From contig NC_049980.1 in NCBI RefSeq assembly GCF_000003815.2, forward strand, positions 26,508,508 through 26,572,507: a DNA stretch of 64,000 nucleotides. The letters run 5' to 3'. Under the pieces are notes generated by a model. The model was not told where the DNA came from and ran no database searches. It was given only the letters and a program-made list of their open reading frames with translations. The translations under genes and the position numbers were made by a program. The DNA is from Branchiostoma floridae (lineage: Eukaryota; Chordata; Leptocardii; Amphioxiformes; Branchiostomatidae). This document shows, piece by piece, positions 1-64,000 of the stretch (its first letter is position 1; each line of letters begins with the position of its first letter).

Positions 1-940
1 TCTCCTGTTTGTTCTACGGGTTAAAAGAAATAAACACAAGACGATGGATATACATGTGTCAATTATTTCGCATCGAAGAACTATAGTTTACTCCTTTTTG
101 AATGAAAGGATCTTTCCAACTGTGAAAATAAATACAAAATTGAATATGTAAATGGCATTGTCGAGTCTGTACTTCATGTGTTACCTCATCTCAATATCAG
201 GATTAGGGTCAGGGGTGCGGGTCAGTAGTTTGGCTAGGGTTATTGGTTGGGTACGCCAAATAGGCATGTAACATATATAAGTTACTGAGAAAGGGAGGGA
301 GGAACAATGTAGAACAAAAGTATGCAAATGATACCTAATTTGCATGGTGAAGAAAAAGTACTATAAGTACATAGGGGTAAATGACAGGAATTTCATACCT
401 TGGAAGTTCGGTGAAGGTTTAACGTTACATCATTAAATATAAATTATGCTATTCATGACTTAATTTTTAGAATTGAACAAAAATATTAGAATAGCCTTCT
501 TTGTTAAGATAATTTGCAACATTTTCATACTTTGGACAAATGTTATTTGGATGTGAAAGATGATCAGCTTATATGATTCATACCATTGAGGACCTTATTT
601 ACATAATCAATTACAGTAGGCGCCAGCTAATTGCACAATTTGAGAATCGCATAAATTCTGAATAACAATCACATACATAAGTCGTAAATGTCAAAATCAT
701 TTGGCGAAGGTATGAGGGCGAGAAAATCTTGCATCCTCGATTTTTTCTGAACTGCATTTGATATGATAATATTTTTATGTAATATGATATTTGTTGGACG
801 AACTTGGACCACTTCCACCAAATTTAAAATGAGAAAGAAAAGGAAAATAAAAGAATTCCTACCATTTTTTCCTCGGCCTACGTGTCGAACAATTTGGCAA
901 AGTAGCGATGAATCATAGCACTGTAAAATAAATGAAGGGC
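1..940. other. intergenic, no gene recognised
   Basis: AT-rich sequence with no reading frame resembling a known protein and no splice-bounded exon that I can support. The short open frames on the minus strand at 669-953 and 878-1213 have no recognisable domain, and the second runs through the tRNA gene. Nothing else is seen. Confidence 0.6.
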
Positions 941-946
941 AAAAAA
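941..946 (-). terminator. RNA polymerase III terminator of tRNA-Gly
   Basis: A run of six A on the plus strand gives T6 on the minus strand, beginning 7 nt past the 3' end of the tRNA-Gly gene. This is the usual distance for a pol III terminator. Confidence 0.8.
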
Positions 947-952
947 GACACA

Positions 953-1023
953 TGCATCGGCCGGGAATCGAACCCGGGCCTCCCGCGTGGCAGGCGAGAA
1001 TTCTACCACTGAACCACCGATGC
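953..1023 (-). tRNA. tRNA-Gly (anticodon GCC)
   Basis: Read on the minus strand this 71 nt stretch folds as a standard cloverleaf. The 7-bp acceptor stem is GCATCGG/CCGATGC. The internal A box contains TGGTTCAGTGG. The anticodon loop contains GCC flanked by a CTCGC/GCGGG stem. The B box is GGTTCGATTCC, and the discriminator base is A. It is nearly identical to the animal tRNA-Gly-GCC consensus, with no intron. It decodes GGC/GGU glycine codons. The T6 terminator follows immediately, so the gene looks functional rather than a SINE relic. Confidence 0.96.
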
Positions 1024-2269
1024 TAGATGAACATGGGAGGACCAAATAAGGGTATAATTCATGACGTACTGTCGAAACAAGATGGCGACTTGGTTTGGCA
1101 CTAGTTGATGCATGGGCGTAGCTAGCAAACTCGAAGAAACATTTCTGTGTCAAGAGACAGGTCATCCTCCAGCAGGTTTGTGCTTTAACTTCCCCGTACT
1201 CGATTTCTGCCATGATTGTAACGTGCCAGCCTTCCAGGTTTGGTCAGGTTGCCCCTGGGAGATCGGGTCTTTCACGATCACTGGAGGTCTGGTGCCGTGG
1301 TGGGAGGGGGGCGAGTAGCTGTAAATTTGTGAACTCGTGTTTTCCTGCCACTGTGTAAGGCTGGATTTAGACACTGTATCATTTGCTACACTAATAGCAT
1401 TACATAGATTTGACGTTTGAGATAACGTTAACGTTACATCTGCAAATTTAACTTTATACGTGACGTTATACGGACAAATTATAATGTAGACCAGGGGAAG
1501 TGGGGAACGCAGCTTGTGGATCATTTCCATCTTTCGTCATAAATATAATTTCCATTCGCTAGTAAAGCGTCAACTACAAGGAGGAGTGTTTTGAGCTCAT
1601 TTAGATTTATTTCATCAACTAAGCCAGGCAGCAGATGTTTGTGGCAAAGTTTGTTCAAATGAATTAATTATGTTAGTACAATTATCATCAGGTAATATTG
1701 TTGAGATCAAAATGTGTGTAACGTTACATGAAGTATGAAACGATATAATCAATAAGCATGTTTTGATTTGATTATCTTCCTTGATTGATTGACATTCTTG
1801 AAAAAAATTTGGATGTTGAGGATGAGGTAAGATGATAAATCATATTGGTATGACATCCTCATTGCAAACAAAATCAGCATCTATTCTGGTACAGTCAACA
1901 GTGGTTATAACAGTTATCCCTAGATCATACCCCATTTTTACAGGCAATGAATAATGGTCAACTGACTTTATGAAAAGATCAAATTAGCTAATATGTACAT
2001 GTGTGTGTGTGTTTCTTTGTGTGTGTGTGTGTATGTCGGTGGGACCGTGTGTGTGTGTGTGCGCGTGCACATGCGCACATGCATGTATGATGTCTGTCTG
2101 TGTGTGTGTGTGGGGGGGGAGGCAGCCTGGCTGCAGTTTGTATGGTAAACTGTTACTAGTCAGTTAGACCAGGTGTGTGATGCCGCAAGGCCATCTACCA
2201 AATGTCCAAGCCCAACAAACAAACAAACATCTGATATATACTGTCCCATCCAGTAGCAGGCATCCCATC
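1024..2269. other. upstream region of the PTH2 gene
   Basis: No gene is recognised between the tRNA and the first supported PTH2 exon. The stretch should contain the PTH2 promoter and any 5' UTR, but no TATA box or clear start site is visible. A TAACGTTAACGTTAC motif occurs near 1426-1437 and again (TAACGTTACAT) near 1719. A long GT microsatellite lies at 1999-2119. Confidence 0.4.
1999..2119. repeat. (GT)n microsatellite
   Basis: Several interrupted GT tracts with intervening CTTT, CGGTGGGACC and CATGCATGT segments, ending in a short G-run. It lies about 150 bp upstream of the chosen PTH2 start codon. It has Z-DNA-forming composition; no other role can be inferred. Confidence 0.85.
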
Positions 2270-5024
2270 ATGAGTAGCTCCAACCCGACCCCTCCCCCGT
2301 CCGAGGCCAGTGGAGAGCAGCAGGAGTGGACCCCCAACCCAGAGGTCATGAAGCAGCTCACTGCCATGGGGATAGATCAGAAGGATGCAGAAAATGTAAG
2401 TCTGTCTCATCTCCAAGTAGATGTTGTGAGGACAAATTGTATCTTTTATGACTACACTGTTTTCTGACTGGTGGAATATAATGGTGGTGCATCTGAAAAA
2501 CGCCATCCTTGCGATCTCATAAAGCATTTGATTTAAGAGTTAACTTTACCATCCTAACATCTGCTTGGATATGTAGTGTTGTAAGTGGAATTCCAAAATA
2601 GTTTTGCAATGAAAGCAGAAAGAAGGCACTGACAGGCCTAGGGTTCCAGGAGTTCACAGTTAAAACAGCTGCAGCAACACAATGCAAGACAAAGCACAAT
2701 CAAGGTAAACTGATGTAGGGGCAAGAGGCATTAACCCCCATCCCCACCTACAAATCAGCCACTTTCTTCTCAGAAATTTGATTGGAAAGACGTGTTGAAA
2801 AATAATCAAGAACTTCTAGTTCTACTATAGTTCCAGGATGTGTCAAATCTCCATGATGACAGGCCCCCTCCGTTTGTTTTTCAGGCACTGTTCTACACAG
2901 GCAACTCCTCAGCAGAAATTGCGCTTGGCTGGTTGTTTGACCCTGGCCAGAGCTTAGAAGGAGAAGAGCCACCTCCCTATGAGGTAAGTAAAGACAGAAT
3001 ATTTACAAATGGTTGCTACCTCCTTGAAAACAGAGATGTTCTGCTCACTGTGCATGTTTGTGAGGTGGTGTGCATCTTATTCTGCACTTCTGCAATTGCA
3101 ACTGCTGGGTGCCTCAGGGTCACGGTCATCAGAATCATCCCAGAAAGGTTGTATGAGTTGGTGCTGGAGTCCCGAGTTTTTCCTACCGCCATACAGGAAG
3201 CACTGTTGATGTTTTATAAGGGATTTGGTTGCATAACATGCATCAGGAGGCATCATGCATAGGTGTACATTGTATGTGTGTATATGTGTGTCTGTGTTCC
3301 TGGTAATATTTGTCATCGTAAGCTATATGTATATAATAACTATATATATATATGGATAGATTGCAATGATGTTGCAATGTAGGTAGGTGTAGTGGACATG
3401 AAGGTTAAGGTTGACTTTGGGCCTCCTGGTGGCTGACCTTGGTACTTCAATTACATGATATGATGATATTTACTGTCTGGATGCCCCCCTCCCCTCCTGC
3501 AGGCTACAGGTACTCACACCAACACCTACAAGATGGTGTTTGTTGTCAACAGTGAGCTGGAGATGGGGGTGGGGAAAGTTGCCGCTCAGGTGGCGCACGC
3601 CTGTCTGGAACTGTACCGGACGGTACAACGGAGCAGGCACACTGCCATGCTGATGCAGTATGGGAGCAGTCACGATGGGTAGGAGCACTGCTACTAATTT
3701 TGTGTCTGCACTGAGTTTGAAATCGTAGTTTGTGAGGATCTGGAGTTTCCCACAGGGTCGTTTTGGCAGTAGCAGAAGGTATATGTGCCTTGAATGTTAG
3801 AGTGCAAGTCATTATCGGCGACTTTACCAACTTGGCAATATCAATCATTTTCAGTAGATTTGACTTTGGCAGGGCTAGTTGAATTTTGAGATGATCGAGA
3901 CAATGTTACTTGGTGAGGAAGATTAGTGGGTACTAGAATCATGTGTAACTTATTACTCGTGGTCAGTTGATCAGCATTTTCTCTATAGTAACCACTTGTC
4001 TATAGTAGCCACATTTCTCCAGCCCCTTTTGTGGCCGCCATAGACAGGTTTGACAGTAGGCGTTTTCACAGTTCTCGTTGCATTTTGAATTTGAGAAATA
4101 CAAGGCACCATTGGTAGAAGTACTAAAGGACCATACAATTTACAAAGAACAAATGTAATGTTCTCTGCATGTATAAGTTGGCAATTTAGCTTGAAATATT
4201 TTTATGTCTTTTTGATGTCTGTTTCAACTGTATATTGTTTTCTGTCCCGTGTTGTTTGTTTTAGTGAGATGAAGATAGTTCTGAAGGGTGACAATGTTGC
4301 ACAGTTGGAAGAGTTGGCATCAAAAGCGACAGCTCTGAACCTCCCCAACTGTATTATTCAAGATGCTGGAAGAACACAGGTAAAAGCTTTATATGTGTAT
4401 TTATATTTATATTAAGACTTATATGATTTTGCCTCTTCACCTTCTGCTTCATTTATAGCACAGCATATGTAGTCCGGTGGTCAATGAGCCTGCCACTGGA
4501 CCTGAATGTTTGGATTTTGAATGCTACTGGACGCTACTGGAAAGGATTGCAAATCCCACAACTATGGACCAGCATTTTAGGTTGGAAGTCTATAGGCTTA
4601 CTGACTCTACATAAATATCTGGTGGGCTGCACGAGATGCAAGATGTAATACCAGTAATGAAGTCAAACTTTCATGACAGTTGTAGACTTTTTGAACATGC
4701 TGCTCTGACATGAAGCATCAAGGAGTGGTCCAGTCAGGTTTGAGACAGCATTCCAGCTGCATTGAGAGGTCATTAGTCCTAGAGGACGGTATTAGTAGCT
4801 AAAAAGTTACTCAAACATGGCAGACTGGTTTTGTTGCCAATACATAGTATATGATCATGTATTTATCTGATGAAGCTATTCATGCAATGGCGGTAGTTGT
4901 AATCATGTGGTTCATCTTCTTTGGTTCTGTTCCACAGATACCCGCAGGTTCCAAGACAGTGCTTGGCATCATGGGTAAAGTGGAAACAGTAGATCAGGTG
5001 ACAGGACAGCTGGAGCTGCTGTGA
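2270..5024 (+). CDS. PTRH2: peptidyl-tRNA hydrolase 2 with N-terminal UBA domain
   Basis: Five coding exons join in frame to 200 codons plus stop: 2270-2395, 2885-2983, 3503-3678, 4265-4379 and 4938-5024, all with GT-AG introns. PTH2 enzymes cleave the ester bond of peptidyl-tRNA that has dropped off the ribosome, recycling tRNA in the cytosol or at mitochondria. Exons 1-2 encode a UBA-like three-helix module ([12 protein letters not shown] ... [10 protein letters not shown], residues about 25-65). Exons 3-5 encode the PTH2 fold (residues about 80-200). It shows the family signatures [30 protein letters not shown] and GSKTVLGI, and ends in VTGQLELL like the vertebrate enzyme. Human PTRH2 has an N-terminal membrane segment instead of a UBA domain, so this copy is probably cytosolic and may bind ubiquitin. 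An in-frame ATG at 2180 could extend the N terminus. I chose 2270 because the added residues are low-complexity and unlike the family. Confidence 0.92.
3936..4019. repeat. dispersed repeat copy A (PTH2 intron 3)
   Basis: Shares about 80 bp with 27799-27882, including ATCATGTGTAAC, GATCAGCATTTT and CTCTATAGTRACCAC followed by TGTCTATAGT and CCACATTTCT. Its origin is unknown. Confidence 0.7.
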
Positions 5025-7000
5025 CCTTGACCTGAGCTGTCCTGTGACCTTGACCTCACTAGAATTATCTGCTATAACGTTGGACTTGGCTCACCCATTT
5101 CTTACAAGAGTTTTCCTTATATGTATTGCCTTTATGCTATCAGCCTACTTAAAAACATCGTACATGTAGATGGAAGAAAACTATTATCTTGAGCCAGCGC
5201 TACTGATGAAGAAATAAGTACACATTTCAGGACAGGACAGGAAAGAATCACACCAAGCTGGGAAACCCTGGGTAAAAATGACAGAAATAAGATAAATGAA
5301 TAGATAAATTTTTGTTTGAAATGAAACTAACAACTAGATGAAGGTGACACATAGGCAGTAGCAGCAAGAAAACAGTGATGTTATCAATATTAGGATGAAA
5401 TAAGTCAAAAGAGTAAAGACACCTGAATAGACAGTAACTGAACATTGTTCAGAGGTGGGGGTACTCTCAAGTTTATATGTAACAAAGAAAAATCATAGAT
5501 GACTTGAATTTCCAGTATGATATGCTTTGTGGTTATCTTTGAAGGCAGCTTATCTTGTCATATATCGGTGTACCCTTTCAGAATTGCCTTGCAAACTTAT
5601 AGCATAAAGATTTTGGTGAAATATGAAAGGTACGATAATTTTAGATTATGATATATTTCTTATCAGCTAATGGTGAATAAATCTAGCATGTATGTGTAGA
5701 ATTGTACAAAATTATTATTGAAGGCCTTCCTAAGTTATATTTATAGTTCAAGCATGTAATGCTGTGTAGACCCTACTGTAGTCTACTTATAATATTCATG
5801 TCAGTTACAATGATAATCTATGATATAGATTTCAAGAGCAGCTTCATTCGATTGACAAAGACAATGTTGCAAATATCGACTGCAGAGCACTACTGCTTCC
5901 CATGTCAGCAGGTGTAAGTTGTTTGAGATGCTCCAGGAGCATTGCTGTACGCTTATGAGTCCTACGCCACTGACAGCAAAACTTGAGAAGAGAAACAGAC
6001 CAAATAGATTAAATGCTTCTGGACGATTCTAGGGATCACCAAACAAAGACTGCATCTCAGATACTGAAGTTTGCTATAGAGTCAAGCAAAACGTTTGTCC
6101 ATTTGAAGACCTAACCATAGTAAAGAAATGAAAACTGAAGTGGTATTATATTGAGATTAGACAAAACTATCATGCAAGGAACGGTTCTGGCGGTTCTGTT
6201 AGTGTTACTTAGTGTTGATGACTTCCCATTCTCTGATATTATTCTCCCATCTTTCTCATTGCCTTCCTTTCAGTGTATTTGGAATTATCCATTCTTGCAT
6301 GGGGATTCAAATTCAGAAAAATTGGGGTGATGTTGGGGTTGCAGTAACTGCAGGAATCATTCCTTTCGTTGGTAACGTTATGGGTCTGTCCATTTTTGCA
6401 GGGGGAGGGAGTGGGGCTGAAATTTGCTTGCAAGTGTTGCTTTTCTAGTTTTTAATAGGTCGTTATGTAATTTGAATCATTTTTCAAAGGAACAGTGTTG
6501 CAAAACCTTGGTGTGCAATGACTAAAACCATTTTAGTTTATTTGTTGGCCTAGACCCAAATGTAATTTAAAACCTATTACCTTATAGATATTGATAGTTG
6601 CAGTGATTTTTTCTGCATTTTGTCTATCATTTAAAGGAACGTATACATGGGGGCAAGCATAGCTTGTATTGTGATCACACATTGTAATATGTTGTATGTA
6701 TATTGTATGTATTGCCTTGCTTTAGCCAACCTTAGTTTGTGTGAAATGTAAGCTGTCAGTAAGTTTATATTCTCTATTTTGTTTTAAGCAAACAAGTTAT
6801 TTTTCCAAGAAGAATCATGGTGTTGATGGAAATCACCAGCACTTACTTTAAACTTTGAAATGGCTGATAATGTAACTTGTATAATGTGTATGGTTCATTA
6901 AAGCAAAAGGAGCTGTTCTCCCGTTTTTCTGTCCTGTAGTTCATCTATAAGCTGCATGATGGCGTAGTTGACATGAAAAGGTTTCTCTAGCGTTTCTAGT
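5025..7000 (+). other. probable 3' UTR and downstream region of the PTH2 gene
   Basis: No further coding exon is seen after the stop at 5022-5024. A canonical AATAAA on the plus strand at 5676-5681 would give a 3' UTR of about 0.65 kb. An ATTAAA near 6897-6902 could serve a longer form. The open frame 6212-6448 has no recognisable domain and is not called. Confidence 0.4.
5676..5681 (+). promoter_or_regulatory. candidate poly(A) signal, PTH2 gene
   Basis: AATAAA hexamer about 650 nt downstream of the PTH2 stop codon on the same strand. Inference from position only. Confidence 0.45.
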
Positions 7001-7315
7001 TTCACTAGAGAGATATGTAATGGAATAATGGGAAGGGGTGTTTAAACCGAATCTGTAAACAAATGCACATTTCCCCTTCCATTACTTTCGATAATGTGCC
7101 CGTTATAAAGACACTTCTGAAAAAAAAAAACATTCTCGTTGTATTACCCAACTATACCACGCGCGTGTCAATTTGCATCACGGTATTACGTTTACACAGG
7201 AGTGCACAGTTGCACCAGATTGTTAGTCAGTTGTTACATTGCGTTTCTCCATAGCCTAGTTTCCAAACCTACACGCTGATCCACTGCGCTAAGGATAAGC
7301 CTTTCAGTAGAGAGA

Positions 7316-7434
7316 GGCTAGTCTCTACTCTCCGAGCAGAGGTTATGCTCCGGCTGTTTTTAGTCGTTTTTATCGGGCTTTCTATTTTGTACTCTTTCTT
7401 GATGTCTCTGCTTGGAGAGTAGCTAGTCTCTACC
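7316..7434. repeat. inverted-repeat element with dispersed core (MITE-like)
   Basis: The left arm at 7316-7341 and the right arm at 7406-7434 are near-perfect inverted copies containing CTACTCTCC(G/A)AGCAGAG. The core ACTCTCC(A/G)AGC(A/G)GAGGTT recurs elsewhere in the window at 8327-8344 (minus orientation) and 19147-19164. This looks like a short non-autonomous transposon family. No target-site duplication could be fixed. Confidence 0.6.
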
Positions 7435-8326
7435 AGACTGACTACGATGGCTAGTATATAGTGAGAAGAATTTGCCAGGGTAGTTTTGCTACCAGCAGAG
7501 TTGGCTGACCGCGGAAACATTTATATGTAATAACCTAAGCGTTCACGAACTGACCTGGCCAATTTTCTGATTTCTTTTGCTGAATTCTACGATCCCAGCA
7601 CCCCCATAGTATAGGAAGGTTGGTGGAGGCTAGGGAGAGGCCACGATGTCCGCTGCTAGAGTTGGTTTGATCGGGCCGATATCACACCAAAGACATTTAT
7701 ATGATTAACGTTTTGCACATGTTAACGCCCATCATCACGCCACCGGTACACCACGGAGCTTCAGCTAAGTTGTGCCTTACAATTCCATTATGTCCTGCCG
7801 CGAAACGGGAAATTAAAGAGCAAATAATCACGCTGAGTGCATTAAAACCCGGCGCCTGACTGAGTACAAAATCAGTCATCGGCCATTACAGGTGTTATCT
7901 GTGGGACGTATGTGGGCGGGATAATGGTCGTTATTGCCGACTTCGGTACTGCAGCAAACCAACTACTGAAGTACGATACATGTTTCGTATTCTCTCTGGA
8001 TATATTCCACAATTTAAAAAAAAACATGACGTCCGTTGCGTCAAAATCCTAACAGATATATTCCCTCTACTTTTCCACAAATCAAATTCTTATTCTTTTA
8101 TTCATGCGTTTCTAAAACCGACAGATGTGCGTAAGTCAGAGATATGATGAGCGAACGAAGATTGATTAGATTATTGCTGTTTACTCTCAATCTCTTCTTG
8201 GTTGTGCAGGGAATGTATGATAATTGGACGAGGTTGACCATTATTCTACTTTACAAGTATGCCTTGCACCATAAAATTACGTTTACAAGATACGTATAGG
8301 CATATACTACTATATCTACGCGACTC

Positions 8327-8344
8327 AACCTCTGCTTGGAGAGT
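8327..8344 (-). repeat. solo copy of the ACTCTCCAAGCAGAGGTT core
   Basis: An 18-bp match in reverse orientation to the core of the element at 7316-7434, without an obvious partner arm. Confidence 0.5.
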
Positions 8345-10594
8345 ACGTAAATACTTCGTGAGGTGGTAGTTGTTCGAGTAAAATGGTTGCCTACCAATGG
8401 CAATAATAATACTATTGGTAGCTTCACGAACGACATTGCAATTTATTATAGAGCGTTATTTCATGTGACGTCGACCAACACCGAATTCAGCAAATCTTCG
8501 TTCAAGCTTTTCCGGACATGTACGTCTTTCTGAAATTATCCCTAAGGTAGCGATCAATGAAGGGGATACCATATGAATACTTAAAAATCTGTCGATTAAA
8601 CTAAACAAACGCCTGAGCTTCTGTCCATTGACAGATCTTGACATGCAACTCCAGGACAATAACATGGTAGTAAGCACGTGCTTGCTTCAAACATACATAA
8701 GTGACAATGCACGATACATTCGATAACCGCACAGGTATTACCAATTTACCAGAATAAGTTCTAGATAAATTCCCCAGGTCTTAAACTTAAGAGACACACA
8801 CGAGATAAAATTAAAGCTGAACATGGCCTTTCAGGGAAGACAAAGCGATTACTTGGAACCTTGGAGCAGCCGTTCTGACTCAAAATGAAACGTGCAAATG
8901 CTCCCTTGATTACACTGTGTGGAATTCCAAATCGAATCCAAGCCATAGCTCATCCAATTACTGGCCCCAAACCGCTCATAATAGCTGCACTGATCTCAGC
9001 ATTGAACCGTGATCAGCATTTCCCTGTCTGCCTGATTGATTGCGCTCTCCAGCTAGACAGTAGAAATTTCCCAATACCTATGCAACAGTCTTCAACTATT
9101 GGTCCCATTATCTCCCCGCTGACTCACTGATTGCATGCTGTAATCATATATACATCTCAAAATTAAATGTAGTAGATGCGTCGAGCAATCCTGTACCATT
9201 GGACATGACTGATATCTTTTCTGTTCGTGTGCTCTCTGTTTGGTGACGAATCTAATGTTAGAATCATTAGATTACTGTTGGAAAGAGTTGTCTCTACGTT
9301 TCTAGTCTTTTCCCCCGGTGATGTGGACCGGACAAGCCTGGCTCATTCCACACCAGTTCTAGATGTTAAATGGGAAACTCAACGACAACAAAAAGAACTA
9401 TTTTTAGTCTCCGTGATATTTTGCATCTCTACTCTGAAATATAGATTTTACAAGAAGTTGACTTATACAAGAAAATAACTTTTAAAGAAAGCCACTGACG
9501 AAAAAAAGTTCCATCCAATACTGCCACCTGTCCTTGTCTTAGCCCTCTCTACCGACCTCCGAACCACTTCTATTGGCTGTTAACTCTTGCCTGATGTTCA
9601 CTGGTCATGAGTGGCGCCTGGTAGATATTTCTGATTTACTCACTCTCATAAAAGGGGGCCTTGACGAATTCATTTATTCATTCATTTATTTGAAACTTGC
9701 AGATTGTTTTTCTGGGGTCTTGATTGTCCCATTGTGACGCCAGTTTTACGTTTGTTGTAACTTTTATGGTTATATTCATAACATTAATACCGATTTACTG
9801 TTATTGAAAATAGAAGAAGAGCAGTTAAATCAAATCAACTTGCTTACTGGTGCGGTCAGATGATACACCGAGCCATGCTTTCATTCTATTGTGTTTTGAT
9901 GAAGATAGCCGTCTCCCGGCTAGTACGTATACATCTGTCGTACAAAAAAAGTTGCTATCAACTTCGTCCTACAAGTAATAGTATAAGCTTCGTTACATAT
10001 ATATCAAGAGACGCGGTGCGGTCAGGAAGAAACGGAAATCCCAATCTTTCAAAACAACTTGTATCATTGGCTTCGTGAATTTTCCCCATTTTTCTTTTCT
10101 TTAATGAAAACAAATGCCAGTTCTTGTGCTCCTTTATCCCACTGAGACCGCTAATTGATCCCATTAGACAGAAATGACACGCGTCCAGACGGCTTCCACG
10201 TGAGATAACTTATCACAAGTCCGAGCTGTTGAACACCATTATGCAAATGTAAAAGGTCGCTGTCCTGACTGGAAAACGACGATCTGCAGCTGCAGCTGGA
10301 AAATAGCTCGATAATGAGCATGATATCTGTGAAACAGTGCGACAGTGGACCGCTTCATGATGATATCATCACAACCGAGGACTGGCCGGGCTGTTAGCGG
10401 AAACGAGCAATGAAAATGCTTATCAATACCTTTGCACAAATTATGCCCATGACTAAGTTTTTACATTTTGTGAGCTCTGTTCTAATTTATTGCATTTGAT
10501 ATCATACTTTTTGTTTCCGCAAACTACACTGCCGGGCGCCGGTATGTGAATGTTGGAACACTACTTGCGTCAGACTTGAATCATCGCTGGAGAT

Positions 10595-10636
10595 AATTCA
10601 AGTCGACTTGAATTCTACTAAAGTAGCTTTAGTAGA
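10595..10636. repeat. two abutting palindromes
   Basis: A perfect 20-bp palindrome, AATTCAAGTCGACTTGAATT (10595-10614), shares its last base with a second inverted repeat. The second has 10-bp arms TCTACTAAAG and CTTTAGTAGA around a 3-nt centre (10614-10636). Neither is part of a recognised element. Confidence 0.8.
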
Positions 10637-12669
10637 GTCGATTTCCGGCAATTCCACGCCTATACGTGTGTGTAAGCTTGCCTGTATCATCTAAACCACA
10701 CAATACAGGTGCTCTGTTGTGATGGAGAGACAATGACCCACTTTACTCTAGCGTCCCTGAGTCTACTAATTTTCTGTAAGTCGAAGAGGAACGAGATTTG
10801 GCGCGCTTTACATGTATCAAAAGACTAATAACTTTTGATTCCTCTTCGTTTATGGACACTTCGTCTCCAAAAAGCTTTAATGAATACAACTTTACCCTGC
10901 CAATGGTCTTATAAAAACCGTTATAAACATGTCCAGACGGAAGACTGTTTCTTGTATGTCAACTGAATATAATGAACACGCACACAATAATCAAATGCGA
11001 GTGAACCTGTGTATGGTCCCAGCTCAGATTAGTTTGTTGTGAGGCTAGAGAATAAGAAGGCACCACGGACTTCTTTCAAACACATATCTCGATGACTGGA
11101 GTTTTCTTTTCTAAATGGTCTTTCCGATTAAGTTTTCGAATTCATTGCATGCTGTTATAAAGGATATTGTCGAAACTTAGTATAATGTTTTTAGACAAAG
11201 TTTCAGGATTTTTTGCACCTTAGATTTCTATGACTGTACTTAATTCGCTTTATATATGGCTCCAGTTTTCACAGCTTACGGTTTTATTGTTTGTGAGTCA
11301 CATAGCCAGTGCTTTACTCCAAACCTCAAATACCATAGATTTGACCCGCATGCTCCAGTTTGCCGGTTAGCGTTGTAACGTTGAAAAACACCATCATAAG
11401 CCATATCGAGGCAGCAGTGGTATGAACAAATGCCTTTATTAGTCTGGCACACAGTACATGTACGAATAATTACCATGACGTATTCTAATGGTGGCTCCGT
11501 AGCTAGACGTTGCTTGGCCAGTGTTGGTGCTTTACTGTAAAGGGCAAATATACTACTGGCTATACAAAAACAAATACAGATACATCTCATAACTCGTTTA
11601 CCTAATTTAGCTTGGCCAGGTACGATAGGTACCTTAAATACAAAACAAAGAAAATTATTACGTTTAAATACTTTCTTCTACAAAGTTCTCTTTATTCCAC
11701 GCATACTCTTTTGTTTGCTTTTCTGTAAGCGATATCCTGTAAAGAAAACAAGATAATGAACAGCACTAAGTGGATAAAAATTGGCTTCATTAATTTCAAC
11801 AATTAAAGCCGTCTGTGGTGCTTTGATTGATCTGATAACGCTCCCGAAAAAGGCGGCGCCAAATTATGACTGGCGAGAGGTCTTCCGAGGTGACTGTTGA
11901 CAAGTCCACCTGTCCGTACATAACTACACAGGTGACGAGGTGATAATCCCCTCCTCTCCAACCAAACCCCGGGTATTGTACGGCTCACCTTTACTGCGTG
12001 AATCTGATTGGTTAACGTGGGGTCACAACAAAGCGGATGTTACCGAGCGAGAAGCGACAAAATGGCACTCGGCCTGCGAGCGTTATTAATAATTCACCCG
12101 CTCAAAACCATCTGACATGAATATTGCAACAGTCTGCAATTAGGTGTTTACCCATCTATAGAATTAGAATTCCCCTGACGCCATGTTATCATGTTGCACC
12201 CTCCCCCTGTGGAGAGATAACGTTCCATCACGTGGTACGTCCCGGGCCCTGCCAGCCGGCGTAATTAAATAGCAAGAGTCGCGCTTCAAATCCACTCGGC
12301 TTCAAATCTCGCCAAATCTGTCTGATGCTGGAGAGGCGTCCGTAAGGTAAAGACAAGTTCAGGCGCAACGTTCGCTGTATCTGTCTGTTGGGCTAGTGGG
12401 AGGGGGTTACAGTATGACTTCAGCCATCGGTAATGCACGTACGTGAAGTACTAGTGTTTTCGTACAGTGCGAAGCTAAAGCAGATAGCATCATGCTGTTA
12501 CGTTCAATACTACAATGTCTTTACTTTACTTCATCATGACGTGTCAGTACGTGTTAACTAAATGATTTTTTTGTTTCATTCTAGCAAATGGGAACTTGTT
12601 TACCATGTTTTAAGGCTTTAAGAGAAAGTATATAATGTAGATATGAATTGTATTCGTCCTTCAGTGAAC

Positions 12670-12698
12670 GCTCTCTCTCTCTCTTTCTCTCTCTCTCT
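12670..12698. repeat. (CT)n microsatellite
   Basis: CT dinucleotide tract interrupted once by a T-run, about 400 bp upstream of the Trk start codon. Confidence 0.9.
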
Positions 12699-13091
12699 GG
12701 ATATATGAGATAAAAGACTATTTGATTGGCTACTCTCCTTATCATCACACGGCGATTTGATGTCTTTATTATTCCCTTTTCCTCCCTTCTGAAGGTGGCA
12801 GCAGGGCCGATCAGTGACGACCAATCAGAAGTCTGGGTGCTACTCCTGACACCAGCCCAGTGAGACGTCATCGGCGCGGTACAAAACGATGTTGCCACAG
12901 AAGCGGAGCAGGAACCCGGCTTCCGAAGCACGAGCGCCAAAGTATCTGTAGTCAGTTCCTCGGCCTGTCAACGCCCCCTGTTATTCTTAATCGCAGTTGT
13001 TGTTTTTCTGCAAAGGCCTCGTACTAATTTCTTCTAGGATACAAAACATCAGACGATTCCGAACACGTCAGGTACCGGTGTGGGGGATGCG

Positions 13092-16000
13092 ATGGCGAGC
13101 CGCAGCGGAAGCTTCCACCTGCTGGTCCTGGCCTGCTGCTGCTGGCTGACTGCCGGAGGAGCGCTGCGGTGCCCCGATGACTGCACCTGCCGGGAAGCTA
13201 AGGGCGAGGTGGAGTGTGAGAGACCGAACACCCTGCGAGCCATCCCCGGTCCTGACGACCTCAACGACATCGACAAAGTCAAAGAGCTGTGAGTACTCAA
13301 TCATGTGTGTGTGTGTGATGTGTTAAATCTTTATCATCATTATTCACGTTTTTCTACTTTGTTTATATAGCTTGTCGCATATGTGCAGTAGATATGAGTT
13401 TCTGCAGAGACTGCTACATCGCACGCGACGTGGTTAGCACTTATATAAGTTCCCTTTGAAATTCCAAAAGGCCACCAGGCGTGGTAATCCAAGGTGCTTC
13501 GAAACAAGCGGGTGACCCGTCTTGAATGCATGGCCTTAAGTTGACTGTAGGACTTAAACGATTTGTAAATGTTTTCAGAGCGGATTCTCTTGTTGTTGAA
13601 GGTCGCACGCATCACGTACGGTCGCAACATATCACTTAAACGCAGTGTCGAAAAAAAGACCGTGTAGTTTTGGAAAGAAATGTATAGATTATATCGAGGA
13701 ATGGAGAATAAAAGCTGTATAAGTCTGAATGAAGTAGCGCCTGTATTGGTCGTCACACCTCTTCAGACTTCCCCCAGTTTATGTCACAGCGGGCAAGCTT
13801 ACCGTGGTGAAACCACCAGCATAGTGTCCACTTAGAGCGTCATTATTTCCCGCTTAAACCTCTCCCAAAGCAAACAAGCGGTTTACTCATCTGTTCAGAA
13901 TGAGGGCAGAGTGGGTATCTCTGTCCAGCCTGTGTAAATAATTCAGCAGAGCCGCTCTGCCATCACAAGAAAAGACGGACGACAACCTCCGTAATCGAAT
14001 ATCAGCCGGGTAATGAACGTACTTCAGCAGTCGCTCGTCCATAATCTCGTACACTGTCCAGACTACGGCGTCGATCGCTCGGAAGGTTGTAGCGATTAAT
14101 GATAATTGATAACACGTACAATGTCATTGGGCTGAATGAATGGTGAACTAAATACAATATTTCTCCTGTAACTGGGCTAACGGCGCCCCACATATGATAC
14201 ACTGTGTGACTCACAGCGTTGGGCGTTTTTGAGAGTCCTCGAAGTGAACTTTTTAGCAAACGAATGACCGGTTAATTGAATATGTTACCAACATGACTAA
14301 CCTACATCAAACGGTGTTCATGACAGGCGTGACATAACACGGTACCACCGTGACACACATCATAACCTCCCATCTCCGCCCACATCGTGACACACACGAC
14401 GAACACATACACGCAGGCACACATCTGAAAATATTGAGCCGTGTCGCTGAACAGTATCGATAGTTTGCATAAGAAAACATGGAACTATTGACTGGAAAGA
14501 AAGAGGAGAGGTCTTTGGTCTTTTTGGCTACAGCTTGAATTGATACAACCCCGTGTTGTCCATACCTAATTAATAGTCATGTTAACACAGCTTACAGAAA
14601 ATCGAGGACAGGAGCATTATGTTACATATCACACGGTCCAATGGGATCTTATCCTCTTACTGACTTCTAATATATTTCTATGGTAACAAATACCTCGTGC
14701 CCAGTTCTATTCCTGCACGCGAAATCAGATTCTGTTACGGGAAAACATTACGTTAGAAGTAGGTCGCTGTAAATGGTGTCCATGTACGATCAAACGAGAA
14801 GCTGAAGCTTAAGTAAAGTGCTGACGTGCTCCGATCTCACTGCAGGAGCCTGCTAACCTTTCACGGCAGTTTGTTCACTTAAACTTCAAGCGATAGCTGG
14901 AACAAACGACGGGATATCATTTCTGACTCAACACCTTACGGTAGGTCCACGTTGCCGTGGTGTATAAGGCTCGTAATCCGACTTGTGATTGCTAGGACTT
15001 AATTTCAGCGCTCCTAGGATCACAGACAGGTGGTATGGTAATTGCACTTACTAAACAAAACAAGGGACGCCAGTTCTCACATCCAAGTATGCCTAATCAC
15101 TGCATACACACCACCAAGTCATGCATGTTTCTGTGTAACTATATCATTTGTGGCGAACAATGGAGTGAAGGAGACAAGGTCGTTTCTTAGATCTCTAATA
15201 ACGTGTGCTTTGACATGACATACGTTTTTCAAAAAGCTAACGAGATCATGGAAAATGCGTTCTTCTTCGTAAGAATTCTGATAGTCTAAGACCAGTGATA
15301 TGGGATTCATTTCTAAACCATTTGCGCCGTTTCATCACGCTTTTGTTGACAGAAGCAAGCGAAGCAGCCATGGCGTAGACTCGATTATTGAAGCACGGTA
15401 ACGTAATGATGGGGCCAGCAAGCACTTAACTCGATTCGGGAATGATTTGTATTCTGCGTCAAGGTTACAAAGCAATGACGAACAGAAGCAACAATATCCT
15501 GGCCTTTGCAAATCTCACTAAGTTATCTTGAACAGCATTTGAAACGGGTGGTTTGTTGTTATATAAGTTGACTTCAGTTACAGACAATTTTTACAATACG
15601 ATGAACTAACGGTAAAGTGAAAGTTTGTACTTCCAATTTGAAAATAAAAAACAACAATGCCGCTCTGCGTTCAACATCTAATAGTCTACAATCAGTACTG
15701 CTTCAGTAGAGTCTGTTTGACATGTGTCAATCTCCTGAAAAGGCATGGATATGACCATGAATTGGAATTATTGAGTCAACCTGTTGAGTCATCCATGATC
15801 AAAACAAAAATGCGATTACTGCGTACGTGGCGGGTGTACTGAGATATTGCTTATTGGATTTGCTGACAGTGTGTGCCGTGTTCAACGTGACTCTAGCTCT
15901 AGTGATAGCTGAATGAAGAATAATCGGTAGCTATGTTTTGTGGCGAATTCAACATGATGCCTTCCCATTTTCCCCGAAAGTATCGATATCGATTGTAAGG

Positions 16001-19000
16001 AATTATCCAGGGCCCCACTGTAAAGCAGTGTGGTTACACTGAGTATGGCTATCCTGGCTAAAGAAAACAGAATGTAAAAAAAGGAAAGGGACTTAATGCC
16101 TTACTTGGTCAATTGGCATAGATTCATTGAGATATTGTTCGCTGTTGTGACACATCCCCAAAGTTCAAAATTCTATAAACTGATCTACCAAACCTTCAAG
16201 CAAACAAACAAACAAACAACCACCAAACAAACAAGGGCCAAGAAAACACCCCTTCCTGTGCGGAGGCAAAACTCCAGTTATCGCCACCAAAAATCGTCCC
16301 TGAATTTGCACATGTCATTCAGTATTGCCGGTGCCGCCGCTTTACTTCAAACGAGACATGAGGGTACATATAATCTGACGTGGAAGGAAATTGAGTTCCC
16401 TGCATGGTAAGAAAGGAATTCAAATCATACTCGATCTGTTGAAAAAAAAAACATATTCATAGTCAATCAAAGCAGGAATGCCTTAGAAAAGATACGATAT
16501 CCGGAGATTCTGCAGAAATAAAAAAAAAGCCTCTAGGAAGTCCATCATCGAAGTTCCTTAGCTCTGTCGAAACCTACCCACAAAACCTGCCCACCAAATA
16601 TTACACGGATCTAGTCACACTTCTCGATTTATGCTGTAAAATAACACAAAACTACGAAGAAACGGCACCAAAACAACTTATGGTTTTGGCGAAGATAAGC
16701 ATTACTTCAAAACTCTGTGGTCTACCGTAATCATGATCTTTGAGCATATATCTAAAAAAATCTTACCATAAAGAATAAATTGGAGCGGAACAACCACCGT
16801 TGTGCCTTCCCAAAACATATTTTTGTGTACGCTGTAAAGGTGTCTCTATAATTAGATTTTGGTGAATCACAAGCACTAGCTAGCTTGTTTTCGTCTACCC
16901 GTTCGCGCCCGCGTCCATCGACTTGCGGTGGCAGCCATACATTTGACTGCGATGCCAAAGGTTAGTTCGAATGAACTCCAAATCAAGGAATCATTTGATA
17001 ACGGGAAGGGTAGGATAGTGATTATATCCGATAAGAGGTTAGGAATCTGTATAACAACTCGACGGCTGCAGTTTTGAAATGCATGTTAAAGGGGACATGT
17101 CGGTGTCTCTGAAGATTTAAATTTGCCAGCTATAGTGGTCTGTTCATTGTACAGAAAACATGATAGGGGAAGACTTGAATTTTAGTTTTCCGGTAGTAAA
17201 ATTCATGTATATACATGTAGTTCGTCTGGCCCGGCCCTTGGCCCGGCCCTTTTGCCCGGCAATGTTCGGCTTCCGTCCCGGTGTTGTTAAATGTATTTGA
17301 AGAAGTTTTGTCGAGACTGGCGGCGAAATAAATGTGCATGAGAAAGGAAATTTTCTGGATTTTACGAAGACGCGTAGGTTATACACCTGTTAGTAAAGGG
17401 TTGGCGTCGTGTCTGTTATTCGTATTGATTGCTCATACACGTGGGGGAAGACTGCCGCAACAGCCTGCGGGGGTAGAGGTTCAGGTCGGGGGAAGTCGCT
17501 GGGTTTAGCCTGGCTTCGTCGTAAGAAATTAAAGAATGACACATACCGCTTACTATGAAAAAGAGCTTACTTTGTGTTCAAGGGGTCATGGGTTCAAACA
17601 CTGGCTGCGTCATACTGAATACTTTAAGAAGTTAAATATATCTGTTCAAAAGTGAGCATTCACACAACACATATGGGGAATAGTATGGCGAATATAGCCA
17701 CCTACAGCAATACGTGCTCATCTGTGTGGTCCAAGAGCTACAAAACTGATGGTTTAAAAGCTACAAAACAAGATGGGCGCTGCCCTATATATGGGCCTTA
17801 TACACGGAGAGAGAGGGAAAGGATTTCAACTAGGTTAGCTCTCAACACGTGTCTGAGGAATGCTAATTTTGCTGACTTGAAAAATGGAAAACACGTAACA
17901 GGTTGGAGACATACCTTTCCGTTTATATAACACCATTCTTAAGGTTTAGTTGCAGCTTTGAAAATATAAATCCAGCTAGCCAAAACAAATCATGACTTCT
18001 TTCGTCAAATTCTTTTTCTTTTGCCATGCATATTTACATAAAAGGGATGAGGGAGGGATAATACAGACGGGGTTATAACGTATTGCCTTAGGTGATTTAC
18101 AAAAGGCATGTAGACCAATATTTTCAATAACAGGCGATATGCTGATTGGATATGAAATTCTAGTCTTACAGCATACGCACAACCCTTACAACGGACAGTG
18201 ACTTACATATCAGTTTCGACATGTACTTACTAGTACTGTTTTCTGTCAAACGGATTGTTTTCTGAGATGACTAAGGTATTGTTCATATCAGCACGCACAT
18301 ATATTCTTTGTGTTACATTCCGCAAAAGACTTATTTCAACACTGATTGTTTTAAAAGCAAATAACACGAATGCCTCGTCGGCCTTTCTCTTTTGTGTCCG
18401 AACTCAGCTGCCTGTTGTATGCATTTACCCATGACATACGCCTGTGTATGGCAATTAGTAAATGCAATATTGATAATAGCAGCAGTACCCCGGGTGTTGT
18501 TGTTTTCTAAAGATATGGCTAGATGTATCTATATGGACGGCGTGTAAGGTCAAATCTCCGAGGGGTAGGCCCTGACTGTTACATTAAACCAGGTGTAGAC
18601 TTCAAGAGATCTACTAACGTATACGTAGGATCTGTAATCTTCGAGGCATAAGGTCCGAAGGATTATGACCAGCAATACTAAAAGCATTTCATACATTTGG
18701 TATAATAAGCTTCGTTAGTGCTTGACATACAATCCAAACAGAGGTTGAAATGGAGATCGTTACTTTCTACCACCCGAAAGACGTCAGGAAACGGTTGGCA
18801 GAAAGAATTTATTCTCGATCTTTCAACCTCTGTTTAGTGAGTACTCCACATAAGACGCAAGCGTGTAGTCACTACCTCTGGGGGTTGACCTCCGACAGGG
18901 GAATTGCGGTTGTCGGTGTCTTTTTGTTCACAGCGATATCTTAAGTTCCTATATCCTTTGTATGGGTTTGTTTGTTTGTTTGTTTGTTTGGTTGTAGTTT

Positions 19001-22000
19001 TGCCTATCGGTAGTCATTTTAGGTCCCAGGGCGGTTTTGAGACCGTTCCAGTATACTATTGTCATGTAAAATTATAGAACTCTACCTCCATCTTGAAGAT
19101 CAAAAACAGTTGTTGTCACCTTGCACAGTCTGGAACCTAATTATCTACTCTCCAAGCGGAGGTTAGACCACTGTATTGGTTGTTGCCTATTGTTCAAATA
19201 AAAAAATACCTAAAACATAAATCGAAACATGTTTTAAGAATTTAACACAGGATATCAAACGCCACAACTGACACGACAAACACTCGAAGGTTTGTGTCCT
19301 ACGGACTCTTATTTTTGCACCTGCAGCCGGGAGCCAATCGCTCCTTGCTCGCACACACACGCACGGCGGTGTCTGGATAATTTCCTGGCCTCCTCGCGAG
19401 GTGAAACGATGGCTGAACTGAAAGTACGCAGAAATTTTATCAGACCACCGCCATCCCTGGGGGTAGAACACCAAACCACCGAAGCTAAAAATAGCAGGAA
19501 AACGTATGGTGCAGAAGCACTGCATTCTTGACTGGTTTGCTGCGTTTCCTTGAATAGAATTCAAATGGTGACATAAAACAGGCAAAACAAGATTTCTGCG
19601 ACCTCAAGCCTCCATGAATATGAACGGTAGCTGTAGTTCATTAATCATACAGATAGAATTTTGATTGAAGATTACATCTGCCCATTGATCACTTCTAGTC
19701 ACCGTACGGTGAACGAGGCTGGTATATTTGAAATATATAAATTAACTTCAACAGCACAGAAACATACATACTATTTACAATAGCTCCCCGTGAATTGATA
19801 GCGTCTTCCATTCTGTACGGAAATACTTCGTATTACATATCTACATACAATGCATATAATGTTATGCTTTATTCCATTGCGAATATAAAGCGCATTCGAA
19901 GTACCCACATTTTGCCGCAACTAGCCATTTGTGATGATATGGTATAAATCACTTACCTAATCCAATTATCTAAACATGAGTGATTAGACCTCATTTAAAA
20001 GAAAATATCCTTATCGTCAAATCCTATGTACCAGCCATAGCCAGATAGCCAATATTCTTAGGTACGCGTGGGCGTTATGTTCAGACTCTCATCTTCGGAA
20101 ATGTTGACCTGATTTTATCATTGCACTGATATGTGTAATGATGAATAAATGGCAAATAGATGTCCACGTTACAAGGGAAAATATACAGCTATAAGTAAAC
20201 TTTCGTCGACCATCGTGAATAATGTACTCAGAAACTTACTTTAAGATACTGACACAAGAAGGTGCACAACTCAGCCATTATTAAAAGCCTGCTAATTCCA
20301 TCTCCTTCTAAATGTGTAAGGGGAGCTTTGAGGAAGATTTTGAAGGCGGATTAATTAGCGAGGGAACAATTCAATTACTATGTGCCGAGGAGGTGCCTGT
20401 ATTTATCAACAACAGCTGTGTTTTTGCAATATTATTGTAAACACGAGCCTTTCGTTTAATCTAGTATCAACATTTGAATGAACTAATCCACCAAGCCCAG
20501 TCATTGATTACTCAGTTTGGACTGAAGAATTGAGTGGGGGGAACGTTTTCCGGAAATCTAACTACCATGATGATATTAGTTCTATAGAAACTGACCGCCC
20601 GCGCTGATCCTAGCATTGTTGTGAGGAGTTAGTCAATTCATCTAGGCTGTAATGTAAACAGGATGGAGGGGGAAAACGAAACAAATAACAGGTATCGTTT
20701 GATAGCATTTGTGTGGGGGTCGAAGGCTTTTCAGCACAAAGGACAGCACATGAGTAGGAAAAGATTCGCTTACGCTGCGGTCATCTCACACTTACGCCTA
20801 ATCTATTAGTTAATTAGAGAGCTGGAATCTACTTTTTTTTAAAAAACTACCATACCCACAAGTTCCAACTCGTGCATGTATGCTTGACGTAAGGTGTCTC
20901 TGGGAATTTCTGCGGCGTTTATTTTGGGTAGGCGCTGATTGGTGATTTTCAACATAGGCCAGGTTGTTTTTGTCGGGACTGGGGGTTTTGTCCGCTCCAA
21001 CGAAAACCTTAGCCCGCTGAAGAAGTCTGTGAAGTAGAAATGCCTCATACTCTCCCACTTTACTTGTTGTTGTTGTTGTTTTTGTTTTTGTTTTGAAAGA
21101 TAAGGCCAGAACCAGGGCCTAAGACGGGACTGAAGAACTTCTAACCGCTGCTATGCACATGCTGTTTTGTTACTCCTGCCACGTACGTACAATGAACATT
21201 CAGTGTGAGAGGCGACAGATATGCTCCTCATGATCCTCAAATTAAGACGAGAGACATGAGTCAGAACATGGAGTGGTTTGATACATACAAATCAATACAA
21301 TGTATTTGATAAAACGAATCATCAATTAGTAACGGATAGAACGTGACCCCCAACAATAAGTCTTGGGAAACTGGCATAACTAACACCCACCAACATGCAT
21401 ATGCAGCTGAGAGTCGTAATGCTGACCGCCGGAGGGAAAGTTCGGATTGTTGTTTTTCATCAACTTTTCCCGGTAATGCGTCTGGAGGATATTTGACATG
21501 TCAGACACGCTCAGTTTTGTGCAACGCGTTATCAAAAGTCTGACAATGGTATTTGAAAATAAACATGTGCTAATAAAACAAGAGTACGTAGGATACAAAC
21601 CTACCTCCACAAATGGACCTAGCCAGAAATCAAGTTTCATGACAATGACTTAGGTGATATGTTGTTCAACTAAATCAAGGCATTCATAAGTTATCGTCTC
21701 ATACACACAAACGTGCACGTGGAACGCAGACACGAACGGTAAGAAAGAAATTACCTTCTGGCGAAGGTAACAGTGTAGGGATTGCTACGATTGTGAGCTC
21801 ACTACCAGTGTACTGTGTTGCTTTGGATAGTCATCTGATCTTCCAGTGTGCCGATCTGTACATCCTTTCACAAATATGGGTCACTTAATCCCGCATTACT
21901 CTGCAAAACAAGAAGCTGAAAGCTAGAGAGGCTTTGCAAGTAAATATTTCATAGTTCACTTCATGTCTCTTTCTATACAGAAATGGACTGTTCCAAAACA

Positions 22001-25000
22001 CCGGTTCAAAAATAGAATAGCCCAAAGTAATGTTTGCCCAAGGATGACCTATTACAGGGTCATGGGACGATGCTACTTCTTCATGGGGATATTATTTTTG
22101 GTCTGTTTGTTTGTGTAGTTCTTTTCCATATGGTACTCGACTTCACTGTAATGGTAATCACAATCTTAATAACATTATTGATAAATGACAATAAAACAAT
22201 GTTTTACGGAGGCGTGAAACTCTTGTTTTATAGCGTACACGTTTGTTGTCGGCACGTTCAAAAATGATTTAAAAAACTTTGTCCTTGCTCTTTAGTAACA
22301 CGGTATTGGTGGTGACACGCGTTGGTGAATCCCTGTCCTGGAAGTATTTCACTTGCTCATAGCTTGTTCATCTTTGTATTTTGGCTGTGCCACAATAATC
22401 CCAAAAGCCTGACAATAAAACATTAACTAAACAAATCGATACACGGTGCGGGGCCCGCGGAAACGCCAAGGACAAAATTATGAGAAGAGATCTAATAGCG
22501 GCGAAACTTCCCCTCACAATACAGCTCCCGGGGGCCTGGCAGGGCGCTTGATAGAGACATACTGGCTCAATATTCTATTAATTAGGGAAGTGACGTGATC
22601 AAAGTTCCCCTGGAGCCGGAAATTGTGCTTAGCGGCGATGACTTGGCGATCATTGAAACGATGATTTCCGTTTAACTTCATTAAGGTCAGACGGTGATAC
22701 ACCAAGTTCATTGTGTTCAACCAAGTCAACTTCAAACGGCTCTCTAATCAAATGACCATAGATTATGTCAACAGAAAAAATGCTTCTTCGGCGAACGCAA
22801 TACTTGAGAGCTGGAATGAAGGTATATGTTTTTAAGAATTGATTAGGTAAACCTAGCTAATGCTAACGTATCAGAAATGAACGGCGATACCTATCCAATT
22901 AATCGATTGGATTGTCAAGTAATTGGCATGGAAGATTGTCCCGGCACGTTTTCTCTTGCTTTAATTTCCCTTTGTAAGCTGACCATGTTGTGGGTGGAAA
23001 AACTGCATTGTAAGTACAGGTTACGTTAGTTCATATTCGGTACTCTGACTCATTCATCCCATGCGTAAATGATTTCATTAGGTTGTTAAATTGATATATT
23101 AAGTTCTTAATTATACTACCAAAAGGATTTTATTTGCCGACTTTCGGTAACCTTCCTCAGGACATGATACTCACTGAGCCATCAGGAAGTTAAACCAGCG
23201 TAGAGGTTAGCGATACGTCAACAGTTACAGTTTTCTTTGACCATCATTGGTCCCATGTTTTACGCTAGACAACAGGTCAAACATCTGAATGACGCTACTG
23301 TATCACTTATCTATTCAATTGCGAGTTATTTTAGTCCTTAGCTATCCTAGCACCTCGTATAGAGGTCTGTATTAGATTTGGAGAGGATGTCATCCACAAA
23401 ATGTGCTTTATCTGGACTTAGGATAGGTGTCGAGGAGACGAAGGTCAAGTTCGATAATTGGCATCCTAGCGGCCTGCTATGGTACTGCAGATTTCTTGGT
23501 CTGGAAGTGCTGTGGTCGTGATTGTCTTAGTTGTATAGATAGCTCTTGGACCGGTGCAATAAAGATTATTTGCATTTATTACGTGGAACTTGCACGTAGG
23601 TGTTGACGAGACTGTTTCACGAAAGTCTATTCACACTAATGTCCTCCCGTTGTTTCTCCAAATATTGCTATAGGGTTACGTTGTTATTCGTATAGCGGAA
23701 ACTTGCAGCTTCCGACGGTGGCATGGGACAACTTATCATGGGGCATTACTATCCGCAGCGGCGTTCTCCAATTTCCATATTCTTCCGGTTGAAATGGCAA
23801 AAGTTGATTGTCAAAAATCGATGCGATTCTCTCCATCAGGAAGCGGGTGACATAAACATCTCCCATTAGGGACTACAGTCGGCATCCCCTGTGTACTATT
23901 TCCGGAAATGTCTAAATATATGGATCCGGTGGCAAATCAAAATATCAAATAGGGCAAATTGTAGCAAAAAAACTTCATTACGTTTCATCGTTCACAAATA
24001 ATGTCAACGTCTATGTAGCCTCAAACTGGAGGAAGAACTCCATGAGATATCTTTATCAGCATGGTATAAACGTACTAAGTAATATTTAAGCAGAGGTTGG
24101 GGTGAAGAATGTAACTTTTTCTTAATCACTGAGGTTCAATGACAGGTAATATGGTAAATGGCTATCAGAGAAGCTGTGTCAGAAAATGTTACATTCCAAC
24201 ATCTGCTTGATCTATCATAGGGTGATAAATTTGTAGCATCCGACGATGGAGTTGAGTCCGCAGCCGCTCGCGTGTTGATCACGGAACGTTTACGAATTCT
24301 GACAAGAAGACTGAAGCTGTAATTGCATCTAGATAAAGCAGGCAACTTCCAAATGAGTTTGGCGCATTTCCTCGTCAGTTTCGGATGAAGAGGTGTAAAA
24401 CATTTAGACATACGAAAAGCCAAGATATCCTGTTACACTTCCGACAGCCAATTTTTCTCACCACAACCAACTGACGTTTCGTCTATTCATCATCACCAGA
24501 TGACATTGACATGTCAGGATGGTGTTGTATGCATGGTTATCTGCCAGCATCTGGAAGAGTTGACTCCATCGCTTCTTCTATTCTGAATCATAACAACTAC
24601 AAAACTAGACTACGATTGACGCTCTTGGTTTTGTATCTAACGTCATCTCTCATAATTCTGCCAAGACCGCAACATTAAAACGATACGGTGAAATCAGCCA
24701 ATGCGGCATCAGTAATCCAAGAAGTAAGTACACTTCTGACATCCAAGGCCTTCTTAAGGTCTTGATGATCCAATGTTTTTGTCAGCGCCTGAAAGCATCC
24801 GGTGGAATTATGTTTAGTTTTCAAATAGCAAAGAGGTTGCAGGTTATCAGCTTGGATGAAAAGATCGATTTCAGATTCCCTGATTGAGCAAAGAGATTTT
24901 AGAACAGCTTACAAAAGCGAGTATGTATGTGAAGAGCTGAATGTTGCGTCTTCGTCTTGTGCAGGTACATCAGCGGCCAACAAGGTCTGACCAGACTAAC

Positions 25001-28000
25001 AAGAGAACAGCTGGGGCACTACAAAGGTCTGATCAAACTGTGAGTAACAGTTAAAATCTGTTTCCAGATAATTGATCGTTCCCTTGGCATGTGCTCATGT
25101 AGTTATTACCTTCTTTTTTGTTACATGCAACCACTCACTGTAAGCAAAATTACAACACAAGAAATATATGGAAAATGCTTCAATGGCTTGAAACATCTAA
25201 CGATAGCCGACGATGGGGGATGGCGTTATTATATTTCAGCCATACATAGTATGGTGAAATATATTGTATTCGTAATGTTTCTTTCTTTCTTTCTTTCTTT
25301 CTCCTGTAAAATCTTCAAAGTGATTCATCTCCGCCGTTCCTGGACCGAATGACCTGAAATTTGGCACAGGGGTAGAATGGGCCAATACCTTGATGCTTTT
25401 TTCTCAGTTTTTTCATATCTGCCTCTAAAATGATTTTATTGAGATTTTTTGGTCAATTTTAGACCAAAACTGTATATTTTGGCCCCTGTACCCTGGTATT
25501 ACAACCAAATGAGCTGAAATTTGACAGAGATGTGCCTTGATAATGCCCCCATAAAAATTCAATAACACTTTTGGTGTACAGTACAACAAAATGCTTATTT
25601 TTGCGATTTTTTTACCAATTTTTGACCAAAAAAGGACACTTTTGGCTCCTGTACCTTGGTATTGCAACCGAATGAGCTGAAATTTGACACAGATGTGCCT
25701 TGATAATCCCTTCATATAAATTCAATAACATTTTTGGTGTACAGTGCAACAAAATGCTTATTTTTGCGATTTTTTGACCAATTTTTGACCAAAAAAGGAC
25801 ACTTTTGGCTCCTGTACCTTGGTATTGCAACCGAATGAGCTGAAATTTGACACAGATGTGCCTTGTTAATCCCTTCATATAAATTCAATAACACTTTTGG
25901 TGTACAGTGCAACAAAATGCTTATTTTTGCGATTTTTGGCCAATTTTTGACCAAAAAAGGACACTTTTGGCTCCTGTACCCTGGTATTACAATTAAATGA
26001 CCTGAAATTTGGTATAGATAGGCATTAGATACTTGGTAACAAGATTCAAGTAAAATTTTTGACATAAACAACTTTAAAATGATTAATTTTGGCACTTTTC
26101 TGAGGGGAAATTTGTTTTCTTTTGGCCTCCTGACGTGACCTTCCGTGACCCCGCAGAGAGCCACACCTGTGCGCGTCAGCCGGAGAGTTAATTGAATCAA
26201 AGACCTAGCCAATCAGCGAAGAGGAGGCCAAAGGCTAATTAATATTCATAAGCGGGGCCTCATGATCCCGTATATAGCAGTGTTCCCGCCAGGGGGAGCG
26301 AAGCCCGCCTAAGGCTCTCGCATTTTAGACTATTCAGAAGGCTTTATATTGTATCAGTTCTTAGGGGCATATCTATGGTAATCGCAGCAGTCACTTAACT
26401 TCTCTTCAGAAGTTTAGCGTAACACTATTTCAGGTCAAACCGTCAAAGGCAACTAAAAACAAACTTTAACGTTACTGAGTTCAACAGTACTTATAACTTG
26501 TTATCCGAAGTTGAAACGCTAGCGATGGTATTTTCGCTGCGCTGTTAGCTCCGTGCGACTGTTGTTGACGGTCTTATAACGGTATATTTTGCACCCCTGT
26601 ACCCTGGTATGAGTAACATTTGGTATAGATAGGCATAAGATAGTTGGTAAAATGATCCAAGTAAAATTTTTGGCATAAAGTACTGTAAAAAGCTTAATTA
26701 CAGCACTTTTTTTTAGGGGAAATTGGTTTTCTTTCGTTCTCCATGCCATGACCTTTCGGACGTTCACCCCACAGAGCCGACATCTGCACCTGTGTCTAGC
26801 CGGCAGGAAGAGTTAATTCAATTAATGGTTCAGCCAATCAGCGAATAGGAAAGCGAAGGCTAATTAATATTCATAAGCGGGACCACACAATACGGTAACT
26901 TGAAGACTCAGGCCGTACAGACTTCTCGCCAGGATTTTTTCAAAGCGTCGGACAGGGGTCCGGGGGCCGCCGAATGTCCCTGGCGGGGTCCAGGGGCAGG
27001 GCCACTGTGGGGGGACCCAGGTGGGCGAAGCCCTCCCGGAAGCTCTTGCATTTTAGACTATTGAGAAGGCTTCTTTTATCAGTTTTTTTAGGGCCATATC
27101 TACGATAATCGTAGCAGTCACTTACTTCTCTTCAGCAGTTTGACTTTAAAATATTTCGGGTCAAAGCTTCAAAGACAACTAAAACCTCATAAACAACAAA
27201 CTTTACTTAGCTCAACAGTATACAAAAATATTGTACGGGTTGCCATCCTTAGTTGAAGCGCTTATTTATAGCGCTAGTATCTTCGCTGCGCCGTTAGCCG
27301 CCGTGCGACTTTTGTTGACGGTCTGATATCCCTACGTCGCCGCCTCGCTGATATTCCCACGGACATGTTTCAAGAAAAATACCCAGCAAAAAACGCTGTT
27401 CTGCGTCAAATTCTATTCTATAAAACATGTGGGACTCAGTGTTACAGTCTAAATATTTTGTAGAAGCACCGCTGTAGGAAAGAAGGTCCAAGCAATGTAA
27501 AACATCACGTAGCATGAAGTTCGCTGTCAACTGGCACACAGCACATGACTGTTTGAAACTCTAAGTCTAATCAACAGCCGTGTTTGATTGATAGCCGGCG
27601 GTCCTTTGATGATGTCGGCGAAAGGTGCGTTAGTTAGAAAATCTGCGATTAGTTTTGATACGTAATTATAAGTTAGACAGTGGCGAGAATGATTATTTTC
27701 TCATCAATATTTCTCTTCAGAATTATTTGAACTTAATTGTACATCTAAACAATTGGCTTACCTGTGCAATGTTTATATGATTAATGATCAGTGTACTGAA
27801 ATCATGTGTAACGTATGGCTCCTAGTCAATAGATCAGCATTTTTCTCTATAGTGACCACCTGTCTATAGTGGCCACATTTCTATCACTGGACTGGAACTT
27901 GCGAAAACTGCTGTATTTTCTCCAGAGCAAATGTAGGTGTTCCTAGTGCTGTTGTTGTTTGACATAAACTTTGAACATTTAAATTGTAAGTAACTTTAAA

Positions 28001-31000
28001 CTGCCAGAGTTTCAGCCCAATAAAACACTCTCAGCGCCAGGGTATGAACAGACTGACCAGACAGACGAAAATAAATCCTCGAACAAGGTTCAATCGTATC
28101 TTCCGGGTCTGGCAGGAAGTTGTTAAACTAAAATAAGAATAGGCTCGATGGCTGATTGCTTACAAAGTAAAACAGTTTAACAGTTTTACAGCTTGAAGAA
28201 AACAAACGCTCCTACAGTACCTGCACCTGCTTGATAATTATTAAATCGTATGCCCTACTTGAATAAAAGAAGTTCACTGCAATAATAAATGTACCCACAT
28301 CACAAGGAGCTTATACTTTTTTAAACTTACACCTAGTTATCGTACTGAAAATTGTTAATGACATTACATGAAGTCATTCAACAATTTTCAGTCATGATGA
28401 AAATTTTCTAAATGGAAGGTGTGATTATTGTCATTTTCTGAAAAATAAAAGCAAGCTCTGTCTTTACCTGGAATCAATTCACAATACCAGTCCACTTTGG
28501 GGGATAATGTACTGTTAAGAGGATGTTCCATTTTTGCGCAGGGGTGATTTGGAACAGTCCAATGTTGCGTGGGAAGGGGTATGGCTGAAATATGCTGTAT
28601 TTGCTCTTAAGCAAATGTCGGCCTTTCTAGTTGTATACTTCATTATATTGGGAATGACAGGCTGCCAAATTGACACATCGCTATCAATTTGTTCAACTGG
28701 CTCTATCATTGTGGCTCTAGCTCCAAAGTTTATTCGTCAATCGATTTTAAATTGACCTTCTTTCGGAAACAAAATGGAACGAACAACCGGCTAACCATAA
28801 CATAAAGTGATACTGACAAGATACTTCTTAGCTTCACGTGCTCAGCCGAAGCCGGTCTGCTATTTTATATTGAAGTGTTCTTTTTTCCTTGAGTTCTTTA
28901 TGCACAGAGAAAACCAATACAGAATGGATTTAGATCTTATCCGCAATTTCAAAATTGATCCCCTGAAGAGTTGATCCCATTGAGTCTGCTACTTTGACTG
29001 TATGGCTGATGAGGTCTCTGTGGGGAATTACAGCACACTTCTCAAGCCAACCAAAGGGAAGAATAGAAGCTATTGTGCGCGATGTCTTTTTTTTTCTTTT
29101 CAAGGATGTAACAGGGCCCTTGTTCTACAGTGTGTTACTGCTTCAAAAGATGGGATTTAACTGTGACAGGCTGCTGAATATTTAGGACAATGATAATGTC
29201 TCTTCATTGAGTGTGTGTACATGAAATCTCACCCTCCTTTCTATATTTTTCTCAGTGTTATCAAGAATAGCAACCTGTCTACGATTGAAGATGGCGCCTT
29301 CAAGAACAACAGTAACCTTACAATGATGTTCGTATGCGTTTTAACATGTATAGTTTGTAAGATGCTGTGAAGACAAACACCACGTAGGCTAGAAAAGTCA
29401 TGACAATGAGAGAATACTAACTGTGTTAGTACTAATAGTGACTAGGAGTTACTAGTTATTGCATAAGTAAGCACATTACCCAACACTAACGTTGTTTGTA
29501 CACATGGCGTATCAGAATGACTTACTATCGAAAATATGCGCAACTTTCCAAGTTAAAACAACAGCATCATGATCAACAGATTGCATTCTATGGACCTTTT
29601 CCGTAGTTCAGGCGACGATTGTGGCGATATTTGAAACTATTTTAATTTTATATTTCATTTCCCGTAGTGATCTACGAAATAACAAACTGTCAGTGCTGCA
29701 GTGGACATTGTTCTCCGACCTGAGGCTTACAGAACTGTGAGTGGGGTGTAATTATTCATTCTCTTTCCGTGGGTCTTTCGGTGATTAAGTTCATTTTGTG
29801 CACGGAACTATACATTACCTTGGCGGTCTGTAGAAGATGTTATCCATTGAACTTACCTGTACTTGATTTGGCCTTACGTATTATAGAAAAATTCATATTT
29901 ATAATGTTACTCATGTAAACCATCCTAAAACACATCTCTACTATAATTGAGAAGCTAGGATACGGTGAATATTTCTAATGATAGTTCTATTTTAATTTTT
30001 TGTATCTGTGAACTGTATCTCTTCAACATGTTTTGTTGTGACCTGTACTTAAAACATGTGTGGCATAAATGTGCAATACAAGTTTTCATTCGTTCTTTCA
30101 TAAAATCAATGCATTTGCGTTAAAGGTTGCTAAGCGACAACCCGCTGGCCTGCAACTGCAGCTCCAAGTGGATACAGCTCTGGCAAAGCCAGTCGAGAGC
30201 CAGTTTTCACACCGAGAAGATCTCCTGCATAACAACGACAGACGAAACCGTAGACATCAGGGACTTACAGCTGGATTCTAGCTGTCGTAGGTTCAGTTTT
30301 TACTTTTATTTCATTCCTAGTGTACAGAACATTTAAAGTTTAAAGTATAGCACTCTTATATCTATCAAGGTGTTGTTCCATATCAGTTATTCATTCGGAA
30401 GAAAACCCCAAATTTCTGCCTTCTATGTTTCATGTCATTTTCTACATGTCTTTTACACGTTCGTTAAGGAATGCCATATGATACTGTAAAATGCTGAAAG
30501 GTAGGTGTCTTACTTCGTATTTTCAGCGTTTGGAATAGAATTTAATATTAGAATGAAATGGACGATAAATCATAACATTAACGTTACGTTTGAACAAGCA
30601 ATTCACTACTCCACTACTCCCAGGTCTACCAACGGCTAGAGTGCTGACCGGGGAAGTGACCATTAACAAGACACAAGACGTAGTGGTGAGCTGTGAAGCC
30701 TCGGGCAGCCCCGCGCCGACTGCCGAGTGGAACACAGCAGAGCTTCGCTCCAAGTTCAGCCTTGTGATAGAGGAGCTGGGCAGACGGCAGGTCCTCACCA
30801 TACACAACGCCAGTGAGGACGACAACGGCAACTGGACCTGCATTGCCAAGAACATGGTTGGAATAGCCCGGGCAAACTTGGTGTTGAAGATCAACGGTAA
30901 GTCTCAGGTCACTCTATGGTAGCGTATGGCAGTCATTTCTTTGAAATCCAAAGCTCTCGTCATATCATGTAACATACGCAACGCTGCTACTGGTGATAAC

Positions 31001-34000
31001 ATTCGGTGAATCAAAAAATGTCACCTTCTCATTACTTGTTGCTATCTATTTGTACTCCCACGTTAGCCATTACGATAGAAATTCTCTTTTAGCCATTACA
31101 TAGTATAGACGAATACTAACAAGTTTATATTTTACAGCCCCTCCTCGTATCCTGAGTCTGGAGTATAAGGTCCTCTTCCACAAAAGCATCTGCTTCACCG
31201 TGCACGGGTATCCTCTGCCAACCCTCACCTGGTACAAGGGTCGCGCGCTGTTCACGGCCAGGAACCACGTGTACGTCAGCATGGAGAATTCGAAGGTCAC
31301 GCCGTACGAGACCAGCGGCTGTCTCAAGTTCGAGGTGCCCTCTCACGTCGACAATGGGAACTACACTCTGGTGGCGACCAACACGTATGGACAGACCAGC
31401 AGGTCACTCGTGGTCACCTTCATGAAACGTTAGTACCTTTAACCCTGTCCTGTAACAAATAAGCAATGTCTGATACAACAATAACACCAGGACACACAGA
31501 ATGACCCTAGTGGTCTACTGCAACGATGAAGAGGTCTGTGATATTCTTGCCCGTTTATCTCGGTAAATATGGCCTGGCGTCATCTGATATGTATTTTCTT
31601 ACTTTAACGTTATTCAAAAGCGTTTAGAAATAAGTCGTGAAAGAAACCATTCTGTTTCCATGTTGTGTTAGTCTGTTTCTCTGATTGCCTGTCTTTGCAG
31701 TCCCCCCAGTGAGGACAACAAACTACACCATCCGTGCACCGCCCAACTCATCGTCCCACGGAACACCCGGGCCGACCACAGATGATAACGTACCAGAAAA
31801 CCAGACTACAACATACACAGTAAGGAGTTCTAAATTTTAGATAGTAATAGAAAGTCCTTCCTAAATCTTCCGATAGGCGGATTCTTTTTTAACAATTAAC
31901 AATTTAGGGGAAATTGGCGCCAATAATTCCTTTCGCCTTTTGGCCCAGTCCAGTAGAATACCCCGGCTTTGGAATACGGCACATACATGTAGGGCCCAAT
32001 CACATTCGCCGTACGATCGCAACCGGATCTTTTATTGGGATATTCGTGCATACAATTACGGAAAAGACTGTTTTACACATTGTAGATCCTTCAGTTGTTA
32101 GTAGTTGGTTGTGTTACAGCCTATTCTTTTGAAAAATGTGACCGCGCCGATATATATCAGATTCTGCCCTTAAGTGTCTTCTAACAAAAAAAAATCCCTT
32201 CTACTTCTGCCTTTTTCAGCGAATGCGCCGATATATATCAGATTCTGTCATTAAGTATCTTCTAACAACAACAAAAAAACCCTTCGACTTCTGCCTTTTT
32301 CAGCGAATCGAGACCTACATCGCCGTAGCCGTGTCATCTGTAGTGTTCATCGTCGTGGCCATCGTGCTGTACTGCATGAGGTCGCGAAAGATCAGCCGGA
32401 GGGAGTGCAACATCAACGGGTCGGCGGCGCCCCTGCAGCGGTCCACCAGCGAGTCTAACGGGGAGGTGGTCTCCCGGGACTCCCTGCGGCTCAGCAGACT
32501 TCACGTGGTGGAGAATCCAAACTACTTCCGAGACTCTAAGGAACTCGGTAAGATTGTCTGGGTAACAGGGCGTCTAGTGCATATAATATCTTTCGCAAGC
32601 AACTAAACAAAACTGTACATAATCTTGTGATGCACATTTCCTGCGGTAGATTGCAATACGCCAATTCATAGTTCCAAGTGCGTATGATCAGTCAATATGG
32701 TTACAGGTTGTTTTGCTACATTGTCAGGGTTTTTCACTTGACTGCACCAAATTGTGATAAAAAATTGCAGCAGTTTTGCCCATTTACCATCGCAGCCACA
32801 CTGATATGACATGTAATTCTTTAACAGATGAAGCTCCGATTTGAAATTTATTGGAATTCTCGGTGTTGCCATTGAATTCAAAGCAAATGTGCAATTATAC
32901 AAATACATCAAAGTGATTTTCAGTGATTTAATGATGTTCACTTATGATACTTGGCGAAACATAATAGGAAAGATATCATACGAGGGGCGGTCAATAAGTA
33001 ATGCCCCTGACCCATTTTCCATAGCAGGAGATTAATGAAACTTGGCACAGTTATCAGTCTTTCTCTTCATAGGAACCACCCAGAGCTATGCATTTCTCCC
33101 ATCGTTTGATGCAGCTCTGGACACCGTTTTTGTAGGACACCCCAGGTTGGTCCTCCAACAGATGCCTCATCAATGGCAGAAGAGGGACGACCAGGTCTGG
33201 GAGCTGTTTTCACAGACTTCCGGCCATGTTTGAATTCAGGATGCCAGCGTTTTACAAGGTCATATGATGGGGCATCATCACCATAAGTTTCTTTCATTTC
33301 ATCAAAAGTCTTCTTTGGTGTGCGTCCTTTCAAATACAAAAACCGGATCACTGCGCGACACTCAACTGGCTCCATTTCACACCTGGTCCATTTGGCACCC
33401 GACTCAGTTCAAACACCAGTAAATCAGAAACCACAATTAGTTCAGAGCTGTTTTTTGCAACATAAGCTATAAAAATATGAATCATTACACATACAAAATT
33501 TCATTTAGATCAGACGACTGGAAGTGGGTCAGGGGCATTACTTATTGACCGCCCCTCGTAAGATATATGCCCTTTTGGGCCCATTCGTCCCAATCTTTCA
33601 AAATGTCCAAAAGTTTGCAATTTCTGGCGTCAAATTGTGTCGTTTGGCTCAGACTGCCTGAAAGACGTTCGTTAAGTTATAGGATAGAGATCTGCTACTG
33701 GATTAAACAGGACATAGTATCTTACAGTGACATTGTCATGCAACATAAGGACAAACGAAACCTCGATTACTTTTCATCATGTAATACTGATCCACAGAAC
33801 CATGATTACTTACTACCCTGATAGCCTCCGTGCCCTCCTCTGTCTGACCTAATCAGAGGATGGCAAGTGGTCTGTCTGTGCCTCAATATCGCAGTCCGGC
33901 GTCGTTCCCACTGGTCGCGTCTCGTAGGCTTCAAATAAAAGATAGCTGCAGTAATATTCCGTGAGACGTCTTTCAGTTAGTGGCTATGATTGTGATGTGC

Positions 34001-37000
34001 CGCTGAGCTGAATCATAAATGTGAGACTTACATCACTTCTTTATCAAAGACATGGCGGTTATTCCACTCGGTTATAGCAACGTCACATCATGGTTTCAAA
34101 CAGAAAACTTAAGAATGTTCTAAAGTAGATTATTGTAGCTGCTTTGGAATAATATTTTCAACGGAAACACTGGTGATCAATATGAGTTTGGATTGATCCA
34201 TATAGACTGACGCTTCATATACATATGACATTGGATGATACAAAGCTATGATGACATTTGTCCTTCTCCATAGCATACACTAGCAATTTACTATACATGT
34301 AGAGATTGAAATTTGCAAGTAATCTTTATCATCATGTTTCTATGTTCTAGTCATCCGCCATATCCAGCGCGACACCATCCACTTCGTGGGCGAGCTCGGG
34401 GAGGGGGCCTTCGGAAGAGTCTACCTCGGCAAATGCGAGAAGCTTAAACCCGACGAAGATGCCTCCCTGGTGGCGGTGAAGACGCTGAAGGAGATGAGTG
34501 TCGAGGACGCACGGAAGGACTTTGATCGGGAAGCGGAGCTCCTGACCAACATGCAGCATGAGAACATTGTGAAGTTCTACGGGGTCTGCACGGAGGGAGA
34601 GCCCTGGTTGATGATCTTTGAGTACATGGAAAACGGGGACCTCAACAACTACCTGAGGTATGGTAACCTCCAATACCAAGTTAGTGGTTCAAACACATCG
34701 TTTTTCGGTATCATAAATCTGTGTCAAAGCTCCCACTCGTCGCCCAATGGAGAAAATGAGGGACACAGATGATGATGGTTTGTTTAATGAACTAACGAGG
34801 CTTTTCATGATAATCGGATTTACTTTGGAAAATTAATTTCAAAGTCTGTTACGAACTTTACGGTAAGCAGACTTTGAATCATCACAGGACCTTAGATTTA
34901 ACACTTATTGAAGCATAATAAGACTGTACACAACCACACGTCAGTTTATTGCATCTTGTGAACCATTGCTATCACCGTGTTATTTTTGGACTACCAGTGT
35001 ATCGGTAAAGACTGAAGACTGATCTGATAGGTCAGGAGGCGATGTGACCACCCAAACCACATTCAAGCACATCTTATGTCAAAGTGTCTGCCAGTGACGT
35101 GTCACTATTTGCATAATCGTGTCTTATCGCCGTTTGATCTCATTAAGGACTACGCGACGAAAGCACACAAGCGAATAAATCCCAATCAAAACACTCGAGC
35201 CGCCAATTAGGGAGTTTGGGAAGACATGATGAACTTATCCCAGTCCCGACGGGGACATAGTCTGAATAATAACACTTCTTTTCTACACAGTATTACCCTT
35301 TACGTCCGACAGGTATAAGCCGGAGGGTAGACACATGAAAAACCAATCCTACCGAGTCTTTGTAATGACATTAAGCAACAGTTTTGTCCTTTCGTCCTTC
35401 TAGATAACTTTAATTATAGAAATGTTTTATTTTTGAACAAAACCATTTTTTAGTACAGGAATGATCTATCAGGGCTGTTAATGGATAAGAATAAGCACAT
35501 GGTCCACAGTCTAGACACCTCTGCTTGTATGTGCTAGCACTTGAACTTGGAATATAAGGCTTCACCTTTTGTCGACAGAAAAGGGGAGTGGCAGTATGTC
35601 CATCAAAACAGGGCCTATTACACATACAATTTACAGAAGTAGGTACAGTGAGTGCCATCATTACTGCTGAAATCATAAAAGGAATTTTCATTCACACAAT
35701 GATGTAAAACGCCGTATAATATTTTCGTTTCATCAAGTAGGTTATAGCCTCTTTGTTTGTTTGTTTTTCAGCAATACGGTCTTTATGAACGGTTTAGAGC
35801 ACGCTAGTCTTATACAAATATTGTGTGGAATGAACAAAAATTTAACTATGGCGTTCGACTGCAGATAATGATTATGATGATCATGAACTATCATTTCACG
35901 TACCCATAATTTCAATGTGAAGCCTATATCTCGATGTGAAGCCCCAGGCCAGTACCGGTAACTGTACGGCTTTCCATTATCCGATGTCTTCACTGGAATG
36001 TTAAACCCTTGATCATGCAGATCTCACGGTCCTGACGCGGCCTTCCTGATCAAGAACCCGGCCACTCACAAGGAGCTGAGCATCGTGGAGCTGCTGCAGA
36101 TCTCTGTGCAGGTCGCCTCCGGTGTGGAGTACATGGCGTCGCAGCACTTCGTGCACCGGGACCTGGCCACACGCAACTGTCTGGTGGGGGACAAACTCGT
36201 GGTGAAGATCGGAGACTTCGGGATGTCTCGGGACATCTACAGCACCGACTACTATAGAGTGAGTCGAAAAGCCTGTTTATTCTGTTCTTTAGAAATCTTG
36301 TCCTTAGTATATACCAATTAATAACACTTTGCATCACTTTTAAACACTCTTGTATGCTCTTTGAAACACTCTATTCTATACAGACAGTAGAGCGATGTAA
36401 CTCATGTTGTGCCCTAAGCGCTGCAAAGATTACCAATAAAAGTGACAGAGGAAATTAGATCATAACGACATCACACCAATCACAAGAAACTGAAACAACA
36501 ATGAGCTTGGGTAGAAGAATCAGAAACAACTTTGCAAAATATATCTAAATGTTTCCAGTAGTCCCAAAGGTATTTTCACAGTTTGTATTACACATGTACA
36601 TATCTTACGAGTAATGTCCAATGCCTAGAATGCATTTCTACTTTCTACCCTANNNNNNNNNNNNNNNNNNNNNNNNNNNNNNNNNNNNNNNNNNNNNNNN
36701 NNNNNNNNNNNNNNNNNNNNNNNNNNNNNNNNNNNNNNNNNNNNNNNNNNNNNNNNNNNNNNNNNNNNNNNNNNNNNNNNNNNNNNNNNNNNNNNNNNNN
36801 NNNNNNNNNNNNNNNNNNNNNNNNNNNNNNNNNNNNNNNNNNNNNNNNNNNNNNNNNNNNNNNNNNNNNNNNNNNNNNNNNNNNNNNNNNNNNNNNACTG
36901 CTCACATTAGATAGATCCATACCAGGTACTGTTTAAACCCTGGTCAAGCCCCTAGAAGACTGAGGGTCGACATCTTAAAGTCAGGAGACAATGTTCCATG

Positions 37001-37580
37001 CAGGCATGAGCTCTTACTGGAGGGATTTTCAGGATAATAAAGAATCCTAGCTACTGGCCACTATTGGTATTTTCTCCCGGCTCTTAGTGGTGTATACCGG
37101 CGAGATATCTAAACAATGGCCAATCAGTCCCTGGTAGCGAGAGATTGTGTAAAACAGACTAGTACCCCGTCAAGTACTGGGATAAACATCACCTGTAAGA
37201 TAGCTATAGGGTAAAGTTCGTACATCCGTCCATTCACCCCGTAGTTATTCAGAAGTAGGGGGTTCATTCTCCGTTGGTACTTCGCCGATCTGATCAGCTG
37301 CCCGTCCCGACCACTCCTTCAGGTCACTACACCAAGCTTAACAGCAACGTTTCCGCGGTCGTATGTTGATATTCTTCTTGTCCACTGCTAGGTGATCGAG
37401 TGCATCACCAGCGGCAGACTGTTGGGGTGCCCGCGTGGCTGCCCACGGAACGTGCGGGCCCTCATGCTCGGCTGCTGGAAGAAAACCCCCGCCCAGCGCA
37501 CCAACATCCAGGACATCCACAAGAAGCTCAAGGAAATGTTGGAGAACCGCCACCAAGTTCAGGTTGACATTGTTGCCTAA
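13092..37580 (+). CDS. NTRK: Trk neurotrophin receptor tyrosine kinase (one exon in assembly gap)
   Basis: Coding exons: 13092-13288, 24965-25039, 29256-29327, 29668-29736, 30126-30286, 30624-30896, 31138-31428, 31701-31819, 32304-32547, 34351-34657, 36021-36258, 37392-37580. They give 744 aa. A phase-0 exon of about 160 nt between the last two is missing and must lie in or beside the N run. Residues 1-24 are a signal peptide. LRRNT, three single-repeat LRR exons and LRRCT (ending about 191) follow, then two Ig domains (192-282, 283-379) and a stalk. The TM helix is about 425-443, with an NPNYF Shc-type docking site at 490-494. The kinase has a GEGAFG loop (517-522), VAVK lysine 544, HRDLATRN (648-655), DFG (668-670) and an IYSTDYYR activation loop with Tyr 676, 680 and 681. 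All are placed as in human TrkA. The C terminus VQVDIVA lacks the tyrosine of the vertebrate PLC-gamma site. It should be a cell-surface receptor for a neurotrophin. The symbol is the vertebrate family name; the known amphioxus gene is AmphiTrk. Confidence 0.95.
18735..18838. repeat. short inverted repeat in Trk intron 1
   Basis: The left arm contains AAACAGAGGTTGAAA followed by GATCG. The right arm contains the reverse complement CGATCTTTCAACCTCTGTTT. The total length is about 100 bp. The CAGAGGTT motif is shared with the element at 7316-7434, so it may be a relative. No clear target-site duplication is seen. Confidence 0.5.
19147..19164 (+). repeat. solo copy of the ACTCTCCAAGCAGAGGTT core
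   Basis: Matches the 18-bp core of the 7316-7434 element with one difference (AGCGGAGG). It stands alone within Trk intron 1. Confidence 0.5.
21064..21094. repeat. TTG/TTTTTG simple repeat
   Basis: A run of TTG trinucleotides passing into TTTTTG units. Simple sequence without further content. Confidence 0.85.
25325..26150. repeat. tandem array, period 162-163 bp
   Basis: About five units. The shared segment GGCNCCTGTACC recurs at 25481, 25644, 25807 and 25969 (spacings 163, 163, 162), with a diverged first unit starting near 25325. Each unit carries a CTGGTATTRCAA stretch and a GACCAAAA stretch. The minus strand stays open through parts of the array because the period is close to 54 codons. 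The frame shifts between units and the translation is low-complexity, so this is read as satellite-like DNA, not a gene. Confidence 0.85.
26150..27325. repeat. diverged direct duplication of about 0.7 kb
   Basis: The segment ending in GACGGTCT near 26573 is repeated, with changes and insertions, up to GACGGTCT near 27325. Shared landmarks in order are AGCCAATCAGCGAA, GGCTAATTAATATTCATAAG, TTTTAGACTATT, CAGCAGTCACTTA or GTAGCAGTCACTTA, and CTTCGCTGCGC. The second copy also begins with the CCTGTACCCTGGTAT unit of the neighbouring tandem array, so array and flank were duplicated together. The second copy has a GC-rich insertion at about 26930-27030. It is probably a non-autonomous mobile element of unknown class; no target-site duplication was established. 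Confidence 0.65.
27799..27882. repeat. dispersed repeat copy B (Trk intron 2)
   Basis: Partner of the 3936-4019 copy in the same orientation. The two copies differ by scattered substitutions and a small indel, as expected of an old interspersed element. Confidence 0.7.
28344..28392. repeat. 49-nt hairpin in Trk intron 2
   Basis: ACTGAAAATTGTT followed by AATGAC pairs with GTCATT, one unpaired C, and AACAATTTTCAGT. This gives a stem of about 19 bp with one bulge around a 10-nt loop. It is too short for a typical pre-miRNA. It may be a small MITE relic. Confidence 0.6.
32144..32303 (+). repeat. tandem duplication of the 3' splice region before the Trk TM exon
   Basis: Copy A (32144-32224) and copy B (32225-32308) share GCGCCGATATATATCAGATT, CTTCTAACAA and CTTCTGCCTTTTTCAG|CGAA. 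Each ends in a complete polypyrimidine tract and CAG acceptor, at 32217-32219 and 32301-32303. The acceptors are 84 nt apart, a multiple of three, and the interval is open in the Trk frame. Use of the upstream acceptor would insert 28 residues (beginning RMRRYISDS and ending FDFCLFQ) just outside the membrane. Confidence 0.85.
32548..34350 (+). other. Trk intron 9
   Basis: Between the TM/juxtamembrane exon (phase 1, CTCG|GTAAGA) and the first kinase exon (TTCTAG|TCATCCGCC). Apart from the mariner derivative at 32981-33558 nothing recognisable is seen. Confidence 0.6.
32981..33558 (-). mobile_element. mariner-family deletion derivative with 34-bp TIRs
   Basis: Identical 34-bp terminal inverted repeats (CGAGGGGCGGTCAATAAGTA... 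at 32981-33014 and its reverse complement at 33525-33558) are flanked by TA at 32979-32980 and 33559-33560. That is the Tc1/mariner target duplication. A minus-strand frame at 33067-33375 encodes the N-terminal DNA-binding part of a mariner transposase. It starts [18 protein letters not shown] and has the linker [13 protein letters not shown]. It then runs into unrelated sequence where the DDE/D catalytic domain has been deleted. The element is 578 bp against about 1.3 kb for autonomous members. It cannot encode transposase but could be moved in trans. It sits in Trk intron 9. Confidence 0.92.
34658..36020 (+). other. Trk intron 10
   Basis: Separates the N-lobe exon from the catalytic-loop exon (phase 2). 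The antisense Cys-rich reading frame at 35410-35691 lies inside. A block at about 35090-35220 has an octamer-like ATTTGCATAAT and TTAATT-type motifs and may be regulatory. Confidence 0.5.
35410..35691 (-). CDS. candidate nested gene: small secreted Cys-rich protein
   Basis: I do not recognise this protein. A 93-codon frame on the strand opposite Trk starts with ATG. Residues 1-21 look like a signal peptide: MKIP, then a hydrophobic stretch ending in Ser-Val-Asn before Cys22. The remainder has nine cysteines, including CMC, CNRPC and CLDCGPC clusters and a terminal SCTKKWFC. The spacing loosely recalls a TNF-receptor cysteine-rich repeat, but too little is present to assign one. An AATAAA hexamer lies within the last codons on the same strand, near 35425, which would suit a very compact transcript. 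No neighbouring exon was found. It may be a single-exon nested gene, an exon of an unrecognised gene, or a chance frame. Confidence 0.35.
   Translation of the reverse strand: MKIPFMISAVMMALTVPTSVNCMCNRPCFDGHTATPLFCRQKVKPYIPSSSASTYKQRCLDCGPCAYSYPLTALIDHSCTKKWFCSKIKHFYN
36653..36896. other. assembly gap (244 Ns)
   Basis: A run of unknown bases lies inside the Trk intron between the activation-loop exon and the last exon. The missing kinase exon would be phase 0 on both sides and about 160 nt, carrying the VGGRTMLPIRWMPPES-type segment and the DVWSFG motif. It is not found in the flanking known sequence, so it probably falls here. Confidence 0.95.
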
Positions 37581-39000
37581 TGGTCGTGCCTGGGAGAAAC
37601 TAGCAGGAGAAATGAAACCATTTGAACGTATGAAAGATGTGGTTTACTCATGAGTGCCATCGGTTGTACTTTGCCAGCTAGCTGAGAACTCGCCAAACAT
37701 AGACAAACTCGACTATCATCGATACACTTATTTCAGATGTACGTGTTTGAATTGCCCATGGTATATATGTATGAGCTCATGAGCGGTTCCTCTCTCTCTA
37801 TATGATTAGAGATATCTTAAACGTTCTTTTTGTACGACATAGAGCTGCCTTAATCTGCCCTGTAGTGTATATCCGTAGGTGCTGCACATGAGCTCAGATA
37901 CGAAAAGAAAAAAATTAGACGAAGTTGATGTTGCAACTTGCAAAGCTAGGCAATAGAATGCTCATATTGAGTACCTTCGCACGAGTAATATCATGCTTTT
38001 GACTTTGTAAAAAAAAACATCGAAGGCAAGATGGAGTTATGATATCTGGACCTTTGAGAAAGCAAGGACTTTGAATATGTCTGAAAAAAGTTTTTGATAT
38101 GGGCAACATCACAGAATATTTGTATATCACAATGCTAATGTTTTTGAATTGTTGGTAACAACATGCCTACGGTAACATGGGCCTTGAGGTTGAGGTACCT
38201 GCTTGGTGCGTCGGATGGCAGTTCGCCATATAGGAGATTGTAAGATAGTTTAGACAGAAGAGCGTCCGTGATGTGCTTTGTAAATAATTCGAAGATTGTT
38301 AATAATATATATCGAGTAGTAATAGTAGAGATATTTTGAAGTGATGGAAGCATGCTGAGGTTGTATCCAGTGTGCACACAGAGGGCTCCTGAACCGCTTT
38401 AAAGCGTGAAAAGGCAAAACACTTCATACAACAGAATCTGTCTGTAACAGCATTATTGCTGCTTTACATAGCTAAGAAATGACATAATAGATGTCTGCTC
38501 CAGATAAAGGCTCAGAGATTAATGTGTAAAATATCTCATCCAGTTGTAAAAATTGCATTGTCATTGAATGTCGTTTTTCTGGATGTCTAACCTGGATAAA
38601 GGTATGTCCTAAATATTGTCATTCGGGAATTGCTGTTGTTTGTTTGAAACTGCGCATGTGACTGTGATGGTGAAGTGTACATGGAGTACATATCAAAACA
38701 ATCATTATGGCATTGCGTGACATGCTTCAAATGTGCCGAAAGTCAGGCAGTATTCATGTAAGCCGTGCTATCTGCTAACGTGTCATTGTAGTGAGTTTAC
38801 CGGTTGAGTCGAACTTTCAGTATTTGACTTTTGGATTAATAAAAAAAAGTCACACATAACTTGCTCTAAGGGCAAGGGTACCAAGATATCGGAAGGGCAC
38901 GGATTGTGTATTACTGGACATGTTGACCGATTATGAAGTTACCAAGTTGTATTTTGTATATGTTGAATATAATTGGATGAAGACGTTGTTAAATAAAGAT
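37581..39000 (+). other. probable Trk 3' UTR
   Basis: No coding exon follows the Trk stop at 37578-37580. AATAAA signals occur near 38838 and at 38992-38997. The second, in GTTAAATAAAGAT, would give a 3' UTR of about 1.4 kb. The exact end is inferred, not seen. Confidence 0.4.
38992..38997 (+). promoter_or_regulatory. candidate poly(A) signal, Trk gene
   Basis: Canonical AATAAA on the Trk strand, 1.4 kb after the stop codon. An earlier hexamer near 38838 is an alternative. Confidence 0.4.
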
Positions 39001-40600
39001 CAAATGGCGTTTGTACAGTACATTGACGTTCGTTGCAATTCTTCGCTTATGCCCCGATTGAGATGCAAACAAGACAACTTGATAGTGAGCCAAGTATTGC
39101 TACAAAAACGAACAAGCGGTCATTTTTGAAGATTTTCAACAAAAACACTTAATATCTAATTCTCTATTTACATTCATGTCAATCTTAATCGACTTCAAAA
39201 GGGGAGGTCTAACCCCAAATTAACGGACCTTTGTTGTGAAAGATGGTTACCACGTTACCAAAGTAGTTCAATGATTTATCTCCACAAGGACTGTCACTTC
39301 TTCTATATTTTGCAATTGGTCGATACAAAGCTGTGATAAATTGGCCGAATAGTAAGAATAATTCAAATTGAGTTACCAGGTAATAGATGCAGTGTTACAA
39401 GTACGTGGCTGTCAAAACAATGAGGGATATGGCTGACTGTACTGGAAACTGTACTGGAAACATCACATGAGTCTGAATTGTGTTGCTCTTAGGGATAATC
39501 GGAACCGTTTCACTTAATCTACTTAATTAGTTTGCGAATTGCCTTTGCAGCAAAATGTTACCATTTTCACGATTTAGACCCGTCAATTGTAAGCGCCTCG
39601 CAATTCAGCCCTACGCCATGAAGAGAGTGTAGTCGGACCACCCAATGACAAGCATCTGTCCCTGGTACTGAAATACCCGTTGTTTCGGGCGATGTTTTTG
39701 TCGTACCAACGTTATATATAGCCCATCAATCATGCTCAGTACAGACATGGAGATATTCATCATCCGGTCATAACTAGGAAGCAATAGAGATAGCAGTAAG
39801 GTCAAAGTCAGTGGCAGCAGCTGCTATAATGAATATTACATTTCCCAGACACTGACACCAGACGTGCACGTGATAAAAATCCCATCACACCGAAGTCGAA
39901 AACCTTATAAACTAACAACACAAGTTTTAGGTCCAAAAGGGCGTGCGGAGGCAGATGGTGGGCTTAGAGAGGGATTGTAACGCTCATTCTTCTCCTCCCG
40001 GAACGTTGATCGACACAGGGAAGGGATTTGAGTCAGGATCAGTGCCGTCTGCTGTCTTATATTATTCGATTTGACGTAACGTCATGGTTTGCTGATATCC
40101 AAGCAGATGTAGGGGTGGGAGATCGTTTAATACGCTTTCTGACGATCGAGCTTCTCTGAATGCCATCCACCTAGTCAGAGAACGTTACGATCTTCCTTCC
40201 AGACATCTGCTTGGCTATCAATAGTTTGCCACCAGTGCATAGGAAGTATAGAATTGAAAATCTATGAACCCCATATTAAAGACAGATTCAAATTTTTGAT
40301 AAGACAAACCATTATAAAACATCTGTTCTAACATTTTCACAACCACAAAGAAGAGAAGAGAAGTTTAGTTCATTTAAAACTATTATTTCATAATGAGCTA
40401 GGTATATAGTACAATAAAGGCCGTCATTCTATCAGAAAACTTACATGATAAGTGAACAGAACACAACTCCGGTCACCCCTATAAAGAGAAGCTGTGAGGG
40501 GACCCATTAGAGGGGAATGTTTAGATCTATATCTAAAGTCAGCACTTCTCTTCGACACGATCTGTTAAAACATGTTCAGACAATCGGAGCCACTGATAGG
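39001..40600. other. intergenic between Trk and SLC49A3 (convergent)
   Basis: The two genes point toward each other. No recognisable gene, repeat or RNA is seen in this interval. Confidence 0.5.
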
Positions 40601-40614
40601 TTCATGAATACAAA

Positions 40615-40620
40615 TTTATT
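40615..40620 (-). promoter_or_regulatory. candidate poly(A) signal, SLC49A3 gene
   Basis: TTTATT on the plus strand reads AATAAA on the minus strand, about 1.2 kb past the SLC49A3 stop codon at 41839. If used, the 3' UTR includes the ATC-repeat tract at 41069-41372. Confidence 0.45.
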
Positions 40621-41068
40621 GCAATGATGGCAAACAGATATCAGTTATGTCTTACTTTGTCTATTATAATGAGAGAAATATCATTCATAAGTACAATGTA
40701 TGAAAGGAAAATATGTTTTACAGAGGGCATCTTAATCTATGTGCCATGTTCCTCTGAATTGACATTACATTTTTGTATGGGATTTTTACCAATATAACCC
40801 ATATGGTTTCATATATATCTAATACTCTCATCAGATGAGAAATTGGTTTTCTTTATACATGTACAGCTTGAGGGACAATGAAATATGGATGTGATTTTCC
40901 ATGATCTTAACCTTATCCATAGAGTCACAATATGCATACATAAGCATAGCATGATATAATTATCTCTCAGGATATCACTCATGTGCATTGTCAGATAAGA
41001 ACACTATGTAAATGTATGAGACAAGTTTAAGTATCAAGGTCAAAACTACTATCTGCATCCCAGTAACA

Positions 41069-41372
41069 TATCATCATCATTAGTCACCCTTAATCATCCA
41101 CACCATCATTTTTCACATCAACATAATACACATCATCATCATTATCCAGATCATCAACATAATCCACATTAAGATCATCCTCATTATCAACATTGTCATC
41201 ATTGACACCATCATCATCATCAACATCACCATCATCCACATTATCATCAACATCCAAATCACCATCATCATCATCATCACCATCATCATTCACATCATCA
41301 ACATAATCCACATCAACAGTCACTATTGAGGCATCATCCACAATATCATTTTCCATATCATTGTCATCATGA
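41069..41372. repeat. degenerate (ATC/CAT)n minisatellite
   Basis: About 300 bp of ATC-like trinucleotides with ACATC and CCACAT variants. On the minus strand it gives a 101-codon frame made almost only of Asp, Val and Asn, which is a composition artefact. It probably lies in the 3' UTR of the SLC49A3-like gene. Confidence 0.85.
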
Positions 41373-41838
41373 AATAAGCCCCCAATTGATAACAAACACT
41401 GAACACTTCAAGGTCTCATCAAGCATCATAGCAAGGAAATTTTATACTTAGTACATGTGACATAAGTAATATAGGGTTTCAATTATACAAATGTGTGCCA
41501 CAATTGCATATTTCATCACAAAGTGCAACTTGTCCCTATGATTAGTGGTAAGCAATTGCACATCATACTTGACAGATAAATTCAGTAAAGTTGGTAATCA
41601 CCATAAATACAGATGATAGAGATTTAGACATCATTTGCTCATAAATAATTCGCAGTTATTAGCAACAAACTTGCAACAACGAAATAAGATTTACAAAAAC
41701 TCTGCATATTTCATGACTGTGTGACATTTTTCATTTCTTCTTCCATATCGCAGAGAGCTGTAAACTTGTATTCCTGATACAACCTGATTGCTCAGTCAGG
41801 AGGTTGAGTGTTGCAGTGTAATGAGATTATGAGTCATG

Positions 41839-44800
41839 TCACGTTGATGGAGCGGGCTGCTCGGCGTTGACAGACTTGTTTTCTGTTCTCTCCACCTGAA
41901 GTCTCTTGTAAACTGGCTTCAGTCCAAGCAACAGTGTCACAGAAGCTACCGTCATCCAGCCAGCAAAAATCAGCATCATCACTGTGGAATTGAACAGATA
42001 AAGCTTTCACAAGCCTAGTATTTTCTCAATAATTCATTGTCCTACTTTGCATAATCAATGTATAATCATCATGACATTCAGTATGCAGGTAGTTTAATAG
42101 AGATGCAAACACATGCAAATTAGGATTTGAATTAGCTAGAATTTGTCTAATTGATGAGGGAAATGTGTAATTTAAGTGTTTCAATAAGACATTTGTTTGC
42201 ATAATAAATGTAATCTATGAATGGCAAAACATTAACAAATACTCATTATGCAAATGAGAATTTTAACATTAATTATGCAAATTAGATTCTCATTTGCATA
42301 TTCAATGTCATCATCCATAATTCCAAAATGGTAAACAACATACTAGTGACAATTACAATGTGTAAATTAGTTAAAAGTGTACACCACCATGTATGTAGAT
42401 CATGTAAATCATTGAAAGCTCTAAGCATTGCAATGCAACTGACATGCAGGTTTACCTTTAAAATCCCGTGGCACAACTTTGCCACAGTGGGCATGAACTG
42501 TCTGACTGGGAGGTAGTGGTGGAGGGATGTATTTAGCCAAGAAGGTCAGGATGATAGCCTGGAGGTTTCTGTAGCAAAATGAATTCGTTCATGCAACATT
42601 ATCACAATTGTGTTAAACAAAATGACATATCAACAGTCCTGAAAAGTTGGGCTAGGTAAATATGTAACCTGACATACATTAATTTATCAAAACTAAATAA
42701 TAGTACATCTACTACCTTCCATCAGGGCAATTAAATGACTCAGCGCTATTAACTTTTCAATGCTAGGTGGTGCTGCATTGGGACCAAGAATGCAGTCCAA
42801 ACATGACTAATCTTGTGTCCTCAACATTGCTGCTGTTTTGTATATTAAATTTTTGACAAAGATGATGAGGAAAAAAACTTTCTGACCCTAATACTGAAAC
42901 AATCTAACCACATCATGGGTGGACTATAACTGGGTAACCTTTGCAAAAAGCTTAATACTGCTCAACACTTCAGACTGTTCCATTAATAATTTCTACAAAA
43001 TTTATCATTAACTATTCTACACAATGACTAGACAACAAAGAATTCAAACTTGAAAATAAAAACATAGTCTTGACTTAGCATATACACAGCAAGATTGTAA
43101 AAAAGGTTAGATCAAAATTGTTTCTATCATATCAAGTTGAAAAAAAAAAATTAACTTTGACCTTAATTTAAATTTGGCGTCTCCTTACCCACACACAATA
43201 AGCAGCCCCGAGCTGGTTGCAGCTGATACTGGATAAGTGATCTCCACTGACAGCTCCAAGGCTGTCGGGTACATGGCAAAGGCGGTGACTCCAAACACAC
43301 TCGCACTGATGGCAAGAGGCACCTCTTTCCCTGGATAACTGCTTAACTGTAATCCATTCAATACACAAACAAAATTATAATGCTTTTTTTCTTACTGTCG
43401 CATCAAACCTACAAGTAAAATTACTGACAAGTCAACATGCTTCCATCTGTTTGATGAATTGTCCAAAGGTACTCTATTGATGCAAAACAATATATACAAA
43501 TGTAATTGACTGTTACAATATTGTTTCCTATTTCCTAGAAATGAAACAATAGCCTATAATATCACATAACCATCTGTGGCCTTTATGGACATTATATATA
43601 ATGCAAAGTAACCAAGAAAACATGTTTACACAGTCTCCAGGAATTTTGGATAAAGGACATACCACTGCAAAGACTATGAGGGCCAGCGTGCCAATAGCAG
43701 CAGACAGCTTGATGATCTCCTCAAACCGTTTGGTTCTGTCGACGAGCCGCCCCGCTGCTCCGGCTCCTACCATACCCAGCAAGACCATCAGGGCAGCACA
43801 GATACCTGCAAACGTCTGGGAGAAGGCAAGGGCCAGGACAGAAATAAACAATACCAATAATGTTTATTGTTCATTGGTTTGACTGTTCAGCACACAACTG
43901 AGTCAGGGTTACTAGCTAATTAGCCTGTGGCTATTATATTACAAAGGGCTATTTAGCCCTGCTGACAGCAATTCTGTCATATGTCTTTTCACTTTGAAGA
44001 AAACATCTATGTCGCAGTATCAACTTCCACATCAAGAAGTAACATCAACTCTCACAATACCAATTTATATCAATTTTCTGATAGTAGACTAATAATGTGC
44101 TGTTCTCTGATTAGGTTGGACAGATATGATAAGTGACATTGTGTTCTAGGTGTACAATATCATTAAGCAACAAACATGTGGTTTAAGAATACAATAGGCA
44201 TGAACGTACATCTGTGTATCCTCGTGGACAAAACACCTGCTCGATGACAGCAACAAAGGTCTGAAACGTCCCCATCCCAGCACCAAATGTCAACATGAGG
44301 ATCCAATACTGCACATCCCTGCAAAGCTTAACAAGACAAAAAGAAATATGATAGGAAATAAGTCACATTTTAACTATGTGTAGAAGCAAATCGCAGAAAT
44401 GATTTTCTTTAGTAAAATGCTGTCATCTGTCTTTATAACTGATAACTGGCTATGAACCATTCATTATGGACACCATCATTGATTTATTCATTTTCCCACA
44501 ACAAAATGTATATTTTACAAAAAATATTAGGCGAAGTATTGATATGTTAATGGTACGAAACTAAAGCCAAGGGGTCAGGGATTCTTCCCCCTAAAAAGTG
44601 GCTGTCCCCTGAAAAGACACGAAAATTTAAGGTGACTTTAAAGAACATGTTGGCTCTAAGCTGCATAATTTCTGCATGATGGCATAGCCTCGACATAATT
44701 CATTCTCTGGTATGGTAATGACATAATGTAATTGTTGTTACCATTTTCAGGCCTGGGAAGAAAGGCTGTGTGCCCTTGGCAGCACTGATAGATGGTGGGG

Positions 44801-47800
44801 AGGGCGGGCCGCTGCTACAGATTCCAAACGTTGCCATGAGAACAGTTAAACAGGGTACAATGGTGTAGAGTGACACCTGGAAGAAGCAGGAGGAACTGCA
44901 GTAAGATACCAAATAAAAAAGATGATGTACTCATCTGTGAAGGAGAAATTCAATAGCCCACGCAAAGGTATAGTTTGATGATGAGAGTAACAATATAGAC
45001 TACCTGCATTATGTAACTCTTTGTTTACATGTAGTTTTGAAGAAGACAATTTCTTGAGATGTTCCTGATAACATGTCACCACTTTCAATGTGTCAGTCTT
45101 AGGGTACTTGACATTGATGCTACAACTGTCATAATTTGATTTTCTGACTCACCAAAAGTTGTAGACTGTGTCTGTCACCTGATTTAGCCACCTGAGGTCC
45201 TACGAGGTTGGACAAAATTGATCCAATTGGGCTACCTGTGCAACAACACAGGGTGTCTCAGGTGAATAAGAACTTCAAAGTCTTCTTAGTTATAATTCAT
45301 AGCTAAAAAATTAACAGGCTGTTATTTTTATGCTCAAACAGTATGCCAAAAAGCAGTTACTCAAGCAACTGGATATGATTTTGGAGCAGTTACTTGTCTG
45401 CTTTTTGGCATATCTTATTACCTGGGTGTCTCAACCTACATCGATGCTCATGCAGTACTTTGCCATGATGCCGAGTTTGAATGTGAGTTTTCCCCATGAC
45501 TCACCCATAGATATGATCATGTTGGCGGTTGCTCTCTGGTCATCTGCAAACCACATGGCTGCCACCTTAGCCGGACTCTGTCTGAGCAGAGGCTGGGCCA
45601 TGGCTGCGACCACCTGTCCGGCTACAACCACAGCGAACCGGTAGGAGGACGGTATGTCGTGTAAGGTACTGATGGCAGTAATGCCTGCACCTGCAGCCTG
45701 GATCCATGCTCCTATGATAATCTGGAATAAAGCATTATTGTTACATAATACAGAAAATGTTCCTACAAAATGTACTTTCACATGAACTTTCAAAATGCAT
45801 TTTCAGAGTAGTGCTCTCACATTAGGCAACCGCGGGCGCATAAATTTTTGTCCATTTGCAAATTTTAAAAAAGTTTTTGACTATGCTGAAAATTGCACAA
45901 CCTGCATTTGCAAAATGAAGTCAATTCCAAAGACAAAGGTGATGAACAAAAAAAAAGAACAAAAATTAAGAGTATATTGTTTCATATACCATACTCATTC
46001 ATTTGATCTTCCGGACCACTTTTCATTATCAATAAAGGTACCTTTTTTTCACCAACCTCTTTTATTCCCACCCTCACATCTGAGTTTTGGAGTTTCCATA
46101 GGATAATTTTGTCATCCGTATAATGAAATCAACATGGCCTTTTAAGATATAAAACTAAAGTGGCAACATTTGTGAGTAAATACAGCATATCCTATCGCAT
46201 GTAACAATGGACCATGGTCCATATTAACAAATGGACCATTCAAAAGTTTCTTTACCCATACATAGACTATCCCAACATTGGACGTTAAACTTACGCCAGC
46301 TCTGAGCCCGATGACGTCCAGAACCCAGGTGGCAACAAACCCAAGAGGCACAGCCGTCAGGAGGAACGCCAGGGACAGCCAGTTCATCTCACTCAGCTCC
46401 ACACCGTAGAACTCTGCTGCCGTGTCTGCCACGGGCTGGAACCAACTCTGGGCAGGGTGTGGTAGGTTACAGGAATTGTTATGTGTGGTAAGATTTACTT
46501 TTTGACTCTACCTCGTAAAAGCTCAAAAGCTCAAAAGTACCTGTGCCAAATCACAAATTAACCTAACCACTGATGTATTATGTGACTGTGTTTCTCATTA
46601 ATTATTCGTGTGGGAGGGGAGGAGAGACACCCGACATATTAAAGTCAAGTAAGTCAGTCAAGTCATGCAAATAAGGACCTACTTAAATGCTTGAATTATT
46701 ATAGTGGATCACCTCCTCCACCCAAATGACAGAAATAAACAATATTATCTCAAGAATGAAGGCTAAGAGCATATTCTGATAATTTGCGCAAAAGAGGTCT
46801 AATTTGCATAATTCATATTCAACTAACGGGAGGTGCCCCAACACGGTACGCTTTTTCTTGCGCTCAAACTCATGACGCTCCATCGCTAGTTGCCTGAGAG
46901 TGGTCAAAGTTTGATGACTGAATTTTTTACACATAGATTTGAACAACATACTTGAATAAGAAATGCATTCATGTGGTTCATGAACCTTTCGCGCTGCGTG
47001 TTACAAGCGGCAAACACTGTGAGACAATTTCGTGTATGTAACCTTCCAATTTTGTGCTACGCTGGACAGTGTGCCTAACTCGGTACGCTTTTTTACATTT
47101 TGCTCTCTTCAGAAGTAAGTGGTAAATTTAAGTACACAGAAAAAAATCAATAGTATGATATTTTAGATTACTTTTAACAGTAAAATCGTGACTGTATGTA
47201 CTTTCTGTCTCATATGAGGAAGGCTGTACCTAGAACAATCCAGCTGATGTTTTTACGGGCAATGGGCTGAATGTACTGATTGTGAATGCCCGACTAAAAA
47301 AAACATTACGAAAAAACGACACCACCAACATCAACAAAACTCTGTGTGATTATATGAAAATATCATATACATCTCTCTATCAAGTCTTATTTTCATAGAC
47401 AGCACGAATCATTTGTTACAGTCAAATAAATCTTTAGAGCGTTCTCTTGTCTGACACATTCACGGCCACACTCCCTTGGGAGTACAATGGTGGCAATGTT
47501 TATGTCGCTTCCTTTTGGTTGCTTTTCTACTCACCAAACATTTGAAGACCCATATCCATAGTGTTTTATGGAGCTTTATTTATGTGTATCATGGCAGTCG
47601 TGTGACCGCTTGGACGAGTTTGTATAGTTAGCGACACGAGCCGCCAATACGCAGAGGCCGGTGACCGCAGTGATTCAGCACTGTCGACATTACTGTTAGA
47701 ATTCTGTTTTTAAAAAACATGAAGTAAATATGTTAAAGTATACTTGGAATGCAAATTAAAGCTGTGTGCATGGACTTGGTTCATTTACCTTTGTAATCAG

Positions 47801-48184
47801 CATAGTTAGTGGCAACAAACACGGTGTACTTATGGATAATAAGATCAGAAAAAAATCCGTACCGTCTTAGGACGGGAACCGTCTTAGGGCGGCCCCCGTT
47901 AACTGTTAACTTTTATATCCACCTTGATGTAAATTCATGTATGAAATTCCTGTCATTTACCACACTATTTAATCATACGACGATGTCCTTAGCTTGAACA
48001 CGTTAGACAATATCAAACATTTCGTGCTTACCGCTAAAGCTCCATTGGAAATGTTCAAGAGAGTGATGACAACCAGGATGTACCATCTCCACCGGTACAC
48101 CCGTAACTTCTCCCCGGCCCCAGGGGCCTCACCACCGGCGGTGGGCAGCAGTGACTTGCCTTCTGAGTCCGATGGACCCTCCAT
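41839..48184 (-). CDS. SLC49A3: SLC49A3 (MFSD7)-like major facilitator transporter
   Basis: Ten coding exons on the minus strand: 48032-48184, 46295-46447, 45505-45721, 45153-45235, 44742-44876, 44210-44326, 43663-43815, 43189-43346, 42456-42568, 41839-41981. They join to 474 aa, close to the family. The start (MEGPSDSEGK) is followed by a hydrophilic N terminus and then TM1 at YRWRWYILVV. Family landmarks follow: PVAD, EMNWLSLAF and WVLDVIGLRAG in TM1-3; MWFADDQRATANM (the QRATAN signature); GRLVDRTKRFEE; a YPTALELSVEITYPV helix; and PVYKRLQ at the end of the last TM. Twelve TM segments are expected, probably in the plasma membrane. The vertebrate SLC49 family includes heme and choline exporters, but the substrate of SLC49A3 is poorly defined, so none is assigned. 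Exon 6 uses an AAG acceptor at 44327-44329, chosen because a nearby CAG would break the frame. Confidence 0.92.
45342..45412. repeat. short palindromic repeat in SLC49A3 intron 3
   Basis: 15-bp perfect inverted arms, TATGCCAAAAAGCAG (45342-45356) and its complement (45398-45412), surround a 41-nt centre. The centre holds a second direct repeat of the GCAGTTACT type. It looks like a miniature interspersed element; no target-site duplication was identified. Confidence 0.65.
46827..47899. mobile_element. candidate DNA transposon remnant (about 1.07 kb) with imperfect TIRs
   Basis: The left end CGGGAGGTGCCCCAACACGG and the inverted right end CGGGGGCCGCCCTAAGACGG match at most positions. A subterminal motif of the type CYAANNCGGTACG followed by a T-run occurs inside both ends and once internally near 47070. 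No transposase domain is visible and the target-site duplication is unclear (TAA and TTA flanks). It lies in SLC49A3 intron 1. Confidence 0.45.
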
Positions 48185-50278
48185 AGATCTTTTGCTATCG
48201 CCAAGGAGATTATAAACTCCTTGCTGTTATAAATTGTTAAATCTCACAACCTGTTTTGACCCGTGTGTCAAAGTCCATGTTTTCTTAAATTGAACTGCAC
48301 AAATCCTCTTAGCAATTAGTCACACTTGGCAATGACAAGACGTTTTCAATTTAGTAAAAAGCAGAGAAAAGTTACTGTATGACCAAAAGTTTTCGAAAAT
48401 GCTCTTCTTCTTTTTTGCGATGTCAACATGTCGCGGAAGAGGACTGAACTTTGACCTTTGAACTTTGGGATCATTGACATTTTTATGAAGATTGTTGAAA
48501 TGGCTTCTTTATTCTTAAGTTCGCAGCTCTAATCCGAGACCCATTTGGTGCATTTATGGGAGGACAGCTCCATCTTTATCGCAGCGTGGAACATCTGTAG
48601 CAAATTAATCTATATGTCATTTTTCGCAAACGCTAATTGGTTATTCTTTAAAGTAAGCAGAGAATGGGTATTACTAACTGGTTGTTTTCACCCTGCTATG
48701 CTGCACATGTAATGCATGAAAGCATATTCAACTTCGTGTCGGATTAGGTAGCAAAAGGTGTAAAAAAGTTTCCTGTGTCTGTACGTGCTTGTCTTCGTTC
48801 ATGCCACTAAACAAATGTTTTGCTCAGGAATGTCGAAAAGTTTACTTTTTGCACCGCCTTTAAATCTTTAAGGTTCTTTGTTAGGGTCGGGATTATATAC
48901 GGGGTTGGGGTCTACATGTGTCATTTACAACATAATCAAAGGCTGTATTCTCTGATCGGTTCTTAATGAATTTATCCGTGTCATGTTGCAAGAAAATTAC
49001 CAAGCAATGACACGAACACTATAGCCTCGGTCTTCTAAGATTGCACCCCGAGTTTTACACCAAAAGAGGCTTAGCGAGCGATCACAATTTTCTTCACAAC
49101 CTGTAATGCCAGATTTGTTTAAGAACTTATAGCTGTAAAAGTTCCGCTTGCCTTTGCCTACATCTGCCTAAAGATTACAGAAGGTCAATCTATCACTTGA
49201 GTTGTTTGTCTATATGTCAATGGCCGTACGTACGGTCACGAAAATATAGCCTCGGGCGGCGAAGAATTAAAAAAGGGTAACTGTTGACAAGATTGTAATA
49301 AATAGATAAGCAAGACTGTACTTTATCACCTTTGCTCAGAGTGTTAATTGAGAGACACAAAGACATTTGAATTGGCATTGTTGTTTAAGGTGTGTAGGGT
49401 GTTTGAATGACATAATGATCAAACTGCAGAAAAAATGTACAGAAGGTATGTACACGCTGTCACAAATCAAATATGTACACAAGTCACCTGCCTTTAGTCA
49501 CATGAATGACACCTTGTGTAAACTGTGTCACCGTCCGATAACAAAAGTAGGTTGCAAGCAAAACATTTGGAATCATCTTAGAGTCAGTACTTCTTATCAA
49601 ATACATCAGAATGTAAAAAATGAATACCTTATAGAATGTAAACATTACTATCCGAAGTCTATACTAGTTCTCCGTATGTTCCATGAACATGTAGTTGATA
49701 GGCACTCCGCTAGAAGATGCTTATCAAAGGCACTTTGACCTGGTGCGTTGTTAGTTCACCTGGCGTCGCAGGGCGAAGGTCGCAAAGTGACGATCTCGTG
49801 ACTGAGGAGTTTGACTAGTTCAAACAGCTCTGATCACCTTTGACAGTATATTTTGGTCCGCTGTTCGGGTCGTTGAACCAAGAGTTTGCGAAAACTACAA
49901 GTCAAGATTTAAAACATACTAGTACACAAGGTAGGACACTCTGACAAGTTCTTTGTCTTTAATACCCCGGCCTGAGGGCCGTATCTTAGAACTCTATAAG
50001 CGAAGGTAAAAAGTGTAACACCTGTCCTTCCGGTATGAAATTTCTCTTTCCATACGGTGACAACAGCATCTAAAGCGAACAGTAAATAAAAACAGCAACA
50101 AAAATTGTGGGATATAACGTTACCGAATGAAGAACAATTATGACCAAAAGCCTAGTTGCTGTAGCACGTGTACGGGACAAACAGTTTGCGCAATGAATGT
50201 GGGTCGATTGTCAACCTTTGCCCAACCTTGAGGTAATAAGAGCACGCAGAAAGAAATCAGTCCGGCTCAGCGGCTAAA
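48185..50278. other. head-to-head intergenic region, SLC49A3 and ACSF2
   Basis: About 2.1 kb between two divergent start codons, so it should contain both promoters. No TATA box is evident. A 123-codon plus-strand frame at 49367-49738 contains CKLCHRP and IWNHLRVSTSYQIH, a C2H2-like spacing, but cannot be assigned. Nothing else is recognised. Confidence 0.45.
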
Positions 50279-53200
50279 ATGGACACGAGTTACTACCACC
50301 GCCCGGCTGACCAGCCGTTCCTGGACGACACGTTTGGCCAGCTGCTGGACAAGGCTGCTGTCCGCTGGCCGGACAGGGATGCTTACGTCTTCCGTCCTGG
50401 CGGAAGAAGGGTCACCTTTGCCGAGCTGAAGGAACAGGTAGGTTTGTAACGGTACAGGGACGGTACGGTGACAAGGCTTCAGTCACGAGACGACATTGTT
50501 TGTTTTATATGTAAAATGCACTGTTGAACTTTATTTACGTCGTGTTAACTTACCTTCGCCGAGAAGGTCATGTTTTCGCAGCGTATTTTATTGTTTGTAT
50601 GTTTGTTTGTTTGTTTGTGATTAAACAGCATGACTCACGGAGCTATGGTTTTGATGACATGAAATTTGGTATGCTGTCAAATGTATAGAGACGGCGACAT
50701 GCCAAGAAAGCTAACTACTTCAAGGTACACAATGTCGTAAACACCATACAAAAGAAATCAGAGGCATCTGATGAGAGGTTATAATGTTGGGGGATAACAT
50801 TCGACATTCTAGAAGCGACGAAAATGATGTAAAACTTTGCAGTGATATAAAGTGTTACCAACATCATCAATTGATATGTCAAATGGCACATTTGCACTTC
50901 ATTTCCCTCCCGCAAGGTGGACAAGCTCGCAGCCGGACTATTGGCCCTGGGCACCAAACGAGGGGACAGGATCGGATGGATAGTCGACAACAGGCTGGAG
51001 TGGGTCCTGTTATATTTTGCCGTGGCGAAACTGGGGGCCATTTCGGTATGTCCTCGACCTAATATAGAATACAGTTTAACATGCACATTAATAAAGTAAC
51101 TTTCTACTTTAAAATCCTGATGGTGTTAACTTGGTGAAATTAAATTAAGTTGACGTATTTTCTATATGTACGTATTACAATCAGTACAATCAATTAAACA
51201 AGTCATACACATAGAGTTTCTCGTATGACTTGTTTGGTTATTCTAAAATAATTAGTTCATCTGCTTGCTTATTCGCATCGACATTAAGGTTAACGTTGGG
51301 TCTGCAAGTTAGCAGTGCCACCTAACTGTAGTGTAGTGTGAATCATTGCCCTGAAGAAGATGGCAAACGTTAACGGTTAGGGCTGGGTACCGGTACGGTG
51401 TAACGGTACAAAACCGGTTTTTCTTATTTGACCGGTCCAGAAAAACTGGACCTGAAAAAAATTCGGTGCACCGGATGTTGGACCTATTGAAAAATTAACA
51501 GATTGTATGATCAGGCATTCACATGTTTCGGGGCTTACCGGTCGAGGAAAATAACAAGAGCGAAGTAGAGAAGAGTCTATAGGCTACCACGTACCAAGAG
51601 TCTACCAAGTTTTAAAGTCAATAGTACAGAGGGAGGCAGTTTGCCTTGTAGGGTTTTAAAACGCCAGTGGGAGTCGAATACTCCACAAAACCGATTTCTT
51701 TGTTGTGAAATGGGCCATTGTTTTTAGCCTCGTCCATCCACAAGTTCTCAGATACTGAATCAGGTCCAGGTTCAGGTCCGGACCTGGACCTGAATTTTCC
51801 GTACCGTACCCACCCCTATTAACGGCCATCGAAACGTCAGCTCTGAATGATATGTGGTTGTGGGAACTTTTTTATTCAGTAATTCATCAACCTGGTGAAA
51901 CGGAAGTACCACTTACTAGTATTGTCTTGTTTGAACTGATGAAAACCTCTACACTTGCTGACTATGCATGGAAAATATACACCCAAATTTATGCAGTGAC
52001 ATTTATCACATTCTGTGATCGTCTTATGATGTGTTTATCGTTTCATAGGTACCGCTGGAAAACATGTTTGATTGGAGTGCGGAGGTTGCCATCTACATGC
52101 TAAACAAGGTAAATATTGTATAGTGTTTACTAATATCAATTGGTAATATGTCTATATCTACTTGAGGAAATCTAGGTCTATTTTATTCCACAAGTTCGCT
52201 AGGTACTGTATTGTTACCTTCTATAAGATGCCTCTACAGTTATTTGTAGCTGTTTAGGTCTGTCCAGGTCCACACCTTTACCTGAAGCAATTCCGTCTCT
52301 GTGGGCCACTACATCTTTCCATTCTAAAAAAAAAAAAAAAAAAAAAATTCACGGGTCTCAATGGCAAGTGTGCAGATGTTGACACACTGGCAACACCAAA
52401 TCCGTAGGTTTTTTTTGGCACCTTTAGACAGATTAGCCGTGAGGCTCGGTGGGCGTCACTCCACCGTCATGGGGGCAGGGGCATGGGGGCAGGGGCATGG
52501 CGAGTTTAGAACTCAGGACCTTCTGATTCTGACTCCAACGCTCTAGCCGTTGCGCCACACAGACACCGCCATTCTAAAGCCCTTTTCCTATACCCGAATT
52601 TTTCTTAGCTACACTGTCTTTCTCAACATAACTTTAACACATTGCTAACATATATAACACTTGCACATGTTCTAGGTGAAGTTGAAGACTTTAGTACTGC
52701 AAGACAGTGGCGAAGATGATGTTTACAGTAAAAACCCTCTGCAGTCACTGATAGAGATCGCGCCGGAGCTGGAGACATGTCAGCCGGACCAACTGAAGAA
52801 CCCAAAGTATTTACCATCGTAAAAGTTAAATATCTTACTGTAACAGCAAAATCTCTATTGACTCAAGAACGTTTTAATGTACAGCAGAATGCGTAAGGCC
52901 TTCTACAGAAGAACAAACAAGTAGAGACGAATAAATCAACCTACATACAAGCATGTGATCAATGTGTTGATTTTGACGTATTGTTTACACTACTGGTCTA
53001 ACAGGGACTAAAGGAGTAAAGTTGTATTTTACCATTGTCGCCCTGCCTCTGTACCACAGGTTACCCTTCCTGGAGACCGTGATCGCTATTAGTGAAAGCA
53101 AATACAGGTATGTGCGTGGCCAACTTCGAATTCAGATTCACCAGTCCTCTTCCTTGTCCGGTTGCGCAATAAAGGCTGAATAATCTTAAAGTTTATCCTT

Positions 53201-56200
53201 AGATTTGAACGAATAAGGAATGTTTCTACATTATTGGCTAAATAATCGTTTTCTCTGTATGTACGACCTCTCCAATCAAATGCAATCATTTTTAAATCTT
53301 TAATCCTTTATTGTGACGGAATGTTTTCACGTGTTATGCGAATTTTGAATCGTAAGTAAAATGTAATTCAATCGGTAATACTGCAAGGTTTTACTGGAAA
53401 TAAACCATTCATCCATTCATTTGTTTCTTTTGTGCCTAAAAAACTTGATCCAAGATCCGAGGTACAAAATTGTTTTGACCTGATGTAATGTTGTTTCATG
53501 GTTCCAGCGGCTGCCACATGTTTGACGACGTACAGCAGATGGGTGGGAGTGAGGAATATAGAAGACTTGAGAGCATGCAGGCAGAGCTCAGTGCCAAAGA
53601 TCCTGGTTTTCTTTTCTGTACTTCAGTGAGTATGGGACTTCATTGAAGATCGTTTTAAAGCTCTAGGAACCACATCACATTATGGAATATCAAAACTCAA
53701 TGTCTGTTGTAGCTGACATAGATAACGGTACTTGTACCTTTACAACATTGATAGCTATGGTGAATGGCATAGATGTTAAATGAATAGCAGTTTCTGTAAA
53801 GAATTTGCCCCTTTTCATTTCATTTCAAAACATAGTTCGATACAAATCCCATAAATACATCCAAGAAGTGTGTACAGTATACGCTCCTTAAAGGCTAAAC
53901 GATTGATTTGGAAGTACTGCTTGTTTTCCTATCTATAAGTGCAATACATTTACGAAAAGTGAACCCTTGGATATATTTGAGTATTATTCTCTTTTGAATA
54001 TCATCCAACTACCGGCGTAAAGGAATAACCCTGAAATTCCCTGTCCCAGGGTAGCACAGGGCTGCCGAAGTTCGTCCAGCACTGTTCCTACGCCCTTGTG
54101 AACTCCTGCGGTGAGTTCTTCAGGATGACCGGTATAGACAAGCAGGTAGGCGTTATTTTTGCACTGACGTCATGATACAAATATGGCATGTGCACAAATG
54201 ATTAGAAACTTGACTTCAACTTTAATCATTTTGTCACCGTTAACGTTGCTATATCAATTCCTCCGTGCTATACATGATGAAACTCCTCTTGATTACCCTT
54301 TTACAACCTTTACAATCATGATGGACTGAAAATTTTAAATACGGATCCGGCACCATGGATGATTTTTTGCCAAGCAACCACAACTCGGTTTGTGATCTTT
54401 GGTGTTCAGTCCTTGGTAACATAGCTTCTCCCAGGCTTGCAATGAGTTATAACGGTCTAATCATCAAAGTAGCTTTTCGAAGGCAATATGTTCAGATGCA
54501 AGAGTTAAGTCATTTACTACACTGAGAAAAGGCCCCCACGATCATTTGGTCTCTGTCTACCTCCAACATGACATACACTATTAGACGCTAAATTACTTCG
54601 CAGTCACATGATCTAACACAGTGTCTGTTTTTTCAGCCCACGTGCCTTTTCCCTTCGGCTGCTGAAAGTGGCTTCTGGGATGTGCACCAGCCAATCGTGT
54701 TCGGCAACACGATGGTATTTCCCAGCCGCGGGAAGGCCACGGTTCTCGACTTGCTGTCCGCCATTCAGGAAGAGAGGTGATTTTCGTTTGATATTCTACC
54801 AGTAGTACTGGTACCCTTCTGCATAATGTGACTAACCTACGTAGACCAGCTTGCTCGTGATGTGGGGTTGCGCGTCGAGGACGTAAAGAACACTATTGGG
54901 GACAGAGTTTTCTGGAAGGAGTGAGTGGACCTGGTCCGGGTAGCCCGATGATGATGACTGCATCTTACGATTCTAAAATAGATTTACGAGTCAAATACTT
55001 AAAATCGTTAGAAAGGTTCCATATCTAATTGTGAAGAATGACGAAATGAAAAACAGAACCAGGAATAAGAATCCTTGGAGAAATCGGTCTTGCCATTCAC
55101 CAATCAGCTATTTCGTTATATTTAAAACCTTATTCACGAAGAACCACATGAACTATTCCCGTTCCCAGATGTGGCGCTGTGGCAGCCCTCTTGTTCATCC
55201 AACAGTTCCACGAACTCTTGCATCATCCTCAGTTGAAGGACTATGATCTTTCGTCTTTGGAGATGAGTATGTACTTTTACCTGTCTTATCTATCTTACCC
55301 TCTGACTGTCATTGCGCCGCAAGCATTGTAAGTTTGTTCTAAAGCAGTTCAAAGAATTCAATGATATGACGCGACTTTCTGGTACCAGACTTCTGGGTTC
55401 AAATGCCTTGCAGACCCCTCGGAAAATACACTTTTTACTCCATTCAGATGAAAATAACTGTCTAGCGTTGGTTAGGGACGCACCCCTCGGAGGATGGAAC
55501 AAAGCCAGAGGTCCTGTGTCTGAGTAGACACGCCTCGAGCACGTTAAGAAGTCACTTAACGCATCAATAAGAGGAGGAGTCCTTCCCACTAGCGTCAATG
55601 CCTTACGTAGCTTGTACTTGCTGTTCAGAATTAATGTGCTCACGTCTTTTAATATGTGGTTTAATGGCTTTGAGAAAAAATACAAAAATACAGTCAACTG
55701 TTGTAACTTTTGGGACGGCTGCATGACAATATTACCTTTGTAATCTTCAGCATTTGCGTGTAATATATTTTGTATCTCAGTTCACGTCGGAGGCAATGTG
55801 GTACACGAGAGTTTGGTTCAACTATCGGCTCAGCTCCTCCCAAATGTGAAAATCCTGGTAAGGAAACTATTCTTGCGTTTAGTGCTGTAGTACACAGTTA
55901 ACTGAACCATCCATGAACGGGGTAGAGATTCGGCGGTGGTCATGCGAATAGCATTGGTCACTTTTGGGTAGTGAGGCCAGTGCGTTAAAGTTTCAAGCCA
56001 AAAGATATCATGATATCATAAGATACGGATAATCTGTTCGTCTTAAAGATAGTGACGTATTTTAGCCATCTGCAATACCACTGTACGATGTTTCTATCTA
56101 CATCAAATGTAAAAATTTTGCATTATCACACAGAACCTCTACGCCATGACTGAGGTGATATGTGTGTCAACTGTCACTCCAGACATGACACTAGAGACCG

Positions 56201-59200
56201 CCAGCACGACAGTTGGGAAAATATTCCCTGAAATTGAGGTGAGCGAAATGTGAGGGGAAAGAGATGAAAAGTCACCCCTAAAATATAACGCTATCCAATA
56301 TTGCAGTAGCTTTAAAGTCAACCCTGAAATGTAACATTATTCAATATTGCGCTGTAGACTTCATAATTCGCATTCTTTCACAGCCTAAAATCAACACTTT
56401 TAAAAGCTGGTTTCCGATGTCTTTGTTTTCCCTTCAAGAAAAGTTGCTAAGCCCTTCAATGTTTGCATCCATTATTCAATGCTTTAATTACCAAAATAAA
56501 ATTTGAAAATTGTTTCTTTACAGTCGTTATGCAAGGAACATGTTCGATGCATTTACAAGGATTTCAACATGCTTTGTTTCCTGTCCTTCCTTTGCGAGAA
56601 AAGGTAAAACTGGTGGACAAAAGTGGAGATGCTGTCCCACTGGGGCAGGACGGAGAGGTGTGGGTCAAAGGGTACTCCGTGTTCCAGGGGTACTGTGGGG
56701 ACGAGGACACCAACAGGGACATACTATCGGCTGACGGGTGGTGCAATACAGGGTATGAAATTGAGTTGCCTTCATCATGAGTACAATGATCTCACTCAAT
56801 CTAACTTGCATTCAATACAATACAAAGGTCTCGCCGACGTCTACATTGATACGATCAGGTCGCATCAGCAAATTAGCTAGCGACGGTATCAACTTCCTGG
56901 CGCTTTGACACCACTTGTCCATAAGGTCACGTGGGATATCGTAAATGGTTATTCAAACCAAGACTTGTTTAAACCTGACATAGGCTGCAGGCGGACAGCT
57001 GAAACTACAGCGAGGCAGTATTGTGTTAAAGCGCAATTTAGCTGTTTACTATCTCCACAGAAAAAAAGGTAGTAATCAAGATTTATAGTGGACGAATGCG
57101 AAAGTGGGGATAAGGGTACTTGGGGATTAAGGTACTTGGGGAAAAAGGTACAATCTTTTATACAAGGATGTTCACACAGAGACGTGGAGTGTAGTGACAT
57201 GGCAAAAAGTTGACTTGATGCAGAAGAAAGTCGCATTCATATCATTTCTGAAACCTTGTTATCAGTAATTAAACCGTTCATGTGAGTATTTACAAAGATA
57301 TTTTTGAATATCCTGATTTTGTCGCCTTAATTCTGGTTGCACACATTCCAGGGATATCGGAAGATTTGGTGATGATGGTTTACTCAGGATCGTCGGGAGA
57401 TCAAAGGTGGGTCAGACTAGATATCATTCAATTCATGGATACAGCTGTATATGGCATTCTCCACCACATAACAATCAATCATATGATGTTTGGACTATTA
57501 ATTACATAATCGGATTGCTTATACATGTAATCATTTCATCAATTTGACAGAGCTTCCCTTTTTCTTACAGGATGTTATTTTGAAGGACGATGAAAACGTC
57601 TACCCGGTGATGCTTGAACGGATCTTTTATGAGATTTGTGACAAAGCCAAAATCATTAAGGTAAGTGTCCGTGCCCATACTGTCAGGGGCTGATGGGGCT
57701 TCCTACTGGAGAGCTTGTGGCTGTTCACTTCTAGGTCAGGAGTAGACTGTGAGAAGATTGATTTAGAAAGTGTATAGAACCAACAGGTCACCTCATATGT
57801 CCTACACGATGGAGGGCAGTCATTATCATAGACAGTTTTCAGTCTGACAATTATAAGCTGGTGACCATATCAGAACTTATGCAAAAATCCGTATTAGAAA
57901 TTAGGCAAAAAAAAAAATCAAGGGTGTCCAGTGAGGAAATACAGTAAGTAGTGCAAAGGCATATCCAATTCCTCCCACGACTCAGTAGAAAATGAGTACA
58001 ATGTACCTAGCTTTGGTTAAAGATGTTCTACTGGATGGGACATGCACCCAGACTCTGAGATTCCAGAGGTCCTGTGTTTAAAGACTCACCACTATTTGTG
58101 GATGAAACCTTACAGTCTGGTCTTAGTAAACTTGTACCTGGCGTACCAAGCTGGTGTATTTTGCAAAAGGCGGTTTACCGGCAATGTGGAAAATTTTATT
58201 GTGTCGAAACTCTAAAGCTTCTGTAAATGTGTGATTTTGTGAGTACAGTAACTGTACTTACAAGATGTACAAGTTGTTGAAACTTGATATCAAAATCCAT
58301 GTTATTGTCTATCCATACCTATTAGGCTATTGGCGTGCCCCATGAAACTCTTGTTGAGGAGATCTGCATCTGCATCATGTAAGTACTATGTATGATATGT
58401 AAGAAATGCATACAAGGATACATTGGAAGTTGGCATGAATTGTTGTACATGTATCTTGTGTATCACTGGTCCCCTTCACTGAGGTGCCAACTGATGAGTG
58501 GCCAATTAATCATTGGTCAGATTTCTTAGTGGTTGCTGAATAACTGCCAAGGTTACCCCATGGTCCTGAGTAATCAATGATCTCTATATGTTTACGATAT
58601 ACTACTCTGAACTTGCTGAGAACAGTCACACAAAGGTCAAAAGGCAAGTAATTCTCAATGAGCAATCAACAGTTTTGACAAATCTTATGGTTGATAAAGA
58701 TGTGTATTTTAAAGCTTCTTTGTGATTCAATGGTCTCCATCTACTGAAATAGGAATCTATCATCTCAGTTTGTACATCTTGTACTTTTCCCCCAGCTTGA
58801 AGGATGGGGAAACTGCCACAGAGGAAGAGTTGCGGGAGCTGGCCTCAAATGCTGGGGTGAGTACAGTAGCCTTGTTTCTTCAGTTTAATCAAAATTTTCA
58901 CAGAGCTTCATTTGGTATCAGTCAACTGTTCCTTGTTCTATGAGGTCCTATCAATGATAAGGCCACACCAATTTAATTCCTTGGTTCACGGATTCGCTCG
59001 CTCCTATTTTTTGGAAAAAAAATAAAAATTACCACTCAGCAAATTTTCACCATTAATGAAACCATTCACCAACTTTCTGGTGTAGCAAATTGGCCTTTAT
59101 ATTATAAGCTCCTTAAATTGTGGGTACAGGTGCTGTTACTGTACAATAATAGTGTTTTTGTACTTTTTTCAAGCTGAACACTTTTTTTCCTTATGTTTTG

Positions 59201-60057
59201 GATTAGCCGTTACCTTTACCCCAACCATTTTATAATTTTTATTTTTATTTTCATTTCGCCCTTTCGCTCCATATTTTTTATGAAAAAATCCGTGAACCAA
59301 GAAATTAAAATGGTGTGGCCTAATGCACCAAAGAGATGAGGCAGACATGACACTTCACTATACTTGCAACACATTAACTTGCAGATTTATGGCAGTGAAT
59401 GCATGCCTTTGAATTAAAGGCAAGATACAACCAGACAGAAAATTGTGTGAAATGTGGCAAAAAAGACTTTTGATGTACTATATTTTTAGACTGAGATTTT
59501 TCTGATCAAAATGATTTTCATCCTCTACCAGATGACAGGCGCGTTTGAGCCTGGATATTACCTCTTCATGGATGACTTCCCCATGACAAAAAGTGAACGC
59601 AAGGTTGGTTCTTTCTTGTTATGGCCATTCTAAGTAGACAACCATGTACAATGTACTGTAACTGCATGCCTTTATGTAAACATGGAACTAATATATTACC
59701 AGATTAACTAATAAATATTACATAAAAATATTGTCATATTTATCTTGGTATGACCAAGCCAGGATTTGAACTTAAAAATTTGAAATAATTCTTCACCATA
59801 TTCTATTAAAAGTTAGTTTCATTGTTGTTACAGTATCAAGACTTTTTCTTACCCTTAATTTTTTTTTCAAAATGTGTCTTCTTTTCCCTACACCCCATTA
59901 AGACGACTTTTGGGATTTCCTCAACAAAATCCATTTTGTGTGGCATCTTTCAATTGTATCCCTTCACACTATACTTAAATTATTTTTTCAGATTGATGTT
60001 AAAGCACTAAAGCGGAAAGCCATAAGAGAGTTGGGCCTGCCAACAGAAGAAACGTGA
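50279..60057 (+). CDS. ACSF2: ACSF2-like acyl-CoA synthetase
   Basis: Eighteen exons: 50279-50437, 50917-51045, 52049-52108, 52676-52806, 53060-53107, 53508-53625, 54050-54145, 54637-54776, 55169-55266, 55781-55857, 56134-56238, 56604-56752, 57352-57406, 57571-57660, 58326-58378, 58796-58856, 59532-59603, 59992-60057. They join to 568 aa. The ANL-superfamily enzyme adenylates a fatty acid with ATP, then forms the CoA thioester. Visible motifs are TSGSTGLPK (214-222, ATP loop), YAMTE (355-359), TGD (436-438) and GRSKD (452-456). The GVPH...EEICICIILKDGE segment resembles vertebrate ACSF2. Some core positions are altered: the A8 hinge has DDENVYP where GGENIYP is usual, and the C-terminal Gly-Lys motif reads SERKID. 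Catalysis may therefore differ. No mitochondrial presequence is visible, unlike human ACSF2 (615 aa). Exons 2 and 12 use AAG acceptors. Confidence 0.92.
51378..51818. mobile_element. hAT-like MITE, 441 bp
   Basis: The ends TAGGGCTGGGTACCGGTACGG and the inverted TAGGGGTGGGTACGGTACGG form the terminal inverted repeats. Flanking 8-bp sequences TTAACGGT (51370-51377) and TTAACGGC (51819-51826) match at 7 of 8 positions, the hAT duplication length. The interior is full of GGTCCAGG/CCTGGACC palindromic runs and has no transposase. It lies in ACSF2 intron 2. Confidence 0.8.
52326..52566 (-). mobile_element. tRNA-derived SINE with T-rich tail
   Basis: On the minus strand the 5' end (about 52566-52500) resembles a tRNA. 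It has an A box, TGGCGCAACGG, then a GCGTTGGAGTCAGAATC anticodon-arm-like part, then a degraded B box around GAGTTCTAAACTC. A non-tRNA body follows and the element ends in about 27 T (the A run at 52326-52349 on the plus strand). It lies in ACSF2 intron 3. The acceptor stem does not pair, so it is not a working tRNA gene. Confidence 0.65.
54832..54961 (+). mobile_element. 3' tail of a non-LTR retrotransposon (LINE)
   Basis: A 30-codon frame at 54832-54924 reads LTYVDQLARDVG, a LRVEDVKN segment and DRVFWKE before a stop. It resembles the C-terminal tail of the reverse-transcriptase ORF in LINEs annotated as craniofacial development protein 2-like. It is followed by a short GATGATGATG tail, as in RTE-type 3' ends. 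Everything upstream is missing, so this is a 5'-truncated insertion in ACSF2 intron 8. The clade is inferred from memory of the motif. Confidence 0.65.
58961..59320. mobile_element. Harbinger-like MITE, 360 bp
   Basis: The terminal inverted repeats begin GGCCACACCA at both ends and continue as AATTTAATTCCTTGGTTCACGG against the inverted right arm with few changes. TAA flanks each side (58958-58960 and 59321-59323), fitting the three-base TWA/TAA target of PIF/Harbinger elements. The interior is AT-rich and non-coding. It lies in ACSF2 intron 16. Confidence 0.75.
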
Positions 60058-60984
60058 ACAGTATAAGTATGATCACTAAAAACTTGTCAGCAACATTAGA
60101 CATCACGGAGCGGACAAATCTAAAAACAGACAAGATGGTCGCCATACTGATGTCTTGCTTCTTGCTCCTTACATTGTGACATGTGCAATTGTTCATTCTG
60201 GAATATATTTACTTAGAGATTGAATGAGGGAGGATGTAGATCATGTCATATCATATCATAAAAAATTAAATTATAAGCACTATAATTTTCAAAATATATC
60301 AAATCATTTCAAGCAATAATTCATCAATTTTATTGTTGATTTTACAGACACAAAAGTCTATTGATGTGATTGGTTAAGAATGTGTAAAGATTTACTCCAT
60401 CAGAAAGAAGACTTTCTCTAAAGATGTGAGCATACAAACTGTGTCCTATAGATGTTTAGTGCTACTTAAAGTCTCAAATCATAATCAATTTGAACATATA
60501 AATCTACAGTAACCTATGTCAGTTGTAAAACTGATCTTATAAACTTTGGTTGACCATATCAATTGTCCTGTTATCAATTGTATTGTATCATAAATCATTG
60601 GGAAGTTTATCTTTTACCATTTATCACAATTAATACCTGTATATTATGGTCATTATTTGAGACAAGCAACCAGGCTGTTACTGTGACTGGGTTGAAAAAT
60701 CAGTCAAGCTGTTCCCTGCACAAAAGCATAATCATCGCAGCTGGGGTCTCATTATGAAGGGCAATAATCATGTCTTTCAATGATTTAAGACACACTGCTA
60801 ATCTATAAAAAAAAACAATGGACTCTTGAGATAAAGGTAAATCTTTTGCGACTATCAGTAACTGCATCAAATGCAAGTATACTTTTACTGCTTTCAAAAC
60901 TTTTACACCAGAAAAAATATAAACAAATCAACAAAAGGAATGTCTTAAACATAGAGGAACACAATTCTGAATCTTAGTTGTCAC
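60058..60984. other. convergent intergenic region, ACSF2 and SUB1
   Basis: About 0.9 kb between the two stop codons, so it must hold both 3' UTRs. ATTAAA-type signals occur near 60266 on the plus strand. AATAAA on the minus strand lies at 60329-60334. The transcripts may overlap at their 3' ends. No other content is seen. Confidence 0.45.
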
Positions 60985-63517
60985 TCAGCCTTCAATGGCC
61001 TGGACTTTCTCATCTATGTCCTCCATAGCTGCCTTAAGTTTCTCCCACTGGTCTTTGCTCAGGGCGATGCCTGGAAAGAAGAAGAAACAGAAACTTTGTC
61101 ATTGGCAAGATTCAGCACTATTGAGTCAAAACTGTCCATCTGTATAATCATTCCAACCAACACCACAGATGAAGCAGTCTGGTAAAGATTTGTTGATGGA
61201 TTTCTGAAGACTCAATAAATATGTAATTTCTAAGCTGCATTGTTTTTTTTATTGTTCTGGTTGATGTATTGACAATAGCTGCAATATTTCCTTCTGTGTA
61301 TAGTAGAAGACATTTTCTTGGTGTTGTAGTTTGATGCGGACAAGTACAAGCTGTGCAGTATAGCTAGTGTCTGTTGTTATTTTATGCATTAAGCCATACA
61401 CATGCAACAGCTCATAAAAATAACGTTTCTGCAGATTGCTGAGCTATTCATGTTGTTTGACTATATCTTGTACTAGTATATATCTTGTCATGGAACAGGG
61501 AATAATGTGTGTTACTTTCATTAGTGGCCAACTTATTCAGAGCAAACATCTACTAGTAATGTAACAGTGTTAGAAACATAAGAGACAAATGTTCCAAAAG
61601 AATGAAGAAACAAATAACCAAATAACTAAGCTGAAAACCCAAATCAGTATATGAAGATGCTGGCAAGCGAAAAAAGACACACCAAGGCGTAAGAGATAAG
61701 GCTTGCGAAAATCAACCATGATCATGAACAACTGATAAGTTATGCCACAGCAGCACACCGCAAACACCTTTCCACAGGTTCCATTGCATGCTGGAAGATG
61801 TGGAGCACTACAATACCATTACAGTTTACACATTCAGCAAAAGGATGAGTATTGTGTCTTTTCTGTTGTCACCGTAATTGATGTTGTTTGCCCCCTGCCC
61901 TACTCATACTATATGTTATAGTGTTATGTGGCTCCCAGCATGCAGTGGGATCCAAGAGAAGGTCTACCCACTACAGCTACACGTACCAGTACCACAACTA
62001 CTACTACTACTACTAGTACTACTAGTACATGTACTACACACGGCAAAAGAAGTACACGGCAATACAACAGACATTGTCAGTCATCCATCTAGATCCGCGA
62101 TTTTCTCATCAATGTCGTCCACAGCTTCCTTTAACCTGCGCCACTGGTCAGTGGTCAGTGAAATGCCTGGAAATGTAACGACACAACCATTGGCCCTAAT
62201 AAATCAGGCAGGAACTGCAGACAAAAAGCTTTGTACGAACGAAAATCCTACTGAGCTACTAAAGCGAAGCTGCAGCTTTGTGATGGAGTCATTAGTAGAT
62301 CAAAAGAAACAGAACCTTGTTCCCCCGTATGGGAAAACTTGCATTGGCAAACACATCTAGCTGGTTGTTGTAAAGCTGGGTGTATAGAAAATGACATATG
62401 CAACTGAGGACGCTCAGGACGGGTTCAAGATCTTTCACAACAAAACAAATTAGCAAAGCTTATGGACATGTGGCGTCAGCAATTGATAAAAACAGCCAGG
62501 AAGTTATCACTACCCACTATCTCTGCCGAGTGAAGGTTAGTTGGTGTGCCCTGATGAAAAAGGGCAAACTTTGACTGTCTGATTAAACAGTATCATGTAC
62601 ATGGCATTGGGACAGAAAGCATAGTATGGCATGGTGATTCGATTTTCATATGTCCTGAGAACTCAGATGACAGTAGCCTAGTGTTCCAGTGATCTGGTCT
62701 TCAAATGTGCATTCTGTCCCACCCATGTAGGACACCTAGCAAGGCGGTCGTCACATCAGCTGCCAATGTCACATGTCCATGGCATAAGATGACTAGTCAC
62801 TTGAATTTTTAGGAAGGCTATTCAGGTCACTTGAAAATTATGAATAAGTTATTTCAGGTGCCTTGAGGGAGACAGCCTCTTGGCCCTGGTTTGGTAGAAA
62901 CCTGCTGTCTATGGCGATTACTTCTGCTCCGTACCTGGAGTAGTTGGCTTAGACAAATTTCATAGAATTTGTTTGGTCTATTGAAACAAGTACCGGTTTT
63001 CCCCTCCTTGTGCACCTGTTTTTATGAATTCTTTTCTGTATTGCTTTATGCATTTTGTTGTCTGAATAAATAAACAAACAACAAGCAAACAAACAAACAA
63101 GTCAAAATTCTCTTAACTTATCTTACCTTTCTTCCCTGGTTTCAGCTCTCCACCTGCATCATAGTACTCTCTGATATCTATCAGGCACTTCCCCTTAAAC
63201 TCACGCACACTGACGTAGCGCTTGTTAGATAACTGAAGGGAAAAATAGATGAAATGGCAGATGTTAATTCTTCTCCTAATGCAATGATTGTACGAACAAT
63301 TAGGGCAGAGTTTAGACAAGTATTTGTATCATTCATATTTCTGTTAAACTTTTTGCATCCTACTTATTCAAATTGGTCATTGTTTACTAAAAATGCCACA
63401 AAACAAATTTAACCTCAAAAGTAATGCACTTACCTGAATCATATCGCTACCTTCGTCCTCTTCCCTTTCAGCCTTCTGCTTCTTTTTTTTCTCCATCTTT
63501 CTTTTCTTTGCTGCTTT
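60985..63517 (-). CDS. SUB1: SUB1/PC4 transcriptional coactivator, 5' end outside window
   Basis: Minus-strand exons 63434-63517, 63127-63232 and terminal exon 60985-61070 give 91 codons plus stop. The first exon is a basic-acidic linker ([13 protein letters not shown] ... [12 protein letters not shown]). The second carries the single-strand-DNA-binding core ([20 protein letters not shown], then [10 protein letters not shown]). The last is the C-terminal dimerisation helix ([20 protein letters not shown]). PC4 is a nuclear protein that binds melted promoter DNA and bridges activators with the RNA polymerase II machinery. The N-terminal exon or exons, with the start codon, were not found before the window edge. 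A second, intact last exon at 62081-62166 can replace the distal one (separate entry). Intron phases (0, then 1) are identical for both versions. Confidence 0.92.
61248..61253 (-). promoter_or_regulatory. candidate poly(A) signal for the short SUB1 transcript
   Basis: TTTATT on the plus strand (AATAAA on the minus) about 830 nt after the proximal stop and upstream of the distal terminal exon. Position fits alternative polyadenylation; not proven. Confidence 0.4.
61997..62035. repeat. (ACT)n microsatellite
   Basis: ACTACTACT run passing into ACTAGTACT units, located just downstream of the proximal SUB1 stop codon in transcript orientation. Confidence 0.8.
62081..62166 (-). CDS. SUB1: alternative terminal exon of SUB1
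   Basis: An 86-nt minus-strand exon with its own acceptor (ACATTTCCAG), correct phase and stop codon. It encodes [20 protein letters not shown] and ends DLDG. It has exactly the length of the distal terminal exon at 60985-61070 and matches it at 15 of 28 residues, with the stop at the same codon. It keeps the GIS(L) start seen in vertebrate PC4, while the distal version reads GIAL. A minus-strand AATAAA at 61248-61253 lies between the two exons and could end the short transcript. An ACT-repeat tract (about 61997-62035) would be in its 3' UTR. Splicing to either exon is mutually exclusive because both stop. Confidence 0.8.
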
Positions 63518-64000
63518 CTGAAAATGCAAAGTGAAAACTACATGTTAAAGAGTAGTTAGAGTACTTTTCCTTTTACATCAAATACAGATTCATGACTGGA
63601 TGCAACTCGTTAAAACTACCATATCAATAGTGTACTGCTAAAATAAAAGGTATAAGCTGAAATGATAGTATAGATGGCATGAGCCTGTAATGTACCTACA
63701 AATCTGGCCAAGAAGATATCATATGACTAGTATTGGCAAACGTGCAGAAGTTTGATGTTGAAGGATACCCGTAGATGATCTGGAGGCTTACGTCCCCTCA
63801 GAGTCAGAAGTACAATATGATTGCTGCCCTTTTTAGATATCTTACTAGTATACAAGCCAGGGGATTTTGGATTCCAACCAATAAACTCAGGATACTGTGT
63901 ACATGAAATCTGGCATTTACCAACTATTGCTAAATACACACAGTTCTACCTTCTTAGTTCTTACCATAACTGCATAAGTGACAAGAACCCAAAGTTCTAC

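Follow-up and report, generated by a model that had tools for sequence, protein, structure and literature searches.

Can the SUB1/PC4 gene of the amphioxus Branchiostoma floridae end in two alternative ways? The gene lies on the minus strand, at the right-hand edge of the window (the whole stretch of DNA analysed here, 64,000 nucleotides), and a preliminary description of the sequence had proposed that its last exon occurs in two mutually exclusive copies, which exchange the dimerisation helix of the protein. Human SUB1 is not known to have more than one exon for this C-terminal segment. In our judgement it is likely that the last coding exon of amphioxus SUB1 underwent an old tandem duplication, and that splicing from the donor at 63127 can lead to either the proximal copy (P) or the distal copy (D), which would yield two proteins of 113 amino acids.

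Structure and identity of the gene

The coding exons read from the sequence are the following (a slash marks the exon-intron boundary).

64081-64016, minus strand: likely coding exon 1, 66 nt, just beyond the window (locus L009), with a predicted start codon
63434..63517, minus strand: coding exon 2, 84 nt, phase 0, with the boundaries cag/AAAGCAG and ATTCAG/gtaagt; the frame joins
63127..63232, minus strand: coding exon 3, 106 nt, the beta-sheet core of the PC4 domain, ending in the donor common to both last exons (AAAG/gtaaga at 63127)
62081..62166, minus strand: proximal last coding exon P, 86 nt, ending in a stop; Gly codon split by the intron
60985..61070, minus strand: distal last coding exon D, 86 nt, ending in a stop; Gly codon split by the intron

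The last intron would measure 960 nt with P and 2056 nt with D, and a gap of 1010 nt separates the two exons. Joined to either P or D, the upstream exons, the likely exon 1 included, give a complete PC4 protein of 113 amino acids in an unbroken frame. The identification of the gene as SUB1/PC4 was borne out by the Pfam PC4 profile (PF02229), to which the 91-aa spliced pieces (all exons except exon 1) matched with 88.9 bits for P and 88.4 bits for D, above the curated cut-off of 25, and by the solved structures, among which the best relatives were human PC4 chains (P: E 3.3e-21, 78.6 bits; D: E 4.7e-20, 74.8 bits), followed by MoSub1. The peptide of exon 3 alone scored 61.5 bits, P or D each adding about 27 bits to this core exon, with a profile match that ends at residue 78 of 91, i.e. 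15 residues into the alternative segment. In the core exon 24 of the 36 columns aligned with human PC4 are identical. The N-terminus, read by eye, is short, with acidic/Ser and Lys-rich stretches preceding the domain; the peptide of exon 2 consists of a Lys-rich and an acidic stretch. A short N-terminus of this composition is a defining trait of the SUB1/PC4 family. By analogy with the human and MoSub1 structures, amphioxus SUB1 is expected to form homodimers which bind ssDNA.

The PDB search with P found 11 sequences, among them five TIM barrels of artificial design, aligned to residues 60-80 with E values from 2.4e-4 to 0.04. These were absent from the search with D and are taken to be chance helix matches.

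Relationship of the two last exons

P and D are equally long, both are preceded by AG, they stand in the same phase behind the donor at 63127, and their TGA codons are in the identical place. They share 60 of 86 nucleotides. At the protein level 14 of 27 residues are identical, which becomes 15 of 28 if the common Gly of the split codon is counted. The preliminary description had given two intact 86-nt exons with the same phase, length, stop position and donor and with 15 of 28 residues in common, and its coordinates were exact. When the 28-aa peptide of P or D was compared by tblastn with the whole window, only these two places were found (E 1.1e-8 or better), the next-best matches having E values of 0.16 (P) and 0.30 (D). 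In the BLASTN comparison the similarity extended over 62173-62074 and 61077-60978 (73%, E 3e-12; the next match had E 0.064), thus it ended approximately 7 nt outside the exons on each side, and none was detectable beyond. Because the flanks lack detectable similarity, the duplication is probably old. Chance resemblance of P and D was ruled out by the window-wide tblastn search together with the neutral simulation described below. P and D lie next to each other, are homologous, have equal phase and can substitute for one another in frame, as is characteristic of tandem duplicated exons.

The genome (513,431,437 bases in 431 contigs) was searched for further copies. A DNA search with 60900-62300 (1401 nt), of a kind that passes over simple repeats and very common words, revealed no second copy of P or D in the genome: one of the 71 matches was the query's own locus, and all the others (70) fell within query positions 260-337, a TAG-rich repeat, or 491-535, both outside the exons. 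The Pfam PC4 search of the genome gave at least 36 matches, of which the best was the SUB1 core exon (60.6 bits), the remaining 35 listed matches scoring 52.1 bits or less. A SUB1 retrocopy could reveal which exon is in use; none scoring like SUB1 was found among these at least 36 matches, in a hunt that covered the loci of seven of them (L002-L008) and the frames in L002, L003, L004 and L008, and which decayed or short retrocopies could escape.

It is conceivable that the pair is an artefact of the assembly, consisting of two alleles or of a mis-joined paralogue placed in tandem, since haplotype separation was used to obtain one reference for B. floridae, according to the available text of PMC7269912. 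However, the copies differ at 13 of 27 residues and 26 of 81 coding bases, which is too many for alleles, their flanks are not detectably alike, the only run of N in the window (36653-36896) is far off, and the genome search found no further copy of the exon. We consider such an error highly improbable.

The genomic PC4 matches other than SUB1 had a pattern of their own. Twenty-six of the 35 listed lay in pairs, 13 in all, each made up of two neighbouring PC4 stretches; the pairs were spread over 12 contigs (C2, C3, C4, C7, C9, C11, C12, C13, C15, C16, C17 and C158). In L004 (G000:C12, ~5280358-5280774), the paired locus covered by the Pfam scan, the pair forms one open frame of 251 aa (94.7 bits), and two other frames occur together with it, one with an integrase core (rve, 48.1 bits) and one of the Bcl-2 family (48.8 bits). 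This arrangement looks like cargo of Polinton/adintovirus-like elements. No paper on PC4 in such mobile elements was found among those listed. In the bay scallop two of five 'PC4 genes' are described as single-exon, with 212 aa (PMC9223095, available text); by analogy, these might be mobile-element PC4 rather than cellular SUB1. A further open frame in the window, at 34323-34772 on the plus strand, carries a partial tyrosine kinase domain (PF07714, 95.4 bits).

Constraint on the two copies

The 26 base differences between P and D fall 7, 7 and 12 on the first, second and third codon positions. The dN/dS ratio of the copies, a check which the preliminary description had suggested, was about 0.33 by NG86 (dN 0.32, dS 1.00); maximum likelihood gave dN 0.32 and dS 1.91, and it must be noted that with 27 codons dS is a rough value, for which LWL85 and YN00 gave no estimate. 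In a neutral simulation, in which 26 differences were placed in 81 bases (20,000 runs in each direction), the frame was open in 40-42% of the runs and at least 14 residues were kept in 6-11%, but the conservativeness of the observed replacements, measured by BLOSUM62, was matched in just 0.06% and 0.015% of the runs in the two directions. The open frame and the identity are by themselves weak evidence; it is the nature of the changes that shows constraint.

The comparison with the human helix, to which P is identical at 12 and D at 10 of 25 positions, separates the two copies. When D was allowed to drift neutrally by 26 differences, the resulting copies matched the human helix at 4.9 of 25 positions on average, and the 12 matches of P were reached in 0.015% of the cases; for drift from P the mean was 5.6 of 25, and the 10 matches of D were reached in 1.3%. 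With 13 differences placed on one copy, the observed match was reached neutrally in 0.2% (P) and 23% (D). Because of this last figure, it is the joint test and the profile score that carry the case for constraint on D. These comparisons show constraint most clearly for P, whose acceptor is the weaker of the two.

Splicing signals and 3' ends

The signals around the two last exons are listed below.

62167..62191, minus strand: acceptor of P, weak pyrimidine tract (13/20)
61071..61095, minus strand: acceptor of D, strong pyrimidine tract (19/20)
61248..61253, minus strand: AATAAA between P and D, candidate poly(A) signal of the P form, 828 nt past the stop of P
60329..60334, minus strand: AATAAA downstream of D, candidate poly(A) signal of the D form, a match to the consensus only

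Because the pyrimidine tract of its acceptor is the poorest of the four read (the others have 15, 17 and 19 pyrimidines), P may be rarely used. Taken further, this could mean that SUB1 makes one protein in practice and that one of the copies, P being the likelier, is a relic of the duplication which is dead or hardly used at all; the frequently open frame of the neutral simulation would also favour such a reading. Nevertheless P is nearer to human PC4 than D is, both in the helix and in the score against the solved human chains, the changes are more conservative than neutral, and the acceptor AG, the phase and the stop have all been retained at a dS of about 1 or more. We think it unlikely that either copy is such a relic.

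There is no credible donor after P: the best donor-like site between P and the acceptor of D scored 7.3 bits with a donor matrix, compared with 10.0, 10.8 and 12.7 bits for the three donors of SUB1 itself and a median best score of 8.1 in 300 shuffles. As these donor-like sites are weak, P is best read as a terminal exon. For the same reason, and because each exon carries a stop, P and D are best read as alternative last exons, a class in which each exon has its own stop and needs no donor, and not as classic internal mutually exclusive exons, of which each would have an acceptor and a donor and would be spliced to one downstream exon common to both. With a stop in each exon, one protein can use just one of them. 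The terms mutually exclusive and swaps in the preliminary description are inferences about splicing, which go beyond what DNA can show.

In alternative last exons each exon also has a poly(A) site to itself. The AATAAA at 61253 is compatible with such a site for the P form, and is not proof of one, since the motif arose in 46% of shuffles of the P-D interval. A convergent gene may end at ~59992-60057 on the plus strand, where a frame reads, after an AG, QIDVKALKRKAIRELGLPTEET up to a stop; this is close to where transcripts of the D form may end.

Under the duplication reading that we favour, the donor at 63127 would be spliced either to the acceptor of P, with the 3' end of the transcript in the P-D interval, or to the acceptor of D, with the 3' end beyond D. 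The two predicted forms would have in common the acidic/basic N-terminus and the ssDNA-binding sheet, and would differ at 13 of their last 27 residues, in the end of the last strand and in the dimer helix. Exclusivity would follow from the anatomy, from the stop in each exon and from the lack of a good donor in P. Two processes probably compete for the choice of exon: 3'-end formation at P, which has the weak acceptor, and splicing to D, which has the strong one. Use of the exons in RNA, the poly(A) sites and a functional difference between the products are predictions; what the sequence shows is two intact exons which diverged conservatively, and no second copy of them was found in the genome.

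Predicted consequences for the protein

In solved structures the C-terminal segment of PC4 is the helix of the dimer interface (PMC4350104, available text), and the preliminary description was right to place the swap there. It had also suggested that the two forms may dimerise differently. This is not supported, and a difference in dimerisation is not indicated: the modelled hydrophobic face of the helix holds just identical or similar residues. On a helical wheel of positions 7-26 six of its nine residues are identical, and the other three are V/M, I/V and L/I. Six of the 11 exposed positions differ between P and D, among them position 10, where a change from R to E alters the charge. The wheel is idealised and is not a structure, and 3 of 9 vs. 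6 of 11 changed positions are too few to claim a difference between the faces. The net charge of the 28-aa peptides is -4 for P and -3 for D. T90 and Q93, the DNA-contacting positions of MoSub1 in the available text of PMC4350104, align by our own count along the alignment to T/S and Q/Q of P/D. We expect both forms to fold, to dimerise and to bind ssDNA, and it is possible that they differ in their outside contacts; the differing exposed positions could tune the contacts with partners.

It is also possible, although less likely than not, that both forms are made with functionally equivalent helices, each last exon having its own poly(A) site, and that the main effect of the exchange is on the 3' UTR and the regulation of the message. 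The similarity of the hydrophobic faces and of the DNA-contacting positions would agree with this, as would the P form's own UTR, which would be ~830 nt or longer if the AATAAA at 61253 is used. The differences on the exposed face, including the R to E change of charge, speak against equivalence. At the other extreme, the exon pair could provide a dimer code, in which P/P, D/D and P/D dimers differ in stability or partner surfaces and are chosen by cell type, so that the cofactor is tuned by the choice of 3' end. We mention this as a speculation and regard it as quite unlikely.

If the gene makes both forms, as the duplication reading predicts, a basic transcription cofactor would exist in two versions which differ only in the last segment, mostly the dimer helix, and P and D would be a clean natural pair for probing roles of this helix beyond dimerisation. 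For such exon swaps the available text of PMC9741552 stresses nervous, cardiac and muscle settings, and SUB1 would then add a case of another sort.

Comparison with known systems

Among the listed titles and abstract starts of open-access papers we found no matching case for amphioxus SUB1/PC4 or for SUB1/PC4 isoforms. The words amphioxus and Branchiostoma are absent from the available text of the bay scallop PC4 paper (PMC9223095). Homologous exon substitutions are reported to be enriched among tissue-specific events (PMC7561204), in the available text of which nothing was found on SUB1.

The closest protein for comparison is human SUB1/PC4 (1pcf, 2c62, 4usg, 6ycs), which has both the domain and the C-terminal segment in common with amphioxus SUB1. 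The two differ at W89 of human PC4, which is Tyr in amphioxus (in REYY, window 63127-63232, minus strand), as it is in MoSub1; the change W89Y is reported to alter the mode of ssDNA binding (PMC4350104, available text).

As an arrangement, P and D resemble the human tandem duplicated exon substitution events, of which, in the available text of PMC9741552, 77 of 236 are C-terminal swaps: these also involve adjacent homologous exons with mostly conservative changes, and large hydrophobic residues are altered least. SUB1 and PC4 are absent from the main text of that catalogue, as far as available, and in amphioxus the expression of both forms is predicted. A second likeness is offered by COE/EBF of vertebrates, where a duplicated exon codes for a helix of the dimerisation motif in a DNA-binding regulator (PMC2394523, available text). 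There, however, both helices are present within one protein, whereas in SUB1 the stop in each exon would allow one helix per protein. Based on its sequence features, the P/D pair of SUB1 is a good candidate for a further case of the established C-terminal tandem exon swaps.
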